From NCBI GenBank assembly GCA_019637295.1, contig JAHBVX010000013.1, positions 1 to 64,000 on the forward strand: a DNA stretch of 64,000 nt. Direction: 5' to 3'. This stretch comes from Polyangiaceae bacterium. GTDB lineage: Bacteria > Myxococcota_A > Polyangia > Polyangiales > Polyangiaceae. The notes beneath the pieces were generated by a model. That model had not been told where the DNA came from. It worked only from the letters and a program-made list of their open reading frames with translations, and did no database searches. Shown here one piece after another: positions 1 to 64,000 of the stretch. Numbering within the stretch: position 1 is the stretch's first letter; each line of letters starts with the position of its first letter. A program made the translations under genes and the position numbers.

Positions 1-2111
<2,111 letters not shown>

Positions 2112-2131
2112 TCCTTCGGGAGTGGGCAACG

Positions 2132-2167
2132 GCGAGACCCCGGTGGCTTCGGCTGCCGGGGTCTCGC
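2132..2167 (+). terminator. Strong GC-rich hairpin, probable terminator
   Basis: A perfect 12-bp inverted repeat (GCGAGACCCCGG at 2132-2143, its complement at 2156-2167) encloses a loop that itself contains a GC-TTCG-GC tetraloop. It sits 20 bp past the stop of the MopE-repeat gene and is followed only by a weak T-run (ATTTG). Confidence 0.75.
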
Positions 2168-2204
2168 GCATTTGAGGGGATACAGCGCCCGCGGGCGTGC
2201 GAGC

Positions 2205-3761
2205 ATGGCGCCGATGAGCTGGTCGGAAGGGTACGTCTCGGACGTCGACTACACCCAGAACTACTACCGGGAGCTGTGCCCGGAGATGACTCGCTTGGCG
2301 CTGCTCCACCGCGGGCTCGGCAGCGCGCCGCTCGATCGCCCGCGCTACCTGGAGCTGGGGTTCGGGCAAGGCGTCTCCCTGAACGTCCACGCGGCGGCCG
2401 GGGGCGGCGAGTACTACGGCACTGACTTCAGCCCGAGTCACACCCTGCGCGCACAGGCGATGGCGGAGGCGTCCGGCGCGTCGGTCACGCTCTTCGACTC
2501 GAGCTTCGCCGAGCTGCTCGATGCGGACTTGCCCCCCATGGACGCCATCGTGATGCACGGGGTGTGGAGCTGGATCTCCTCGGAGAACCGCGCGATCATC
2601 GTGCGTGTCCTGCGCAAGCTGCTGCGGCCCGGTGGCGTAGTGCACCTCTCGTACAACGTACTGCCCGGGTGGTCGCAGATGTTGCCCATCCAGAAGCTAC
2701 TGCGGCTGCACTCCGAGCGCGCCGGCTCGATGGGAACGAGCTCGGTCCAGCGCCTGCAGGGCGCCGTCGACTTCCTGCACGCGCTGGACGGGGCGGGGGC
2801 GCGCTACTTTCGCAACAACCCCATCGCGCAGAAGCGACTGGCCAGCATGAAGGACAAGGACCCGCGCTACCTCGCGCACGAGTTCCTCAACGAACACTGG
2901 ATGGCGCCCACCTTCGCGGAGGTGGCCGAGCAGCTGGCGGGCGCGAAGCTCACCTACGCCGCCAGCGCCGAGCTGAGCGAGCACTTCGACGGCCTGCACC
3001 TGACGCCCGAGAGCCAAGCCGCCCTGCGCTCGATCCCCGATCTCTGGCTGCGCGAGACGACCCGTGACTTCCTGGTCGGACAGCAGTTTCGCCGCGACCT
3101 GTTCGTGCTGGGTTCGCTCCGGCTCTCGCCCTCGGAGCTCCAAGAGCGCTCCGGAGCGCTGCGCTTCGTGCTGACGACCGAGCCCAGCGCGGTCACCCTC
3201 GAGGTCAAGGGCGCGCTCGGCGCTGCCAAGCTCCAGGACGCCGTGTATCGGCCCGTACTGGACGCGCTCGCCGAGGGTGGCGTCGTCGCCCACTCGGTGC
3301 GCCAGCTCCACGATCGCGTGAGCAAGGCGGGGATCACCGCGGTGCAGGTGCTCGAGGCGCTGCTGCTGCTCACGGCCAAGGGAGACGCGCTCCCGGTGCA
3401 GCCGGACGAGATCCGCGACGGCGCGCGCTCACGCACGACTCGGCTCAATCGTCACCTGCTCGGCACCGCCAAGCACAGCGGAGACGTCACGCACCTGGCC
3501 TCACCGCTCACGGGTGGAGGCGTCGTGGTCAGCCGCATAGAACAGCTCTTCCTCCTCGCTCGCTCGAGTGAGCGGGCTGCCCCGACCGAGTGGGCCAAGT
3601 ACGCCTGGGGCGTGTTGTCCGAGCAGGGCAAGCGCCTGCTTCGCGACGGCAAGCGCCTCGACGACCCCGACGACAACCTGCGCGAGATGGAGCGCCAGGC
3701 GACCGAGTTCGCCGAGAAGCGGCTGCCTGTGCTGCGCGCGCTCGACGTCGCGGAGGATTGA
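2205..3761 (+). CDS. SAM-dependent methyltransferase with methyltransferase regulatory domain
   Basis: Class I methyltransferase. The N-terminal half has the SAM-binding glycine-rich strand (LELGFGQG) and a GTDFSP motif, followed by LLRPGGVVHLSYN. The middle (FLNEHWMAPTF onward) and the C-terminal part match the layout of proteins carrying a methyltransferase regulatory domain plus a winged-helix-like tail, about 518 residues in all. The substrate is unknown. The frame opens at a TTG (2172), but that overlaps the end of the terminator region. ATG 2205 or ATG 2214 (MSWSEGYVSDVDYT) is more likely, since the WSEGY start is typical of the family. It ends 1 nt from the convergent ABC ATPase gene. 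Confidence 0.85.
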   Translation: MAPMSWSEGYVSDVDYTQNYYRELCPEMTRLALLHRGLGSAPLDRPRYLELGFGQGVSLNVHAAAGGGEYYGTDFSPSHTLRAQAMAEASGASVTLFDSSFAELLDADLPPMDAIVMHGVWSWISSENRAIIVRVLRKLLRPGGVVHLSYNVLPGWSQMLPIQKLLRLHSERAGSMGTSSVQRLQGAVDFLHALDGAGARYFRNNPIAQKRLASMKDKDPRYLAHEFLNEHWMAPTFAEVAEQLAGAKLTYAASAELSEHFDGLHLTPESQAALRSIPDLWLRETTRDFLVGQQFRRDLFVLGSLRLSPSELQERSGALRFVLTTEPSAVTLEVKGALGAAKLQDAVYRPVLDALAEGGVVAHSVRQLHDRVSKAGITAVQVLEALLLLTAKGDALPVQPDEIRDGARSRTTRLNRHLLGTAKHSGDVTHLASPLTGGGVVVSRIEQLFLLARSSERAAPTEWAKYAWGVLSEQGKRLLRDGKRLDDPDDNLREMERQATEFAEKRLPVLRALDVAED

Positions 3762-3762
3762 G

Positions 3763-4542
3763 TCAGCTGGTGAGCAGCGCCTCCACGCTCTCCTCGCGTG
3801 GTGCTCTCCCCTCGATGAAGTCGGATACCCGCCGATCCGTGGAGGCCCAGAACTCCTGCACGGTGCCCTGACAGATCACCTGGCCGCTGTGCACCATCGC
3901 GATGCGATCGCTGATTGATTGTGCGCTCTTCATGTCGTGGGTCACGACCACGCTGGTGATGTTCAGCTTCTCTTGCAGCCCCGTGATCAAGTGGTTGACC
4001 CGGGCGGTGTTGATGGGGTCCAGACCCGTCGTGGGCTCGTCGTACAGCAGCACCTCTGGGTGGACCGCGATGGCGCGCGCCAGCGCGACCCGCTTGCGCA
4101 TGCCTCCGGACAGATCGCCCGGCGCCATGGCCTCCACCCCCGGCAGGCCCACCAGGCTCAGCGCCCAATGCACCCGCTCGGCGATCTCCTTCTTGCCCAT
4201 GACGTAGCGAAAGTGCTCGTCCAGCGCGTAGCCCACGTTCTCGCCCACCGTCATGGAGTCGAACAGGGCGCCCGCTTGGAACAGCATGGCGATGCGCCGC
4301 CGCACCAGCGCCAGCTCGCTCTCCTTCATGGTGGTCACCTGCTTGCCGTCGAACACGATGCTGCCGGCGTCGACCGTGAGCAGGCCGATCAGCATCTTCA
4401 GCATGACGCTCTTGCCCACGCCGCTGCCGCCCACGATGGTGAGCACCTCACCACGGCGGATCTCGAGATCGAGGCCGCGGTACACCACCTTGGGTCCGAA
4501 GGCCTTGCGGACCCCTTGAAAGCGAACGAGCGGCTCCGTCAT
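3763..4542 (-). CDS. ABC transporter ATP-binding protein, MlaF type
   Basis: A 259-residue nucleotide-binding subunit with Walker A GGSGVGKS at residues 38-45, signature LSGGM at 144-148, Walker B LLYDEP at 165-170 and the switch histidine in THD near 202. The MLFQAGALFDSMTVGENV stretch and the overall length are typical of MlaF/Ttg2A ATPases, which energise phospholipid or organic-solvent transport between the inner and outer membranes with an MlaE permease and MlaD. No permease or substrate-binding gene is adjacent, so it must work with partners encoded elsewhere. A TAGGCT box lies 11 nt before the ATG. It converges with the methyltransferase, 1 nt apart. Confidence 0.88.
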   Translation of the reverse strand: MTEPLVRFQGVRKAFGPKVVYRGLDLEIRRGEVLTIVGGSGVGKSVMLKMLIGLLTVDAGSIVFDGKQVTTMKESELALVRRRIAMLFQAGALFDSMTVGENVGYALDEHFRYVMGKKEIAERVHWALSLVGLPGVEAMAPGDLSGGMRKRVALARAIAVHPEVLLYDEPTTGLDPINTARVNHLITGLQEKLNITSVVVTHDMKSAQSISDRIAMVHSGQVICQGTVQEFWASTDRRVSDFIEGRAPREESVEALLTS

Positions 4543-4654
4543 CGCGCCGGGGTAGCCTAGGTTCCAGCGCGCGCGGGGTCGAGACGCATCGAAACGCAGT
4601 CACGGCACTTTACCGCTTACAGCGAAAGCCCGAGCCCGAGCGCCCGGCTTGGCC

Positions 4655-4660
4655 TACACT
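4655..4660 (+). promoter_or_regulatory. Putative -10 box (TACACT), near-leaderless
   Basis: TACACT lies 7 nt before ATG 4668, which would place the transcription start at or beside the start codon. A GGAGG also lies in the short gap, so translation could be initiated either way. Confidence 0.5.
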
Positions 4661-4667
4661 GGAGGCC

Positions 4668-5635
4668 ATGAGCGTTCGATTCCCCGCTCGGGCAGCGCTG
4701 GCCCTCACCGCTTCGGCCCTGGTATTCGCCTGCGGCGCCGATGACGGCGGACAGGCCTCGAACTTCGGCGGCGGGGGCAAGGGAGGCTCGGGCGCGAGCG
4801 GCACCGGGGCTGGCTCCGGGAGCGGCGGCTCGGGCGCCGTGATCGGCGTCGACGCCGGCGGCGGCTCGGGGACCGGCGGCAAGCCGAGCAGCTTCCCCCT
4901 CGGGCCCGATGGCATCCCCATCGGCTTCAGCAAGGCGGACAAGGGCGCGTGGAAACTGGGACCAACCTTCGACGGCACTCCGCCCGAGCTCGACGAGTGC
5001 GGCTCCGTGTTGCTGGGCGTGGTGAGGGATTTCCAGGACAGGGCGGCCACCCGGACTTCCAGGCCTACTCGGGCAACGGACTGAAGGGCATCGTCGAGAA
5101 CGACCTGGGCGCCGATCAGAAGCCCGTCTACGCGCACACCGGCGGCACCGCGCACACCACCTCGCCGAACGACTTTCGCCAGTGGTACGTCAACACGCCC
5201 GGGGTCAATCAGGCGTTCCTGCTCTACTTCTTCCTCGTCCCGGAGGGCGGCGTGTACACGTTCCAGTCGAACGCCTTCTTCCCGCTCGACGGTGCCGGCT
5301 TCGGCAATCAAGGGCACGCGCACAACTTCCACTTCACCACCGAGCTGCACACCAAGTTCGAGTACAAGGGCGGCGAGACCTTCCAGTTCCAGGGGGACGA
5401 CGACCTCTGGGTGTTCATCAACGGCAAGCTCGCCATCGATCTGGGCGGCCTTCATCCAGCGCAGACGGACCAGATCAGCCTCGACGCGGAGGCGGGAAAC
5501 CTCGGGATCACCACGGGTAACATCTATCCTCTCGCCCTGTTCCACGCCGAGCGCCGCACGAACGAGTCGAACTTCCGCATCGACACCAACCTCTCGTTCG
5601 TGGACTGCGGCAGCACCGTACCCGAGCCTCGCTAG
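4668..5635 (+). pseudogene. Fibro-slime domain lipoprotein, frameshifted
   Basis: The first frame (4668-5084) gives a lipoprotein signal (lipobox VFAC), a long Gly/Ser/Ala tether and the beginning of a fibro-slime domain (LLGVVRDFQD). The domain continues in the next frame (HPDFQAYSGNG to the stop at 5635), including the hallmark DLWVFINGKLAIDLGGLH and a C-terminal FRIDTNLSFVDC. Rejoining needs one extra base near 5040-5048, in the run aggacagggcggccac, consistent with a 1-nt deletion in a G tract. Fibro-slime/PA14-like domains are carbohydrate-binding surface modules. Either the gene is inactivated or the assembly has a homopolymer error. Intact length would be about 322 residues. Confidence 0.8.
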
Positions 5636-5667
5636 CTCGGCCACCGAGACCTGCACGACGCGAGGCT
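5625..5667 (+). terminator. Possible hairpin terminator
   Basis: AGCCTCGC (5625-5632), at the end of the coding frame, pairs perfectly with GCGAGGCT (5660-5667) across a 27-nt loop. There is no T-run. Weak evidence, but it falls exactly between the fibro-slime gene and the next start. Confidence 0.35.
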
Positions 5668-5721
5668 AGTCGCTCCGCGATCGATTCACGCCGAGGCTCG
5701 GAGTAGAGTCGAGGCTCCTTC

Positions 5722-7926
5722 GTGCTCGGACTCTATGCTGTCACGCTCTTCTGGAGCTCCGCGCTGCTGTTCGTGGTGCAACCGCTGGTTGCGAAGATGC
5801 TGCTGCCGACGCTGGGCGGCTCGCCGGCCGTGTGGAACACGTGCTTGGTCTTCTTCCAGGCCGTGCTGCTCGCGGGCTACGCCTACGCGCACTGGGTCTC
5901 TCGCTGGCTCGGCCCGCGGACCGCACTGGTCGTGCACGCCGCGCTGCTCCTGATGCCGGTCGCGCTGTTGACCTTGCCCCTGGCCTTCCCGCTCGGGTGG
6001 TCCCACGACGCCAGCCGCTCGCCGGTGCTGCCCCTGCTCGGGCTCTTGACCGTGCACGTGGGCCCGGCGTTCCTGGTGGTGAGCACCTCGGCTCCGATGC
6101 TGTCGCGTTGGTTCTCCGGGACGGACCACGAGCACGCCAGAGATCCCTACTTCCTCTACGCTGCGAGCAACCTCGGCAGCCTGCTGTCGTTGCTCGCGTT
6201 CCCCTTGTTGCTCGAACGCTGGTTGTCCAGCGGGAGGCTCAGCCAGGTCTGGGCCCTGGGCTACCTGCTCTTGATGTTGGCCGTGCTCGGCTGCGCCGTC
6301 GTTTCCCGTTGGCGCACGGCGAAGCCGGAGAGCGCGGACGGCGCGGTCCGCGGGGCAGCGCCGATCGCCTGGCGACGCAGGCTCCGCTGGCTCGGCTTCG
6401 CCTTCGTGCCGTCGAGCACGCTGCTCGGCGTCACGACGTTCATCACCACCGACGTCGCCTCCACGCCGCTGTTCTGGGTCGTCCCCCTGGCGCTGTATCT
6501 CACGAGCTTCGTGCTCGTCTTCGCGCGGCGGCAGTGGCTCCCCCACGGCGCTTGGGTGCGAGTGCTGCCAGCGCTCGCGCTGCTCGTCGCGGTGCTCATT
6601 CGGCTGGAAGCCACGGGACCGCTCATGTTGCTCGTCCCGCTCAATCTGGCCGTGTTCTTCGCGCTGTGCATGGTGTGTCACGGAGAGCTCGCGCGAGATC
6701 GCCCTGCCGCGAGCCAGCTCACCGAGTTCTACTTGCTCCTCAGCATCGGGGGCGTGCTCGGCGGCGCGTTCAACGCGCTGCTCGCGCCGGCGGTCTTCCC
6801 CACGGTCATCGAGTACCCCCTCGCGCTCGTGCTCGCGCTCCTGCTCTGCCCGCCGCGGCTGCCGGCGACGCACGACGGCTCACCTGCCGCGCGCGCACGC
6901 GACCTTGCGCTGGCCGGCGCGCTGTTCGCCCTCGCTGCGGGCCTGGCCGTCGGCCTTCGGAGCCTGCGCAGCGAGGCGCTCTACTTCGGCCTGGCCGTGT
7001 GCCTGCCCGCGGCCATCGCCTACGGCTTCGTGACGCGCCCGGTGCGCTTCGGCCTCGGCGTGGGCGGGTTGCTCTTGGCGGGGGCCTTCGCGCCGAGCGC
7101 CGCGGGTCACACGCTGGAGACCCACCGCAGCTTCTTCGGCGTTCACCGCGTCACGCGGCACAGCGAGACGGGGCACCACGTGCTCATGCACGGCACCACC
7201 GCGCACGGCCGCCAGGCCTACGACCCATCCACCCAGACGCCCACCGCGGCGACGACGGCGCTGGTCTACTATCACGCCGCGGGTCCGGTGGGCGACGTCA
7301 TGCGCGGCGTGGCCTCGCGCAGCGCTCCGGCTCGGATCGGCGTCGTGGGCTTGGGGGCAGGCAGCCTCGCCGCGTACGCGCGCGCCGGCGATGCGCTCAC
7401 GTTCTACGAGATCGATCCGAGCGTGCAGCGTATCGCGGAGGACACTCGCTATTTCACGTTCCTCGCGGGCGCTCGCCAGCGAGGCGCCAGCGTCGACGTC
7501 ACGCTCGGCGACGCCCGAGTCACGCTACCCGGCGCGCCGGACGCCCACTTCGATCTGCTGGTGATGGACGCCTTCAGCAGCGACTCCATCCCGCTGCACC
7601 TGCTGACTGAAGAGGCCTTCGCGCTCTATGCGCGCAAGCTCCGTCCGGAAGGCTTACTCGCGTTTCACATCTCCAATCGTCACCTGAACGTGTACCCGCA
7701 GCTCGTCTCGCTCTCGCGCGCTACGGGTCTCGCGTCGCGGCTGCGGGCCGACGACGCTCCGCCGGCCGGCGCCGGCACCTCGGCCTCCGACTGGGCCGTG
7801 CTGGCGCGCAGCGAGGCGACCCTGGAGCGAGCCCTGCCCCACCCAACGTGGCGGTCTCCGCCCGCCGGCGAGTACCCGAGGCCCTGGAGCGACGATCACT
7901 CGAACGTGCTCTCCGTGCTGCGCTAG
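5722..7926 (+). CDS. Membrane-fused spermidine synthase-like protein
   Basis: A 734-residue protein. The N-terminal ~460 residues are a series of hydrophobic helices beginning with the family pattern LLFVVQPLVAKMLLP and PAVWNTCLVFFQA. The C-terminal ~250 residues form a Rossmann spermidine-synthase-like domain with VVGLGAGSLAAYARAG near residue 536, the acidic FYEID, and DLLVMDAFSSDSIPLHL. Proteins of this architecture are annotated as fused MFS/spermidine synthases; whether they make polyamines is not established. Start is GTG 5722, since the protein aligns from its first residues, with a TAGAGT box 12 nt upstream. It converges with recJ, 11 nt apart, and a 6-bp inverted repeat (7923-7941) spans both stops. 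Confidence 0.82.
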   Translation: MLGLYAVTLFWSSALLFVVQPLVAKMLLPTLGGSPAVWNTCLVFFQAVLLAGYAYAHWVSRWLGPRTALVVHAALLLMPVALLTLPLAFPLGWSHDASRSPVLPLLGLLTVHVGPAFLVVSTSAPMLSRWFSGTDHEHARDPYFLYAASNLGSLLSLLAFPLLLERWLSSGRLSQVWALGYLLLMLAVLGCAVVSRWRTAKPESADGAVRGAAPIAWRRRLRWLGFAFVPSSTLLGVTTFITTDVASTPLFWVVPLALYLTSFVLVFARRQWLPHGAWVRVLPALALLVAVLIRLEATGPLMLLVPLNLAVFFALCMVCHGELARDRPAASQLTEFYLLLSIGGVLGGAFNALLAPAVFPTVIEYPLALVLALLLCPPRLPATHDGSPAARARDLALAGALFALAAGLAVGLRSLRSEALYFGLAVCLPAAIAYGFVTRPVRFGLGVGGLLLAGAFAPSAAGHTLETHRSFFGVHRVTRHSETGHHVLMHGTTAHGRQAYDPSTQTPTAATTALVYYHAAGPVGDVMRGVASRSAPARIGVVGLGAGSLAAYARAGDALTFYEIDPSVQRIAEDTRYFTFLAGARQRGASVDVTLGDARVTLPGAPDAHFDLLVMDAFSSDSIPLHLLTEEAFALYARKLRPEGLLAFHISNRHLNVYPQLVSLSRATGLASRLRADDAPPAGAGTSASDWAVLARSEATLERALPHPTWRSPPAGEYPRPWSDDHSNVLSVLR

Positions 7927-7937
7927 CACTGGGGCTG

Positions 7938-9650
7938 CTAGACTCGTGCTGTATCGCCGAGCCGGGTGGGCGCATCCGCGAGCTTGAGCTCCACCGCGCC
8001 CGCGCCGCGGTAGTCATCCGGCCGCAAGCGACCGACGACCCGAACGTGCCCGTCGAGGGTCGCGGCGTGCTCACCCAAGTTGGGACCGAACCCGGAGATG
8101 CGTCGGCCGCGCTCGAGCTCGAGCTCGAGCTTGAGGTGCCCGCCGCGCACGGCGCGAGCCACGAGCAGCTGCGCCTGCACGGCGAGCAGGGGCGCGGGGT
8201 TGTCCTGACCGCAGGGCTCGAGGCGAGTGAAGTCAGCGAGCACGCGGCTCAGCTCGTCCCCGGGATGCAGCTCGACCACCGGGTCGCTCGCGGACGCTGC
8301 CGCCTCACCCGCGAGCGCGCCGCAGGCGTGCTCGAAGGCCTCTCGGAACTGCGCGAAGCGCTCGCGCTCGACGGTGACTCCCGCCGCGGCCTGGTGTCCG
8401 CCGAAGCGCAGCACCGTGTCCTTGGCGTGGGCCAGAGCGTCGTACAGACGGCTGCCCGCGGGCCCGCGCGCCGAGCCGACGCCCGTGCCAGCGTCGAAGC
8501 CCACCACCACCGCGGGCAGCCCGTAGCGACTGGCCAGCCTACCCGCGACGATGCCCACGATGCCGTGGTTCCAGCCCTCGCGCCCGATGACGATCGCCCC
8601 GCGCGTGGCCAGCTGGTCACGCTCGATCTCGTCGACGGCTTCGGCGATCATCTTGTCCTGCAGGGCGCGGCGCTCGAGCTGCAGCTGCTCCACCCTCGCC
8701 GCGAGGCCGCGAGCTTCCGCGTGGCTGCGGGCGAGCAGCAGCTCGAGCGCGAGATCCGGAGGCCCCATGCGACCGGGTGCGTTGAGGCGGGGCGCCAGAC
8801 GGAACGCGACGTCCTCTGCCGTGAGCGCGCGCGTGGCCTCCATGCGCGCGAGCTCGAGCAGCGCCACGACGCCGGGACGGCCTCCTTGCTGCAGGCGCGT
8901 CAACCCCGCGCGGACGAGGGGGCGATTGTCCCCGGTGAGGCTCACCACGTCCGCGATGGTCCCGATGGCGACCAGATCCAGCCACTGCCGCACGTCGAGC
9001 GCCCGCTGCAGCTTGGTCCGCACCGCTGCCACCACCGACAACGCGAGCCCGCACGACGCGAGCCCTTTGAACGGAAAGCCGCACTCGGGTCGGTTGGGGT
9101 TGAGGAACGCGACGACGGGCAGCGGCTCCGCCGGCACCAGGTGATGATCGATCACGACCGCGTCCACTCCAGCCTGTCGGAGGCCCGCGAGCACGGCGTG
9201 ATCCGACGAGCCGCAGTCGCAGGTGACGAGCAGCGTCGCGCCGGTGGAGCGGACTCGCTCTGCTGCCTCCGCGGTGACCCCGTACCCACCGGAGAAGCGA
9301 CTCGCGAGCAGCGGCGTGACCTCGGCGCCGAGCTGCCGCAGCGCGTCCGTCATGATCGCGCAGGAGGTGATCCCGTCGCAGTCGTAGTCGCCGAACACCG
9401 CGATCCGCTCACCTCCTCGCACCGCAGCGGCGAGGCGCTCGGCAGCGGCGTCCCGATCCACCATGGCCTCGGGGGCGGTCAGATGTTGCAGCTTGGGCTC
9501 GAGGAAGCGCTCGACCTCGCTCGGGTCGGTCAGACCGCGGCGCACCAACCAACCGGCCATGGTGAAGGTGAGCCCGGCGCCCTGCGCGAGCGCCGCCACC
9601 TCGCTCGACAGGCCTTCGGACAGGGGTGAAGCGGCATTGGCTGCGGGCAT
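7938..9650 (-). CDS. recJ: Single-stranded-DNA-specific exonuclease RecJ
   Basis: 5'-3' ssDNA exonuclease of recombination and mismatch repair, in the cytoplasm. It shows the DHH-family motifs in order: FGDYDCDG, VTCDCGS, VIDHH, AIGTIADVV, then the DHHA1 region (GWNHGIVGIVAGRL) and FGGHQAAAG, followed by the RecJ OB-fold (ending in SGFGPN...VVGRLRPDDY). The frame is open back to 9962, but the first 104 codons have no family resemblance, so the ATG at 9650 (MPAANAASPLSEG) is chosen. That gives 570 residues, close to the usual RecJ length of about 577. Confidence 0.93.
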   Translation of the reverse strand: MPAANAASPLSEGLSSEVAALAQGAGLTFTMAGWLVRRGLTDPSEVERFLEPKLQHLTAPEAMVDRDAAAERLAAAVRGGERIAVFGDYDCDGITSCAIMTDALRQLGAEVTPLLASRFSGGYGVTAEAAERVRSTGATLLVTCDCGSSDHAVLAGLRQAGVDAVVIDHHLVPAEPLPVVAFLNPNRPECGFPFKGLASCGLALSVVAAVRTKLQRALDVRQWLDLVAIGTIADVVSLTGDNRPLVRAGLTRLQQGGRPGVVALLELARMEATRALTAEDVAFRLAPRLNAPGRMGPPDLALELLLARSHAEARGLAARVEQLQLERRALQDKMIAEAVDEIERDQLATRGAIVIGREGWNHGIVGIVAGRLASRYGLPAVVVGFDAGTGVGSARGPAGSRLYDALAHAKDTVLRFGGHQAAAGVTVERERFAQFREAFEHACGALAGEAAASASDPVVELHPGDELSRVLADFTRLEPCGQDNPAPLLAVQAQLLVARAVRGGHLKLELELERGRRISGFGPNLGEHAATLDGHVRVVGRLRPDDYRGAGAVELKLADAPTRLGDTARV

Positions 9651-9960
9651 GAGACCGCTCGCTATGGAACATGCCGGCCCAGGCACGTCAACGTGCGCAG
9701 CAGGCGGCTCCTGCGCGATCTGAGCCTGGGGCTGTGCTCCGAGTGTGGACAGCATGCGGACAACCTGTCGCTGCGAACGCCACCCATCGTCCGCGCTGGC
9801 GGCTGGTTGCGCTGGATTGCCGCTCCCGCGTCGCCCCACCACCAGAGTGGGCCAGGGCAGTGACAGCAAAGTCACACACGCCTCGCCCTCCCATCGCCGC
9901 TCTCGCCACACTTCTTGAATCATCCGCCTTGGCCCGCGCATTGCAGGCGTCAGTTGCGGC
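9651..9960. other. Intergenic, no supported gene
   Basis: About 310 bp between the divergent recJ and propeller-operon starts. It should contain both promoters, but no convincing -10/-35 pair was found. A 55-codon plus-strand frame from GTG 9693 carries LCSECG but has no ribosome site and no recognised family. Confidence 0.5.
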
Positions 9961-11745
9961 ATGCGACGCTCGAGAAACGACGCGCGAGTCCTGCGCGGGG
10001 TGGCACTGGTGGCGCTGGGTTTTCTGGTGCACTGCGCCGATCAGAGCTCGGAGGACTCACTGGGCGGCGGCGGTGGCGGCGGCGGCGGTGCCTGCATCGG
10101 GCCCGGCTGCGGCGCGGGGGCGAACAGCGCTACCGGGGGGTCCTCGGCCGGCGGCTCGAGCGGCGCGGCGGGCGCTCCCCCGGAGCAAGAGATCGAGAGC
10201 TCATTCCGCTCACCCGTGGCCACGGATCGCTATGTCTGGACGGCAAATCCCAAGAGCTCACGGGTTGCCCGGGTGGACGCCGTGAGCTTCGAGACCCGCA
10301 CCTTCGAGGCGGGATATCAGCCCACCTTCCTGGTCGCCGTGCCAGCGGGCAGCACGGGCAAGGACCGCGCGCTGGTGATCAACTCGGGCAGCGATGACGC
10401 CACGCTGTTCACCATGGAGCCAAGCTCTGAGGTCACCCTGCAGAGCGCGCCGTTGCACGAGGGAGCGAACTCGTGGACCGTGAGCCAAGACGGACGTTTC
10501 GCCATCGCGTGGTCCAATTTCACCCAGTACCCGCACGCCGACGTCACCGAGGGATTTCAGGACGTCACCGTGCTCGACATGACGGGCAGCAAGTTGACCT
10601 CCACGCGCCTGAGCGTCGGCTACCGCCCATCGCGCATCGTGATCGACGCCGCGGGTAGTCAGGCGTTCGCCGTCACCGAGCCGGGGGTCACCGTGATCGA
10701 TCTCGCGACCTCCTTCGGGCCCACCGTCAGCCGCGACGTCCCGATCTCCGACGACCCGCTCGTGCCCGCCCGCGACGTCGAGATCACGCCCGACGGCGCG
10801 TTCGCCATCGTCCGGCGGGACGGCAGCGCGGACCTCGGGTTGGTGTCGCTGAGCGACGGACAGCGCGTCACGTTGTCGCTCTCGGGCCCGGTGACGGACA
10901 TCGATCTGACCGCCGACGGGACCCGCGCCGTCGCGGTCGTGCGCTCGCCTGGCAGCCCGGCGCCGCCCACCGACGGCGGCACCGTCGACGCCGGGGCCGA
11001 TGGTGCCGGTGAGAGCGACGCCGAGAGCGACGCCAGCGACGACGCGAGCAACGACGCCGCCATTGCTGACGCCGGGCCGCCCCCCGCAGCGAAGAGCTCG
11101 GAGGTGTTCGTGCTGCCGATCCCGGGAGTGTTCACCGATCCGAGCTTGGCGGCGCAGGTGTCGATCCCCGGGCAGACGGTGGGAAGCGTAGCGATCGCCG
11201 AGTCGGGCACGGCGGCGGTGCTGTACACCAACGCGACTCCGAACGACCACGTCACGCTGCTGAACCTGACGCCCGGCGGCACCTCGAGCTATCGCACGGT
11301 CACCCTGAAGGCCCCGGTGCTCGCCGCGTTCCCGGCGCCCGACGGCGCACACGCCATCGTGTTGCTCTCGCCGGGCACAGGCAGCACGAAGGCTGGCGCG
11401 TTCGGAGTCGTGCCCATCACCGCGAACCTCCCGCCCAAAATCCAAGGCACGGACGCGCCGCCCATCGCGGTCAGCATCGCGCCGGCGCCGAGCTCGCGGG
11501 CGATCGTCACCACGCGCTCGGACTCCCAGAAGATCTACGCTACCTACCTCACTCGGCTGCCGGAGCTGCAGGTGGATCGCATCGGGCTCGCCAGTCCGCC
11601 GCTCGCGAGCGGCATGGTGCCCGCAGCCTCGGCGGCGTTCGTGGCGCAGGAGCACCCCGAGGGGCGCATCACCTTCATCGACTGGATCAAGGGCGACGCC
11701 CGAACTCTCACGGGCTTCGAGCTCGGTGCCAAGGTGGTGCAATGA
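9961..11745 (+). CDS. Beta-propeller-like lipoprotein, paralogue 1
   Basis: A 594-residue lipoprotein: basic n-region, hydrophobic stretch, lipobox LVHC, then a Gly/Ser tether. The body has repeated YVWTANPKSSRVARVD, RLSVGYRPSRIVID and DGAFAIVRRDGS segments, which are the blade-like repeats of YVTN/WD-type propellers. An Asp/Ala-rich insert (residues ~340-380) interrupts it and is absent from the paralogue downstream. First gene of a four-gene operon; its stop overlaps the next ATG by 4 bp (ATGA). The C terminus (HPEGRITFID, RTLTGFELGAKVV) is nearly identical to that of the next gene, so the two arose by tandem duplication. Probable role is at the outer membrane or cell surface; the ligand is unknown. 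Confidence 0.85.
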   Translation: MRRSRNDARVLRGVALVALGFLVHCADQSSEDSLGGGGGGGGGACIGPGCGAGANSATGGSSAGGSSGAAGAPPEQEIESSFRSPVATDRYVWTANPKSSRVARVDAVSFETRTFEAGYQPTFLVAVPAGSTGKDRALVINSGSDDATLFTMEPSSEVTLQSAPLHEGANSWTVSQDGRFAIAWSNFTQYPHADVTEGFQDVTVLDMTGSKLTSTRLSVGYRPSRIVIDAAGSQAFAVTEPGVTVIDLATSFGPTVSRDVPISDDPLVPARDVEITPDGAFAIVRRDGSADLGLVSLSDGQRVTLSLSGPVTDIDLTADGTRAVAVVRSPGSPAPPTDGGTVDAGADGAGESDAESDASDDASNDAAIADAGPPPAAKSSEVFVLPIPGVFTDPSLAAQVSIPGQTVGSVAIAESGTAAVLYTNATPNDHVTLLNLTPGGTSSYRTVTLKAPVLAAFPAPDGAHAIVLLSPGTGSTKAGAFGVVPITANLPPKIQGTDAPPIAVSIAPAPSSRAIVTTRSDSQKIYATYLTRLPELQVDRIGLASPPLASGMVPAASAAFVAQEHPEGRITFIDWIKGDARTLTGFELGAKVVQ

Positions 11746-13367
11746 ATGCCCTGAAGACCGTCGCCGCGCTCGGCGTGCTGGGCTCGCTGTTGGCGCCCCT
11801 CGGCGCCTGCGGCTCCTCGGACGACTCCGCCGCGTCGGGAGCACCGTCCGACGGAGGGGGCGGAGGCTTTCCGGGGACGGGAGGCTCCGGCGCCGCGTCC
11901 GGCGGCTCCACGATGAGCGACTCGGGTCCCCCGCCGCCGCCGCCCGAGCAAGAGGTGGAGAGCTCCTTCCGCGCTCCGGTCACGACGGGCCGCTACGTGT
12001 GGTCCGCGAACCCGGACAGCGGTCGAGTGGCGTTGATCGACGCGGTGACGCTAGAGCTCACCATCGCCGAAGCGGGCTTCGGCCCGACCTATCTGGCGGC
12101 GCTGTCCCCCGCGGACGACGACGACAGCGACGCGGCCATCGTACTGAACGTGCTGTCGCACGACGCGACGGTGTTCCGTCGCAAGGCTGGCGGCGGGCTC
12201 GACACCCTCACGCTGCCGACCCACCAGGGAGCCAACAGCTGGGCGGTCAGCCACGACGGCAGCTGGGCCATCGCCTGGACGGACGCGGCGCGGATCGAGA
12301 AGCCCGACCCCACGGACGGATTCCAGGACGTCACCGTGCTGTCGCTCACGCCGGGCAAGGAGAGTTCTACCCGACTGAGCGTGGGGTATCGACCCACGAG
12401 CGTGGTGATCGCCCAGGACGCGAAGCGCGCCTTCGCGATCACCGAGCCGGGGATCAGCGTGATCGCTCTATCCGCCGCTCCCAGCGTGACCGCGCTGTTC
12501 GAGGTCACCGACGACCCGCTGGCGGATCCCGCCTCACGGGACGTGAGCGTCACGCCGGACGGAGCGCTGGCGCTCGTGCGGCGCGATGGCAGCTCGGCCG
12601 TCGGGTTCGTGGACCTCGAGACCGGCGCGCGAACCGAGCGACCCCTCGGCGGCCCGATCACCGATCTCGATCTGCACCCCGACGGCAAGATCGCCCTCGC
12701 CGTCGTGCGCGAGAAGAGTGAGCTGTGGGTGCTCCCGATCCCCGAGGCCCAGACGGATCCATCCGCGGGTGACATGCTCGCGATCCCGACGGAGACCTTC
12801 GGCAGCGTGTCGGCGTCGGAGGACGGCTCGACGGCGCTGCTGTTCACCAACGCGACCCCGAACGACCGTCTCAGCATCGTCGACCTCCGCGCCGGCGCGG
12901 ACTACCTCACGCACCGAACCGTGAGCATCAAGAGCCCGGTGCTCGCCGTGTTCCCCGCGGCGGACGGCCAGCACGCGCTCGCGCTGGGCACCGTCCCCCA
13001 GAGCAGCACGAAGCAAGGCGCGTTCAGCGTAATCCCAACCACCAAGCTGCTCTCGCCCAAGGTCGTGGGCACGGACGCGCCGCCGGTGGCGGTCGCGCTC
13101 TCGCCCGCGCCGACCACCCGCGGGTTGATCGCGATCCGCGACGAGCAGAAGAAGAAGTACGGCGTATACGTCGCGCGCATGCCCTCGCTTCAGGTGGACT
13201 TGATCCCCCTGGCGAGCCCGCCGCTGTCGACCGGCATGCTGCCGCAGGCCAAGCGCGGCTACGTCGCGCAGAAGCACCCCGAGGGTCGCATCACGTTCAT
13301 CGATCTCGAGGACGGCAGCGCGCGCACCCTCACGGGATTCGAGCTAGGAGCAAAGGTGGTGGACTGA
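11742..13367 (+). CDS. Beta-propeller-like lipoprotein, paralogue 2
   Basis: A 541-residue tandem paralogue of the preceding gene, with lipobox LGAC, a Gly/Pro-rich tether and the same blade repeats (RYVWSANPDSGRVALID, RLSVGYRPTSVVIA, DGALALVRRDGSSAVG). It lacks the Asp/Ala-rich insert of paralogue 1. Its ATG overlaps the upstream stop by 4 bp and its own stop overlaps the next start by 1 bp (TGATG), so translational coupling is likely. Function unknown. Retention of both copies beside a barrel-like gene suggests two non-redundant subunits of one surface complex. Confidence 0.85.
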   Translation: MNALKTVAALGVLGSLLAPLGACGSSDDSAASGAPSDGGGGGFPGTGGSGAASGGSTMSDSGPPPPPPEQEVESSFRAPVTTGRYVWSANPDSGRVALIDAVTLELTIAEAGFGPTYLAALSPADDDDSDAAIVLNVLSHDATVFRRKAGGGLDTLTLPTHQGANSWAVSHDGSWAIAWTDAARIEKPDPTDGFQDVTVLSLTPGKESSTRLSVGYRPTSVVIAQDAKRAFAITEPGISVIALSAAPSVTALFEVTDDPLADPASRDVSVTPDGALALVRRDGSSAVGFVDLETGARTERPLGGPITDLDLHPDGKIALAVVREKSELWVLPIPEAQTDPSAGDMLAIPTETFGSVSASEDGSTALLFTNATPNDRLSIVDLRAGADYLTHRTVSIKSPVLAVFPAADGQHALALGTVPQSSTKQGAFSVIPTTKLLSPKVVGTDAPPVAVALSPAPTTRGLIAIRDEQKKKYGVYVARMPSLQVDLIPLASPPLSTGMLPQAKRGYVAQKHPEGRITFIDLEDGSARTLTGFELGAKVVD

Positions 13368-14968
13368 TGCGTTTCCTTCGTACCTCGAGCGCTGCCCTCG
13401 TCGTGGCTTCGGCCTGGCTCTCCGGCTGCGGCGACCGACCGGACCACTGGGACAAGACCGTCGAGCTGCCGGTCAAGCAACTCGGCCTCACGGGCTCGGT
13501 CGCGGTCGTCGATCCGTCGCTGGATCGCGTGCTCATGCTCGGCGTCGCGTCGGGCCAGAACCTGGTCTCCACTCCGCTCGGGGTGGGCAAGAACATCGTC
13601 ACGGCGGTGGCGTCTCCGGATCGCGGGACCCTGTTCGTGCTGTCCCGCGGCGTACAGCCGCGACGCAACCCCGAGGACGAGCGGCCGAGCCTGACGGTGA
13701 TCGACGGCGGCCTCGAGCCCAAGCGGCTCGCGCGCTATTCGCTGACGGACCCGCTCCAAGGGCTCGCCATCGACCCCGAAGGGGAGTGGGCGGTGGTGTT
13801 CGACGCCGGAGGCATCGTCGTCAACCCCAACGAGCTGATCTTGGTGAACCTGAAGGACGCCAAGGCCGAGCCGCTGTCCAAGACCATCCGCAGCTTCGGC
13901 GGACGGCCAGAGCGCCTCACCTTCACGAGCGAGCTGGCTGTGCCGAACGGCGCGCCGAGGCGCTTGCTCATCGTGGAGACCGGACAGGACGTCACCCTCG
14001 TCGATCTGAGCGCACCCACGAGCGACGAGGTCACGATTCCGCTACCCAAGACCCCCACCGGGCAGCCCGGCAAGCCCGCGCAGGTGGACTTCCATGACGG
14101 AGATCCGGACGACCCAACCGACGCGCGCATCGCCATTCGCCTGGCGAACGACCCCAACGTCATGCTGGCGGAGCTCGGCACACCACCGAGCAACGAAGAC
14201 AAGCCCTTCCGCGTGACCTTGAACGTGGCCGACGTCGGCGGCGTGCCGTCGGACATCGCCTTCGTGCAGACCGACGGCGGGCTGCGCCTCGCGGCGCTCG
14301 TCCCGAGCGGCTATCGCGCGACCCTGGTCGATCCGAGCACCACCGTGACCGAGACGGTCGCGTTCGAGCGGCCCTACAGCCGACTGACGCGCGTGACGGA
14401 CTCGGTCACCAACAAGCCGATCCAGAGCGACGTTGCTCTACTTTGGAGCAACTCGGCGGTCGGCGTCGCGTTCTGGTCGCTCGGCAAGACGAGCGGCACT
14501 CCCTTCCGGAGCGTGGATCCGTATGACATCGGCATCAGCGTGGCTCGCGTCACGAACGTCCCCGGTGACAAATACGCGCACCTGAAGATCCTGGAGAGCG
14601 CGTCGGCGCCGGAGTTCTACATCTTGGACCTGGACAAGCGTCAGAGCTTCCCGATGCTGACCAACGCGAGCGGTTTCACCCTCGACGTATCACCCGACGG
14701 CGAGCGGGCCTGGGCGCTTCGCCCCGGCACACCCGACTTCGCGAGCATCACCCTGTCGGATCTGCACCCTACGTCTCTGACGGTGGAGCGCGACGTCAGC
14801 GCGGTACACGAGCTCGCGCGCCGGGACGGCGGTCGCGCCGTGCTCGCGATCCACGCCGTGTATCGTGACGGACACGGCGCGCTCGGCGCCACGGTGCTCG
14901 ACGCGCTCGCGCCGGACACCGCCAAGAGCCGCTTCTACCCGGGCCTCATGTTCGGAGGGCTACGCTGA
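13367..14968 (+). CDS. Propeller-like lipoprotein, third member of operon
   Basis: A 533-residue lipoprotein (lipobox LSGC, Asp at +3) without a long Gly/Ser tether. It contains repeated VVDPSLDRVLMLG, LAIDPEGEWAVVFDAGG and LDVSPDGERAWALRPG segments typical of propeller blades. It is more diverged from the two upstream proteins than they are from each other. It is coupled on both sides by TGATG overlaps (1 bp). No catalytic motif was recognised. Confidence 0.8.
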   Translation: MRFLRTSSAALVVASAWLSGCGDRPDHWDKTVELPVKQLGLTGSVAVVDPSLDRVLMLGVASGQNLVSTPLGVGKNIVTAVASPDRGTLFVLSRGVQPRRNPEDERPSLTVIDGGLEPKRLARYSLTDPLQGLAIDPEGEWAVVFDAGGIVVNPNELILVNLKDAKAEPLSKTIRSFGGRPERLTFTSELAVPNGAPRRLLIVETGQDVTLVDLSAPTSDEVTIPLPKTPTGQPGKPAQVDFHDGDPDDPTDARIAIRLANDPNVMLAELGTPPSNEDKPFRVTLNVADVGGVPSDIAFVQTDGGLRLAALVPSGYRATLVDPSTTVTETVAFERPYSRLTRVTDSVTNKPIQSDVALLWSNSAVGVAFWSLGKTSGTPFRSVDPYDIGISVARVTNVPGDKYAHLKILESASAPEFYILDLDKRQSFPMLTNASGFTLDVSPDGERAWALRPGTPDFASITLSDLHPTSLTVERDVSAVHELARRDGGRAVLAIHAVYRDGHGALGATVLDALAPDTAKSRFYPGLMFGGLR

Positions 14969-15837
14969 TGACACCGCACACCGCACTTCGCCCCGCGCTC
15001 GCGCTGCTGCTCGTCTCGGCGGCCGCTGCCGCGCAACCGGAGCCCGAAGGTCAGCAGCCGCCAGCCGTCGACTCCGCCGGCGACGACGCCCCGGTAGCGC
15101 CCCCGCCCGCCGCGGAGCCAGCACCCGCCGCCGCGGCAGCCACACCAGTCTTTGGCTTCGACGCCACGGCGTACCCTCCAGCGGCCGTGAGCGACCGCGG
15201 GGCCGAGCCGAAGCCTCCCCGCGAGAAGCCGCCGGTTCCACGCTGGCAGGTCTTCGCGGGCATGCGCGGCGCGTTCGTGGATGACGGTGGGTACAACCTG
15301 TTCTCGGAGCGAGACTTCGCAGGGCAGGGGTCGCTGTGGGGCGCCCGCACCGTGTACCACTCGGGGGACGTCTCCATCGCCGGCGCGCTCGCGTTCGACG
15401 CCAGCGCGCACGACAGCACGATCCGCGGTGAGCGCACCAGCCTCGCGCTCTACCGACTGACCCTCGGCCCCGAGGTTCGCCTGCACTTCGCTCCCGAGCT
15501 CTACGTGTATGCGCGTCCCTCGGCTGGCGTGCTGCGCTCGGTGGCCACGCTCGACGAGAGCACGACCGGCAGCAGCCTGCACTCGAACGGCTGGCTCGTC
15601 GCGATCGACGCCTTCGCTGGCGTCGCGGCGGACGTGCTCGATCTCTCCGGCGAGCGGGGCGAGCTTCGCTTCTGGGTGGCGGCCGAGGGTGGCTACGGCT
15701 GGACCAGCGCGACGGATCTGCGCTTCCTCCCCGACGAGGACGACGCCTCTGCGCCCAACCGAGTCGCGGCGCTGGATCTCGGCTCGCTCGCGCAGCGCGG
15801 TCCGGGGTTTCGTCTGGCCATCGGCGCCTCGTTCTGA
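14968..15837 (+). CDS. Predicted outer-membrane beta-barrel protein, last gene of operon
   Basis: A 289-residue protein with a Sec signal peptide (LALLLVSAAAAAQ), a Pro/Ala/Glu-rich linker of about 80 residues, then alternating amphipathic strands ending in a C-terminal phenylalanine (FRLAIGASF). A terminal aromatic residue is the usual BAM recognition pattern of outer-membrane barrels. It is coupled by a TGATG overlap to three propeller-like lipoproteins, which suggests that the barrel and the lipoproteins act together at the outer membrane. The barrel call is inferred from strand pattern and terminus, not from a recognised family. Confidence 0.65.
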   Translation: MTPHTALRPALALLLVSAAAAAQPEPEGQQPPAVDSAGDDAPVAPPPAAEPAPAAAAATPVFGFDATAYPPAAVSDRGAEPKPPREKPPVPRWQVFAGMRGAFVDDGGYNLFSERDFAGQGSLWGARTVYHSGDVSIAGALAFDASAHDSTIRGERTSLALYRLTLGPEVRLHFAPELYVYARPSAGVLRSVATLDESTTGSSLHSNGWLVAIDAFAGVAADVLDLSGERGELRFWVAAEGGYGWTSATDLRFLPDEDDASAPNRVAALDLGSLAQRGPGFRLAIGASF

Positions 15838-15852
15838 ATCCTAAATGCAGAG

Positions 15853-15883
15853 AGGCCGGCGCGTCCTGGGGACACACCGGCCT
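15853..15883. terminator. Hairpin between convergent genes
   Basis: AGGCCGG (15853-15859) pairs with CCGGCCT (15877-15883) across a 17-nt loop and is followed by TTCC. It lies between the stop of the barrel gene and the stop of the minus-strand Cys-rich lipoprotein, so it could serve both directions. Confidence 0.5.
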
Positions 15884-15908
15884 TCCGCTCACCCCCCTGC
15901 GGGCTGAC

Positions 15909-17138
15909 TCACTTCGCCGCTGCGACCAGGTCGACGGTGACCTTGCCGGACGCCTGCACGTCCTTCACGGCTTCGCCAGCGGCCTTGAGCATGGCCGGAA
16001 TGCACGCCGCCTTCACGTCGAGGGCACCCTCGATGTTGGCGGTCAGGCTCGCGGCGATCTTGCCCATGCCCTCGACGCGTGCCTGGAACGCGAAGATCGC
16101 GCCCATGTTCGCCTCGAGAACGGCCTTCAGCTTGCCAGCAGCGTCGGCGCTCGCCGTGCCCGTGACCTGAACGGTGACGGACGGAGGCTTGCACTCGGCC
16201 TTCGCCTGTACGCTCGCGTCGCAGTTGGCGTCGCACTTCGCGTCGACCTCGCAGCCGCCCTTGAGCTCGCCACCCTCGCACTTGAGGGGCTCGTACTCCG
16301 CCTGACAGGTGCCGTCACACTTGACGGAGACCTCGGCCGTACCCGTGCAGCTTCCAGCGCACTTGCCCTGACAGGTGCCGTTGCAGGTGACGCCGGGGGC
16401 GACCACCTCGCACTTGCCTTCGCAGGTGCCCTGGCAAGTGCCATCCGCCTGGATGCCCGCGCCGGTGCCGCCTTGGGCTGCACCCTTGCACTCGCCCTCG
16501 CACTTACCGGCGCATTCGACGCCGCCTTGAGCAACGCACGAGCCCTCACAAGCCGCTTCGCACTTGCCCTCGCAGGCGATGGAAGCACCCGCGGAGCCGG
16601 TGCACTCGCCCTTGCACGCGACCTGCAGGCTGCCGCCTTCGCACGTGGGTGGGTTGGCCTTGATGTCGCAGCTGCCTTCCACCGAGCACTTGGCTTGGCA
16701 GTTGGCCTTGGCGCTCACCGAGGCGGAGCACTGCGGCGGGGTCGCGACGACGCTGATGGACCCGCTGCCCTTGACGGTAGCGATGGCCGACACCGCCGCA
16801 GCACACCACGCGTTCATCTTGGCGCGCTTGTCGGTCTGCGCCTCGGCAGCGGTCTGAGTATCTGCCGGAGCATCGAGCTCCTGCGCGATGCTGCGGCAGG
16901 CGCCCGTGAGGTCATCGATGGCCGCGCCGGCGATACCGGCGAAATCTGCCACGGCCTGCGCCGCGACCTGCCCTTGGGCGCTCCCGCCGATGTTGGCGTC
17001 GATGGTTCCGCCCACCTGGAACTCGGTGCAGCAGACAGCGCCCTGCGCCTCTTCGATCTGATCGCAGCCCGAGAGCGGCAGCGTCGCCACGCCCAGCCCG
17101 GCAACGAGTGCCGCAGCCGTCAAGTTCTTGAATTTCAT
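15909..17138 (-). CDS. Cysteine-rich CxGxC-repeat lipoprotein
   Basis: A 409-residue lipoprotein starting MKFKNLTAAALVAG with lipobox LSGC. Asp follows the lipidated Cys, which in E. coli is a Lol-avoidance residue that favours inner-membrane retention. After a helical Ala-rich segment comes a stretch of about 190 residues packed with short Cys-Gly repeats (CEGKCEAACEGSC, CNGTCQGKCAGSC), then an Ala/Lys-rich helical tail. The spaced Cys pairs could form disulfides or bind metal. No enzymatic motif was seen. Start ATG 17138 has a good AGGAG 9 nt upstream, unlike the longer frame to 17291. Last gene of a minus-strand group with the propeller lipoprotein and M50 protease. Confidence 0.85.
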   Translation of the reverse strand: MKFKNLTAAALVAGLGVATLPLSGCDQIEEAQGAVCCTEFQVGGTIDANIGGSAQGQVAAQAVADFAGIAGAAIDDLTGACRSIAQELDAPADTQTAAEAQTDKRAKMNAWCAAAVSAIATVKGSGSISVVATPPQCSASVSAKANCQAKCSVEGSCDIKANPPTCEGGSLQVACKGECTGSAGASIACEGKCEAACEGSCVAQGGVECAGKCEGECKGAAQGGTGAGIQADGTCQGTCEGKCEVVAPGVTCNGTCQGKCAGSCTGTAEVSVKCDGTCQAEYEPLKCEGGELKGGCEVDAKCDANCDASVQAKAECKPPSVTVQVTGTASADAAGKLKAVLEANMGAIFAFQARVEGMGKIAASLTANIEGALDVKAACIPAMLKAAGEAVKDVQASGKVTVDLVAAAK

Positions 17139-17147
17139 CGTGTAAAG

Positions 17148-17152
17148 CTCCT
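17148..17152 (-). promoter_or_regulatory. Ribosome binding site AGGAG
   Basis: CTCCT on the plus strand gives AGGAG, 9 nt before ATG 17138. This fixes the start of the Cys-rich lipoprotein within a longer open frame. Confidence 0.7.
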
Positions 17153-17292
17153 GCAATGGTTTCTGTAGGGCAGACGACCCGCACCCCGCGGCGTCTGCAG
17201 CACCGTCAGACGGAGTCCGTCGGGCGGGGATGCAATACCACAGCTTGCCGGGATGTCCGCAGCAACCGGGCCGCGCGCGGGCGAGGTCCACC

Positions 17293-18342
17293 TCACGGCA
17301 GCCGCAAGCGCCAGATACGACTGCCTTTTCCGGTCACGTACACCGTCGCCTCGTCGGCTCCCCACACGCCGTACAGCGACTCGGTGGTGGGCGACGGGAT
17401 CTCGCGCGCGCCGTCCTTGGTGCCCTCGTAGACGAGCACGCGGCCGCCATCCCCGACGCCGATCACGAGCGCTGCGGACGCTGCCCACAGGCCGTGCAGA
17501 TACGACTCGTCGGCGCCTGGCGTCGCCCGGTCTTCGTGGATCTGCGTCATGACCTCGCCTCTACCTCGCCAACGCACGAGGCCGAGGAAGTTGCTGCCGA
17601 CGTAGAAGTCCGTCGATCCGGGGATGGCGGTGACGGCGCTGTAGTGCACCTCGGGCGTGAGCGCGCAGAAGCGCGCCCAACCCGTGTCGTCGCGATGAGC
17701 GAGCAGCGCGTCATCACCTACGACCAAGACGTTGTCCAGTCCCGTGCCGTCGATTCCGTTCAGCTGAGGGCTCGTCGTGTTGCCCTCCGGGCAGCCGCCC
17801 GTGATCACCGCGAGGTGGTAGCGTTGGTTCGGCTTGTTGATGGGGTCGTCCTGATAGATGCGCCCAGCTTGCGCGGTGAAGTACTTCTGCGTCCCGACCC
17901 CCCACACGTCGGTGACGATGGGCATGTCGTCTGGAAACGGGCCACCCACCACCCAGCCCTGGGTAGCGCGATAGAAGATCGCGGGCTTGCCGGCGAACGA
18001 GTAGAGCCCCACCGCCGCCACGTCCACGGAGGAGCGGCCCCACACGCCGAACAGGTGGGCACCCGCGGTCTTCGTGAGACGACTCCACTCACCACCCTCG
18101 AACTGAACTATCTGTCGGTCGGTGCCGACCGCGACCACGAAGTCGGCGCTCGCTCCCCAGATGGAGTGCAGTGCGCTGCCGGCCGTGGCTTCGGCGTCGT
18201 CGTACACGAGCGTCCACTCGTAGCCGCCCGCGTCCACGCCACCGCTGCCGCCGGCGCCGCCATCGCCGGGCGCTTCACCGACCGTCTCGCCTCGACACCC
18301 GGAGACGACAGCCAGCATGACGAGGGCGAGGCGCGCGTCCAC
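17293..18342 (-). CDS. Propeller-like lipoprotein
   Basis: About 349 residues with repeated LHSIWGASADFVVAVG, LFGVWGRSSVDVAAVG, LHGLWAASAALVIGVG and LYGVWGADEATVYVTG units spread through the protein, each a blade of a six- or seven-bladed propeller of the kind common in myxobacterial surface lipoproteins. The lipobox is VVSGC, followed by a short Gly-rich tether. I prefer GTG 18342: it leaves a compact signal (DARLALVMLAVVSGC) and has TACCCT 6 nt upstream. ATG 18396 is the alternative and would add 18 residues. Function unknown. It follows the M50 protease gene by about 100 bp. Confidence 0.82.
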   Translation of the reverse strand: MDARLALVMLAVVSGCRGETVGEAPGDGGAGGSGGVDAGGYEWTLVYDDAEATAGSALHSIWGASADFVVAVGTDRQIVQFEGGEWSRLTKTAGAHLFGVWGRSSVDVAAVGLYSFAGKPAIFYRATQGWVVGGPFPDDMPIVTDVWGVGTQKYFTAQAGRIYQDDPINKPNQRYHLAVITGGCPEGNTTSPQLNGIDGTGLDNVLVVGDDALLAHRDDTGWARFCALTPEVHYSAVTAIPGSTDFYVGSNFLGLVRWRGRGEVMTQIHEDRATPGADESYLHGLWAASAALVIGVGDGGRVLVYEGTKDGAREIPSPTTESLYGVWGADEATVYVTGKGSRIWRLRLP

Positions 18343-18348
18343 CAAGCC

Positions 18349-18354
18349 AGGGTA
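18349..18354 (-). promoter_or_regulatory. Putative -10 box (TACCCT), near-leaderless
   Basis: Read on the minus strand, TACCCT ends 6 nt before GTG 18342, the same spacing seen at several other genes in this window. Confidence 0.4.
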
Positions 18355-18446
18355 GACGGCCTGGCGAGACTGTCCAGCGCCCGCCGCATGGGACATCTTT
18401 GCGCTCTGCTTCGCGGCGCTGCCGGCTGGGTGAGCCGGGAGCTCAG

Positions 18447-19235
18447 TCAGCTCTGCCCGCGACGAGCGCGAGCAGCCTCGTCCCCAATCCGACGCAGCAC
18501 GTCCGCCAGCTCGGCCTTGGACGGCGAGGGCGCAGCCGTGCCGCCGCTCGGCTGCTCCTGGGGCGGCGGCTTTCGTGAGCCCCGATCCCGGAAGCGCGCC
18601 CAGACCCGCGTGAGCCGCGGGTTGAAGCGCGGATCGAAGCGGCTTGGCTTCCACACCACGCTGTCGACTCGCTCCTTCGGCGGCTCGCTGGGGCGAGCAT
18701 CGGTCTGCCCTCGGCTCCGCGGTCCCGCCTTCGCCCGCCTGGGCCAGGGCGTGCCGCGCCCGAGGGCGGCGACGAAGCGCCAGGCATCCGCGCCGTCGAG
18801 CGGCGGAATGGGCAGCAAGTTCAGCCCGATGATCCAGAGATTGGTCCAGGTGAAGACGCTGACCAACTCCATCGCCCACAGCGTCCGCGGCGCGCCCGCC
18901 AGCAGCACGAACAGGAGCGTACCCGCGAGCAATACCGCCTGCGCCAGCACGCCGCCCCAGGCGATGGCCCCGCGCTCCATCGGCGTGGCGTGTCCCGCCC
19001 AGCGGCACAAGCCACCGAAGCCGGTGACGTCCACCGACAGCACGCGGTGGCCGAACAGCCGCACCAGGCCCGCGTGACCGAGCTCGTGAACCAGCACGAG
19101 CAGGAAGAACCCGGCCCAGAAGGCCGGAGCGAAGCGCAGTCCGCCGAACACCATCATGCCGACGGGCAAGGTCCAGTGCAGGCGCAACGGGACCTGGCGG
19201 AAGCGCAGCACGGTCAGGTGGCCGGACTCGAACAT
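18447..19235 (-). CDS. Site-2-type (M50) membrane metalloprotease family protein
   Basis: A 262-residue polytopic protein with the zinc motif HELGH at residues 50-54 and a second conserved motif, NLLPIPPLDGADAW, that supplies the third metal ligand (LDG). The C-terminal ~95 residues are hydrophilic, Arg/Pro-rich and likely cytosolic. M50 proteases cleave within membranes, for example anti-sigma factors; the substrate is unknown here. There is no PDZ domain. ATG 19235 (MFESGHLTVL) is preferred over GTG 19247, which directly abuts a TACCCT promoter-like box (19248-19253). Confidence 0.87.
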   Translation of the reverse strand: MFESGHLTVLRFRQVPLRLHWTLPVGMMVFGGLRFAPAFWAGFFLLVLVHELGHAGLVRLFGHRVLSVDVTGFGGLCRWAGHATPMERGAIAWGGVLAQAVLLAGTLLFVLLAGAPRTLWAMELVSVFTWTNLWIIGLNLLPIPPLDGADAWRFVAALGRGTPWPRRAKAGPRSRGQTDARPSEPPKERVDSVVWKPSRFDPRFNPRLTRVWARFRDRGSRKPPPQEQPSGGTAAPSPSKAELADVLRRIGDEAARARRGQS

Positions 19236-19283
19236 GGCGACCGCCACAGGGTAAGCACTTCCGGCCGCGGCGCCAGACCCGTT

Positions 19284-19754
19284 CTACGCGTCCGCCCGCT
19301 GCAGCTCGGGCTGCGCCTGCGAGGCGCCGGCGGCCGGGGCTCGCCGCCTGGCCTCGACCAGCTCGAACACGCCCATGCCCGCCAGCATCGCGCCGACGAA
19401 CAGCAGGGCCTGCCCGGAGAGCGCTCCGGCGCTGGCGAGGCCTGGTCCGGGGCAGTAGCCCCCCAGTCCCCAGCCCACGCCGAACAGGGCGGAGCCGCCC
19501 AGCAGTCGAGCGTCTATGCGCTGCCGTGAGGGGATCGCGTAGGCGCTAGCCAACAGCGGGCTCGGACGCTTCATGATGAAGCGATAGAGCAGCCAGTGGG
19601 TCGAGATGGCGCCCACCATCACGAACGCGAGGCTCGGATCCCACTGCCCGGTGACATCGAGGAACGCGATGACCTTGGCGGGCTGAGTCATGCCGCTGAG
19701 CACTAGGCCAAGCCCGAACACCAAGCCGATGAGCAGCGGAGTGAGCCGGAACAT
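19284..19754 (-). CDS. YeeE/YedE-type (DUF6691) transporter half, second subunit
   Basis: A 156-residue integral membrane protein with the family motifs GLVLSGMTQPAKVIAFLD and GVGWGLGGYCPGPGL. The Cys in GYCPGP matches the cysteine implicated in passing sulfur compounds in YeeE/TsuA proteins, which import thiosulfate or related sulfur species. It is half the length of full YeeE and pairs with the upstream half gene, as in PmpA/PmpB-type split transporters. Its ATG overlaps the upstream stop by 1 bp (TGATG). Confidence 0.88.
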   Translation of the reverse strand: MFRLTPLLIGLVFGLGLVLSGMTQPAKVIAFLDVTGQWDPSLAFVMVGAISTHWLLYRFIMKRPSPLLASAYAIPSRQRIDARLLGGSALFGVGWGLGGYCPGPGLASAGALSGQALLFVGAMLAGMGVFELVEARRRAPAAGASQAQPELQRADA

Positions 19755-20185
19755 CAGACCCTACCTCCGAACACGAGGGAGACCATGGCGACCGCGAGGG
19801 CACCGGTGACCATGAACGTCATCGTCGCTGCCAGCGAGCGCTTCGAGAGACGCGTGATGCCGCACACGCCGTGGCCGCTGGTGCAGCCGCTGCCCAGACG
19901 GGTGCCGAAGCCGACCAGGAGCCCGGCCGAGATCACGGCGGCCGCCGAGCGCTCGACGCCAATGGCGAACGAGCCGGGGCTCACCACCAGACCGACGAGA
20001 CCGGCGGCGACTAGCCCCAGCACGAACAGGGCGCGCCACTCGATGTCGCCGCGGACGGGTCGTACCAGGCCGGCCGTGATCCCGCTGATACCGGCGATGC
20101 GGCCGTAGAGGTAGAGCATCGCCGAGGCGGAGAGCCCGATCAGGGCACCGCCCAGCAAGGGCACGATGAAGGCGCTGGGGCTCAT
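19754..20185 (-). CDS. YeeE/YedE-type transporter half, first subunit
   Basis: A 143-residue membrane protein with [24 protein letters not shown] and, later, [17 protein letters not shown], the first-half YeeE signature with conserved cysteines. With its coupled partner it should form a thiosulfate/sulfur uptake unit. The frame opens at 20230, but ATG 20185 ([13 protein letters not shown]) begins just before the first helix and fits the family. No rhodanese, persulfide dioxygenase or ArsR regulator, common companions of such pairs, is adjacent. Confidence 0.87.
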
Positions 20186-20248
20186 GGCCAGGGGAGCCTG
20201 CAGCCTGGCGGCCCGCTTGCCAACCCCCACAGGACCGGCGGCGCCGCG

Positions 20249-21106
20249 TCAGAGAACCCCGCGGCGCTCCTGGTCCCGCTCGATGCTCCGGAACAACGCG
20301 CCGAAGTTTCCCTCGCCGAAAGACAGGTGATTGTTGCGCTGAATCATCTCGAAGAAGATCGGTCCGATCACGTTCTTGGTGAAGATCTGGAGCAGGTAGC
20401 CGTCGTCGCCGTCGACCAAGACGCGGAGCTGCTCGATGCGCGCGCGATCCTCGCGCACGTTCGGGACGCGCTCGAACACGGTCTGGTACTAGCTGGGCTC
20501 GATGTCCAGCGTCTCGACGCCCGACGCCGCCAAGCTGCCGAGGCTGCTCAGCAGATCTTCGGACAAGAGCGCCACGTGCTGGATGCCCGGGCCGCGATAC
20601 TCGCGCAGGTACTCTTCGATCTGACTCTTGTCTTCGCTGCCTTCGTTGATGGGGATGCAGAAGGTGCCGCAGGGCGAGCGCAGCGCGTAGGAGACGAGCC
20701 CGGTCTTCTGACCGCGAATGTCGAAGGTGCGCGCGTCGGTGAAGCCGAGCACGTCCTTGTAGAAGCGCTGCCACACTCCGAGGGTGCCCTGCTCCACGTT
20801 GTTGGTCAGGTGGTCGATGCGGGTGAACCCGAGCCCAGGGACCCGCTCGGGACGATCGAGGGGGAGGAATCCCCTCAGCAGGCCGGCGGTGGGGCGCTCG
20901 TCGAACACGATGAGGGAGTCGCCGATGCCGTAGATGGCCGTGGCCCCCGCGGTGAGCAACGCCCCCCGGAAGGGCCGCGCGCCACGCTCGACGGCCTCGC
21001 GCTGCGCGCGCTGTGAGTCCGTCACCCACAGGTGCAGCGCTGCGATGCTTGGGCCGTGCGCCGCCGCGAACTCGGCCGCGACCTCTGGGCCGCGCCGCCA
21101 GCGTGC
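20249..21106 (-). pseudogene. hppD: 4-hydroxyphenylpyruvate dioxygenase, decayed
   Basis: The C-terminal two thirds are clear: the iron-site region FTRIDHLTNNV, the stretch QIEEYLREYRGPGIQHVALL, then LLQIFTKNVIGPIFFEMIQR and the canonical ending GNFGALFRSIERDQERRGVL. An in-frame TAG at 20489-20491 splits it in two, at a position where the family has Tyr (PS-Y-Y), consistent with one TAC-to-TAG change. Homology extends upstream of the first GTG (21025) as EFAAAHGPSIAALHLWVTDS, back to a TGA at 21107-21109. The N-terminal ~90 residues are not recognisable. Intact HPPD is about 360-380 residues and converts 4-hydroxyphenylpyruvate to homogentisate in tyrosine breakdown. Two independent lesions point to a real pseudogene. 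Confidence 0.88.
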
Positions 21107-21305
21107 TCAGCGCGCTGCTGCTCAGTGAGCTCGGCGCGGCGCAGGGTAAGGCCACTGCGCCGCCGTGAACGGCGAGCTCCAAACGCCGTGCTGCCAAGCC
21201 GTGGTTGCCAGCGCGCGGTTGCGCCCTCCACACGGTGGAACGGGACGCGCGCGTTTCCGCGTCGGACCGACCTAGGCATGCAGCTTGCTCTTCGAGGGAG
21301 CCATG

Positions 21306-22379
21306 ATGACTCGATGGCCGCTGCTCCCGTTCGCTGTGCGCAACTTGCGCAGCCTGATCGTGCTCGCTTCGTGCATCGCGCTGCTCGTCGCGTGCGGCGA
21401 CGGCGACGAGCTCGACTTCGGCGAGGGCGCGGCGGGGCAAGCGTCGGGCGCGGGCTCTGGCGTGGACACGGACGCGGGCTGGGGCAGCGGCGGCGCGGCG
21501 GGGAGCGCAGGCGGCGCGGGCTACGCGGGAGCGGGTGGAGCGGCAGGTGCACCGTCGGGTGGCACGACGGGCTCGGGTGGCACGACGGGCTCGGGTGGAG
21601 CGACCGCCTCGGGCGGGTCGGGCGGCTCCAGCGCGAGCTGCCCGCGGGTGCGCGTGAAGGTCGCGGCGGGCGCGACGCTCAACGTGCGGCCGACGCCGTC
21701 GACGAGCGGCTCGCCGGTTGGCACGCTGCCCAACGGCGCCATCGTGGACGTCGTGGCGCAGGTGCAGGGGGAGACCATCAACGGCATGACGCTCTGGTTT
21801 CAGATCAGCGCGCCCTCGGTAGCGGGCTACATCTCTGCGGCCTACTCCGAGTGCACCCTCGACCAGCCCCCGGCCGTCACGGGCTACTACCTGCCGCTGC
21901 AGTGCGGCAAGAGCGCGAAGATCAGCCAAGGCAACTTCGGGAGCTTCAGCCACTCGGGCAAGGCGAAGTACGCGTACGACTTCTCGCTCGGTGTGGGCAC
22001 CCCGATGGTGGCGATGGCCGACGGCAAGGTGCTGCACGTCTACGACAAGACCAAGCCGGGTGACGCTTGCTACAACGGCGGCGGCTCGTCCTGCTATCCG
22101 TACGCCAACCTGGTCGTGCTGCTGCACGGGGACGGCTCCACGTCGATCTACAAGCACCTGAGCCAGGTCAGCGTCGCGCTCGGCCAGAGCGTGAAGCGCG
22201 GAGCGCAGCTCGGGTTGTCTGGCTCCACCGGCTACTCCACTGGACCGCACGCGCACGTCATGCGCCAAGAGAACTGCGGGGTCGCCAACTGTCAGAGCAT
22301 CCCGCTGAAGTTCGCGGACGTCGCTGGCGGCGGCGTGCCGAGCACCGGGCAGACGGTCACGAGCAAGAACTGCCCGTAA
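21306..22379 (+). CDS. Lipoprotein with SH3 domain and M23 peptidase domain
   Basis: A 357-residue lipoprotein (lipidated Cys at 30, LLVAC) with a Gly/Ala/Thr-rich tether. A bacterial SH3 domain (RVKVAAGATLNVRPTPS to GYISAAYS) is followed by an M23/LytM-like domain with YAYDFSLGVGTPMVAMADG and the metal motif HAHV (TGPHAHV), preceded by YKHLSQV. M23 enzymes are Zn endopeptidases that cut peptidoglycan cross-links or Gly-rich peptides. The first zinc-site His-x3-Asp pattern is unusual here (YAYD), so activity is uncertain. ATG 21306 has GAGGGA 6 nt upstream; ATG 21303 is an adjacent alternative. Confidence 0.85.
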   Translation: MTRWPLLPFAVRNLRSLIVLASCIALLVACGDGDELDFGEGAAGQASGAGSGVDTDAGWGSGGAAGSAGGAGYAGAGGAAGAPSGGTTGSGGTTGSGGATASGGSGGSSASCPRVRVKVAAGATLNVRPTPSTSGSPVGTLPNGAIVDVVAQVQGETINGMTLWFQISAPSVAGYISAAYSECTLDQPPAVTGYYLPLQCGKSAKISQGNFGSFSHSGKAKYAYDFSLGVGTPMVAMADGKVLHVYDKTKPGDACYNGGGSSCYPYANLVVLLHGDGSTSIYKHLSQVSVALGQSVKRGAQLGLSGSTGYSTGPHAHVMRQENCGVANCQSIPLKFADVAGGGVPSTGQTVTSKNCP

Positions 22380-22437
22380 CGCGGCGGTCGCGGGCGGGTT
22401 TGCATCCCGTCGCCAACCTGGCAGGCTTGGCCTCGAC

Positions 22438-23136
22438 ATGACAGCTCTTCGTTGGCTCTTTGCGGTCTCGGCGGCGACCTCGATCAGCGCGTGCGGAGGC
22501 TCCACGAACGTGGACCCCGGCGACGCGGGCGGCACGAGCAGCGGCGGCGCGAGCAGCGGCGGCACGAGCAGCGGCGGCACGAGCAGCGGCGGATTCGGCG
22601 CTGGCGGCAGCGGCAACTCTGCCGGCACCGGCGCGACCGGCGGCGCGGGAGGCAACTTCGCGCAGTGCGACGCGCCCGGGACCTGCGCGCTGGTCCCCAC
22701 CAACTGCTGCGGCTACTGTCAGCCGGGCGCTCCGCTCTCTGGCTTCCTGGCCGTGAACGAGAAGTACGTGGGCGAAGTCCTGGGCGGGCTGTGCGCCGAT
22801 CCGGTGGCGTGCCCGGACTGCGTCACCTGGCAAGATCCGCACTATCTGGCGCTATGTCGCAGCGGCGAGTGCACGGCGGTGGATCTGCGCCAGGATGACC
22901 TGAGCGCGTGCAACGTCCACAGCGACTGCAAGCTGCGCTGGGGGAGCAACTGCTGCGAGAGCTGCAGTGGCAACCAGGAAGACATCATCGTGTACAACAA
23001 GAACGCGAACTTCGCGGCGGAGGTGTGCGGCCCCTTCGGCGGCGCCTGCCCGCCGTGCATGCCTCCCGAGTTCCCGGAGTACTTGCTACCCTACTGTGAC
23101 GCGGGCCACTGTCGCTGGACTCTGGTCGGTCCCTGA
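22438..23136 (+). CDS. Cys-rich lipoprotein with Gly/Ser tether
   Basis: A 232-residue lipoprotein: lipobox ISAC, then a Gly/Thr/Ser tether encoded by 15-bp tandem repeats. The mature domain has two related halves, each with a CC pair and spaced cysteines ([12 protein letters not shown] and [11 protein letters not shown]), probably disulfide-bonded. No known catalytic motif. Many paralogues of this kind occur in sorangial genomes; function unknown. Confidence 0.8.
22528..22587 (+). repeat. 15-bp tandem repeat, 4 copies (coding)
   Basis: Four near-identical copies of ggcggcacgagcagc (units at 22528, 22543, 22558 and 22573) encode [10 protein letters not shown] in the lipoprotein tether. The unit is a multiple of 3, so copy-number change would alter tether length without shifting the frame. 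Confidence 0.85.
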
Positions 23137-23176
23137 TGCTTGCCGGTCCGACGCGAGCACGGCTGCCTGGAGGCTC

Positions 23177-23767
23177 GTGAGCCGCCCCCGCCCGGAGATC
23201 TACGTCAGCACGGACGTCGAGGCCGACGGCCCGATCCCGGGGCCGCATTCGATGCTCAGCTTCGGCTCGGCCGCGTACCGAGCCGACAAGACGTTGGTGT
23301 CGACCTTCAGCGCCAACCTGGAGCTCTTGCCCGGCGCGGCGCCACACCCGGACACCGAGGCCTGGTGGCGAACCCAACCGGAGGCCTGGGCCGCGTGTCG
23401 CCTCGAGCCGCGGGATCCCGCCGAGGTGATGCAGGCCTACGTGAAGTGGGTCGACGAGCTCGACGGCGCGCCCGTGTTCGTGGGCTACCCGGTCGCGTAC
23501 GACTTTCTGTTCGTGTATTGGTACTTGCTGCGCTTCGCCGGCCGAAGTCCGTTCTCTCACTCGGCGCTCGACATCAAGACCTTCGCCATGTCTCTGCTCG
23601 GCAAGAGCTACCGGCAGTCGACCAAGCGCAACATGCCCAAGCGCTGGTTCGATCCGCTGCCCCACACGCACCACGCGCTCGACGACGCCATCGAGCAGGG
23701 CGCGCTGTTCTGCAACATGCTGGCGGAGTGGAGGGCCGAGCGCTCGCCGATGGTCCCGGGGTCGTGA
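23177..23767 (+). CDS. DnaQ-like (DEDDh) 3'-5' exonuclease
   Basis: A 196-residue protein with ExoI-like [10 protein letters not shown] (DxE), an ExoII-like segment around [11 protein letters not shown] with the acidic residue, and ExoIII HHALDDA (H-x4-D). The order and spacing fit the RNase T/DnaQ fold. It probably trims DNA or RNA 3' ends. GTG 23177 is chosen because it begins just before the conserved first strand, with GGAGG 3 nt upstream, although that spacing is short. Upstream frame sequence overlaps the preceding lipoprotein gene and is not related. Confidence 0.8.
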
Positions 23768-23834
23768 AGCGCCGCGCGCCGTTGCGGTTGCGCTGCCCTA
23801 CACGCCGGCCTACCGTCCAGCAACTGACGCCGGC

Positions 23835-25172
23835 ATGACGTTGACGGTAGGGCTCGTTCTCTGCGGTTTGATCGCTCTCAACGCGCTATACGTGGCCGCG
23901 GAGTTCTCCGCAGTCGCCGTCCAGCGCGCGCAGGTCGCGAAGCTGGCGTCGGACGGCAATGAACGCGCCAAGGCGCTGTCGGCGCTGCTCGAGGACGGCG
24001 CCGCGCTCGATCGGTACATCGCCGCGTGCCAGATCGGGATCACGCTGTCGAGCTTGGTCGCCGGCGCGTACGGTCAGGTCACGCTCGCCCCGCCGCTGAT
24101 GGGCTTGCTCGAGGGCTTCGGGCTTGGCCCTGGATCGGCCGCGTCCGTGGCCTTCGTCTTGGTGCTCCTTGCGCTCACCACGCTCCAGGTCGTGGTGGGC
24201 GAGCTCATCCCCAAGACTTTGGCGCTGCAGTTCCCTGTGCGCACCGCGCTGGCAACGTTCCTGCCCACCCGCTGGTCCGCGACGCTCTTCCGAGGGTTTA
24301 TCTGGCTGCTCAACGGAAGTGGACTGCTGCTGCTCAGGCCCTTCGGTATCAAGCCCGGCGGCCACCAACACGTTCACTCGCCCGAAGAGATCCGGATCCT
24401 GCTGGCCGAGTCACGGCAGACAGGCGCGCTCAGTCTCGAGGCGCATCGCCGTCTCGAGCGCGGGCTCTCCCTCTCCGGACGCACGGTGCGACAGCTCATG
24501 ACGCCCCGCAAGGACGTGTACGCCATCGAGGTGTCCTCCGCTCCGGACGAACTGCTTCAACGCCTCATCGACAGTCCGTACAGCCGGGTGCCGGTGTACG
24601 ACGCGACGCTCGATCAGGTGCTCGGCGCCGTCAGCACCAAGGACGTCATCGGCCGGGTGGCCGCTGGCGGCAGCATCCCGCTGCTCAGTCAACTGCTGCG
24701 GCCCATGCCCTTCGTCCCCGAGACTCTGCGCGCGCCTCCCTTCGTCCGATTCCTGCAGGAGCAGCAGTGCTCGAAGGCCATGGTCGTGGACGAGTTCGGA
24801 GGCGTGCAGGGCATCATCAGCATCGAGGACGTGCTCGGTGAGCTGTTCGGCGACGTTGGCGATGAACTCGAGCGTTCTGGGACGACGCCGCAGCGTCTCC
24901 CCGACGGCTCGGTGCGCTTACCCGGAGCCATGCGCTGCGCCGACGCCGAACCCTGGCTCCGGACTCGCTGGGTCGGCCGCGCGACGACGGTGAGCGGCCA
25001 CATCATCGAGGTGATCGGACGGTTGCCCGCGCAGGACGAGCACCTGTGCGTCGACGGCGTTCAGGTGACCATCGCCGTGATGGGCCCCACGACCGTGAGC
25101 TGGGTGTTGGTACATCCTGCCGAGCCACCCGCTGGCGACGCGGCCGCGGATGCTACCGGGGAGGCGCGCTGA
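23835..25172 (+). CDS. CNNM/CorC-type membrane protein (DUF21 plus CBS pair), copy 1
   Basis: A 445-residue protein of the HlyC/CorC (CNNM) family. N-terminal DUF21 membrane domain ([35 protein letters not shown]), then a CBS pair with [14 protein letters not shown] and [30 protein letters not shown], and a C-terminal CorC_HlyC domain. Members transport or regulate Mg2+/Co2+; older names calling them hemolysins are misleading. It is immediately followed, 1 nt after the stop, by a second member, so the two are co-transcribed and may form a heteromer. Confidence 0.9.
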
Positions 25173-25173
25173 G

Positions 25174-26496
25174 ATGGTCGTCGCCCTCGTCGTCTTCGTG
25201 CTGATTGTCTTGAACGGCGTGTTCGTCGCCGCGGAGTTTGCCATCATCGGCGCCCCGCGGGCTGCCATCGAGCGCCGCGCCGCCGACGGTAGCCGTCTGG
25301 CCAAGGTCGTGCTCGAGGTGCTGAGCGATCCGAAGCGGCAGGACTTGTACATCGCCACCGCACAGCTGGGGATCACCTTTGCCAGCTTGGGGCTCGGGAT
25401 GTACGGCGAGCACCAGCTGGCGATCGCGCTGGTGGAGCCGCTCGGTCGACTCGGCATCGACTCCTGGTTTTCGGTTCACGCCCTCGCGAGCGTGATCGCG
25501 ATCGCGCTCTTGACGTACCTGCACATCGTCCTGGGCGAGATGGTACCGAAGACCCTGGCGCTGCAGCACGCAGAGGCCACGGCGCTGTGGATCAGCACAC
25601 CGATGCGCTGGTTTCAGCGAGCCATGTGGCCACTCGTCACGGGGCTGAACGCCCTGGGCCTCGGGGTGCTGCGCCTGTTCGGTGTTCAGCGCGAAGCGGC
25701 GACCTCGACTCTCACGGCCGACGGGCTCCGGTTCGTGGTGGAAGAGAGCATCGAGAGCGGCGAGATCGACGCGGAAGCGGGGGAGGTGCTGGTCGAGCTG
25801 TTCGAGTTCGGAGAGCGGACTGCGGTCGAGGTGATGACGCCGCGGGTGCGGGTCGCGGGGATCCGGCGGGGCGCCACCGTGAGCGAGATCATCGAGGTCG
25901 TTCAGACGGCACGTCACACGCGCTACCCGGTGTACGACCAGACGCTGGACCGGATCGTGGGCCTGGTGCTGCTCCGCGATCTGCTCGGCGTCGTGGTGGA
26001 AGGGCAGTCGCTGCCGGAGGACGTCGTCCGAGCCGTTCCGTTCGTGCCCGAGACCACGGAGCTCGACACCGTGCTCGCTCGCATGCGACAGGCGCGCACT
26101 CAGCTCGCCGTCGTGATGGACGAGCACGGTGGCACTGCGGGGATCGTGACCGTCGAGGACCTGTTCGAGGAGGTGGTCGGCGAGATCTCCGACGGGCCCG
26201 CCGGGCTCGCGCCGGTGTACGAGTCGGCGGGAGAGCTGCGGGTGCTCGGTACCGCGCGGCTCGACGAGCTGGGCGAGCACTTGGAGCTCGCGCTCGACCA
26301 CCCTGAGGTCGACACCGTGAGCGGCTTGGTGCTGGCGCTGCTGGAGCGCCCCCCGGAGGTGGGTGACCAGGTGGTCTGGCAAGGCGTCGAGCTGCGCGTT
26401 CGGGCGGTGCAAGGGCGCGGTGTGCGAGAGTGTGTGGTGAATCGGCTCCTCTCCGAGGAGGACGCGGAGGAGCCCGCGAGCGAACCGAAGGGTTGA
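25174..26496 (+). CDS. CNNM/CorC-type membrane protein (DUF21 plus CBS pair), copy 2
   Basis: A 440-residue relative of the previous gene with the same order: DUF21 ([38 protein letters not shown]), CBS pair ([46 protein letters not shown]) and CorC_HlyC tail. Start ATG 25174 lies 1 nt past the upstream TGA and is preceded by GGGGAGG inside the upstream gene, supporting coupled translation. The frame itself opens at 25150. Likely Mg2+/Co2+ homeostasis at the inner membrane. Confidence 0.9.
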
Positions 26497-26600
26497 CGAT
26501 GGGCTCCCAGCGGCGCCGCTGCAGCGCCAGTCTGCCAAGCGTGTCGCCCGAGGCGTCGCGCCGCTCGGCTGCCGCTGGGATCACCCGCGAACTGGACAGC

Positions 26601-26799
26601 GCTATCGAGCGAGGGCTCGATGAGGAGAGTGCGCTGAGCGACACCGCCAATACGGTGCGAACGCCATCCCGGTGGAGCGCGCCCGACCCTGGTACGCCGT
26701 GTTCGCGGACCAGGTCAAGACGCTGGTCGTCGGCTGTTGCTCGTCGCGGCGGTCGCAGCCGATTGCTTGGATGCGCGAGTCGAAGTGATCGCGATTCTA
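26601..26799 (+). pseudogene. Fragment of P-type cation ATPase N terminus, frameshifted
   Basis: Three short pieces in three frames read as the start of a P-type cation ATPase: IERGLDEESAL (26604-26636), then RHRQYGANAIPVERARPWY and VFADQVKTLVVG (26639-26734), then LLLVAAVAAD and RVEVIAIL (26734-26799). The order (cation-ATPase N domain with the YGxNxIP motif, then the first membrane helices) matches the family. Each join re-uses one base, i.e. 1-nt losses near 26636 and 26734. Nothing recognisable follows, so only about 65 of some 850-900 residues remain. No function expected. The surrounding 26497-26891 holds no other gene. Confidence 0.65.
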
Positions 26800-26891
26800 G
26801 GGTGCTCGTCGCCGCTCACCGGCGGCGATGAGCAGCGTCGTGGTCGCGCGGGCGCGGGCGTAGCGCCGGCGACGGATCGATCCTAGAGTCG

Positions 26892-27341
26892 CTAAACCGG
26901 CTCGTGAGTCTCGAGCCACTTCACGTCCAATAGATCCTGGGGGCGGCCGGCGGCACGCTTGTTCCGGATCAGATCTGCGCGAGACAAGATTGACGCTGTC
27001 TGGTCCGCGAACGGCGCGAGCAGCCGTGTCGGCCAGGCGTCGTCGAACTCGACCCCGTCGATGGAGGTGATGATGTCGATTCGGATCGGGGCAACGCCAA
27101 TCTGGAAGATCGTGCCGGGGGAAGCCATATCGGCCTCGGTCAGGTCGTGAAGCGGCGCGCCGAAGGCGGCAAGAGCGGCGAGAACACGAGGGGCATTGCG
27201 GGTGGTTGGCCGGACCCAGACGTCGAGGTCCTTGGTCGCGCGAACGTATCCGTGAGCCGCGAGGGCGTGCGCGCCAACAACGAGATACTCAACGCCGCGC
27301 GCGTTGAACTCGGCTAACAAATCTCTGAAGTCTTGGTTCAT
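26892..27341 (-). CDS. Nucleotidyltransferase-fold protein (DUF6036-like)
   Basis: A 149-residue protein with the minimal nucleotidyltransferase pattern: VVGAHALAAHG (residues 22-31), the metal-binding KDLDVWV (D38, D40) and a third acidic residue in IRIDIITSI (D89). It ends with SRADLIRNKRAAGRPQDLLDVKWLE, typical of stand-alone accessory nucleotidyltransferases related to AbiEii/MNT families. The substrate is unknown; relatives act in toxin-antitoxin and resistance contexts, but that cannot be claimed here. Its start overlaps the small gene upstream by 53 bp. The locus is visibly less GC-rich than its neighbours, suggesting acquired DNA. Confidence 0.8.
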   Translation of the reverse strand: MNQDFRDLLAEFNARGVEYLVVGAHALAAHGYVRATKDLDVWVRPTTRNAPRVLAALAAFGAPLHDLTEADMASPGTIFQIGVAPIRIDIITSIDGVEFDDAWPTRLLAPFADQTASILSRADLIRNKRAAGRPQDLLDVKWLETHEPV

Positions 27342-27501
27342 CGTTGGCTGGGCGGTTCCAGGTCAGACATTGTCGGGTTAGCTCCCAGACGGCGTCGATG
27401 CGTTCCGCCACGGAGGTTCCAGCCCAGTCGTCTTCCGGAGGGGTCTGACCATCCCGAAAGATTCTGCTCACAACGACGCGGCGTGGGCTGCTTCCGGACA
27501 C
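27289..27501 (-). CDS. Small protein, putative partner of the nucleotidyltransferase
   Basis: A 70-residue soluble protein from GTG 27501 with VSRIFRDGQTPPEDDWAGT and VAERIDAVWELTRQCL, ending in Arg-rich VQRARR. Its 3' end overlaps the start of the nucleotidyltransferase gene by 53 bp in another frame, implying co-translation. From memory, similar ~70-residue proteins sit directly upstream of this type of nucleotidyltransferase, which supports a two-gene cassette. No domain name can be given. Confidence 0.6.
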   Translation of the reverse strand: MSGSSPRRVVVSRIFRDGQTPPEDDWAGTSVAERIDAVWELTRQCLTWNRPANDEPRLQRFVSRVQRARR

Positions 27502-27665
27502 GAACGGAAGCGTACCAGGATCCCGCCTGGGTCACCAGGTTCCGCCTCCGCCGCTGCCTCCGGCAACCGGTGACTCACCGCTCGCGATATCGCCCTGGCG
27601 TGAGCTTCTGACACCCCCATCGACTCGGCGGTGATGTTGCCGAAGGGGATCTTGATTCGCACCAT
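27468..27665 (-). CDS. Possible small hypothetical protein or gene remnant
   Basis: A 65-codon frame (MVRIKIPFGNITAESMGVSE...) whose 3' end overlaps the GTG of the small partner gene by 34 bp. Codon third positions are roughly 73% G/C, lower than in the flanking genes but protein-like. The same frame stays open and protein-like upstream of this ATG (WTFPRRSQETFAAVS to AWDAPG) back to a stop near 27780 with no start codon, so this may be the tail of a broken gene. No family recognised. The rest of 27666-27880 holds only the TAGAGT box (27855-27860) ahead of the next gene. Confidence 0.3.
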   Translation of the reverse strand: MVRIKIPFGNITAESMGVSEAHARAISRAVSHRLPEAAAEAEPGDPGGILVRFRSCPEAAHAASL

Positions 27666-27880
27666 CCCCGGCGCGTCCCAAGCGGTGCCCGGTCCCTTGT
27701 TGGCCGAGACCGCGGCGAACGTCTCCTGCGACCGGCGCGGGAACGTCCATTCCGTCGCGTTCGGGGCAGCTTGGCTACGTGACGCTCATGACGCGGAGGA
27801 GCCTGTGCGAGACCGCCTTGCCGATTTGGGTCGGTGATGACGTTCAGTTGTCGGTAGAGTGACGGCGCATCGACGAAGCA

Positions 27881-29884
27881 GTGAACACACCCGACACGCC
27901 CCCACGAACCATCACTCACGCTGCCACACGGGGCGATCTAGCGACTCATGTCGGCCTGACGCCTCCCGGCGCGCAGGTGCTGGCGTGGCTGTGGCTAGCG
28001 CTGGCGCATGCAGTGCTGCTGGCGGTTCGACTGCCCGCGACGACGCCAGCGCGCACTTGGCTTCAGGCGCAGGGCTTCGTGGTCGCCCACACCATCGTCA
28101 TCGGCACGATCCTGGGCGTGGCGAGCCTGCTCTGGCGCGAAGTGCCTCGGGCGGGCCGGCGGGCAGGTAGCGTGCTCGCCGCACTGGCTGGCTGGCTCTT
28201 CTGCGCGCTAGCGCTGGCGGACGACCTGTCCGGGAGGGTCGCGGCGATGCCAGCATGGCTGCCGCCGGCGGCGGGCCACGCGCTGCTCTCCCTCGTCGCG
28301 GCGGCGGGCCTCGTCGCAAGCCACACCGTTGGGCGTGCGCTGGCGCGACCCTGGTGGCGACTGGGTCTGCTGCTGGGGGCGACGAGCGCGACCGCGCTGA
28401 ACGCCTACCTGTTCCCCCTCGCCTACCCAGGAGTGCATCTCTGGGTCACCGTCGCGGCCGGTCTCGGCTTGGGCGCTGCCCTGACGGGAGCGTGCTTCCC
28501 CGTGCGCTTCCCACCCTCCCGGTGGCTCCGAGTCGCGGGCTGGGGTGCGCTCGTGGTGATCTCGGTCGCCGGTCTCGTGGCGCGCCCCTCGAACCGCGCG
28601 CTCATCGAGCTCTCTCATCAGCCCGTCGCAGTGCTCATGCCCTTCCTAGCGCCCTACCTCAGCGAGGCGACGACACCTCTGAGCGTCCCACCGGATCAGC
28701 GCGAGTGGTTCGTCGACCGTGGGCGGCTCCCGGTCTTGCGGCCATCCAAGCCCAACCCCCTGCCGCCCGACGCGATCGTGCTGATGATTGGCTTCGACTC
28801 CATGCGCGCGGACGTGCTGCACGACGAGTCCCTGCGCGCGACGTTGCCCAATTTGTTCGCGCTGCGTGACTCGGGCGTCTGGTTCACCAACGCTCGTTCG
28901 CCGGGCGCGTCAACCGCGCCTGCAATCGCCTCGTTGTTCGCGAGTCGCTACTACTCGCAGCTCTACTGGACGGAGTATGTCAAGCGCCGGCCAGAGGTGT
29001 TCCCTCACAGCGATCCTTCGCCGCGCTTCCCTGAGCTGCTCGCAGCTCAGGGCGTCGCCACCGTCACGGTCGACACCGCAGGCTGGTTGCTCAACGAGTT
29101 CGGCATCGTCCGCGGTTTCACCGAGGAACAGAGCGCGCGAGTCCGGGGCTACCCGAGCGCGGCGCAAGCGGGGAGACGACTCCGGGAGCGGCTCGCGAAG
29201 CAGGGCGACGGCCCGCTATTCGCGTTCATTCACTTTCTCGACGCTCACGCGCCCTACACGGCGGCTGGCAAGCGCGCGACTCCCAAGGAAGGGTACCTGG
29301 CATCCCTCGGCAAGGTCGATGAGGAGCTCGGAGAGTGGGTCGCCACCATTCGGGCTCGTCAGCTCCAAGACCGCACTGTCTGGATCCTGTTCTCGGACCA
29401 CGGCGAGGCGTTTGGCGAGCACGGACTCACGTTTCACTCCAATAGTCTGTACGACGAGCTTCTCCGGGTCCCCCTCGTCTTCGCGTCACCTCAGCTGAAA
29501 GCGCGGAGGGTCGACGTCCCGGTGAGCCTGGTCGACGTCGGTCCCACTGTCCTCGACGCGTTCCGGGTCGGGACACCCCCGACGATGATGGGGCAGAGCC
29601 TGCTCCCTTGGCTCATTGGGTCGGAGCGGCGCCTCACCCGCCCCATCGTGGCGGAGGCGCAGCTCAAGCGCGCGCTGATCTCTCCCAAGGGCGTCAAGGT
29701 CATCCACGACACCCGTCGCAAGACGCTAGAAATCTACGACCTAATCGCCGACCCGGGCGAGCTCGACAACTTGGTCGAGAGCTCCCCGGACCGTCACGGA
29801 GACCTGGCCGGAACCCTCGCGAACTTCTTCCACGTGCACACCCATCGGCAGGAAGGCTACCAGGTTCCGTATCGGCGCTGGTGA
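27881..29884 (+). CDS. Membrane-anchored sulfatase-superfamily protein (Thr nucleophile), paralogue 1
   Basis: A 667-residue protein with about six N-terminal membrane helices (residues ~30-235) and an extracytoplasmic alkaline-phosphatase/sulfatase-fold domain from ~295. Metal ligands are seen in MIGFDSMRAD (D306) and FSDHGEAFGEHG. The position that is Cys/Ser in true sulfatases (C-x-P-x-R) is Thr 345 in STAPAIASL, so formylglycine maturation is not possible. Thr nucleophiles occur in LtaS- and EptA-type phospho-transferases, so phosphotransfer or phosphodiester hydrolysis on a lipid or glycan is more likely than sulfate removal. GTG start. A closely similar paralogue lies at 43949-45892. 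First gene of a plus-strand group with a GT2 and a methyltransferase. Confidence 0.82.
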   Translation: MNTPDTPPRTITHAATRGDLATHVGLTPPGAQVLAWLWLALAHAVLLAVRLPATTPARTWLQAQGFVVAHTIVIGTILGVASLLWREVPRAGRRAGSVLAALAGWLFCALALADDLSGRVAAMPAWLPPAAGHALLSLVAAAGLVASHTVGRALARPWWRLGLLLGATSATALNAYLFPLAYPGVHLWVTVAAGLGLGAALTGACFPVRFPPSRWLRVAGWGALVVISVAGLVARPSNRALIELSHQPVAVLMPFLAPYLSEATTPLSVPPDQREWFVDRGRLPVLRPSKPNPLPPDAIVLMIGFDSMRADVLHDESLRATLPNLFALRDSGVWFTNARSPGASTAPAIASLFASRYYSQLYWTEYVKRRPEVFPHSDPSPRFPELLAAQGVATVTVDTAGWLLNEFGIVRGFTEEQSARVRGYPSAAQAGRRLRERLAKQGDGPLFAFIHFLDAHAPYTAAGKRATPKEGYLASLGKVDEELGEWVATIRARQLQDRTVWILFSDHGEAFGEHGLTFHSNSLYDELLRVPLVFASPQLKARRVDVPVSLVDVGPTVLDAFRVGTPPTMMGQSLLPWLIGSERRLTRPIVAEAQLKRALISPKGVKVIHDTRRKTLEIYDLIADPGELDNLVESSPDRHGDLAGTLANFFHVHTHRQEGYQVPYRRW

Positions 29885-29935
29885 CGCGACGAGAGGCACC
29901 ACCACCACCCGAAGCCATGGTATTCCGCTCGGGAG

Positions 29936-30952
29936 GTGTCCGACCGTCCGCGACTGTCCTTCGTGATCCCGTTCCTGAACGAGGAGAAGACGCTGCGCGA
30001 GCTGTTCGACCGCATCGCCGAGGCCGTGCGCCCCTTGCTCGGACCCGGAGAGACGTTCGAGGTGCTGTTCATCGACGACGGCAGCACGGACGACTCGGCA
30101 GCGGTGGTCGAGGGGCTCGTAGGAGAGTACCCCGAGGTGCGCTTGATCGAGCTGCAGGGCAACTTCGGCAAGAGCGCCGCGCTCGCGGCAGGGTTCCGCC
30201 AAACCTCAGGAGAGATCGTATTTACCCTGGACGCGGATCTGCAAGACGACCCCAAGGAGATCCCCAGGTTCCTGGAGAAGTTGAACGAGGGCTTCGACGT
30301 AGTCTCGGGCTACAAGGAGAAACGCAACGACCCCTTCACGAAGGTGCTGCCGTCGCGAGTGTTCAACTGGATGGTGCGTCGCTCGACCGGCATCACGCTG
30401 CACGACGTCAACTGTGGCTTCAAAGCCTACCGTCATCGAGTACTGAAGAACGTCCGCCTGTACGGCGAGCTGCATCGCTTCGTCCCCGTCCTCGCGCACT
30501 GGAAGCGCTTTCGCGTCGGCGAGATCGTCGTGGAGCACCACGCGCGTCAGCACGGCGTGAGCAAGTTCGGGGGCGGCCGCTTCTTCCGCGGCCTGATGGA
30601 CCTGCTCACGGTCGTCTTCCTGATGAAGTACGAGCGTAGACCCGCCCACTTCTTCGGCGGCCTGGGCACGCTCACCTTGCTCAGCGGCCTGGGGGTCGGC
30701 GCCTATCTGGTCGTCCTCAAGCTCATGGGTGAAGCCATCGGGCACCGGCCGCTGCTCAGCCTGGCGGTGCTGCTCGTCGTCGTGGGAGTCCAGATCTTGG
30801 CCACTGGCCTGATCGCCGAGCTGATGGTGCACTCCCGCGCGGACATGCCCTTCGTCGTGCGCCGGGTGGTGGCTCACCCCCAGCGCGCGCTCAGTAGTCC
30901 CGTCTCCCAGCGGGCCAGCGCCCCGGAGCCCGCGCCGAGCGAGGTCTCATGA
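29936..30952 (+). CDS. Glycosyltransferase family 2, polyprenyl-phosphate sugar transferase type
   Basis: A 338-residue GT-A enzyme: LSFVIPFLNEEKTL, FIDDGSTDDS, the metal-binding DADLQDD, and GVSKFGGGRFF, then two C-terminal membrane helices (GGLGTLTLLSGLGVGAYLV; LLSLAVLLVVVGVQILATG). This is the DPM1/ArnC/GtrB layout, which transfers a sugar from a nucleotide donor to undecaprenyl phosphate on the cytoplasmic face. GTG 29936 is the start, as it lies right before the first strand. Its stop overlaps the next ATG by 4 bp (ATGA), so it is coupled to the methyltransferase. Confidence 0.9.
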   Translation: MSDRPRLSFVIPFLNEEKTLRELFDRIAEAVRPLLGPGETFEVLFIDDGSTDDSAAVVEGLVGEYPEVRLIELQGNFGKSAALAAGFRQTSGEIVFTLDADLQDDPKEIPRFLEKLNEGFDVVSGYKEKRNDPFTKVLPSRVFNWMVRRSTGITLHDVNCGFKAYRHRVLKNVRLYGELHRFVPVLAHWKRFRVGEIVVEHHARQHGVSKFGGGRFFRGLMDLLTVVFLMKYERRPAHFFGGLGTLTLLSGLGVGAYLVVLKLMGEAIGHRPLLSLAVLLVVVGVQILATGLIAELMVHSRADMPFVVRRVVAHPQRALSSPVSQRASAPEPAPSEVS

Positions 30953-31557
30953 TCCCGGACGCCTACTTCGATCGCTTCTCGACCCCCAAGTACCGCAACC
31001 CGAATCCGGTGCAGCGCCTGCTCATTCGGCGCTTCGTGCGGGAACTGCACGACCTGTTCGTCGAGGCGTTGCCGGCCCAGACCGTACTCGAGGTCGGCGT
31101 GGGCGAGGGCTTCTTGTCCGGATACCTGGCAGAGAAGCTGCCCGGCACGAAGTTCGTCGGCGTCGACTCGAGCGCGGGAGATCTCGCGGAGCTGTCGCGC
31201 CGCTTCCCGACCATCGAGACGCACTGCGCGAGCCTGTACGACGTCGCAGACTTGGGCGTACGGCCGGACGTGCTGCTGTGCTGTGAGGTGCTCGAGCACG
31301 TGGACGACCCGGCCCGCGCGGTCGAGGTGCTCCGGGGGCTCGAGCCGAAGCAGGCGATCTTCAGCGTGCCCCACGAGCCCTTCTTCATGCTGAGCAACCT
31401 GGCTCGCGGCAAGAACGTCACGCGGCTGGGCAACGACATCGATCACGTGAATCATTGGGGGGGGCGCTCCTTTCGGCGACTGCTGGAGCGGAGCTTCCGC
31501 GTCGACCGGTTCGCCACGAGCTACCCCTGGCTACTGGCCCGCTCCCACCCGCGCTGA
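30949..31557 (+). CDS. Class I SAM-dependent methyltransferase
   Basis: A 202-residue methyltransferase with VLEVGVGEGFLSGYLAEK (motif I), FVGVDSS (acidic motif II), and LLCCEVLEHVDDP followed by FSVPHEPFF. The pattern resembles UbiE/Methyltransf_11-type small-molecule or lipid methyltransferases. Translationally coupled to the GT2 gene by a 4-bp overlap, so it probably acts on the same lipid-linked glycan pathway. It converges with the LPG-synthase-like gene, 3 nt apart. Confidence 0.85.
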   Translation: MIPDAYFDRFSTPKYRNPNPVQRLLIRRFVRELHDLFVEALPAQTVLEVGVGEGFLSGYLAEKLPGTKFVGVDSSAGDLAELSRRFPTIETHCASLYDVADLGVRPDVLLCCEVLEHVDDPARAVEVLRGLEPKQAIFSVPHEPFFMLSNLARGKNVTRLGNDIDHVNHWGGRSFRRLLERSFRVDRFATSYPWLLARSHPR

Positions 31558-31560
31558 CGC

Positions 31561-32487
31561 TCAGGCGCTGGGGCGCCGAGTTACGAGCCACATCCCAAAG
31601 TCGATGACCAGCGTGGCCCCGCGGGACAGCAGCGCCGCGGTGAGCGCACCGGAGGCGCCCACCGCGGGTACGAGGCCCGCCGTCAGGACCGCCTCGCGCA
31701 CGCCAGCGCCCGCGGGCGCCACCAAGGCAAGGAAGCCAAGGATGGGCGCGAGCACGAACAGGCCGGACGCAGCGACGGCTCCGCCGAGGGGCGCGCCCAC
31801 CGCGAGGCAGACGATGCCGCCGTGCAGCGCCCAGGTGAGCCAATAGAGCGCGTGCGTGAGCGGCACCACGATGGGGACCAACGGACCGCCACCCGTCAGG
31901 CCGAGCCGGTGCAGCAACCCGCTCGGTAGTCGCCGGCGGTCCAACAGCACGAGCACTACCGTGAGCACCACGAACCCTAGAGCGACCGGGACCAGCCAAG
32001 TGCTGATGGCTCGGGTTTGTTCGGGCGCACCACCGCGGGTCGCGACCAGGAGCGCCGACCCGACCAGCCCGCCGACGCTCAAGAACGACAGGATCTCGAG
32101 CAGCACGGCGCTCGCCATGGCGCTGCGCGTGACGCCGAGCCCATCGGCTCCGGCGATGCGCACCAGGGGGACACCCAGCTTGCCGGGGACGTAGCGCGCG
32201 AGCTGCGACTCGATGTGCAGCGCGACAGCGGGCGCCACGGGGACGGACGCGCCCTTCAAGCGCTCGAGCAAGAGCACGAACCCCCGGGCGAGGATCCAGA
32301 CACCGAGAGCATGGGGCAACATCGCTGCGACCACCCAAGGCCAGCGAATGACCAGAGCGCTCGGATCCCACCGGCGAGCGATGTCGCGGAACGTCCAGAC
32401 CACGAACGCGAGCGCTAACAGGCCGATGGTGACGCGCACCACCTGGGCCAAGGCGCCGCGGGGGGCGCGAGGCTCCGCCGCCGTCAC
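31561..32487 (-). CDS. Lysylphosphatidylglycerol-synthase TM (UPF0104/AglD-like) membrane protein
   Basis: A 308-residue polytopic protein with the family motifs LARYVPGKLGVPLVRI, LLEILSFLSVGG, and LFVLAPILGFLALVAPAGAGVREAVL. The family (YbhN/AglD/MprF N-domain) is linked to flipping or synthesis of lipid-linked compounds. GTG 32487 is the start because GTGA overlaps the stop of the upstream DUF2079 gene by 4 bp; the frame itself remains open far upstream but only as a shadow of DUF2079. It sits between a GT2/methyltransferase pair and DUF2079, supporting a lipid-linked glycan pathway. Confidence 0.85.
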   Translation of the reverse strand: MTAAEPRAPRGALAQVVRVTIGLLALAFVVWTFRDIARRWDPSALVIRWPWVVAAMLPHALGVWILARGFVLLLERLKGASVPVAPAVALHIESQLARYVPGKLGVPLVRIAGADGLGVTRSAMASAVLLEILSFLSVGGLVGSALLVATRGGAPEQTRAISTWLVPVALGFVVLTVVLVLLDRRRLPSGLLHRLGLTGGGPLVPIVVPLTHALYWLTWALHGGIVCLAVGAPLGGAVAASGLFVLAPILGFLALVAPAGAGVREAVLTAGLVPAVGASGALTAALLSRGATLVIDFGMWLVTRRPSA

Positions 32488-34604
32488 AGCTTCCAGTCCT
32501 GAATCAGCTGCGCGTTGCCCGACGTGTCGTGACCGAGCTTGAGCACGGCGAAGTCCATGTTGCGCTTGACGACGCCGTAGCGGCCGGACTTCACGCCCTC
32601 GGTGAATACCTTTCGCGTCTGCTCGAAATCGAGCTCGCGGCTCGACGCGAGCAAGTATTCCGCGTCGTATAGACCACGGCGCATGGCATACATGTAGCGG
32701 CGAGAGGAGACATGGGGCCCAACGGTCTCCGTCGCGGTGACGCTGGCCTTCGGCGGGATCGCGCCGATCACGTCGAGCAGCGCCGTGTAGCGAGCACGCT
32801 CCGCGTCCGAGTACCCGAACTCGATGCTGTGGTACCCACCGCGGACCGAGCCATCCCGCGCCGAGAACGCGCCGTAGTGGTAGCTGAGCGCGGCGGTGGA
32901 CAACGCCATGGCGCCAACCGCGCCCAAGGCGCGCGCGCGCCCACCCGACGCCTCGAGCGCGGCGACGGCCAGAGGCACCGCCATGAACAGGTAGGGCACC
33001 CAGTGCATGACGTACTGGAACGAGAACCCGAAGATGGGCTTGTAGTCCGTGACCAACAGCGTGAGCAGCGCGCCGGGCACGAACGCTGCCCACAGATACC
33101 AACGCCGCGCCGGGAGGAACGCGAGCGGCACCAACAGGTGCAGCAAATAGAAGACCTTCTCTTTGGTGATGATCTTGCCGAGCACGAACAACGGATTGGT
33201 GACCAACGTCTTGAACACGCTGGTGAAGCCCGTCTGCCCGGGAGCGAACAGGCCCTTGTACATGCCGGGGAACCACCACTCCCCGGCCTTGTCCATGATC
33301 CAGAAGCGTAGGATCAGAAACCACACGGTGCTGACGAGCGCCATCACGAACCCGGCGACGGGGCGCTTGCCCGAGAGCAACAGCACCGTGCCGCCGACAG
33401 CCAACCCGATGGGTACGTCTTCGCGCATCACGGTGGCGCACACGAAGAAGAGCACCGTCCAGAACCAACGCCGCTCGAGCACGGCCCAGAAGGTGGCGAA
33501 GATGAACACCGCCGACAGCGAGAGGTACTTGGACTCGGTGAAGTTCGCGCTGTGGACCGGGTGGTAGCTGAGGTAGGCCAGCGCGATCACCACGGCGACC
33601 CACGGACTCACGAACCGCTTGGCGATGGCCCACAGCGGCAGCGCGGCGAGGCCGAGAAACACGCCCTGAATCACGATCAGCGTCTGCGGCTTGGGGTAGA
33701 GCGCGTAGATCGGCAAGATCACGTACTGACCGAACTTGGCGTGCGCCGCGAGGTACTCCTTGGCGTTCTTGCCGAAGGAGACCGTGCTCTCCATGTGCCC
33801 ACCCTCGAGCGCGGAGTAGATCAGGTTGTTGTCGATCGCCAGGTCGAAGTTGTGCGTGCGGATCTTGTAGTGCCAGCGTAGGTTGAAGAAGCTCATGAAC
33901 ACCGCGTAGGCGGTGATGGCGCTCAGGAGCACGATGAGCGGCCCGTGCCGTCTCCAGACACCCGGCGCGCGCTCCGCCAGCCAATCGACGGCGCGCGTGA
34001 CGCGAGCAGGCACGTTGGTGAGCGCGCGCACGAAGAGTACTTCCGCCGCCAGCACGACGAACAGGAGCACCGGGAGCAGGTCGTTGTGCTTTCCCTTCCA
34101 GGGCTTCCAGCGGAAGATCTGAGGCAGCACCGGCAGCAGAATGAGCGGCGACAAGAACCAGAGCACGCGCTCGAAGTCTGCGAGGGGCACCCCCTTGCGC
34201 CGGAGCACGACCATGATGGCGGCGCTCGCCAGCGCGCCAGCCCCGAGCCCGCCGACCATGCTGTAGATCATGCGCATGCGCTCGGGCATGCCGAGCTCGT
34301 TCTCGGTGATGAACTGGGTGAGCCAGGTCGCGCGGATGGTGAACTGCAGGAGTACGACGAGCGACAAGCCGAGCAGCGCCGAGAGCGTCAGGCAGCGTGC
34401 GACGCGGCCGATCGCCTGGCCGCGCTCTTCGCGCTGCCGTGCGAGCTGCTCCGAGGCGGGGGCGGAGGGCGCGGGGCGAGCGGCGTCGACGGAAGGTGAC
34501 TCGGACTCCTGCAGGATGCGGCCCGGGGTTCGGGGCTCGGGCCCCGGAGGCTCACCCGGGCTCTCCGGGTCCGTCGGGCTCTCCGGCTCGTCCGCCTGCG
34601 TCAT
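32484..34604 (-). CDS. DUF2079 polytopic membrane protein
   Basis: A 706-residue protein: a Pro/Glu-rich cytosolic N terminus (~65 residues), three or four helices, then a DUF2079 region recognised by HNFDLAIDNNLIYSALEGG, ALYPKPQTLIVIQ, AYLSYHPVHSANFTESKYL and VMREDVPIGLAVGG, ending with a soluble C-terminal part. DUF2079 members resemble GT-C glycosyltransferases, so a polyprenyl-phosphate-sugar-dependent transferase is plausible; the Asp in the first extracytoplasmic loop (FDLAI) would be the candidate catalytic residue. Coupled by GTGA to the flippase-like gene downstream. Confidence 0.85.
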   Translation of the reverse strand: MTQADEPESPTDPESPGEPPGPEPRTPGRILQESESPSVDAARPAPSAPASEQLARQREERGQAIGRVARCLTLSALLGLSLVVLLQFTIRATWLTQFITENELGMPERMRMIYSMVGGLGAGALASAAIMVVLRRKGVPLADFERVLWFLSPLILLPVLPQIFRWKPWKGKHNDLLPVLLFVVLAAEVLFVRALTNVPARVTRAVDWLAERAPGVWRRHGPLIVLLSAITAYAVFMSFFNLRWHYKIRTHNFDLAIDNNLIYSALEGGHMESTVSFGKNAKEYLAAHAKFGQYVILPIYALYPKPQTLIVIQGVFLGLAALPLWAIAKRFVSPWVAVVIALAYLSYHPVHSANFTESKYLSLSAVFIFATFWAVLERRWFWTVLFFVCATVMREDVPIGLAVGGTVLLLSGKRPVAGFVMALVSTVWFLILRFWIMDKAGEWWFPGMYKGLFAPGQTGFTSVFKTLVTNPLFVLGKIITKEKVFYLLHLLVPLAFLPARRWYLWAAFVPGALLTLLVTDYKPIFGFSFQYVMHWVPYLFMAVPLAVAALEASGGRARALGAVGAMALSTAALSYHYGAFSARDGSVRGGYHSIEFGYSDAERARYTALLDVIGAIPPKASVTATETVGPHVSSRRYMYAMRRGLYDAEYLLASSRELDFEQTRKVFTEGVKSGRYGVVKRNMDFAVLKLGHDTSGNAQLIQDWKL

Positions 34605-34732
34605 CTCGCCGCTGGTTTACCATGCGGCGCGCCGGCGTTGGACATTTGGCGCAGGCGCCCCACGACGCCCCGCCGTCGTGCTAAAAGCCCTGTGGCTGCT
34701 CGGATCCTGGCCACCTTCAACGGAGCTGTGTC

Positions 34733-35602
34733 ATGCGCTCACCGACTCTTCGCCGCGTGTTCGTCGTCGCGGGTGCTAGCTGGCTTCTGACCCTCGCCTG
34801 CGGGCGCTCCACGATCGACTTTGGTCCCATTCCGGACGCGGACGCTGGTGTTGGCGGGAGCACCTCGGGTTCGGGCGGTACGAGCGCGACCGGCGGAAGC
34901 GGCAACGTCAGCGGCGGCGGCGCCGGGGGCGCGACGGGAGGAGTCGGCGGCGGCAGCGGCGGGTTCGCGGGCAACTGCACTGGCATCGTGAACGAGTGCG
35001 AGGGCTGCGGCTGCGAGCAGTGTCCCGACGAGTACGACGAGTGCACGGACACGGACGGCTGCCAGGACATCATGAGCTGCGTCGACCAGAGCGGCTGCAG
35101 CGGCGTGGACTGCTACTTGGGCCCTTGCCAGCAGGTCATCAACCAGAACGGCGGCCCGTTTGGCGACGCCGCGAACGCAGCTCAAGGGCTGGGCCAGTGC
35201 CGGGACGCGGAAGGCTGTCCCTGCGGCGCGGGCGGCAGCGGCGGCAGCGGCGGCGTGGTGGGTACCGGGGGAAGTGGCACCGGAGGCTTCAACTTCGGTG
35301 GCGTGGGCAACGTCGGAGGCGGCGGCGGCACGGGACCGCTCGCGTGCTTCATGTGCGTCCAGAACCAGTGCCCCGCGGTGGGCGAGTGTCTGCTCGATCA
35401 AGCGTGCCGTGACGGAGCGATTTGCGCGTTCCAGAACTGCTTGGCGGGCGGCGGTGGTGGCGGCGGTGGGCTGAACTTCCAGTGCCTGCTCGGCTGCTTC
35501 AACGGCGACTTCCAGGCCGGGCTGAAGGCCTTCCAGGCCATTCAGTGCTTCCTGCAGAACTGCTCGAGCCAGTGCGGCGGGAGCATCCCGGGGTTTCCGT
35601 GA
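34733..35602 (+). CDS. Cys- and Gly-rich lipoprotein
   Basis: A 289-residue lipoprotein (lipobox LTLAC) with two Gly-rich spacers separating Cys-rich modules (CEGCGCEQCPDEYDEC; CFMCVQNQCPAVGECL; CSSQCGG). The cysteine spacing suggests disulfide-stabilised small domains. CGGAG precedes the ATG by 8 nt. No function can be assigned. Confidence 0.8.
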   Translation: MRSPTLRRVFVVAGASWLLTLACGRSTIDFGPIPDADAGVGGSTSGSGGTSATGGSGNVSGGGAGGATGGVGGGSGGFAGNCTGIVNECEGCGCEQCPDEYDECTDTDGCQDIMSCVDQSGCSGVDCYLGPCQQVINQNGGPFGDAANAAQGLGQCRDAEGCPCGAGGSGGSGGVVGTGGSGTGGFNFGGVGNVGGGGGTGPLACFMCVQNQCPAVGECLLDQACRDGAICAFQNCLAGGGGGGGGLNFQCLLGCFNGDFQAGLKAFQAIQCFLQNCSSQCGGSIPGFP

Positions 35603-35670
35603 GCCCGAGGGTGATCGTTCCGACAGTGGCGGCGCGGGGAACCTGAGGCGACCAGCGCTGTCACACCCCC

Positions 35671-37134
35671 ATGCCTTCGAGGGAGCATGGGTGCGTGGAG
35701 GTCAGCCTCGCGTGGGGCGACTCGCTCTTGTGCTACCGCACGCTGCGCCCGAAGCAGCGGTTCGAGATCGGTCCGGACGTGTCACGCGCGGACTTCGTGA
35801 TCCCGGGTGAGCGACACACGGTGACCATCGACCGTGCAGGTGACGCGCTAGTCGTCTCGCCCGACGGCGCGACCGTCGTGCGTGGGACCGAGAGCGCTGA
35901 GCTCTCCCTTGGCGCGCTGACGCTCTCGGTGCGCGCCGCCTCGGACGCGCCGCCGCGCTTCCCACGAGTCACCCGAGCTTGGCGCGGGCGTGTCGCCGTC
36001 GTTTGCGGCGCGCTGGCGTACGCGGCAGCCGCGAGCGCGGTCACGGCACTCCCCGGCTCGCTGAACGCAGACTGGAACTCCCTGAGCCAACACGTCGGAC
36101 ACCGCGCTCCACCCGACGTCCTCTCGCGCTCGAACGGCGGCGCCGCGCGCGCGTCGTGGAGGACGTCGCCCGACTGGCGGCCCTGGGTCCGCGCGATCGA
36201 CGTTCCGGCTGCCGGCGCGCCCAAGCTCATCGTCGCCGAGACGCCGGCCGCCGAGCGATCCGCGGAGGTGCGGCTCGCGGGGCACAAAGTCCCGCGGGCC
36301 CGGGCAGACCAGCGGCTCGGCGGCGGCGGCGCGCGGGCTCTCCGCGGCGAGGGCCCCATGGGCAACCCCTCGGCACCGAGGGCGCTCGGGACGTGGTCGG
36401 TCACGGCTCCCAGGGACCGAGATCGCGTCGTCGCGCGCCACCCGCGGCGCACGCTCGCGGGCGCGGGCAGCCACTCGCTGGCGAGCATCGGCAGAGTCGC
36501 GCCGGGGAGCTGGGGCTCCGCGGAGGACGACGGATCATGGAGTGAGCTGAGCGTTCCCACGGACGAGCCCGGCCGAGAAGCCGTCGACGCGCCCTTCGGC
36601 GAGCAGGACGCGCACGCCGAGGACGACGCAGACATCCTGGGCAACACGTTCGGACCCGAGCCGGAGGATCCCCTCGGCGGGGGTCTCGCGCTCCGCGGCT
36701 TGGGGCCGGGAGGCGGAGGAGCCCGCGCGGGCATCGGGCTCGGCCGCTCGGGCCCGCTCGGGCGCGGCGCGGGCGCGGGGAGCGAGCAGGGGACGGGGGT
36801 CGTCGACGCCGCGCTCTTTGAGCGCCGCGCGAGCCTCGCGGCGCACCACCCCCGAGCACCGCAGCCGACCCTGCGCGTGTCGCGCGACGTCGTCGCGCGA
36901 GTGATGGCGCGAAACGCCGGGCGTCTCCTGGCGTGCACCCGCGGTCTGGCTCCAAGCTCGGTCACGTTGTCCTTCAGGGTCGACGCCACCGGGACCGCCT
37001 CCGGAGTCGTCGTCCGCGACGAGGGGCTGCCCGCGACGACCGCCCGCTGCCTCGAGCGCACCGTGTCCGAGCTCGAGTTTCTACCGGCTCCCGGCGCCGC
37101 CACCTCGGTCATCCATCGCGTGCAACTACGTTGA
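35671..37134 (+). CDS. AgmX/PglI C-terminal domain protein with FHA-like N terminus
   Basis: A 487-residue protein: N-terminal beta-rich, FHA-like region (FEIGPDVSRADFVIPGERH to ~100), one membrane helix (VAVVCGALAYAAAASAVTAL), a long Pro/Gly/Arg-rich extracytoplasmic stretch (~150-380), and a C-terminal TonB-like AgmX/PglI domain (SVTLSFRVDATGTASGVVV, RCLERTVSELEFLPAP). AgmX and PglI are Myxococcus adventurous-gliding proteins, but this domain is widespread and does not by itself show motility. GTG 35695 is an alternative start, with GAGGGAG 9 nt upstream. Possible envelope-spanning energy or force coupling. Confidence 0.75.
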   Translation: MPSREHGCVEVSLAWGDSLLCYRTLRPKQRFEIGPDVSRADFVIPGERHTVTIDRAGDALVVSPDGATVVRGTESAELSLGALTLSVRAASDAPPRFPRVTRAWRGRVAVVCGALAYAAAASAVTALPGSLNADWNSLSQHVGHRAPPDVLSRSNGGAARASWRTSPDWRPWVRAIDVPAAGAPKLIVAETPAAERSAEVRLAGHKVPRARADQRLGGGGARALRGEGPMGNPSAPRALGTWSVTAPRDRDRVVARHPRRTLAGAGSHSLASIGRVAPGSWGSAEDDGSWSELSVPTDEPGREAVDAPFGEQDAHAEDDADILGNTFGPEPEDPLGGGLALRGLGPGGGGARAGIGLGRSGPLGRGAGAGSEQGTGVVDAALFERRASLAAHHPRAPQPTLRVSRDVVARVMARNAGRLLACTRGLAPSSVTLSFRVDATGTASGVVVRDEGLPATTARCLERTVSELEFLPAPGAATSVIHRVQLR

Positions 37135-37167
37135 GAAGCCTGCGCTTGGCCGTGATAACGCTCGGGC

Positions 37168-37653
37168 ATGGCGAAGGACAGCCTGCCGAGCACCGCCGCC
37201 GTGCGCGCGCTGCGAGCCGCAAAGGTCGAGTTCGTGCCGCACACCTTCAGCTACGAAGCGCGAGGTGGGACGCGACACTCGGCCGCAGCGCTGGACGTGG
37301 ACGAGCACTGCGTGATCAAGACGCTGATCTTCGAGGACGAAGCGAGGCGGCCGTTGTGCGTGTTGATGCACGGTGACCGCGAGGTCTCCAGCAAGAACCT
37401 GGCGCGTCACCTGGGAACGAAGAGCGTCGCTCCGTGCTCGCCCGAGGTCGCCGAGCGCCACTCGGGCTACCAGGTCGGCGGCACGTCGCCCTTCGGGCTC
37501 CGGAAGACCCTGCCCATCTACGCGGAGCGCAGCATCTTCGCGCTAGACCGCATCTACATCAACGGCGGCGCTCGGGGCTTCTTGGTACAGATCGCGCCGA
37601 GCGACATCGAGCGGGCGCTCCCACTCGAGCGCGTCGACGTCGCCATCGAGTAG
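37168..37653 (+). CDS. ybaK: Cys-tRNA(Pro)/aminoacyl-tRNA deacylase, YbaK type
   Basis: A 161-residue trans-editing enzyme that hydrolyses mischarged tRNA. The YbaK fold is shown by FVPHTFSYE, ALDVDEHCVIKTLIFE, the conserved Lys in VSSKNLARHLG, VGGTSPFGLRKTLPIYAE and IYINGGARGFLVQI. Length matches YbaK (about 159). Its last 111 bp overlap, on the opposite strand, the 3' end of the ferritin-like lipoprotein gene. Confidence 0.9.
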   Translation: MAKDSLPSTAAVRALRAAKVEFVPHTFSYEARGGTRHSAAALDVDEHCVIKTLIFEDEARRPLCVLMHGDREVSSKNLARHLGTKSVAPCSPEVAERHSGYQVGGTSPFGLRKTLPIYAERSIFALDRIYINGGARGFLVQIAPSDIERALPLERVDVAIE

Positions 37654-38874
37654 CGCCCTGACGCAGGGCGCTACCACGCCGGTCATCACCTCGCGCTGGA
37701 CGCTCGCCAGCTCCTCGCTGGTGAGGCGACCGTGAGCGCGCCAGGCGGGATCGGACTCGACGTCCAGGCCGAACCCCGCCGTCGCCGCGGGGTCGAGGCC
37801 AGCGGCTGCGTCGCGTACGCGCTCGGCCACGGCGGCGCCGCCCACGGACAGCGCCCAGCGCAAGAAGCTCCAGGCGAGCTCGGCGTGTCGCTCTTCGTCT
37901 TCGGCGATGCGACCGAGAGCGGAGCGCACGGCTTCGTCCGTCGCTCCCTCGAGCTGGGCGCGCGCGACGACGGCGGCGAGCGTCTCTCCGACGCAGCCTT
38001 CGCGCAGCGTGGCCACGGCCACGTCCGCGAGCGACACGCTCCCGAGCGCACCCTGAACGTTCAGCGCGGCGGGCCCCCGGTCCTGCCCGGAGTAGCGCGA
38101 GGCGAGAGTGAAGCACAGCTGCGCGTGCGCCACTTCGTCGAGCGCGGCCCGCTGCGCGTCCGCAACCAAGTCCGCCGGTGCGCCGAGGCTCAGCAACTCC
38201 AGCGTGAACTTCGCGAAGGACGCGATGGAGGCGTGCTCCATGCGTGCGTCGTCGAGCCAAGAGCGCGCGAGCGCGCGACCCACGGCCGGCTCGAGCTCAC
38301 CGACCGGAGCGACGCGCTCGGCGAGCCAGTCCGAGCCCGCGACGCATCCGGGCAGCCGCTGCTCGCCACCCACGACGAACGCGCGACCGCAGCAGGCGCC
38401 CGTGCAGAAGACGTAGCAGCACTGCTCGCCTTGCTCGACTGGGCCTGACATGGCTCCGTTACAGCAGTCGTCTTGGACCTGCGCCGCAGGCAGACACTCC
38501 TCGACGACGATGTAGCCGCCGTCGACTCCCGCGTCACCCGGGAACGGGGGCGCTTCTCCGCCCATGTACGGGTTATTGAGCATGTGCTCGAGCTGAGCCA
38601 GCGTGTAGCAGGTGGTCACCGGCTTTCCGTACTGGCACGCCGGCGGCGCTCCGGCGCTGCCCGCCGAGCCCCCGATCGCGACGCTCCCCCCGCTCGACAC
38701 GCTGCCTCCAGCGGAGGTCAGTCCGCCGCTGGCCGCGCCGCCGCTGCCCGCCGCGCCTCCGCCGCCGGGGGAGTCGTCTCGGGTGGTGGAGCCGCAGGCC
38801 GCGTGCGCCAGCGCGCCCGTGGCCGTGAGGCCAAGCAGAAATCGCAGGCGCAGTCGCTCGATGTGGGTCCTCAT
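37543..38874 (-). CDS. Lipoprotein with ferritin-like domain
   Basis: A 443-residue protein: lipobox AHAAC, Gly/Ser tether, a Cys-containing linker (ECLPAAQVQDDCCNG, CCYVFCTGACCG), then a ferritin-like four-helix region. Helices carry ExxH-type metal ligands: DARMEHASIASF, DEVAHAQLCF, and AEDEERHAELAW. A di-iron or similar centre is likely; such domains outside the cytoplasm are unusual and could handle iron or oxygen stress at the envelope. ATG 38874 fits the lipoprotein signal; the longer frame to 39033 does not. It overlaps ybaK tail-to-tail by 111 bp. Confidence 0.82.
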   Translation of the reverse strand: MRTHIERLRLRFLLGLTATGALAHAACGSTTRDDSPGGGGAAGSGGAASGGLTSAGGSVSSGGSVAIGGSAGSAGAPPACQYGKPVTTCYTLAQLEHMLNNPYMGGEAPPFPGDAGVDGGYIVVEECLPAAQVQDDCCNGAMSGPVEQGEQCCYVFCTGACCGRAFVVGGEQRLPGCVAGSDWLAERVAPVGELEPAVGRALARSWLDDARMEHASIASFAKFTLELLSLGAPADLVADAQRAALDEVAHAQLCFTLASRYSGQDRGPAALNVQGALGSVSLADVAVATLREGCVGETLAAVVARAQLEGATDEAVRSALGRIAEDEERHAELAWSFLRWALSVGGAAVAERVRDAAAGLDPAATAGFGLDVESDPAWRAHGRLTSEELASVQREVMTGVVAPCVRALLDGDVDALEWERPLDVARRDLYQEAPSAAVDVDAV

Positions 38875-39038
38875 GATCGCTCTGTCCGGTATTGGCCCGA
38901 TCTGTGCCGGGTTTCCTCGGGCTCCATCCCGCCGCTGGAGGCATAGCAAGTTACGCGCCGGCCGCAGTCTAGCCGCGGGCTTGCTCGAGGATGGCCGGCG
39001 CTGGCGACGCGGCATGCCATGTGCACTTGCCATCGGTC

Positions 39039-39659
39039 ATGGTCAGACGACCCCTCCGCACCTCCTTCGTGATCACTACCGTCGCCGGCTTCTCGCTGGG
39101 CGCTTGTGGCGGACAGACGGGCAGCTCGGGCGCGACCGGCGGCTCGGGCGCGACCGGCGGCTCGGGCGCGACCGGCGGCTCGGGCGCGATCGGCGGCTCG
39201 GGCGCGACCGGAGGAGGCGGGACGGGTGGAGCTCCTGCGGACGCGGGGACCTGCCCCGAGCAGCTCGGCCAAGTCTACGACCTCTGCGAGCCCGGGCTCA
39301 GCTGCAGCTACACGGTCGCGTGCCAGGGCGGACAGCAGACGTTCACCACCGAGTGCACCAGCGGCGGCTTCTGGGAGCTGGTGCCGAAGAGCTGCACGAA
39401 CGCGTTCGACTCTTGCCCCGGCACGCAGCTGTACTGCGGGGCCAGCAAGAGCTGGACGCTGCCCATGGGCACCAACCCGCCGTCCCCCTGCCCCGCGACC
39501 GCTCCGGAGAGCGGCGCGACGTGCTTCTCCGGCGCGTTCGGCGGCGTGTGGGAGTTCTGCGGCTACCCGTGCGCCGCCACCGGCGGCTGGACGGTCGCTC
39601 GCTGCCCCTACGTCGACGATGGGCAGAGCACGTGGTCGTACGACGATCCGTGCCCGTGA
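39039..39659 (+). CDS. Lipoprotein with repeated Gly-Ser-Gly-Ala-Thr tether
   Basis: A 206-residue lipoprotein (lipobox LGAC) with a tether encoded by five 18-bp repeats and a Cys-rich globular domain (CPEQLGQVYDLCEPGLSCSY to CPYVDDGQ) holding about twelve cysteines. ATG 39039 (MVRRPLRTSF) gives a normal signal peptide; the frame extends to 38991 without one. Function unknown. It converges with the aldo/keto reductase gene, 1 nt apart. Confidence 0.78.
   Translation: MVRRPLRTSFVITTVAGFSLGACGGQTGSSGATGGSGATGGSGATGGSGAIGGSGATGGGGTGGAPADAGTCPEQLGQVYDLCEPGLSCSYTVACQGGQQTFTTECTSGGFWELVPKSCTNAFDSCPGTQLYCGASKSWTLPMGTNPPSPCPATAPESGATCFSGAFGGVWEFCGYPCAATGGWTVARCPYVDDGQSTWSYDDPCP
39120..39209 (+). repeat. 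18-bp tandem repeat, 5 copies (coding)
   Basis: Five copies of an 18-bp unit (ggcggctcgggcgcgacc, with one or two changes) starting at 39120, 39138, 39156, 39174 and 39192 encode GGSGAT in the tether. Copy-number change would keep the reading frame. Confidence 0.88.
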
Positions 39660-39660
39660 G

Positions 39661-40704
39661 CTAGCCGGGCCGTCCGTCCAGCCGCCCGCGCACCTCGCTC
39701 CGCACCAGATTGCGGACGCCGTCGGAGGCCAAGAAGTCGTGCGGGAAGCCGAGCTCGATACGACTGACGTCGCTCAGAAGCTGCAAGTGCGCGTCGCTCA
39801 GGCTGACGTCGGTGGCGCCGAGGCTGTCCGTGAGCTGCTCGAGCTTGCGGGCGCCGACGATGGGCAGAAACCCGTAGCCTTGCGCCCGCACCCAGGCGAG
39901 CGCGACCTGCGTGCTCGTCGCGCCGATCTCGTCGGCCACGGCGTCCACGGCGCGCGCGACCGAGAGCGACTCCTCCTTCGTGCGCCCGCGCTGCTCGTTG
40001 CCCGTCTTGCGCAGGGAGTCGTTCTCGACGCTGGCGCGGGTGTACTTGCCAGTGAGCACCCCGGCGCCGAGCGGTCCCCAGGCGAGCACCGACAGGCCGA
40101 AGTGCCGCGCCATCGGCAACAGGTCTCGCTCCGGCGTGCGCTGCAGCAGGCTGTACTCGATCTGCAGCCCCACGAACGGCGTCCAGCCGCGCAGCTCCGA
40201 CAGCACGTTCGCCGCGCTGACCACCCACGCCGGCGCGTCGCTCACGCCCACGTACAGCACCTTGCCGGCGCGCACCAGGTCGTCGAGCGCCCGCATCGTC
40301 TCTTCGTAAGGCGTGTAGTCGTCCCAGGCGTGCACCCAGAGCAAGTCGATGACGTTGGTGCGCAAGCGCGTGAGGCTCTGCTCCACCGCGGTGACCATGT
40401 TCTTGCGATGGTTGCCGGCGGAGTTGGGATCCGTCGGGTTCATGCCGAGGGTGTACTTGGTCGCGACCACCATGGGGTCGCGCTTGCCCTCGAGCCAGCG
40501 GCCGACGATCTCCTCGGTCTGCCCGCCGTGGTACTTGTTCGCGGTGTCCAAGAAGTTGCCGCCGGCCTCGGCGTACGCATCCAAGATGCGATGACTGGTC
40601 GCCTCGTCCGCACCGAAGCCCCAGGCGTCCCCGAAGCTCATGGTGCCGAGACAAATCTCCGACACCCTCAGGCCCGACTTCCCCAACAAGCGATAACGCA
40701 GCAT
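39661..40704 (-). CDS. Aldo/keto reductase
   Basis: A 347-residue NAD(P)H-dependent oxidoreductase with the full catalytic tetrad: D53 and Y58 (FLDTANKYHGG), K83 (ATKYTLG) and H125 (LLWVHAWD). The NADPH-binding end (LPIVGARKLEQLTDSLG) is also present. The layout resembles the YajO/PdxI-like branch; the substrate is unknown. Start ATG 40704 is preceded by GGAGGAG 4 nt upstream (40709-40715). No operon partner. Confidence 0.9.
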   Translation of the reverse strand: MLRYRLLGKSGLRVSEICLGTMSFGDAWGFGADEATSHRILDAYAEAGGNFLDTANKYHGGQTEEIVGRWLEGKRDPMVVATKYTLGMNPTDPNSAGNHRKNMVTAVEQSLTRLRTNVIDLLWVHAWDDYTPYEETMRALDDLVRAGKVLYVGVSDAPAWVVSAANVLSELRGWTPFVGLQIEYSLLQRTPERDLLPMARHFGLSVLAWGPLGAGVLTGKYTRASVENDSLRKTGNEQRGRTKEESLSVARAVDAVADEIGATSTQVALAWVRAQGYGFLPIVGARKLEQLTDSLGATDVSLSDAHLQLLSDVSRIELGFPHDFLASDGVRNLVRSEVRGRLDGRPG

Positions 40705-40866
40705 GACGCTCCTCCGTGGACCGAGAGCCTGCAGCGCGCTGAGGCGACGTCAAGGGGACGACTCGGAGGCACCAATGCTGCGGTCTCTTGCCGGTCAGAC
40801 GCGGTCACGTCGAGCCGCGGCAGGTCGAGCCGCAGTTTCTCCTTCGCGTCGCGCGGCTTCGAGTCC

Positions 40867-43800
40867 ATGATCGGCATCATGGGATACTGGGGCCGTATGG
40901 CATTGGGGTTGTTTGTAGTCGTCGGGTGTACGTCGGAGGCCACGCACCAGCAGCCCCCGCAGGATGGCGGCCTCGACGACGCCAGCGTCGAGGGCGGAGC
41001 CGACGCGGGCGCGGACACCTCGACGGACGGACCCGCGACGGACGCCACGAGTGACGCGACGGGCGACGCGGCAGATGGCGGCGAGTGCAGCGTGAGCTGT
41101 CCGCAGAGACCCAACGCGACCGTCGATTGTGTCAACGGCACCTGCGTGATCACCAGCTGCGACGTGGGCTGGGACGACTGCAACGACGTCCTCCTCGATG
41201 GCTGCGAGGTGTTCGTCGCGGGGGACACGAGCAACTGCGGCGTGTGCGCGAAGGTGTGCGCGGGCAACAACGGCACCGTCGCGTGCACGAGCGGCACGTG
41301 CCTGGTCTCCACTTGCACCAGCGGCTACGCGGACTGCAACTCCACGGGCGACGACGGGTGCGAGACGTCGCTGCAGGTGCCGGCCACGTGCGGCTCGTGC
41401 AATGATGCTTGCGCGAGCGGGCAACTGTGCGACGCGTCGGGCCCGACGCCGGTGTGCGCGCTCGACTGTGGCAGCCAGACCCTGTGCGGCGCGACCTGCG
41501 CCAACACCCAGACCGATGCGCAGCACTGCGGCGGCTGCGGCAACGCTTGCACTGGCCCCAACGCCAGCCACGCCTGCGACTCGGGTCAGTGCGCCATCGC
41601 GAGCTGCGCGTCGGGATTCCTGAGCTGCGACGGTAGCGCGAGCACGGGCTGCGAGACGAACGTGCTCACCTCGAGCGCGCACTGCGGCGCCTGCGGGCAG
41701 AGCTGTTCGGGCACGTGCGTGGGCGGAGCGTGTAACCCGGTCGTGTCCCTGAGCATGGGGCCGTACAACGCGTGCGCGTTGCGACACGACGGTCAGGTGC
41801 TGTGCTGGGGGCTGAACGACGAGGGCGGGATCGGGGACGGCACGCGCCTGTCCCGCGCCGCACCGACACCCGTGCCTGGAGTCACAGCCAAGTCCGTGGG
41901 CGTGGCGGAGAACGTGGTCGCGGCCTGCGCCGTCGACACCACGGGCAAGCTGTGGTGCTGGGGGCGTAACCAGGGCGGCGCGGTCGGGGACGGCACGCTG
42001 CTCTCGCCGAGGGTGTCGCCCACAGCGGTGACCTCGAATGATCCGCAGTTCGCCACACGCGTGTTCGAGGTCGTGGATGGGTTCGCGGAGGGTTTCTGCG
42101 CGCTCGACGACCAAGGGGACGTGTGGTGCTGGGGCTACAGCCAGCTGGGCACCGCGGGCAGCGGCGTGGTGGGTGAGATCATCCCGCGGGCAACTCGCGT
42201 GTCCGGCGTCGCGGGGGCGATCGCGCTGTCGGCCGCGCCGCTGCACGTGTGCGCGCTGATCCAAGGCGGCACGGTGCGCTGCTGGGGTCGGGGAACCAAC
42301 GGCGAGCTGGGCGATGGGCAGTCGCAGACGTCGGTGTCACCCGTCACGGTCTCGGGTCTGAGCGGGATCCAGAAGATAGCCGCAGGGGAGAGCGCCAGCT
42401 GCGCGATCGACGGCGTGGGTGACCTGTATTGCTGGGGAAGGAACTCGTCGGGCGCCGTTGGCGACGGCACCACCACGGTCAGGCCCACCCCGGTAAAGTC
42501 GAGCCTGACCGCCGTGCAGCAGGTGGGAATGGGACGCCATCACGTGTTGGCGCGGACCGCGAGCGGCGCCTTCGGCTGGGGCAACAATACGCTCGGCCAG
42601 CTGCTGACGGCGACCCCCAGCGCGCAAGAGCCGACTCCGCTGGCGGTGACGGGCCTGCCCGCGGGCGCGACGGATTTCTACGGAGGCTCGGGTTCCATGT
42701 GTGTGCTGCACGGCGGGGCTGCGTCGTGCTGGGGTCACGACTGGAGCGGCCAGCTCGGGGTGCGCGACGTCCTGGTGAAGACCCTGCCGTTCCCCATCGG
42801 CGGCGCGACCCCGCTCGGCGGCCTGGGGCACATCGCCCTGGGCGGCAACCACAGCTGCGTAGCACTCGCACAGGAGGTACGCTGCGGCGGGCTGTCCATC
42901 AACGGTCAGCTCGTGCAGAGCGTCGTGGGAGACGCGACGGCGGTACCGCTAGCCATGCCGCTGCCCACGAGCCCCGTGCGCAGCTTGACCGGAGGGACTC
43001 GCTTCTCGTGCGCGGTGATCGGCGCCGACGGCTCGCGTGAAGCGTGGTGTTGGGGGCTGAACGCCGCCTTCTCACTCGGCACCACGGCCGCAGGCAGCGG
43101 CCCCCACAAGGTGATGAACCTCACGGATCCCAGCGTCGTCGTCGCCGGCGGGGAGTTCGCGTGCGCGCTGGTCGCGGGCGTGCCGCACTGCTGGGGAGCC
43201 AACGGCCTCGGCCAGCTCGGCATTGGCGCAACCACTCCGTCGACCTCTCTGCCCGGACCGGTCAGCGGAGTCACCGACGCGGTGGCCGTCACCGCCGGCG
43301 AGCTCCACGCGTGCGTCCTGCACGCCGGGGGAACCGTGTCGTGTTGGGGGGCGAACGGCAACGGCCAGCTCGGCATCGGCGCGACTGGCACGCAGACTGC
43401 GCCGGTGCTGCTGTCGACCCTGACCGGCGTCAAGCAGATCGCGGCGGGCGGCCGCTTCACCTGCGCCATCGTCGGCGCGAGCGACGAGGTGCGTTGCTGG
43501 GGAGGCAACGACTCGGGGCAGCTCGGCAACGGCAACACGACGAACCAGGGCTTCCCGCAGCCCGCCGTGCTGGGCGGCGCGGTAGCGCTCTCGGGCGGTG
43601 GTCAGCACACCTGCGCGGTGCTCGCGGACGGCACCGTGCGCTGCTGGGGGGACAACGGCAGCGGCCAGCTCGGCAATGGGACTCGCACGTCGTCGCTGAC
43701 GCCGGTGACCGTCACGGGACTGAGCGACGCGACGACCGTCTCCACCTACCGCGTACCGATCCCCTACGGGCACAGCACCTGCGCCCGGCGCCAGAACGGC

Positions 43801-43893
43801 ACCGCCGTGTGCTGGGGCATGAACTCCTACGGCCGGCTGCTCGGCGGCGAATCCATACTCGTCCCGACGTCCAGTCCCGTCGCGTTTCCGTGA
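40867..43893 (+). CDS. RCC1-repeat lipoprotein with Cys-rich stalk
   Basis: About 1008 residues. Lipobox VVGC, an Asp/Ala/Thr-rich tether, then about 200 residues of Cys-rich modules (CGGCGNACTGPNASHACDSG, CGACGQSCSGTC), and a long C-terminal region of roughly fourteen RCC1 repeats of ~50 residues, each with a CxW-G-xNxxGQLGxG core (CWGANGNGQLGIG). Such RCC1 lipoproteins are common in myxobacteria and likely form seven-bladed propellers at the surface; partners are unknown. Start could also be ATG 40879 or 40897, all in frame before the signal. The frame is open upstream to 39106, but that portion is a shadow of the aldo/keto reductase. Confidence 0.88.
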   Translation: MIGIMGYWGRMALGLFVVVGCTSEATHQQPPQDGGLDDASVEGGADAGADTSTDGPATDATSDATGDAADGGECSVSCPQRPNATVDCVNGTCVITSCDVGWDDCNDVLLDGCEVFVAGDTSNCGVCAKVCAGNNGTVACTSGTCLVSTCTSGYADCNSTGDDGCETSLQVPATCGSCNDACASGQLCDASGPTPVCALDCGSQTLCGATCANTQTDAQHCGGCGNACTGPNASHACDSGQCAIASCASGFLSCDGSASTGCETNVLTSSAHCGACGQSCSGTCVGGACNPVVSLSMGPYNACALRHDGQVLCWGLNDEGGIGDGTRLSRAAPTPVPGVTAKSVGVAENVVAACAVDTTGKLWCWGRNQGGAVGDGTLLSPRVSPTAVTSNDPQFATRVFEVVDGFAEGFCALDDQGDVWCWGYSQLGTAGSGVVGEIIPRATRVSGVAGAIALSAAPLHVCALIQGGTVRCWGRGTNGELGDGQSQTSVSPVTVSGLSGIQKIAAGESASCAIDGVGDLYCWGRNSSGAVGDGTTTVRPTPVKSSLTAVQQVGMGRHHVLARTASGAFGWGNNTLGQLLTATPSAQEPTPLAVTGLPAGATDFYGGSGSMCVLHGGAASCWGHDWSGQLGVRDVLVKTLPFPIGGATPLGGLGHIALGGNHSCVALAQEVRCGGLSINGQLVQSVVGDATAVPLAMPLPTSPVRSLTGGTRFSCAVIGADGSREAWCWGLNAAFSLGTTAAGSGPHKVMNLTDPSVVVAGGEFACALVAGVPHCWGANGLGQLGIGATTPSTSLPGPVSGVTDAVAVTAGELHACVLHAGGTVSCWGANGNGQLGIGATGTQTAPVLLSTLTGVKQIAAGGRFTCAIVGASDEVRCWGGNDSGQLGNGNTTNQGFPQPAVLGGAVALSGGGQHTCAVLADGTVRCWGDNGSGQLGNGTRTSSLTPVTVTGLSDATTVSTYRVPIPYGHSTCARRQNGTAVCWGMNSYGRLLGGESILVPTSSPVAFP

Positions 43894-43948
43894 CCACCTG
43901 GAAGCACCGGCAGCATCCCGCCGTCCCCGCGTCGCATCGACATGATCG

Positions 43949-45892
43949 TCAGCGCCGAAACGGCACCACGTACCCGTCGCGCTTCAGCGTATGCACGTCG
44001 AAGAATTGACGGGCTAGCGAGACCCAGGACGCTGCGTTGACCTCGTCGTGGGCGATCAAGTTGCGCTCTTCCTTCGGGTCCGAGGCCAGGTCGTACACCT
44101 CCTCGGTGTTCACCCGATCGTCCAGGATGACCTTGTAGCGATCCTGCAGCAGGAGCATCTTCTTCTGGCGCCCCTCAGCGGCGATGGGTCGGGTGAGCTT
44201 CGGCGGCTCCTTGCTGGTGAAGCGAGCGAGGGTCTCGCCCATGCAGCGGCCCGGCGTGGGCAGGCCGAACAGATCCAAGATCGTGGGGCCGAGGTCGATG
44301 ACGCTGACGGGCGTGCTGACGCGCTTGGCGGTGGGCGTGGGGGTGCGCACGAAGAGCGGGACGCGAAGTAGCTCGTCGTACAGGTGCGCGGAGTGCCCCT
44401 TCACGCCGCGCTGGCCGAAGCCCTCACCGTGGTCCGAGGTCACGATCAGGACGGTCCGGTCCGAGAGCCCACGCGCCCTGACCGCCGCGTCGATGCGCGC
44501 GAGCTCACCGTCCACCACCTTCAGCTGACTGAGGTGCTTCTCGAGAGCAGAATCTCCCGGGGCGCCGCGCCGCATCCCGTCGTGGGTATCGAGGTAGTGA
44601 GTGAACCCGAACGCGGGCCCGTCCCCGAGCTTCGAAAGCTGCGCGATGAACTCGTCCGTGATGGTAGCCGCGGGCGTGTACTTCGTACCCCGCGGCGGCG
44701 GAGTGTGCACCTCCTCGGCGAAGCCCCGCACGACCCCGATGTCGTTGACCAACCAGGGCGCGGGCGTGACGTTGAAGGTACGAACTCGAGCGCGAGTCAA
44801 GAACTCGGGGAACCGCGGAGTCTCGTCCGCCGCGGGCCAGATGTTGCCTCGATGCTTGGACCAATAGAGCTGCGAGAAGTACACGCACGAGAACAGGCTG
44901 CTCATGGTGTAGACGGTCTGCGCGCCGGGGGTTCGAGCGTGGTCGAACGCCAGCGCGCCGTCGCGTAGCTTGGCCAAGAACGGCATGTAGGCGTCGTGCT
45001 TGCCCTCGAGCACCACGTCGGCCCGCAGCCCGTCGATGGACAAGAGGAGCACCACCGGCGGCCCGGGCAGTCGCACCGCGCGCGACGGCGGGACGGGCGG
45101 CGCGGACGCACGCGGCTGAAACCACGCCCGACTGTGTACGGGGATGGGCGCCTCGGTGCGCGTGCGTGCGGCGTGGGCGCGCGCGAGCAGCGGCATGACG
45201 ACCGAGCCATCGCTGCGCAAGAGCTCCATGACGACGGGGGTACCAGGCCAAACGCCGACGCAGAACGCAGCCAGCGACGACGCCAGCGCCCAGGGAGTGA
45301 CCCGGACTACGACGGGCCAGCCCCGCGGCAGCGCCACCCGGCTCAGCGCGGCCGTGATCACCGCGATGCCCATCAGCGTCACGAACAGGTGAACACCCGC
45401 ATAGTCCGCGGGCAAGAGCACGTGGTTGGCCGCGAGGGCGCCGAGCCCAAGGATGGCCAGCGCGGCGCGGAGCAGCGGCTTCTGCGGCACGGTGCCGAGC
45501 CAGACCGCCGCCGAGAACGAGGCCCCGACGCCGACGCCGACGGCGCCGTGAACCACCTTGGGAAAGGACGGCGCGACGCGCCAGGCGAAGTTGCTGACGT
45601 CGCTGGTGAGCACTGGGATGGAGAGCGAGGCCGCCGCGACGCCGACAGCGATGACGGCGCCGCGACGTCCAAGCCCGACGCGCTGCAGGGCGGCGACGAC
45701 GGCGGCGAGGAGCAGGCCGAGGGCGAGGTGTTGACCCGCATCGAACAGGTGGCGCAGCGCACGCACCGCCGCTCCCCCCGCCGACGGGGATTGCAGCCCT
45801 ATGGCCACGGCGTTGACGAGCACCAGCGCCGTGGTGGCGACCACGAGCGCTCGCACGGGGCCGAGCGGCGGACGCTTCACCGCGTGGGTCAC
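43949..45892 (-). CDS. Membrane-anchored sulfatase-superfamily protein (Thr nucleophile), paralogue 2
   Basis: About 647 residues: five or six N-terminal membrane helices, then the alkaline-phosphatase/sulfatase fold (LLLSIDGLRADVV, TSDHGEGFGQRG). The nucleophile position is Thr in TPGAQTVYTMSSL. It shares with the gene at 27881 the stretch YFSQLYW and the endings FDVHTLKRDGYVVPFRR / FHVHTHRQEGYQVPYRR, so they are paralogues. Likely an LtaS/EptA-like phosphotransferase or phosphodiesterase acting on envelope lipids or glycans. GTG 45892 is preferred; the frame extends to 45982. Divergent from the TPR-HEAT gene. Confidence 0.8.
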   Translation of the reverse strand: MTHAVKRPPLGPVRALVVATTALVLVNAVAIGLQSPSAGGAAVRALRHLFDAGQHLALGLLLAAVVAALQRVGLGRRGAVIAVGVAAASLSIPVLTSDVSNFAWRVAPSFPKVVHGAVGVGVGASFSAAVWLGTVPQKPLLRAALAILGLGALAANHVLLPADYAGVHLFVTLMGIAVITAALSRVALPRGWPVVVRVTPWALASSLAAFCVGVWPGTPVVMELLRSDGSVVMPLLARAHAARTRTEAPIPVHSRAWFQPRASAPPVPPSRAVRLPGPPVVLLLSIDGLRADVVLEGKHDAYMPFLAKLRDGALAFDHARTPGAQTVYTMSSLFSCVYFSQLYWSKHRGNIWPAADETPRFPEFLTRARVRTFNVTPAPWLVNDIGVVRGFAEEVHTPPPRGTKYTPAATITDEFIAQLSKLGDGPAFGFTHYLDTHDGMRRGAPGDSALEKHLSQLKVVDGELARIDAAVRARGLSDRTVLIVTSDHGEGFGQRGVKGHSAHLYDELLRVPLFVRTPTPTAKRVSTPVSVIDLGPTILDLFGLPTPGRCMGETLARFTSKEPPKLTRPIAAEGRQKKMLLLQDRYKVILDDRVNTEEVYDLASDPKEERNLIAHDEVNAASWVSLARQFFDVHTLKRDGYVVPFRR

Positions 45893-46023
45893 CGTGACAC
45901 TTTCCCAGACCCCGACATGACTCCCGAGAAACTGCCACGACCCGCCGCCGGACGCCAAATCCGAGAGCAGCCCCGCGTTCAAAGGGAAATGAGGCCGGTC
46001 TTTGCGGAGCTGACCGAACGATC

Positions 46024-46029
46024 TAGGCT
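46024..46029 (+). promoter_or_regulatory. Putative -10 box (TAGGCT), near-leaderless
   Basis: TAGGCT lies 7 nt before GTG 46037, predicting transcription starting at the start codon and favouring GTG 46037 over ATG 45989, which would be upstream of the box. Confidence 0.5.
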
Positions 46030-46036
46030 ATCCATC

Positions 46037-49000
46037 GTGCGCGTGCGCTCCGTCACCCTCGTCTGCCTAGCTGCCGCGCTGATTGGGACCACGCCGTCTG
46101 CCCACGCGGCGCCGAGCGGGTCCGGCGCGGTCCTCGGTCAGTTCAACCCCGGCGGGCGTCAGAAGCCGAAGCCAGGCACCTTCAAGCCCGGGGGGCGCCC
46201 CCCGACCGGTAAGCCCGCAGGCAAGCCCCCAGGCAAGCCCGGCGCCAAGCCCGGCGCTGATCCCGACGAAGCGGGCGCCAAGGGCCCCGGGGCGGACGCC
46301 CTCATCGCCCGCTACACGGCCATCGTGCTGTCGCAGCCTTCCGCGCAGTTCCCGCTGCAGCGCTTGGCCGACTTGTATCGCGAGCGCGACGGCAACCTGC
46401 AGAAGCTGGTCGCAGACTTCGAGAAGCGCGCGGCGGATCCGAGCCAGCCCGCCGCGCTCGTGGCGCTGGCCGGGATTTACAAGCACGACGGCCAGCATGA
46501 CCGGGCGATCGCGACGTACGAGAAGGCGATCGCGGCCCGACCGGGCGACCCGGAGGCGATCGTCGCCCTCGCCCATTTGCTCTTGGACCGCGGGAACAAG
46601 GCCGACGCGCTCGCTCGCTACGAGAAGGCGCTACCCCTGCTCAAGAGCGACGCGGATCGCGAGCAGACGCTGCGGACCATGATGCAGCTCGCGCTCGACT
46701 TGAAGAAGTACGATGACGCCAAGCGCCACCACCGCGCGCTGGTCACCCGTGCCAAGGGCTCGTTCTACGTCAAGGGCGAGCTCGCCCGGGAGCTCTCCTT
46801 GCGCAACGATCACGAGCGCGCCGTCGCGGAGTACCGTGAGCTGGTCAAGGGCGCCAGCGGCGACAACCGCGTGCTCGCGCCGGCGCTGAGGGACTTGGGC
46901 CGGGCCCTGGCGAAGAACGCCCAGCGCAAGGAGGCGATGGACACCCTGCGCCGCGCGCTACAGATCGCCGGAGCTCAGTCCGGCATTCGCACGGAAATCT
47001 ACGAGATCATCGTGGAGATCTACCGCGCCGAGGACCGCCTCCGCGAGCTGATCGCGGAGCTGGAGAAGAAGGGCGGGCGCGAGTTCGAGGAGCTGCGCAT
47101 GCTGGGCGGGCTCTACGAGGAGACCGGGCAGGTCAAGAAGGCGCTCGAGATCTATCGCCAAGCCCTGGCCAAGAAGAACAACGACATCACGATGCGGCTG
47201 AAGGTGGTGCAGCTGCTGCAGATCCAAGGTGAGCTGGACGCGGCCATCAAGGAGTACGAGGCACTGATCCGCGCGGCTCCGCGCAACCCGGACTACGTCT
47301 TTCAGCTCGCCGAGGCGCTGATTCAGCGCGGAGATCGCACACGCGCGCTCGAACACTTGAAGCAGCTCGAGGCGCGCTCGGGCAACGACGAAGAGACCCT
47401 CGCCGCGCTGGTCGACTTCTACGAGCGCGTGGAAGAGAAGGCTCGCGCGCTGGACGTGCTGCAGCGCCTGGGCAAGATGGGTTCTCGCGATCCGCGCCAC
47501 CTGGTGGAGCTCGGCGGTCGCTACTGGGAGGAGGGGGACAAGCAGAAAGCACTCACGACGTGGCAGCGCATCAAGGTGATCGTCCCCGACAAGGCGCGAG
47601 CACAGCACACCCTGGGCGAGGTGTACCTGGAGCACGACATGCCCGAGCAGGCCCTCGAGGCCCTGCGCGAGGCCGTGAAGCTGCAGCCCAAGCAGACCAA
47701 GTACAAGAAGGCGTACGCGCTGGCGCTCGAGCGCACCGGCAGCACCGCGGGCAGCCGGGAGGCGCGCAACCGTCGCTACGACGAGGCCCGCAAGCTGTGG
47801 GAGGAGCTGCTCAAGGAGTCTGGGGACAACAAGCACCTGGCGCGCGAAGCGCGGCAGCACATCGTCACGCTGTGGAGCCTGGTAGGGCAGCTCGATCAGC
47901 GCATGGTCCCGCTGGCGCGACGCCTCGCCGCCACCCCGCCGGATCTGGAGGCCGGCCGACTCCTGGGAGAGGCGCAGATCCGCCTGCGACGCTACCCGGA
48001 TGCTGAGCGAACACTGCAGAAGGTCGTCGCGGCGGCCCCCGGCGATGGGGAGACGCTCACGCGCCTCGAGCGGGTGCTCGTGCTGCAGCGCAAGCTCAAG
48101 GAAGCCATCACGGTGCTGAAGAAGCTGATCGAGGCGGACCCGAAGCGTGCGCGCGAGGCGTATCAGCGCATGGCGCAGTACGCGGCCGAGTTGTACCGGG
48201 ACGACGAGGCCATCGAGTACGCCGCGCGCGCCGTCGAGCTGTCCCCGGATGACGCCGAGGGACACAAGAAGCTGGGCGAGATGTACCGGCGACGGCAGGA
48301 CACCCCACGAGCGATCAGCGCGTTCCGACAAGCGCTGCAGAAGAACGACCGCCTGTTCCCGGTGTACTTTCAGCTCGCCGAGCTGCTCTTGAGTCAGGGC
48401 GAGATCGACGAAGCCGACCTGCTCTTGCGCCGCGTCGTGCGCGCTTCGCCGGACGAGGACCTGGTAGCGCAGGCGACGCGCCTGTCCATGCAGGTGAACC
48501 TCGGGCGCGGCACACTCGAGAGCCTGGAGCGAGAGCTCTTGCCCGTCGCCCTCGGCAACCCGAACAAGCCGATCTACCGGCGACTCCTAGTGGACATCTA
48601 CGGCGCGATGGCGTTCCCGCTGGCGCACCGTGCTCGGAGCCCGGATGCGAAGACGGCGGACGAGGCGCGCCTCGCGCTGCAGAAGATCGGCGAGCGAGCC
48701 GTCAAACCCTTGCTCGACGCGCTCACGGACGATCGTGAGAGCCAACAGCGCATCGCCATCGAGCTACTCGGCTTCATCGAGAACAAGAGCGCGGGCTCGG
48801 CGCTGTTCGCCTTCGCCACCGGTCCGGCGGCGAGCGAGCTGCGCGCTCGCGCGATGATCGCCATCGGTGCGCTCGACGATTCGGCCATGCTCCCCAAGCT
48901 GTCCGAGTTGCTCGCGCCCGGCGGCAGCGTGCGTGCGGACGAGTCCGATCCCGTGATTCTGGCGGCCGCGTGGAGCGTAGCGCGCATGAGCCACGCGTCA

Positions 49001-50170
49001 GCCCGAGGGCTACAGGCCAAGATGCTGAGCAGCGACGCCCCGAGCATCCGTGCACTCGGCGCGCTGGGCCTCGGGCTGGCCAAGGACGCGCGCTTCCTGA
49101 AGGAGCTGATCCAGACCGCGCGCTCGCTGGAGGCTGGACCACTTCCCCGCGCCGCCGCGGTGTTCGCCCTCGGCGAGCTGCGGCGACCGGAGGGTGTCGT
49201 CGCGCTGACCGAGGCGAGCGAAGCCAGCGACACGGCTGTGCGATCGACGGCGCTGGTCGCGCTCGCACGCACCGGAGCGCCCGAGGCCGCCCGCGCCATC
49301 GCCGAGGCGCTGGTCACGCCGGACGCGGAGCTGACCCGCGCCGCCGTGGCCGCCGCGTTGGTTCTGGCAAGCGGCAGTCATCGCAGCCGTCCGGGCGCGC
49401 TGCTGGCGCCAGAGGGACGCATCGACGTCGCGGAGCTGCTCGGCCGCATGCTGCCGACGGGATACTCTCCGCAGGAGCACGTGCGTGCGCTGGTCAAGCT
49501 CGGGCCCGCGCTAGCCGAGTCGAGCAAGGCCGCGGTGCAGAGCTCCCCGGAGCGAGCCGAACGCGTGGCGGCAGCCTTGCTCGCGCGCTCCGGTAGGCCA
49601 GCGTTCGGCGAGTTCACGCAGCAGCTCGAGCAAGTGGACAAGGCCGAGCGTGCCGCCGCAGAGAAGACCGCCGAGACGATCGCCGCAGCGGTGGTCGGCC
49701 CCTTCGTCGTCCTGACGACGCACCCCGCCCCAGCCACCCGCGCGCTCGCGGTCCAGTTCCTGGCGACCCGTGGCGAGCCCGAAGCGGCCAGCACCGTCGT
49801 CTCGATGCTGGGGGATGCAGACGAGTCGGTGCAGCGCTCCGCGCTCGACGCCGTGGCCCGCGGGCGACGCTCGACCGCCACCGGGGCTGTCACCAAGCTG
49901 CTGCGCGAAGCCCTGAGCTGGTCGCTTCGCATTCGGGCCGCGGCAGCCCTGGCCGAGATCGCGTCGAGCCCGGCTCACAAGACCGGAGCGCTCGAGGCCC
50001 TGAGCGGCGCGGCGCGCTCGGACGACGTAGCCCTGGTGCGCGAAGCCGCGGTGACGGCGCTCATCAAGCTGGATCGCGACGCTGCGCGGGCCGTGCTGGG
50101 AGAGGTCGCTGGCAAGGACGCCGAGCCCAAGGTGCGCGCAGCAGCCCAGCGCGGATTGGAGACCAAGTGA
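46037..50170 (+). CDS. Large exported TPR and HEAT repeat protein
   Basis: About 1377 residues. Signal peptide (TLVCLAAALIGTTPSAHA), a Gly/Lys/Pro-rich linker, then many tetratricopeptide repeats (YEKAIAARPGDPEAIVALAH, LAEALIQRGDRTRALEHLKQ, YQRMAQYAAELYRDDEAIEYA), and from about residue 860 HEAT-like helical repeats (LLDALTDDRESQQRIAIELL, LGDADESVQRSALDAVARG, ending KVRAAAQRGLETK). A long solenoid with two repeat types suggests a periplasmic scaffold. GTG 46037 gives a normal signal peptide and has a -10 box 7 nt before it. Coupled by a GTGA overlap to the next lipoprotein gene. Confidence 0.85.
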   Translation: MRVRSVTLVCLAAALIGTTPSAHAAPSGSGAVLGQFNPGGRQKPKPGTFKPGGRPPTGKPAGKPPGKPGAKPGADPDEAGAKGPGADALIARYTAIVLSQPSAQFPLQRLADLYRERDGNLQKLVADFEKRAADPSQPAALVALAGIYKHDGQHDRAIATYEKAIAARPGDPEAIVALAHLLLDRGNKADALARYEKALPLLKSDADREQTLRTMMQLALDLKKYDDAKRHHRALVTRAKGSFYVKGELARELSLRNDHERAVAEYRELVKGASGDNRVLAPALRDLGRALAKNAQRKEAMDTLRRALQIAGAQSGIRTEIYEIIVEIYRAEDRLRELIAELEKKGGREFEELRMLGGLYEETGQVKKALEIYRQALAKKNNDITMRLKVVQLLQIQGELDAAIKEYEALIRAAPRNPDYVFQLAEALIQRGDRTRALEHLKQLEARSGNDEETLAALVDFYERVEEKARALDVLQRLGKMGSRDPRHLVELGGRYWEEGDKQKALTTWQRIKVIVPDKARAQHTLGEVYLEHDMPEQALEALREAVKLQPKQTKYKKAYALALERTGSTAGSREARNRRYDEARKLWEELLKESGDNKHLAREARQHIVTLWSLVGQLDQRMVPLARRLAATPPDLEAGRLLGEAQIRLRRYPDAERTLQKVVAAAPGDGETLTRLERVLVLQRKLKEAITVLKKLIEADPKRAREAYQRMAQYAAELYRDDEAIEYAARAVELSPDDAEGHKKLGEMYRRRQDTPRAISAFRQALQKNDRLFPVYFQLAELLLSQGEIDEADLLLRRVVRASPDEDLVAQATRLSMQVNLGRGTLESLERELLPVALGNPNKPIYRRLLVDIYGAMAFPLAHRARSPDAKTADEARLALQKIGERAVKPLLDALTDDRESQQRIAIELLGFIENKSAGSALFAFATGPAASELRARAMIAIGALDDSAMLPKLSELLAPGGSVRADESDPVILAAAWSVARMSHASARGLQAKMLSSDAPSIRALGALGLGLAKDARFLKELIQTARSLEAGPLPRAAAVFALGELRRPEGVVALTEASEASDTAVRSTALVALARTGAPEAARAIAEALVTPDAELTRAAVAAALVLASGSHRSRPGALLAPEGRIDVAELLGRMLPTGYSPQEHVRALVKLGPALAESSKAAVQSSPERAERVAAALLARSGRPAFGEFTQQLEQVDKAERAAAEKTAETIAAAVVGPFVVLTTHPAPATRALAVQFLATRGEPEAASTVVSMLGDADESVQRSALDAVARGRRSTATGAVTKLLREALSWSLRIRAAAALAEIASSPAHKTGALEALSGAARSDDVALVREAAVTALIKLDRDAARAVLGEVAGKDAEPKVRAAAQRGLETK

Positions 50171-50676
50171 GCGGACGTTCTGCCACCTGGGGGTTCGTGC
50201 TGCTGGCGATGGTGACGGGGTGTCGCACCCTCGATCGTTTCGACACCTCCAACGGCGACGCCTACTGCGGCTCGATCGTGAGCGCAGGCTTCGTACGCCA
50301 GGGCTACCCGCCCAATCTGCGACTCGCGCTGCAGCTGGACATGGCCCGGCTGTCCACCACTCCGGGACGCATCACGACCGACGACGCGGCGACCAGCCCC
50401 TGTGCGGGCAAGCCACGCTTCGACCAGTCTGTTCTCCGTGCGAGCGATGAGGTGCAGAACGACCTGCTCTCCACCCTCGATTTCGGCACGGGTCGCGACG
50501 AGAACTTCGTGACGTGGGTGGAGAGTAGCTGCGAGGGCCCCGTGCTCGCCGTCGTCTCGCTGATGAAGAACGACGAAGTCGAGGTCCGGTTGCTCAAGCC
50601 GCCGCCCCCTGGCGAGACGACCGCGGGATTCGCGTTGTTTCAGCTCACCCGTCGCTCCGGCGGTTGCGACTACTGA
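50167..50676 (+). CDS. Small lipoprotein coupled to TPR-HEAT protein
   Basis: A 169-residue lipoprotein (lipobox VTGC) starting at GTG 50167, whose GTGA overlaps the TPR-HEAT stop by 4 bp. The mature domain has YCGSIVSAGFVRQGYPPNLRL and five cysteines after the lipidated one, but no recognised family. Co-translation suggests it anchors or partners the TPR-HEAT scaffold. It is followed 4 nt later by tsaD. Confidence 0.75.
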   Translation: MSGRSATWGFVLLAMVTGCRTLDRFDTSNGDAYCGSIVSAGFVRQGYPPNLRLALQLDMARLSTTPGRITTDDAATSPCAGKPRFDQSVLRASDEVQNDLLSTLDFGTGRDENFVTWVESSCEGPVLAVVSLMKNDEVEVRLLKPPPPGETTAGFALFQLTRRSGGCDY

Positions 50677-50680
50677 CGCC

Positions 50681-51736
50681 ATGCTCGTCCTCGGCATCGA
50701 GACGAGCTGCGACGAGACCGCGGCCGCGGTCGTCGACTCGGATGGTCACGTGCTCGCGGACGTGGTCCACAGTCAGGTCGCCCTCCACGCGCCCTACGGA
50801 GGCATCGTCCCCGAGCTCGCGTCGCGGGATCACCTGAGGAATCTGCGGCCGGTGGTCGAGGCAGCGCTCGAGCGCGCGTCGCTCGGCATCGGGGACATCG
50901 GCGGCATCGCGGTGACCGCACGTCCGGGCCTGTCCGGCGCACTGCTGGTCGGGACGGGGTTCGCGCGCGGCCTGGCCTACTCGCGAGGGCTGCCGGTCGT
51001 GGGCGTCGACCACCTCGTCGGGCATTTGCTGGCCGCGTTCCTACGCTACGACGACGTGGCCTCGGCCCCCCCCGAGTTTCCATTCGTGGCGCTGCTCGCG
51101 TCGGGTGGACACACCGCGCTCTATCGCGTGGACGGCCTCGAACTCTCTCAGGTGCAGGAGCTCGGGGCCACGCGCGACGACGCCGCCGGCGAGGCCTTCG
51201 ACAAGGTGGGCAAGCTGCTCGGTCTCGGCTACCCGGGCGGACCTGTGATCGATCGCTTGGCGCGCGAAGGCGACCCGAGCGCCATCCCTCTGGCGCGGCC
51301 CATGAAGCAGAGCCGTAGCCTGGAGTTCAGCTTCTCCGGGCTGAAGACCCAGGTCATGCGCTGGGTCGCCGAGAACGGCGCTCCCAAGGACGACCAGACC
51401 CTGCGCGACTTGTGCGCGTCCTTTCAGCGCGTCGTCGTGGACTCGCTCGTCAAGAAGGCCGTCACCGCGGCTACGGGCGAGCGCGTGGGTACGCTCGTTC
51501 TCGCCGGCGGGGTCGCCGCCAACTCGGGCCTGAGGCAACACGCCCGCGAGGCGGCGGAGCGCGCAAGTCTCGCACTGGTGGTCCCGCCCCTGCGCGCTTG
51601 CACGGACAACGCCGCGATGATTGCCTTCGCGGGCTCGACTCGCTTGGCGCGCGGCGAGGACGACCGCTTCACCCTCGAGACGAGCCCGCACACGGCACTC
51701 CTGCAGGTCACGCGCAAGGGGCGCGGGCGGCGCTGA
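50681..51736 (+). CDS. tsaD: tRNA N6-threonylcarbamoyladenosine synthase subunit TsaD
   Basis: A 351-residue essential enzyme that transfers threonylcarbamoyl to A37 of ANN-decoding tRNAs with TsaB/TsaE. It shows LGIETSCDETAAAVV, the metal-binding DHLVGH (HxxxH), LLASGGHTALYRV, DAAGEAFDKVGKLLGLGYPGG, and the second ATPase motif LAGGVAANSGLR with DNAAMIA. Start ATG 50681, 4 nt after the previous stop. It abuts the convergent PilZ-AMIN gene with no gap. Confidence 0.96.
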   Translation: MLVLGIETSCDETAAAVVDSDGHVLADVVHSQVALHAPYGGIVPELASRDHLRNLRPVVEAALERASLGIGDIGGIAVTARPGLSGALLVGTGFARGLAYSRGLPVVGVDHLVGHLLAAFLRYDDVASAPPEFPFVALLASGGHTALYRVDGLELSQVQELGATRDDAAGEAFDKVGKLLGLGYPGGPVIDRLAREGDPSAIPLARPMKQSRSLEFSFSGLKTQVMRWVAENGAPKDDQTLRDLCASFQRVVVDSLVKKAVTAATGERVGTLVLAGGVAANSGLRQHAREAAERASLALVVPPLRACTDNAAMIAFAGSTRLARGEDDRFTLETSPHTALLQVTRKGRGRR

Positions 51737-53758
51737 TCAGCCCGACGATTTCTTGGTCTTCTTCGTCGCGGTCTTCGCCTTGGGCTTGGCGCTCGTCGGA
51801 GCAGCGCCCTTCGTACCGGGCGCGCTGATCAGGAACTCGACGAAGTCCTTGCGCAACCGCACGCGGTAGCCAGGCACGCTCTCCTTGAACTGGAAGGTGA
51901 CCTCCGCACCATAGGAGCCGTTACGAGTGCGAACGCGGGCGATGCGAGCGTCGCGGCTCTCGATGCCTTTGGGCGACTCCATCACCTTGACCTCGGGGAC
52001 GACGACCGTGAAGCCCGTGGGGTTCACGGCGCCCTTGATCGCGCCACCGGGTCGATCGAGGCGCAAGCGGTGGATGGTGGGCGTGGAGACGTTGCCCTTG
52101 CCCCAAGGCTTGACGTCGGCCGGGTTGACCTTCTGGGCCACCTTGTCCTGCCGGGCGGGCTTGTCCTCGAAGGTCTCATCGGGAGCCTCCTTGGCGGCAG
52201 CCATCTCCTTTTCTTCCTCGGACTCTTCGGCGGCGGGGGCGCCGAGCTCGGGTGCGTCGCCGAGCGGCGCCGGCTCGAGGGTAGCCATCGGCGTGGGACC
52301 GAACAGCGGCACCTCCGCGGTGAGACCGTCCGTCGTCGGCTCGGCTTCTTCAGCGGATGCGCCCTTGCTTGGAGCACCTTTGCCCGCCGCACCCTTGACG
52401 ACCGGATCGCCTTGCTCGTCTACCTCGGTGACGTCTCCAAGGTCGGCCGCGACGGTCTTGCTCACGGCAGGTGCGTCGCTCTCCGCTCCCGGCGGCGGGG
52501 TCGGCTTCTTCAACGCGAGCACGCTCACGGTGGCCATCAGCAGCGCGACCGCCCCGGCCCCGGCCAGCTTGCGCATCTTCCTCTTGCGCTCGCCGGGACT
52601 CGCGGCCACCGGCGCAGGTTGCGCCGCTGCCGCCTCGGAGCGAGGAGGCATGGATTGGGGGCGCAACCGGCGACCATCCGCGCTGAGCACGCCCGAAGGT
52701 GGCGGCGCCGTGGTGCGCCGCGGTTGCGCGGCCTCGGTACGGGCTTGGCGATACTCGGTGAACTTGGCGCGCGCGCCCTCGAACAGGCGCCCGAGCCCCA
52801 CGGCGGCGGACCCACCCGCACTCACCATCGCGGCGCTCGCGCGTTTGACGCCCTGACCCGCCGCATCCGCTACGGCGCCGGCGCGCGTCTTGAACTGGGC
52901 TGCGTCCTCGACGATCTCGGCTTCGTCGGAGAACTGAGCCGGCACCTCGGCGGGCTCGGCGTCGAACGCCTGGTCTTCGTCCTCGTCCCCGCCCGCGCCG
53001 AGCTCGTCCCCAGCCCCCATCGGGGGCGCCGGCGGTCTCACCGTGGCTGTCACGGCGGCGCGCATCTTGGGCGAACGCGCGGTAGACGATGGCTCTGAGT
53101 CGATCACGCTCGGCTCGGGCGTATGTTCCTCCACGTCCTGGAAGCGCAGCGCAACGACCAGCTGAGGGATCTGAGTCTTCGGATCGATCATGACGTCGAC
53201 ACCGAAGATCCGCGCAGGGCGCCGCTGGCTCGTGCCGAGCTCTTCGAGCTCGAGGTTGCGGCCCACCTTGAGAAACTCGAGGTTCGACGCGACCTGCACT
53301 CGGCGCACGTTGCCGGCCTGGATCGACGCCTTCATCGGCGCGCCGAGGCCGTCGATGTGCAAGCGGACCTTGGAGCCGGGACCCGGTGCATCCGCGGACT
53401 CCGACTCCTGCTCGGCAGGCTCTTCGCTGGTGAGCTCGAGCTCGCACAGCGCGCGCAAGGCATCGACGCTTCCACTGTCTAGCGCGGTGAACTGGATGCC
53501 AAACTCACCGCCACGCTCGGCTGGGCTCTGCCAAGCCACGACCCCCTCGACGACAATCTCGCGGCCCTCGTGGTCGAGGCGACAGACGAGCGGGGCGCCG
53601 ATCTCGGGCAAGTAGGCGGTCCGGACGTGCATGCCGCGACCACTCACGTCCACGCTCTCGGCCTCGAAGGGAGGCGCACCCCCTGCGTCGCGGCCGCAAA
53701 TCTCGACCAGCGCTGCCACCGGTACGCGCCTGAGTCCCCCTGCACGTCGCTCTTCCAT
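51737..53758 (-). CDS. PilZ - transmembrane - AMIN-like protein
   Basis: 673 residues. N-terminal PilZ domain (~1-110) with the second c-di-GMP motif DVSGRG (DxSxxG); the arginine cluster RRAGGLRR is one residue longer than the canonical RxxxR. A second beta domain (~130-206), a long disordered acidic/Pro-rich linker, one membrane helix (KLAGAGAVALLMATVSVLAL, ~397-416), another linker, and an AMIN-like domain (~559-645: RLRLDRPGGAIKGAVNP, VTFQFKESVPGYRVRLRKD) with a Lys-rich tail. AMIN domains bind peptidoglycan and position pili secretins or amidases. So it could relay c-di-GMP across the inner membrane to the wall. Start ATG 53758 has AGGAGG 5 nt upstream; the frame continues to 53800. Confidence 0.82.
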   Translation of the reverse strand: MEERRAGGLRRVPVAALVEICGRDAGGAPPFEAESVDVSGRGMHVRTAYLPEIGAPLVCRLDHEGREIVVEGVVAWQSPAERGGEFGIQFTALDSGSVDALRALCELELTSEEPAEQESESADAPGPGSKVRLHIDGLGAPMKASIQAGNVRRVQVASNLEFLKVGRNLELEELGTSQRRPARIFGVDVMIDPKTQIPQLVVALRFQDVEEHTPEPSVIDSEPSSTARSPKMRAAVTATVRPPAPPMGAGDELGAGGDEDEDQAFDAEPAEVPAQFSDEAEIVEDAAQFKTRAGAVADAAGQGVKRASAAMVSAGGSAAVGLGRLFEGARAKFTEYRQARTEAAQPRRTTAPPPSGVLSADGRRLRPQSMPPRSEAAAAQPAPVAASPGERKRKMRKLAGAGAVALLMATVSVLALKKPTPPPGAESDAPAVSKTVAADLGDVTEVDEQGDPVVKGAAGKGAPSKGASAEEAEPTTDGLTAEVPLFGPTPMATLEPAPLGDAPELGAPAAEESEEEKEMAAAKEAPDETFEDKPARQDKVAQKVNPADVKPWGKGNVSTPTIHRLRLDRPGGAIKGAVNPTGFTVVVPEVKVMESPKGIESRDARIARVRTRNGSYGAEVTFQFKESVPGYRVRLRKDFVEFLISAPGTKGAAPTSAKPKAKTATKKTKKSSG

Positions 53759-53763
53759 GAATG

Positions 53764-53769
53764 CCTCCT
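53764..53769 (-). promoter_or_regulatory. Ribosome binding site AGGAGG
   Basis: CCTCCT on the plus strand reads AGGAGG on the minus strand, 5 nt before ATG 53758. This fixes the start of the PilZ-AMIN gene. Confidence 0.8.
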
Positions 53770-53928
53770 GGGGAAGCGAGGTGATTCCTCGCGACCACAC
53801 GGACCCGGGTTAAGGCGCAAACGGGCATCTGGCCAAATTTCGCGCTCTTGGCGGCAAGGCCTTCCGCCGGGACCCGAGCCGGACGCTTGCGTCGCGAGTC
53901 CGGCCGAATGTTGGGATATACGCCCCAC

Positions 53929-54909
53929 ATGGCCCTGACGATCGTGATCCGCTCGGGCGACGATGAGTCGCTGCCGCGACTCACCTTCGACTCCCCTCGG
54001 GTCGTGATTGGCCGCGGGGACGGCTGCGACGTGCGGCTGCCGGACCCGAGCGTCAGCCACCGGCACGCGTCGATTCGACAGCGCGGCACGGACTACATCG
54101 TGCTGGACGAGGGCAGCACCAACGGTACCTTCGTTGGCCCGGTGCGTCTCTCGCCGCACGCGCCACGCCTGGTCCGCTCCGGGGACCTCGTTCGGATCGG
54201 GCGGATCTGGCTGGAGATCCTGATCGAGCAGGCGCTACCCACGACCAACCCCGCCGCCAAGACCTCGGAGATCGCGCTTGGCCTCGTCGCCGAGGCCCTG
54301 GCCGCCCAGGGAGAGCGCAATGGCGCTCGCGTGCTGGTGACCGAGGGACCCGACGCCGGCCGCGAGTTGGCGCTTGCCGCGGTGGGGCGTGTGTACACCC
54401 TCGGCCGGGGCCAGGAGGCGGACCTGGTCCTCACGGATCCGGACGCGTCACGTCGTCACGTGGAAGTGTTCCGGCGCGGCGTCACGATCTTCGTCCGCGA
54501 GCTAGGGTCGAAGAACGGAACCTTGCTGGACGGCGAGAAGCTGGTCACGGAAAGGGAGACCCGCTGGCCCGCCGGCGCAACGCTGTCCATCGGTGCCGAC
54601 CGAATGAGCTTCGAGGATCCGGTCGCCGAGGCGTTGCTCGAGCTGGAACGCGTCGCCGACGAGCGTATGGCGGAGGACGACTCGGTGGACCCGCCCAACA
54701 CCGAAGACGAATCGGAGCCGCCACCGCCCGCCAGCGTCTCCTCCGAAGCGCGCGGTGCTGCGCCCATCGCCGAGGTCCCGCGGCGAACTCCGGAGCGACG
54801 AGTCAAGAGAGCCGGTTGGACCGTGACCGACGTGGTCGTGGCCCTGATCGCCCTCGGCGTCCTGGGCATGAGCATCGTCGGACTTCTGTGGCTGTTCGGG
54901 AGTCAGTGA
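53929..54909 (+). CDS. Double FHA-domain protein with C-terminal membrane anchor
   Basis: A 326-residue protein with two forkhead-associated domains, the phosphothreonine-binding pattern seen twice: VVIGRGDGCDVRLPD / SVSHRHASI / GSTNGTFV and YTLGRGQEADLVLTD / ASRRHVEV / GSKNGTLLDG. A Pro/Glu/Ser linker leads to a C-terminal helix (VVVALIALGVLGMSIVGLLWLF) ending at the stop, so it is tail-anchored with the FHA domains in the cytoplasm. It should bind phosphorylated partners of Ser/Thr kinases. ATG 53929 is chosen over ATG 53908 because a TATACG box ends 6 nt before it. Confidence 0.87.
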   Translation: MALTIVIRSGDDESLPRLTFDSPRVVIGRGDGCDVRLPDPSVSHRHASIRQRGTDYIVLDEGSTNGTFVGPVRLSPHAPRLVRSGDLVRIGRIWLEILIEQALPTTNPAAKTSEIALGLVAEALAAQGERNGARVLVTEGPDAGRELALAAVGRVYTLGRGQEADLVLTDPDASRRHVEVFRRGVTIFVRELGSKNGTLLDGEKLVTERETRWPAGATLSIGADRMSFEDPVAEALLELERVADERMAEDDSVDPPNTEDESEPPPPASVSSEARGAAPIAEVPRRTPERRVKRAGWTVTDVVVALIALGVLGMSIVGLLWLFGSQ

Positions 54910-54918
54910 GCCAGCAGC

Positions 54919-56844
54919 TCACTGCTTCGGCCCCTCGTCGTAGCCCCGCGGCCTGTACTTCTTCTCGACACCTCCGTGCTCCTCGCCCCGGTGCACGATC
55001 TCGGTGGCCAGGTAGGCGAGCCAGGTCCCAGGGTGCTCTTCGGCCATCGCGAGCAGCTCGTCTTGATGCTCGCCGACCGCCTTCTGGTCCCACAGGCACT
55101 GAAGCGCCAGAGCGATCAAGTTGGAGTCGTTCGGTGCCAGGGCGAAGCCGCGCTCGTAGTGCGGAAAGGCATCGTGGGGGCGCTTCATGCGACAGAGCGT
55201 GTCTCCGTAGTAGACGTGGGCCATCGGCCACTTGGGGGCAAGCTCGATGGCTCTACCGTTCAAGACGAGGCGCGTCGGGAGGTCGCTCTTGTGCGCGCCG
55301 ACCATGACCGAATAGTTCAAGTATGCCTTGGCGCTGTTGGGCACGGCGTAGTGCGTAGCGCGCCAGAAGGTCAGATCGTCGCTGTAGTCGAGGGCGTGAG
55401 TGCGAGCCCTGAGCATCTGGAACGCGAACAGGAACGAGACCGTGATCCAGGCGGCTCGTCGGAGACGACCGCTCTGGAGCCACTTCGCCATCAGCACGGC
55501 GAGCACGAAGGAACAGCCGAGCACGGGCAGATACCAGAAGCGCTCGGCGCGAACCGTCGGCAAGATCACCGGGATGTTCGAGTGTGGGAAGTAGGCCACC
55601 GGGACCCACAAGAGACCGAGAGCGACCAGAGCCCACAGGGAGCTCTTGGCCCGATCCCGGGACCAAGTCCGCAGCGCGCGGAACCAGCACGCAAGCGCGG
55701 CGACCGGGGGTAGAGCGAGCAAGAGCCCCCCGAGCACGCTGCCGGGGAAGAGTAGCCGAGTTGGTGCCGGTTCCTGCGGGAACGAGTAGTCCCCCGAGAG
55801 CCGCCAAGGAAGGACCACCTGCAGCAGGCCCGAGGCGTACACACGTAGGGCGCCAGCGATCCGATAGGGCGTGTCGGCCGCAGCCAGCGGGTTGTTCATC
55901 GGGTCCGCCGGCAGACGCGGCTGCGCGAACCAGACCAGGAACGCCTGCATCGCGCGCCTCGGCCACGGCGTCCCGTCCGGCAACGGCTCCGTCATCGACG
56001 CAGGCAGCTCCACCGGGAAGAAGTGCCGGCGCGTGTAGGTGTACGCCACGAGCGCGCTGACCGTCGCGAGCAGTGCCAAGGGCGCACGGAGCGCGGTCAG
56101 CGGGCGCTCGGGGTGCAACGCGGGCGAGAGCGTCACCGCCGCGGCGAACACCAGGGGAACGCCAACGATCACGCTCTCCTTGCTGAACAGCCCCACGAGC
56201 ATGGCGCCGCAGACAGCAAACGGCATCCCCCAGAGCGGGAGACGTAGCGCTCGCAGCGCCAGGATCACGCCCAAGCCACCGAGCACGTCCGCAATGCCCA
56301 CGACGCCGGTGATGGCCTCGGTGAGCACCGCGCTGCACAGGAACACCCCGCCGGCCAGCCAGGCCATGTCACGACGCCGGGTTACGCCGAGCACGAAGCC
56401 GGCGAGCAACGCGGCGTTCACGGCATGGAGCGCCACGTTCACCCAGTGATGCAGCCACGGCAGTTTGCTGACGTTCCAGAGCGCGCGCCAGATCAGGTTG
56501 GGCAACGGACGATACGAGCCGATGCTCCGCGTCGGAGGCAGACCCCAGAAGTCACGACGCAGCACGTCCCGCCAGCCCAGGTCGACCCCGTTGACATACG
56601 GGTTGGCGAGCAGCGCCTCCTGCTCGTCGAAGATGTAGTTGCTCGCGGGGCTGCGCACGAACAGCAGCGCCGCGACGATCAGCGCGGGCGAGAGCGCCAC
56701 CCAGAAGGTAGGGTCGTGCTCAGTGAAGTGGCGACGCACGCGCGTGGGCACCGCCGCGAGCCAACCACGCAGTCTGCGAGCTCGGGCGGGCGCCGGCAGC
56801 GCGGGCGCGCTCAGCTCTGTGGGCTCGGTTCCTCGATCGGCCAC
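54919..56844 (-). CDS. TMTC-like polytopic protein with C-terminal TPR
   Basis: About 641 residues, ten or more membrane helices, with the early motif YIFDEQEALLANPYVNG and SYRPLPNLIWRALW, typical of the TMTC/O-mannosyltransferase-like GT-C family, then C-terminal TPR-like helices (RLVLNGRAIELAPKWPMAHVYYGD, YERGFALAPNDSN). GT-C enzymes use polyprenyl-phosphate sugars on the extracytoplasmic face; the acceptor is unknown. The start is uncertain: GTG 56844 overlaps the SDR stop by 34 bp, GTG 56748 is an alternative, and the frame is open to 56919. Confidence 0.78.
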   Translation of the reverse strand: MADRGTEPTELSAPALPAPARARRLRGWLAAVPTRVRRHFTEHDPTFWVALSPALIVAALLFVRSPASNYIFDEQEALLANPYVNGVDLGWRDVLRRDFWGLPPTRSIGSYRPLPNLIWRALWNVSKLPWLHHWVNVALHAVNAALLAGFVLGVTRRRDMAWLAGGVFLCSAVLTEAITGVVGIADVLGGLGVILALRALRLPLWGMPFAVCGAMLVGLFSKESVIVGVPLVFAAAVTLSPALHPERPLTALRAPLALLATVSALVAYTYTRRHFFPVELPASMTEPLPDGTPWPRRAMQAFLVWFAQPRLPADPMNNPLAAADTPYRIAGALRVYASGLLQVVLPWRLSGDYSFPQEPAPTRLLFPGSVLGGLLLALPPVAALACWFRALRTWSRDRAKSSLWALVALGLLWVPVAYFPHSNIPVILPTVRAERFWYLPVLGCSFVLAVLMAKWLQSGRLRRAAWITVSFLFAFQMLRARTHALDYSDDLTFWRATHYAVPNSAKAYLNYSVMVGAHKSDLPTRLVLNGRAIELAPKWPMAHVYYGDTLCRMKRPHDAFPHYERGFALAPNDSNLIALALQCLWDQKAVGEHQDELLAMAEEHPGTWLAYLATEIVHRGEEHGGVEKKYRPRGYDEGPKQ

Positions 56845-57620
56845 AGATCGCCCCAGAGTGAGCTCCCGCCGTCGATGTAGTACGTCGAGCCGGTCACGTA
56901 GTCGTTCTGGTCGCTGCACAGGAACAGCACCACTCGGCTCACCTCCTCAACGGTACCCAAGCGCTTGAGAGGCGTGGCGCGACGGGCGAACTCCAGCGTA
57001 TCGTCCCCGTACTGGGAGGTCCCCGAAGAGCGAATGGTGCCGGGCGCGCAAGCGTTCACCCGGATGCCGAGGGAAGCCCACTCCACCGCCAGCGTCTTGG
57101 TCATGTTGTCGACGCCCGCGCGGGCCGCGCCCGTGTGGACCATGCCCGGGAATCCCCGCGCGATGTCCGCGATGACGTTCACGATGCGCCCTCGACGCGC
57201 GGGAATCATCGCGCGATTGGCGGTCGCGTGGGTCATCGTGAACGGACCGATGAGGTTGTTGCGCACTACGGCCTCGAAGCCGCGAGGCGACAGGCCCTGC
57301 GCGGGGCTCGGGAACTGCCCGCCCGCGTTGTTCACGAGTACGTCCACCTTGCCGAAGCGCTGCAGGACCTCGTCCACGAATGCCCCGCAAGACTCGGGCT
57401 CGCGAATGTCGAGCTCTCGCCCGCAGGTCTTGCCGCCGGCCACGCTCAGCGCTTCGAGGCCCGCCTTCACGTTCTCTGCCTTGCGACTGCCTATCGCCAC
57501 CGCGGCACCGAGGGACAACAGCTCACGAGCCACGGCCAGCCCGATACCCGTGCCACCACCCGTCACGATCGCGACCTGGCCATCGAACAGCCCGTCACGG
57601 AAGATGCTCTGGAAACCCAC
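56811..57620 (-). CDS. SDR oxidoreductase, dienoyl/enoyl-CoA-reductase-like
   Basis: A 269-residue short-chain dehydrogenase: VTGGGTGIGLAVAREL (NADP-binding), LVNNAGGQF, and the end YIDGGSSL. The usual YxxxK is replaced by HTGAARAGVDN, the pattern found in 2,4-dienoyl-CoA and peroxisomal trans-2-enoyl-CoA reductases, which use other residues. So fatty acyl-CoA reduction is more likely than alcohol oxidation. Start GTG 57620. Its 3' end overlaps the start of the TMTC-like gene. Confidence 0.85.
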   Translation of the reverse strand: MGFQSIFRDGLFDGQVAIVTGGGTGIGLAVARELLSLGAAVAIGSRKAENVKAGLEALSVAGGKTCGRELDIREPESCGAFVDEVLQRFGKVDVLVNNAGGQFPSPAQGLSPRGFEAVVRNNLIGPFTMTHATANRAMIPARRGRIVNVIADIARGFPGMVHTGAARAGVDNMTKTLAVEWASLGIRVNACAPGTIRSSGTSQYGDDTLEFARRATPLKRLGTVEEVSRVVLFLCSDQNDYVTGSTYYIDGGSSLWGDLWPIEEPSPQS

Positions 57621-57696
57621 GCGCCGTGGATAGCATCGAGAGGCCCGGTAGCGCCACTATCGAACACAGGCCGCTGGCGTCCGCCGCGGCGCGAGT

Positions 57697-59589
57697 TCAG
57701 CGGTCGAGCACTTCGCGCACGGTCTCGAGCAGTTCTTCGGCCCCCACGGGCTTGGTCAGCATGGCGTCGACACCTTCCACGTCCGAGTCCGTCCCGGTGA
57801 AGCATACGACCCGCGTGGCCGGCGACAGCTTCCGTGTCTGGACGATCACCTCCTCCCCTCCGATGCCGGGCATGCGCAAGTCGAGTATCAGCAACGCGAA
57901 CCCGGTCTGGCGCAGCGCGTCCAGCGCCTCGTGACCGTTGCCCGCTGACGCTACCTCGTAGCCAGCGTGCTGCAGGATGTCCGCCACGACCCGACGCACC
58001 ATCTCTTCGTCGTCCACGACCAAGACGCGCTCGGACCCGCGTGCGCTCGCGCGGGGGGTGCCCCGGGTGACCTGCAGCGGCGGCTCCGTCGAGCCGGGAA
58101 GTCGAATGACGAAGGTGGTGCCCTCGCCGAGACGTGACTCGCACTCGATCGCACCGGCATGGTCGCGGATGATGGCGTAGCTGGTCGCCAATCCCAGCCC
58201 GGTGCCCTTGCCCACGCCCTTGGTCGTGAAGAACGGCTCGAACACCCGCCGCCGCACCTCCTCCGGCATCCCGCTGGCATCGTCCGCCAGGGTGATGACG
58301 ACCTGCTCGCCGTCCGCGCCGGCTTCGACGTCCACGCTCACGCGCACCACTCCGCCTTGGCCCGGCTCGTAGGCATCCCTCGCGTTGAGCAGGATGTTCA
58401 GGATGACCTGCTCGAGCTGACCGGCGTCGACCTGCGCCACCGCTGGCCGCTGGGAGACCGAGAGCGCGACCTTCAGGGAGGGCTCGAGGGTCGCCGTAGC
58501 CATGTCGATGGTGCGGGCCACGACCTCGTGGATGGACTCGGGACGCCGCTCCGAGCGGTGCCCGCCCCCAGCGAAGAGGACCAACTGCCGCACCATGCGG
58601 CCCGCGCGCTCGGCCGCCGTCCGTGCGGCCTCGATGTGAGCGTGGGCCCCGACCGGAGCGCGCCGCTGCGCGAGCTCCAAGTTGGGCAAGATGGCCGCGA
58701 GCATGTTGTTGAAGTTGTGAGCGATCCCAGCGGCCAGCTGACCCACTGCCTCGAGCTTCTGCGACGTGAGGCGCTGCTCCTGCGCCATCCGGCGCTCGGT
58801 GATGTCGAGGATCGCACCTACCAAGCGGTCGACGCTGCCGCTCGGCCCGCGGCTGGCGCGGCCGCGACAGATCACCCAGCGCACCTCGTCTCGGACCAGG
58901 ATGCGATGCTCGAGGTCGTCGTACACGCCGGTCTCGACGGCGCGCTCCACCGCGCGGGTGACGCGCTCCCGATCGTCCGGGTGGACTCGAGACAGGTAGC
59001 CGTCGACGGTCGATGGCGCCTCGGCCGGCGGAACCCCGAATATGGCGCAGGTGCGCGAATCCCACTGAACGGCGTCCCTCGGCCGCTCCCAGCTCCAGGT
59101 GCCGATCTCGCTGGCTTCGACCGCGAGTTCGAGCTTCTCTTCGCTCTCCGCCAGCTTGAGGTGCGTGCTGCGCAGCTCGCTGACGTCCGAAGCGATCATC
59201 AGCGCCGTGGCTTCACGGCCTTCGTGAGTCACGCGCGCAACGCGCGAGTGGTAGTGGCGCAGCTCGCCGTGCGCGCCCGTTCCGCGGGAGTCGAACGACG
59301 CCGTCGCGCCCGTCTCGACGGCCTCCGCGACGGCTCTCAGGGCCACCCCGTGATACTCCGGCTCCAAGAACTCGGTGATGTTGCTGCCCACGACCTGCTC
59401 GGCCAGCAAGCCGGGGGCCACGCGATTGACGAATTGGATGATGCCCCCCGCGCTGATCTCGACGATGAAATCCGGCGCCGCGTCGAGCAGCGACCGCAGC
59501 AGGCGCTCCGAGTCTCGCGCGCGAGCCAGCTCCGCCTCCAGCGCGGCGATGCGCTCGGACTCGCTGGGGCCTCGGGGAGAAACGGGCAT
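57697..59589 (-). CDS. Hybrid sensor histidine kinase (PAS-PAS-HisKA-HATPase-REC)
   Basis: About 630 residues, soluble. PAS 1 ([18 protein letters not shown]), PAS/PAC 2 ([13 protein letters not shown] to ILDITERR), HisKA with the phospho-His in [10 protein letters not shown], HATPase ([30 protein letters not shown]), and a C-terminal receiver ([15 protein letters not shown] with the phospho-Asp, MLTKPV). No membrane helix, so it senses a cytoplasmic cue. Start ATG 59589 is preferred over ATG 59607: a TAGGGT box ends 5 nt before it. Divergent from cysH, 47 bp apart. Confidence 0.9.
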
Positions 59590-59594
59590 ATCAT

Positions 59595-59600
59595 ACCCTA
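59595..59600 (-). promoter_or_regulatory. Putative -10 box (TAGGGT) for sensor kinase
   Basis: Read on the minus strand, TAGGGT ends 5 nt before ATG 59589, giving a leaderless or very short leader. Confidence 0.4.
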
Positions 59601-59624
59601 GCGTCATGGCGTACGCGGGTGAAG

Positions 59625-59630
59625 TACAAT
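59625..59630 (+). promoter_or_regulatory. Putative -10 box (TACAAT) for cysH
   Basis: TACAAT ends 6 nt before ATG 59637 and close to consensus TATAAT. It supports ATG 59637 rather than GTG 59619, which lies upstream of the box. Confidence 0.55.
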
Positions 59631-59636
59631 GCGTTC

Positions 59637-60350
59637 ATGACAGACTGGGACGCCGTCGCGCAGGAGCTCGAGGCCGCCGCGCCGGGGGCGATCATCCGCC
59701 GGGCGCTCGAGGAGTTCGGTTCGGACGCGGCCATCAGCTTCAGCGGCGCCGAGGACGTGCTGCTGCTCGAACTCGCCAAGCAGAGCGAGCTTCCTTTTCG
59801 AGTCTTCAGCTTGGACACCGGCCGACTGCACCCAGAGACCTATCGCTTCTTCGAGCGAGTCGAGAAGCACTACGACCTTCGGATCGAGTACTGCTTCCCG
59901 AACTGGGTCGCCGTCGAGTCGCTGGTGCGCAGCAAGGGCATGTTCTCGTTCTACCAGGACGGGCACGAGGAATGTTGCCGTGTGCGCAAGGTGGAGCCGC
60001 TCATACGACAGCTCACGGGCCTGCGCGCCTGGATCACCGGACAGCGCCGCGACCAGAGCCCCACGCGGACGACCGTGCCGGTCGTAGAGCTCGACGGCGG
60101 TCGCTCGGGCAAGGACGGTGCGCCGCTGGTGAAGTGGAACCCACTAGCCAACGTGGCGCTCGACTACGTCTGGGCGAGCCTGCAAGGCTTCGAGGTGCCG
60201 GTGAACGAGCTGCACGCGAAGGGTTACGTGAGCATCGGCTGCGAGCCGTGCACCCGCGCTACCCTGCCGGGGCAGCACGAGCGGGAGGGGCGCTGGTGGT
60301 GGGAGCGCGCGAGCGACAAGGAGTGCGGCCTCCACGTCCCGAAGGAGTGA
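59637..60350 (+). CDS. cysH: Assimilatory APS reductase (CysH family)
   Basis: A 237-residue enzyme that reduces adenylyl sulfate to sulfite using thioredoxin. Besides [14 protein letters not shown] (PP-loop-like) and [13 protein letters not shown], it has the four iron-sulfur cysteines of APS reductases (C113, C114 in EECCRVRK; C202, C205 in GCEPCTR) and the catalytic C230 in ECGLH. The cluster cysteines argue for APS rather than PAPS as substrate. No other sulfate-assimilation genes are adjacent; it is followed 4 nt later by an SDR, and the sensor kinase is divergent. Confidence 0.93.
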
Positions 60351-60354
60351 GCTC

Positions 60355-61212
60355 ATGCCTGAACAGTCTCTCGAGAAGCTGACCATGGCCATCACCGGCG
60401 CCAACACTGGCATTGGCCGAGCCAACCTGCTCGCCCTCGCGGCGCGGCGCGTGGGTCGTCTCATCGTGCTGGCCCGGAGCGCCGAGCGAACGCAGCCCGT
60501 CATCGACGAGCTCGAGGCGAAGCACCCCGAGTGCGCTGTGCACTTCGTCCCGCTCGATCTCGGGAGCCTCGCCGCGGTGCGCCGAGCGGCCGATGCCGTC
60601 CTCGAGCTCGACTTCACCATCGACGTCCTGATCAACAACGCGGGTATCGCGGGCGTGCAGGGCCAGACGAGCGACGGCTTCGAGCTCGCCTGGGGGACGA
60701 ATCACGTCGGCCACTACCTGCTCACGGAGAAGCTGCTCCCACTGGTGAAGCGCTCCAGCGCTGGACGCATCGTGATCGTCGCGAGCCGCGCGCACTATCG
60801 CGCGAAGGGTATCGACTGGGACGCCGTCACGCAGACCACCCGGACGCTCAGCGCGTTCCCAGAGTACTGCGTGAGCAAGCTGGCCAACGTCCTCCACGCC
60901 AGCGAGCTCGCTCGTCGGCTCGCGGGCACGACGGTCACTACCTACTCGGTCCACCCCGGCGGTGTAGCGAGTGACATCTGGAGCCGCAGACTGGGGGGGT
61001 TCGCGGCCCTTCTTCGTCCGTTTCTGATCACGAACGAAGAAGGCGCCAAGACTCAACTCCGCTGCGAGACGGATCCACAGCTGAACCGCGAGACTGGCCT
61101 CTACTACGAGAAGGAGAGGGCGAAGGTCCCTTCCCGGCTGGCCCTGGACGAGACGCTCCAAGCGGAGTTGCGCGCGCGAAGCGACGAGTGGGTGAGGCCC
61201 TTCCTCGCGTGA
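60355..61212 (+). CDS. SDR oxidoreductase, retinol-dehydrogenase-like
   Basis: A 285-residue short-chain dehydrogenase with AITGANTGIGRAN (TGxxxGIG), INNAG, the catalytic YCVSK, and the family VHPGGVASDIW. The layout resembles WWOX/retinol-dehydrogenase-like SDRs, NADP-dependent; the substrate is unknown. ATG 60355 is preceded by AAGGAG (60342-60347) 7 nt upstream, overlapping the end of cysH, so it is likely co-transcribed with cysH. Confidence 0.88.
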   Translation: MPEQSLEKLTMAITGANTGIGRANLLALAARRVGRLIVLARSAERTQPVIDELEAKHPECAVHFVPLDLGSLAAVRRAADAVLELDFTIDVLINNAGIAGVQGQTSDGFELAWGTNHVGHYLLTEKLLPLVKRSSAGRIVIVASRAHYRAKGIDWDAVTQTTRTLSAFPEYCVSKLANVLHASELARRLAGTTVTTYSVHPGGVASDIWSRRLGGFAALLRPFLITNEEGAKTQLRCETDPQLNRETGLYYEKERAKVPSRLALDETLQAELRARSDEWVRPFLA

Positions 61213-61237
61213 AGGCTGTGCAGAACGGGTGGGGCCC

Positions 61238-63697
61238 TCAGCTCGGCGGCTGACAGGACACCCCGAACACGGTGCCGGTATTGTTGCCCTCCTTGCACTC
61301 CTTGTTCGCGCCACCATCGTCCGCTACCACCGTGATGTCCTTGGGCGACAGGGGCGGCGTGGCCCAGGTACACGAGACGTTGGTGCACTCTCCCGGCGCC
61401 AGGGACTTGGCCGTCTGAGCCTGACACACCAACGTGGCGCCATCGTAGAAGCCCACGACCACGCCAGCCCCAACGGGCGCCGAACCACGATTGCAGACCG
61501 GCGCGTTCAGCACCGCGCCGCTGCCGGTGCAGCTGAAGCCAGCCACGCCGGCGGTCAGATCGGCGATGTCCTGACCGCTCGCGTCGCCGGGCACGTTCTG
61601 CCGGAAGTTGTTCAACTTCGGATCGAGCCAGTTCTTCTGCCAGCTGCTGGTCGTCGGCACGGTGCCGTTCTCGTTGATGTGAGTGACGTGATAGGCGTGC
61701 TGGCTCCAGATCGTGCGTGAGCGCACCCAGCCGTCGTTGGCGTCCGAGTAGACGCGAATACCGGAGACGCCGCGCGGGTGCGACGCTCGGCAGGTGTTGC
61801 CGGTGCCCGCGGTGCCGGCGGGTGGCGCGGCGCAGGTGAAGCCCTCGTCCAGACACGCCGCATCCGTACCTGCGGCGCAGCATTGGCTCGTGGAGGTGCA
61901 GCGGCACAGGCCCGAGTCGCACGCGCCAGAGGGACAATCCTTGGCTGCCAGGCAACGCACTCCAGCAAACTGAGTGTCGACGCCGTCGGCGTTCAACATG
62001 CTGCAGGCGATGCCGTTGACGCCATCCGAGCACGCCAGGTTGGAGGGCGTGACCAGATCGGCACGAAAGTTGCCGTCCGTATCCGCGACGATGGGGTTCT
62101 CGTACCAGGTACAAGACGAGCGATACTGACTGAACAGCACGCTGCCGTCTGTACCGTCGTACACGCGAACGAAGCACTCGTCCGCGTAGACGACCTCGGC
62201 TTTGCCGTCGCCTTCGAAGTCGAACACGCTCGACCCGGTGATGTTGCTCGAGATGTCTTGGGTGCGGCGCGACCACAAGATCCCGGGCGGGCAAGCGCCG
62301 GGCACTCCGCTCATGTCCTCGCAGGCGTTCGTGTTCTGGCACAGGCCCCCCGGACGCGGGCTCGCCGTGCAGTCGATGTCGTACACCGTCAAGAACGCCT
62401 GACCCGCGACGGCCACCTCGGGTAGGCCGTCACCGTCGTAGTCGGACACGGTGGGTGCACCGCCTCCCCCGCCGGGGACCAGAACCTCCGGCAGGACTGC
62501 GCTGCCATCCAGCGCGAAGATGCCGACCAACCCCGAACGTACGACCACGACCTCGGGGTTCGTAGCAGGGAGCCCCGCGCCGTAAGCACCGAAGTCGGCC
62601 ACCGCCGCGAAGCCCGGACCGGGGGCGAGGGTGACGCTCTCCTGCACCCAGGCTCCGGCGACCCACTCCCACACGAGCTGCCCGTTGGTGAGCTCGATGG
62701 CCGGATCCGAGTCCAGATTCGCCAACACCGGGTTGAGCCCCACGCTGTGGCTGACGTAACTCGCCGGGTTGCCGCTCTTGACGACGCCCGTCGCTCCGTC
62801 CACGACCACGGCCTCACGGATCACTTCGGGGATCCCGTCGTCATCTAGATCGTGAATGCTCGGCCCCGCCCAGCCGAGCGGGCAACGGTTGTTCGAGCAC
62901 GCGCCGCTCACCGCGACGGACGAGACCCACAGTCGGCTCCAGGTCCCGGCTTTGCGGGTGAACGCGACCAAGGTGCCGTCGGCGGCCGCGGCGACCACCT
63001 CGGCCGAGCCATCTCCGTCCAGGTCTGCAACGGCGACCGAGGCGGACGAAACGAGGTAGCCCGGGTGGCCGGCGCTGCCACCCCCCAGGTTCGCCTCGAG
63101 CTCGCAGTTGTCGCCGCGCAGCACGCGAATCACGCCGAGGTCCTCGGTGTAGTTCGATGGCACCGTCGCGGTGAAGGGGGCCACGATGCTCGGCACGCCA
63201 GTACCGCCCACGTTGAAGTTGACCACCACGGGGGTGGCCTGCACATCCGTGTGGCTCGGGAACGGATCAGCCGTTGGCGCAGCCTTGAACTCGCACTTCA
63301 CGGTCGGCGCGAAGTTCCCCGGTGGCAGCCCGATCTGACACGTCGGGTCGAAGGTCTTGGTCGGAGGTTGGCCCCAGGGCACGCAACCCACGTTCGGCTC
63401 GCAATAGGTGTCGTTTTGACAGTCGTCGTCTTCGGTACAGGCCGTCTGGATCACGCAGAAGCCGTTGATGCAGACCTGACCCTCGGGACAGCCACCCGGG
63501 CAGGTGAGCGCTCCATCGCTGCCGGTGTCGCCGATCACGACCTGGTCGCCGCCCGCGTCGCCGGGGCCGCCGCCCGTGGCCGGCAACTTTCCCGCGGTGC
63601 TGCCGTCATCGCTACCGCAGCCGAAGGCGACCTGAGCGCCGGTGAAGAGGATTGCCACCAGCGATCCGCCGCGTACCCAAGTCCTAGCGCTCTGCAT
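61238..63697 (-). CDS. FG-GAP/VCBS-repeat lipoprotein
   Basis: An 819-residue lipoprotein (lipobox AFGC) with a Cys-rich EGF-like stretch (CPGGCPEGQVCINGFCVI, CTEDDDCQNDTYC) and several FG-GAP/VCBS-like units (SVAVADLDGDGSAEVVAA, TVSDYDGDGLPEVAVAG, FDFEGDGKAEVVYAD) whose DxDGDG loops likely bind Ca2+. A second Cys-rich patch and a C-terminal CARDB-like beta domain (GVVVGFYDGATLVCQAQ) follow. Such proteins are surface exposed. Start ATG 63697 has GAGGAG 7 nt upstream and a TATACT box 18 nt upstream; the frame continues to the window edge. Confidence 0.87.
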   Translation of the reverse strand: MQSARTWVRGGSLVAILFTGAQVAFGCGSDDGSTAGKLPATGGGPGDAGGDQVVIGDTGSDGALTCPGGCPEGQVCINGFCVIQTACTEDDDCQNDTYCEPNVGCVPWGQPPTKTFDPTCQIGLPPGNFAPTVKCEFKAAPTADPFPSHTDVQATPVVVNFNVGGTGVPSIVAPFTATVPSNYTEDLGVIRVLRGDNCELEANLGGGSAGHPGYLVSSASVAVADLDGDGSAEVVAAAADGTLVAFTRKAGTWSRLWVSSVAVSGACSNNRCPLGWAGPSIHDLDDDGIPEVIREAVVVDGATGVVKSGNPASYVSHSVGLNPVLANLDSDPAIELTNGQLVWEWVAGAWVQESVTLAPGPGFAAVADFGAYGAGLPATNPEVVVVRSGLVGIFALDGSAVLPEVLVPGGGGGAPTVSDYDGDGLPEVAVAGQAFLTVYDIDCTASPRPGGLCQNTNACEDMSGVPGACPPGILWSRRTQDISSNITGSSVFDFEGDGKAEVVYADECFVRVYDGTDGSVLFSQYRSSCTWYENPIVADTDGNFRADLVTPSNLACSDGVNGIACSMLNADGVDTQFAGVRCLAAKDCPSGACDSGLCRCTSTSQCCAAGTDAACLDEGFTCAAPPAGTAGTGNTCRASHPRGVSGIRVYSDANDGWVRSRTIWSQHAYHVTHINENGTVPTTSSWQKNWLDPKLNNFRQNVPGDASGQDIADLTAGVAGFSCTGSGAVLNAPVCNRGSAPVGAGVVVGFYDGATLVCQAQTAKSLAPGECTNVSCTWATPPLSPKDITVVADDGGANKECKEGNNTGTVFGVSCQPPS

Positions 63698-63715
63698 GAG
63701 TGTGCTCCTCGGCGC

Positions 63716-63721
63716 AGTATA
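63716..63721 (-). promoter_or_regulatory. Putative -10 box (TATACT)
   Basis: Read on the minus strand, TATACT lies 18 nt before ATG 63697, upstream of the GAGGAG ribosome site. Unlike the leaderless set, this promoter leaves room for a leader. Confidence 0.45.
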
Positions 63722-63785
63722 TCCGCCTGGCGACCCCGTGCCTGCTCGGGCACGACTTCTTGCCGTCTCGCCGCTTCGCCTCGGA

Positions 63786-63791
63786 TAGACT
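63786..63791 (+). promoter_or_regulatory. Putative -10 box (TAGACT), near-leaderless
   Basis: TAGACT ends 6 nt before GTG 63798. Confidence 0.45.
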
Positions 63792-63797
63792 CGGCCC

Positions 63798-64000
63798 GTG
63801 TCCGCCTTCGAGAACCTGCCCGATTTCGAGGGCTGCCGCGCCATCGAGAAGATTCGAGGCGGCGCCGTGGCGGACCTGTATCGAGCCATCCAGCAGCCGC
63901 TCGGGCGCCCGGTCCTGGTCAAGGCGCTGAGTCCGAGCATCCTGCCGTCCTCCCCCTTCGCCGCGTCCCTCGAGCGGGAGGCCACCTTGCTGGCCAACTT
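63798..64000 (+). CDS. Serine/threonine protein kinase, 5' fragment (cut by window edge)
   Basis: 67 codons from GTG 63798 read FEGCRAIEKIRGGAVADLY, PVLVKALSPS, LEREATLLAN, i.e. the kinase glycine-rich loop (here GGAVAD), the ATP-binding Lys (VLVKAL) and the alpha-C Glu (LEREA) in the right order and spacing for a Hanks-type kinase N lobe. The rest lies beyond the window. It is divergent from the FG-GAP lipoprotein. It could phosphorylate targets of the FHA-TM protein encoded earlier, but nothing in the sequence ties them together. Confidence 0.75.
   Translation, partial: MSAFENLPDFEGCRAIEKIRGGAVADLYRAIQQPLGRPVLVKALSPSILPSSPFAASLEREATLLAN

Follow-up and report, generated by a model that had tools for sequence, protein, structure and literature searches.

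In the window, by which we mean the whole stretch of 64,000 nucleotides that was analysed, one gene encodes a protein in which a PilZ domain is followed by a second beta-barrel, a single membrane helix, a long linker and, at the C-terminus, a domain that by its predicted fold and its profile is a divergent AMIN domain. The combination of PilZ and AMIN is real and conserved, and its architecture is well supported. The protein is a membrane PilZ effector, which is an already known kind. PilZ and AMIN in one protein were not found described in the open-licence literature of PMC, as far as its texts were available there and with subscription papers mostly uncovered; one paper there mentions both domains but not as parts of a single protein, and the same literature gave no named family of this architecture, in agreement with an earlier note that had been made on this DNA from its letters. 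Regarding the function, the leading model, which we hold tentatively, is that the protein would act as a landmark on the cell wall switched by c-di-GMP.

The gene is read from an ATG at 53758, with AGGAGG directly 5' of it, to a stop codon at 51739-51737 (open-frame reading), and its product of 673 residues gives a single match at E <= 0.001 in its own genome of 7.65 Mb. The 3' end of the gene abuts the stop codon of tsaD (50681–51736, plus strand), and the two stop codons stand tail to tail at 51736/51737 with zero bases between them; tsaD also comes directly next in locus L003, and in L002 it lies beyond one called frame. The features of the locus are collected in Table 1. The full-length AlphaFold2 model has a mean pLDDT of 57, with the C-terminal beta domain (residues 551–645) near 90, and an alignment with seven orthologues, taken from metagenome-assembled genomes labelled Myxococcales, Myxococcota, Polyangiaceae, Polyangium aurulentum and delta proteobacterium, falls into three conserved blocks.

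Table 1. Features of the PilZ-AMIN gene and its divergent neighbour (positions in the window; residues of the 673-residue protein)
Feature	Position	Strand	Basis
PilZ-barrel-TM-AMIN gene, 673 aa	51737..53758	-	open frame
Divergent AMIN domain (predicted), residues 551-645	51824..52108	-	model, VIA-align, hhalign
Pro/Ala/Glu-rich, mostly disordered linker, residues 417-550	52109..52510	-	pLDDT < 50 over most
Single transmembrane helix, residues 398-416	52511..52567	-	hydropathy; model helix 389-414
Predicted helical cytoplasmic segment, residues 279-342, low confidence	52733..52924	-	AlphaFold2, block pLDDT about 51-66
Second conserved beta-barrel, residues 124-212, PilZ-like by fold only	53123..53389	-	VIA-align
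PilZ domain, residues 1-112; RRx5R (R4, R5, R11), D37xS39xxG42	53423..53758	-	Pfam, VIA-align, motif counts
Stretch between the divergent genes, putative shared promoter region	53759..53928	.	gap short in most adjacent genomes
Double-FHA gene with C-terminal hydrophobic helix, 326 aa	53929..54909	+	Pfam FHA E 3.7e-34, two stretches

The N-terminal domain is assigned without difficulty. PilZ (PF07238) is the single domain that Pfam reports, and it matches residues 14-106 at E 3.3e-12 with 47.1 bits against a gathering cut-off of 22.5, and the DVSGRG motif by which the earlier note had recognised the domain is found at residues 37-42. With Pfam at E <= 10, PilZ was matched in all eight members of the first alignment, window protein included, the best at 3.5e-16. 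When the AlphaFold2 model of the domain was compared by VIA-align with solved PilZ structures, 5y4r_C came out best (Z 13.0, 100 residues aligned, 3.3 Å), and a profile search of the PDB with 13 PilZ domains returned nothing at E <= 0.1. The NCBIfam paralogue domain TIGR02266 gives a weak match at residues 31-98 (E 1.1e-5), whose 25.5 bits lie under the curated cut-off of 68.7, so that by this score the protein does not belong to that family.

The topology was examined over 53 non-duplicate loci, the window's own included, which were left from 58 initial loci after the duplicates L009, L010, L011, L013 and L016 had been dropped. The order PilZ, then helix, then C-terminal domain was found in all 53, a count which leans towards intact members since 20 of these loci had been chosen mostly for matches at both ends. 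In the window protein there is one strongly hydrophobic segment, with its best 19-residue window at about residues 398-416 and the basic stretch ERKRKMRK immediately on its N-terminal side. Over the loci, the strongest hydrophobic segment was placed after the barrels and before the C-terminal domain in 53/53, it is the only one at the threshold used in 49/53, and the PilZ side carries more net positive charge in 40/53. These counts agree with both the single membrane helix proposed by the earlier note between PilZ and the AMIN-like domain and its placing of the two domains on opposite sides of the membrane, against which it had set the outcome of both on one side. The linker, which would be periplasmic, varies from 59 to 163 residues between helix and AMIN domain in the 53 loci. 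As the membrane is crossed by a single helix, to which a long disordered linker is attached, a direct conformational signal across the membrane is unlikely, and clustering or recruitment of partners is likelier.

The identity of the C-terminal domain needs more care. Modelled alone, residues 545–650 reach a pLDDT of 91.9 and a pTM of 0.84. Compared by VIA-align with 998 chains, the domain finds AmiC at the top (4bin, Z 7.8, 88 residues aligned, 2.8 Å, chain residues 45–145) and two structures of PilQ in the following rows (4aqz, Z 7.1, 92 aligned, 3.4 Å; 4av2, Z 6.8, 88 aligned, 3.4 Å), all of them values under 8, at which by the program's own caution a match can be a common arrangement. The fourth row falls to Z 4.8, two units under this trio, which spans most of the domain. 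The matched chain ranges of 4bin, 4aqz and 4av2 are presumably the AMIN domains of these proteins. The PilQ of N. meningitidis has two AMIN domains, according to the accessible part of PMC10653833. At the level of sequence, hhalign aligned a profile of 53 C-terminal domains over 89 columns, with a probability of 93.3% and P 2.8e-7, to a profile of 33 Pfam AMIN-model sequences from the own genome and from genomes of the phylum. The probability was 87.3% with the 20 distant rows alone and 89.7% with the 33 nearer rows alone, while the controls gave 1.1% for the reversed profile, 1.5% for the best of 50 column shuffles and 1.2–2.4 for five control profile pairs; against a target of only the three AMIN sequences of the own genome it was 6.4%.

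Other searches of the C-terminal domain gave little. Pfam AMIN has no match in the window protein up to E 10 and is matched in 2/43 members with a best E of 0.042, to which unrelated families are superior (DarA_N at 0.0048, DUF1918 at 0.025), and NCBIfam did not show an AMIN domain. Foldseek with the isolated domain returned nothing at E <= 0.001, its best rows being small heat-shock proteins and its first PilQ standing at rank 24 with E 1.1. In the PDB profile search PilQ 3jc8, which we take to be the PilQ of M. xanthus, came first but at E 0.47, and the E values of unrelated chains were 0.55 and 0.59. With Pfam and the PDB profile search uninformative and Foldseek finding nothing significant, the assignment rests on VIA-align and on the comparison of profiles. 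By predicted fold and profile homology the domain belongs to AMIN, in a form so divergent that the Pfam model misses it, which concerns a threshold of detection and not the nature of the domain. The AMIN-like domain suggested in the earlier note was thus recovered in a confident fold prediction, where the lack of such a fold would have told against it. By analogy with other AMIN domains it may bind peptidoglycan.

Between the PilZ domain and the helix lies a second beta-barrel that the earlier note did not report, at about residues 128-208 in the AlphaFold2 model with a block pLDDT mostly of 74–83, and it was detected in 49/53 loci. In VIA-align, residues 126-210 match cellulose synthase BcsA (9fp0_A) with Z 10.2 and an rmsd of 1.9 Å over 74 aligned residues and 2l1t with Z 8.8, followed by MreC and protease barrels with Z 7.4 and below. 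That it is a true PilZ domain found no support in the sequence (hhalign 1.2%), and the PDB profile search and Pfam gave unrelated weak matches only; in its modelled form the barrel is PilZ-like in fold, without a match at the level of sequence. Open frames of about 180-210 residues that match the second barrel only occur in G002 (G002:C104:36102-36398), G040 (G040:C232), G018 (G018:C1:60633) and G081 (G081:C258), which suggests that in these genomes the barrel also occurs on its own.

Regarding the distribution, the family profile is matched in 92/96 genomes of the order, in some of them only partly, and 4/96 are without a match. For the phylum, 187 genomes (31 of the own order and 156 others) were searched with a 44-row profile, with scores given to no more than seven first-look candidates from each genome. 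In the own order, 31/31 genomes have a listed match that extends into the C-terminal domain, and among the matches listed for the 156 sampled genomes outside it none reached that domain. Some match was found in 62 of these 156; of those listed, two lie in the linker region (G131, G177) and the rest in the PilZ part. The intact family therefore looks specific to the order, which, going by how the relatives are named, we take as Polyangiales, and nearly universal in it.

A conserved companion of the gene is a divergent gene for a double-FHA membrane protein, which carries the motifs SHRH/STNG and SRRH/SKNG and a hydrophobic segment at residues 302-320; the protein (53929-54909) also matches the YscD-type FHA model. 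The FHA gene was matched at E <= 1e-20 in 76/96 genomes, where the best match of each genome was taken and paralogues may be included. Both genes are listed in 75 genomes and stand on one contig in 52 of them, and in 45 of these 52, from eight families, they are divergent and at most 1.5 kb apart. The other seven are still divergent at 1.6–46 kb, a distance that in three cases results from the C-terminal part alone being listed. The FHA gene adjoins the PilZ-AMIN gene in L117 and L118 too, whose genomes missed the threshold of E <= 1e-20 for FHA. When scored by locus, adjacency was found in 18/27, with L107 and L124 negative since the FHA match was drawn out by a long opposite frame, and the genomes of these two (G030, G042) are adjacent in the count by genome. 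In the own taxonomic family both genes occur in 27 genomes, but they are adjacent in no more than 9 of these (and on one contig in 11), and no FHA match was found in the available stretch of L005-L008, L122 and L123, so that the linkage seems to have been lost in part of this family. G014 and others of the family likewise keep the PilZ-AMIN gene without an adjoining FHA gene.

The pairing of the genes suggests a joint function of the two proteins, whose contact may be made through phosphothreonine. In the PilZ-AMIN protein, a TPEPSVI-like motif after the second barrel and an RRTTAPPP-like motif ahead of the helix are common among members from the own family but not throughout the order, and are only candidate targets of the FHA domains. 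Neighbouring protein kinases are a possible source of the phosphothreonine: the kinase cluster c12, an example of which was recognised by Pfam, occurs near the locus in 4/21 stretches, a number that does not imply enrichment over expectation. A protein-kinase-like gene was also seen by eye near the pair of genes at L003:2576-4832.

In the leading model, the protein would sit in the inner membrane by its single pass with the N-terminus in the cytoplasm, and the AMIN domain, on its long flexible tether, would bind peptidoglycan, probably of the septal or polar wall, and thereby position the protein. The PilZ domain together with the second barrel would sense c-di-GMP, and the bound state would alter self-assembly or recruit partners, so that the location would be determined by AMIN and the state by PilZ, and the FHA protein, encoded head to head, would be a phosphothreonine-dependent partner. 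Where the protein sits (septum or pole), its contact with the FHA protein, the direction of signalling and the binding of ligands on both sides of the membrane are all parts of this proposal. Several studies, seen here in extracts, speak for it. AMIN domains have been called localisation modules (PMC12403147), and M. xanthus PilQ depends on its AMIN domains for recruitment to septum and poles, likely because they bind the wall (PMC10653833). In the same organism polar assembly is kept symmetric by a burst of c-di-GMP at cytokinesis, and the burst was suggested to localise a landmark that possibly binds peptidoglycan (PMC11255338). A PilZ domain joined to an AMIN domain across the membrane fits this description, in another order. 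The fuller proposition would make the pair a core module of the order, in which a c-di-GMP receptor held by AMIN at septal or polar peptidoglycan is assembled or gated by the FHA protein, joins c-di-GMP with Ser/Thr phosphorylation and is of the landmark kind suggested for M. xanthus; this we consider possible but doubtful.

Whether the PilZ domain could serve as such a switch depends on its ligand motifs, which were counted in 44 of the 50 listed rows of the alignment. In canonical PilZ domains that bind c-di-GMP the second motif is (D/N)xSxxG, which the window protein has as D37xS39xxG42 and which was found in 33/44 rows, with Gly for Ser in 9/44 and Glu at the first position in 2/44. The other motif, with RxxxR as the binding motif of PilZ domains (PMC8316039, available portion), is represented in the window protein by RRx5R rather than by the canonical spacing. 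R11 is invariant in 44/44 rows; counted from it, a further Arg is found at -6 in 36/44, at -7 in 35/44, at -5 in 4/44 and at the canonical -4 in 4/44. The Arg motif is thus longer than canonical, as the earlier note had said, by two residues in its conserved spacing and not by one, since R10, from which the one-residue figure came, is not conserved. As GGDEF domains occur in 96/96 genomes of the order, the ligand is probably available, and the PilZ domain may bind c-di-GMP, with an unusual Arg spacing; some members may not bind it, given the canonical spacing in so few rows and the Gly for Ser.

These counts bear on a rival explanation, which we consider rather unlikely, namely that the protein is an envelope tether or scaffold independent of the nucleotide, in which the PilZ fold now binds protein and the FHA partner supplies the regulation. 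The lack of Arg at -4 in 40/44 rows, the rows with Gly for Ser and the strong pairing with the FHA gene would all suit such a scaffold. However, the invariant R11, the frequent Arg at -6 and the serine motif kept in three quarters of the rows (33/44) make the site look modified rather than lost, and GGDEF domains are present in all 96 genomes of the order that were searched.

An accessory role in type IV pili, in which the AMIN domain would join PilQ or the pilus machine and PilZ would tune assembly by c-di-GMP, is in our view unlikely. It has in its favour that the PilQ frame of the own genome (at C20) has two Pfam AMIN matches, that PilM is over the cut-off in 93/96 genomes and that in M. 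xanthus the motility driven by type IV pili is affected by some PilZ proteins (PMC8316039, in its accessible text). However, the genomes in which PilM is not over the cut-off are G053 (75% complete), G001 and G026, among the ten tested for PilQ the same three have none over the cut-off and 7/10 do, and G026 and G001, both drafts of 98% completeness, keep the PilZ-AMIN gene, which matches profile positions 2–578 and 32–578, respectively; PilM is present in G055, a member of the genus to which G026 belongs. Two genomes of different families that retain the gene without the pilus markers argue against an obligatory pilus role, with the reservation that drafts can miss genes. Moreover, no pilus genes were recognised among the neighbours in the window scanned with Pfam or, as judged from scanned examples, among the 13 neighbour clusters, of which c5, c6 and c8 are without a Pfam match. 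The PilZ-AMIN protein is probably not simply a part of the pilus, and of the wall- or pilus-associated module proposed in the earlier note the pilus side is weakened.

Least probable, and to us quite improbable, is that AMIN contacts another periplasmic or membrane protein instead of the wall with PilZ controlling the complex in the manner of Alg44. The layout resembles that of Alg44, and the linker has the length to bring AMIN to such partners, but among the subset of neighbours scanned with Pfam no operon for export or secretion was recognised. The AMIN domain of FliO in C. jejuni is required for FlhB levels (PMC12403147, excerpt), which speaks for this reading in so far as AMIN need not act on the wall alone.

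Set against known systems, the protein with its wall landmark model has several partial relatives. It is like Alg44 of Pseudomonas in its cytoplasmic PilZ, one membrane helix and periplasmic output part, and the PilZ domain of Alg44 is among the structural matches of the model. Alg44 controls the export of alginate and its periplasmic part is a membrane-fusion-like domain, whereas the PilZ-AMIN protein has the AMIN domain, the second barrel and the long linker. With YcgR, PlzA, VCA0042 and MrkH, which are the top Foldseek matches of the full model, it shares two cytoplasmic beta-barrels. In YcgR-like proteins the N-terminal YcgR-N barrel is followed by PilZ; here, unlike in them, PilZ comes first and the second barrel next, and then the membrane helix and AMIN. 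It resembles the AMIN domains of AmiC and PilQ in fold (Z 7.8 and 7.1) and by profile homology to Myxococcota AMIN sequences, and differs in that its AMIN, under the detection of Pfam, sits C-terminally on an inner-membrane PilZ protein and not on an amidase or secretin. M. xanthus has 24 PilZ proteins, of which 14 are PilZ-only, while some others have signalling domains and four have DnaK or DnaJ domains; a combination with AMIN is not mentioned among them in the available part of that paper (PMC8316039).

If the landmark model is true, the same polypeptide would hold a c-di-GMP receptor and a wall-recognition domain and so connect the messenger directly with a site on the wall. The effector that turns the cytokinetic burst of c-di-GMP into polar assembly in M. 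xanthus is still sought, according to the text seen of PMC11255338. The PilZ-AMIN family is probably not that effector itself, as none of the matches listed from outside the order extends into the C-terminal domain. For a different order of myxobacteria it would supply a concrete molecule of the landmark kind together with a conserved partner gene, so that the landmark idea becomes directly testable.

No Rfam match at gathering score was found in 50000–57000 and no tRNA in the window, and the frame at 54919-56919 is without a Pfam match. Clusters of pantothenate kinase, PAS/GAF histidine kinases and a PPC-domain protein, and further ones of a protein kinase with an AAA domain, a PLP enzyme and poly(A) polymerase, occur in 4–8/21 stretches and are not counted among the partners of the gene. 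The large frame at 44996-50170, with TPR and then HEAT repeats, has a relative near the locus in L002, and its N-terminal part as called may be non-coding. In L006 and L008 a small gene, PhoU-like by eye, follows the PilZ-AMIN gene.
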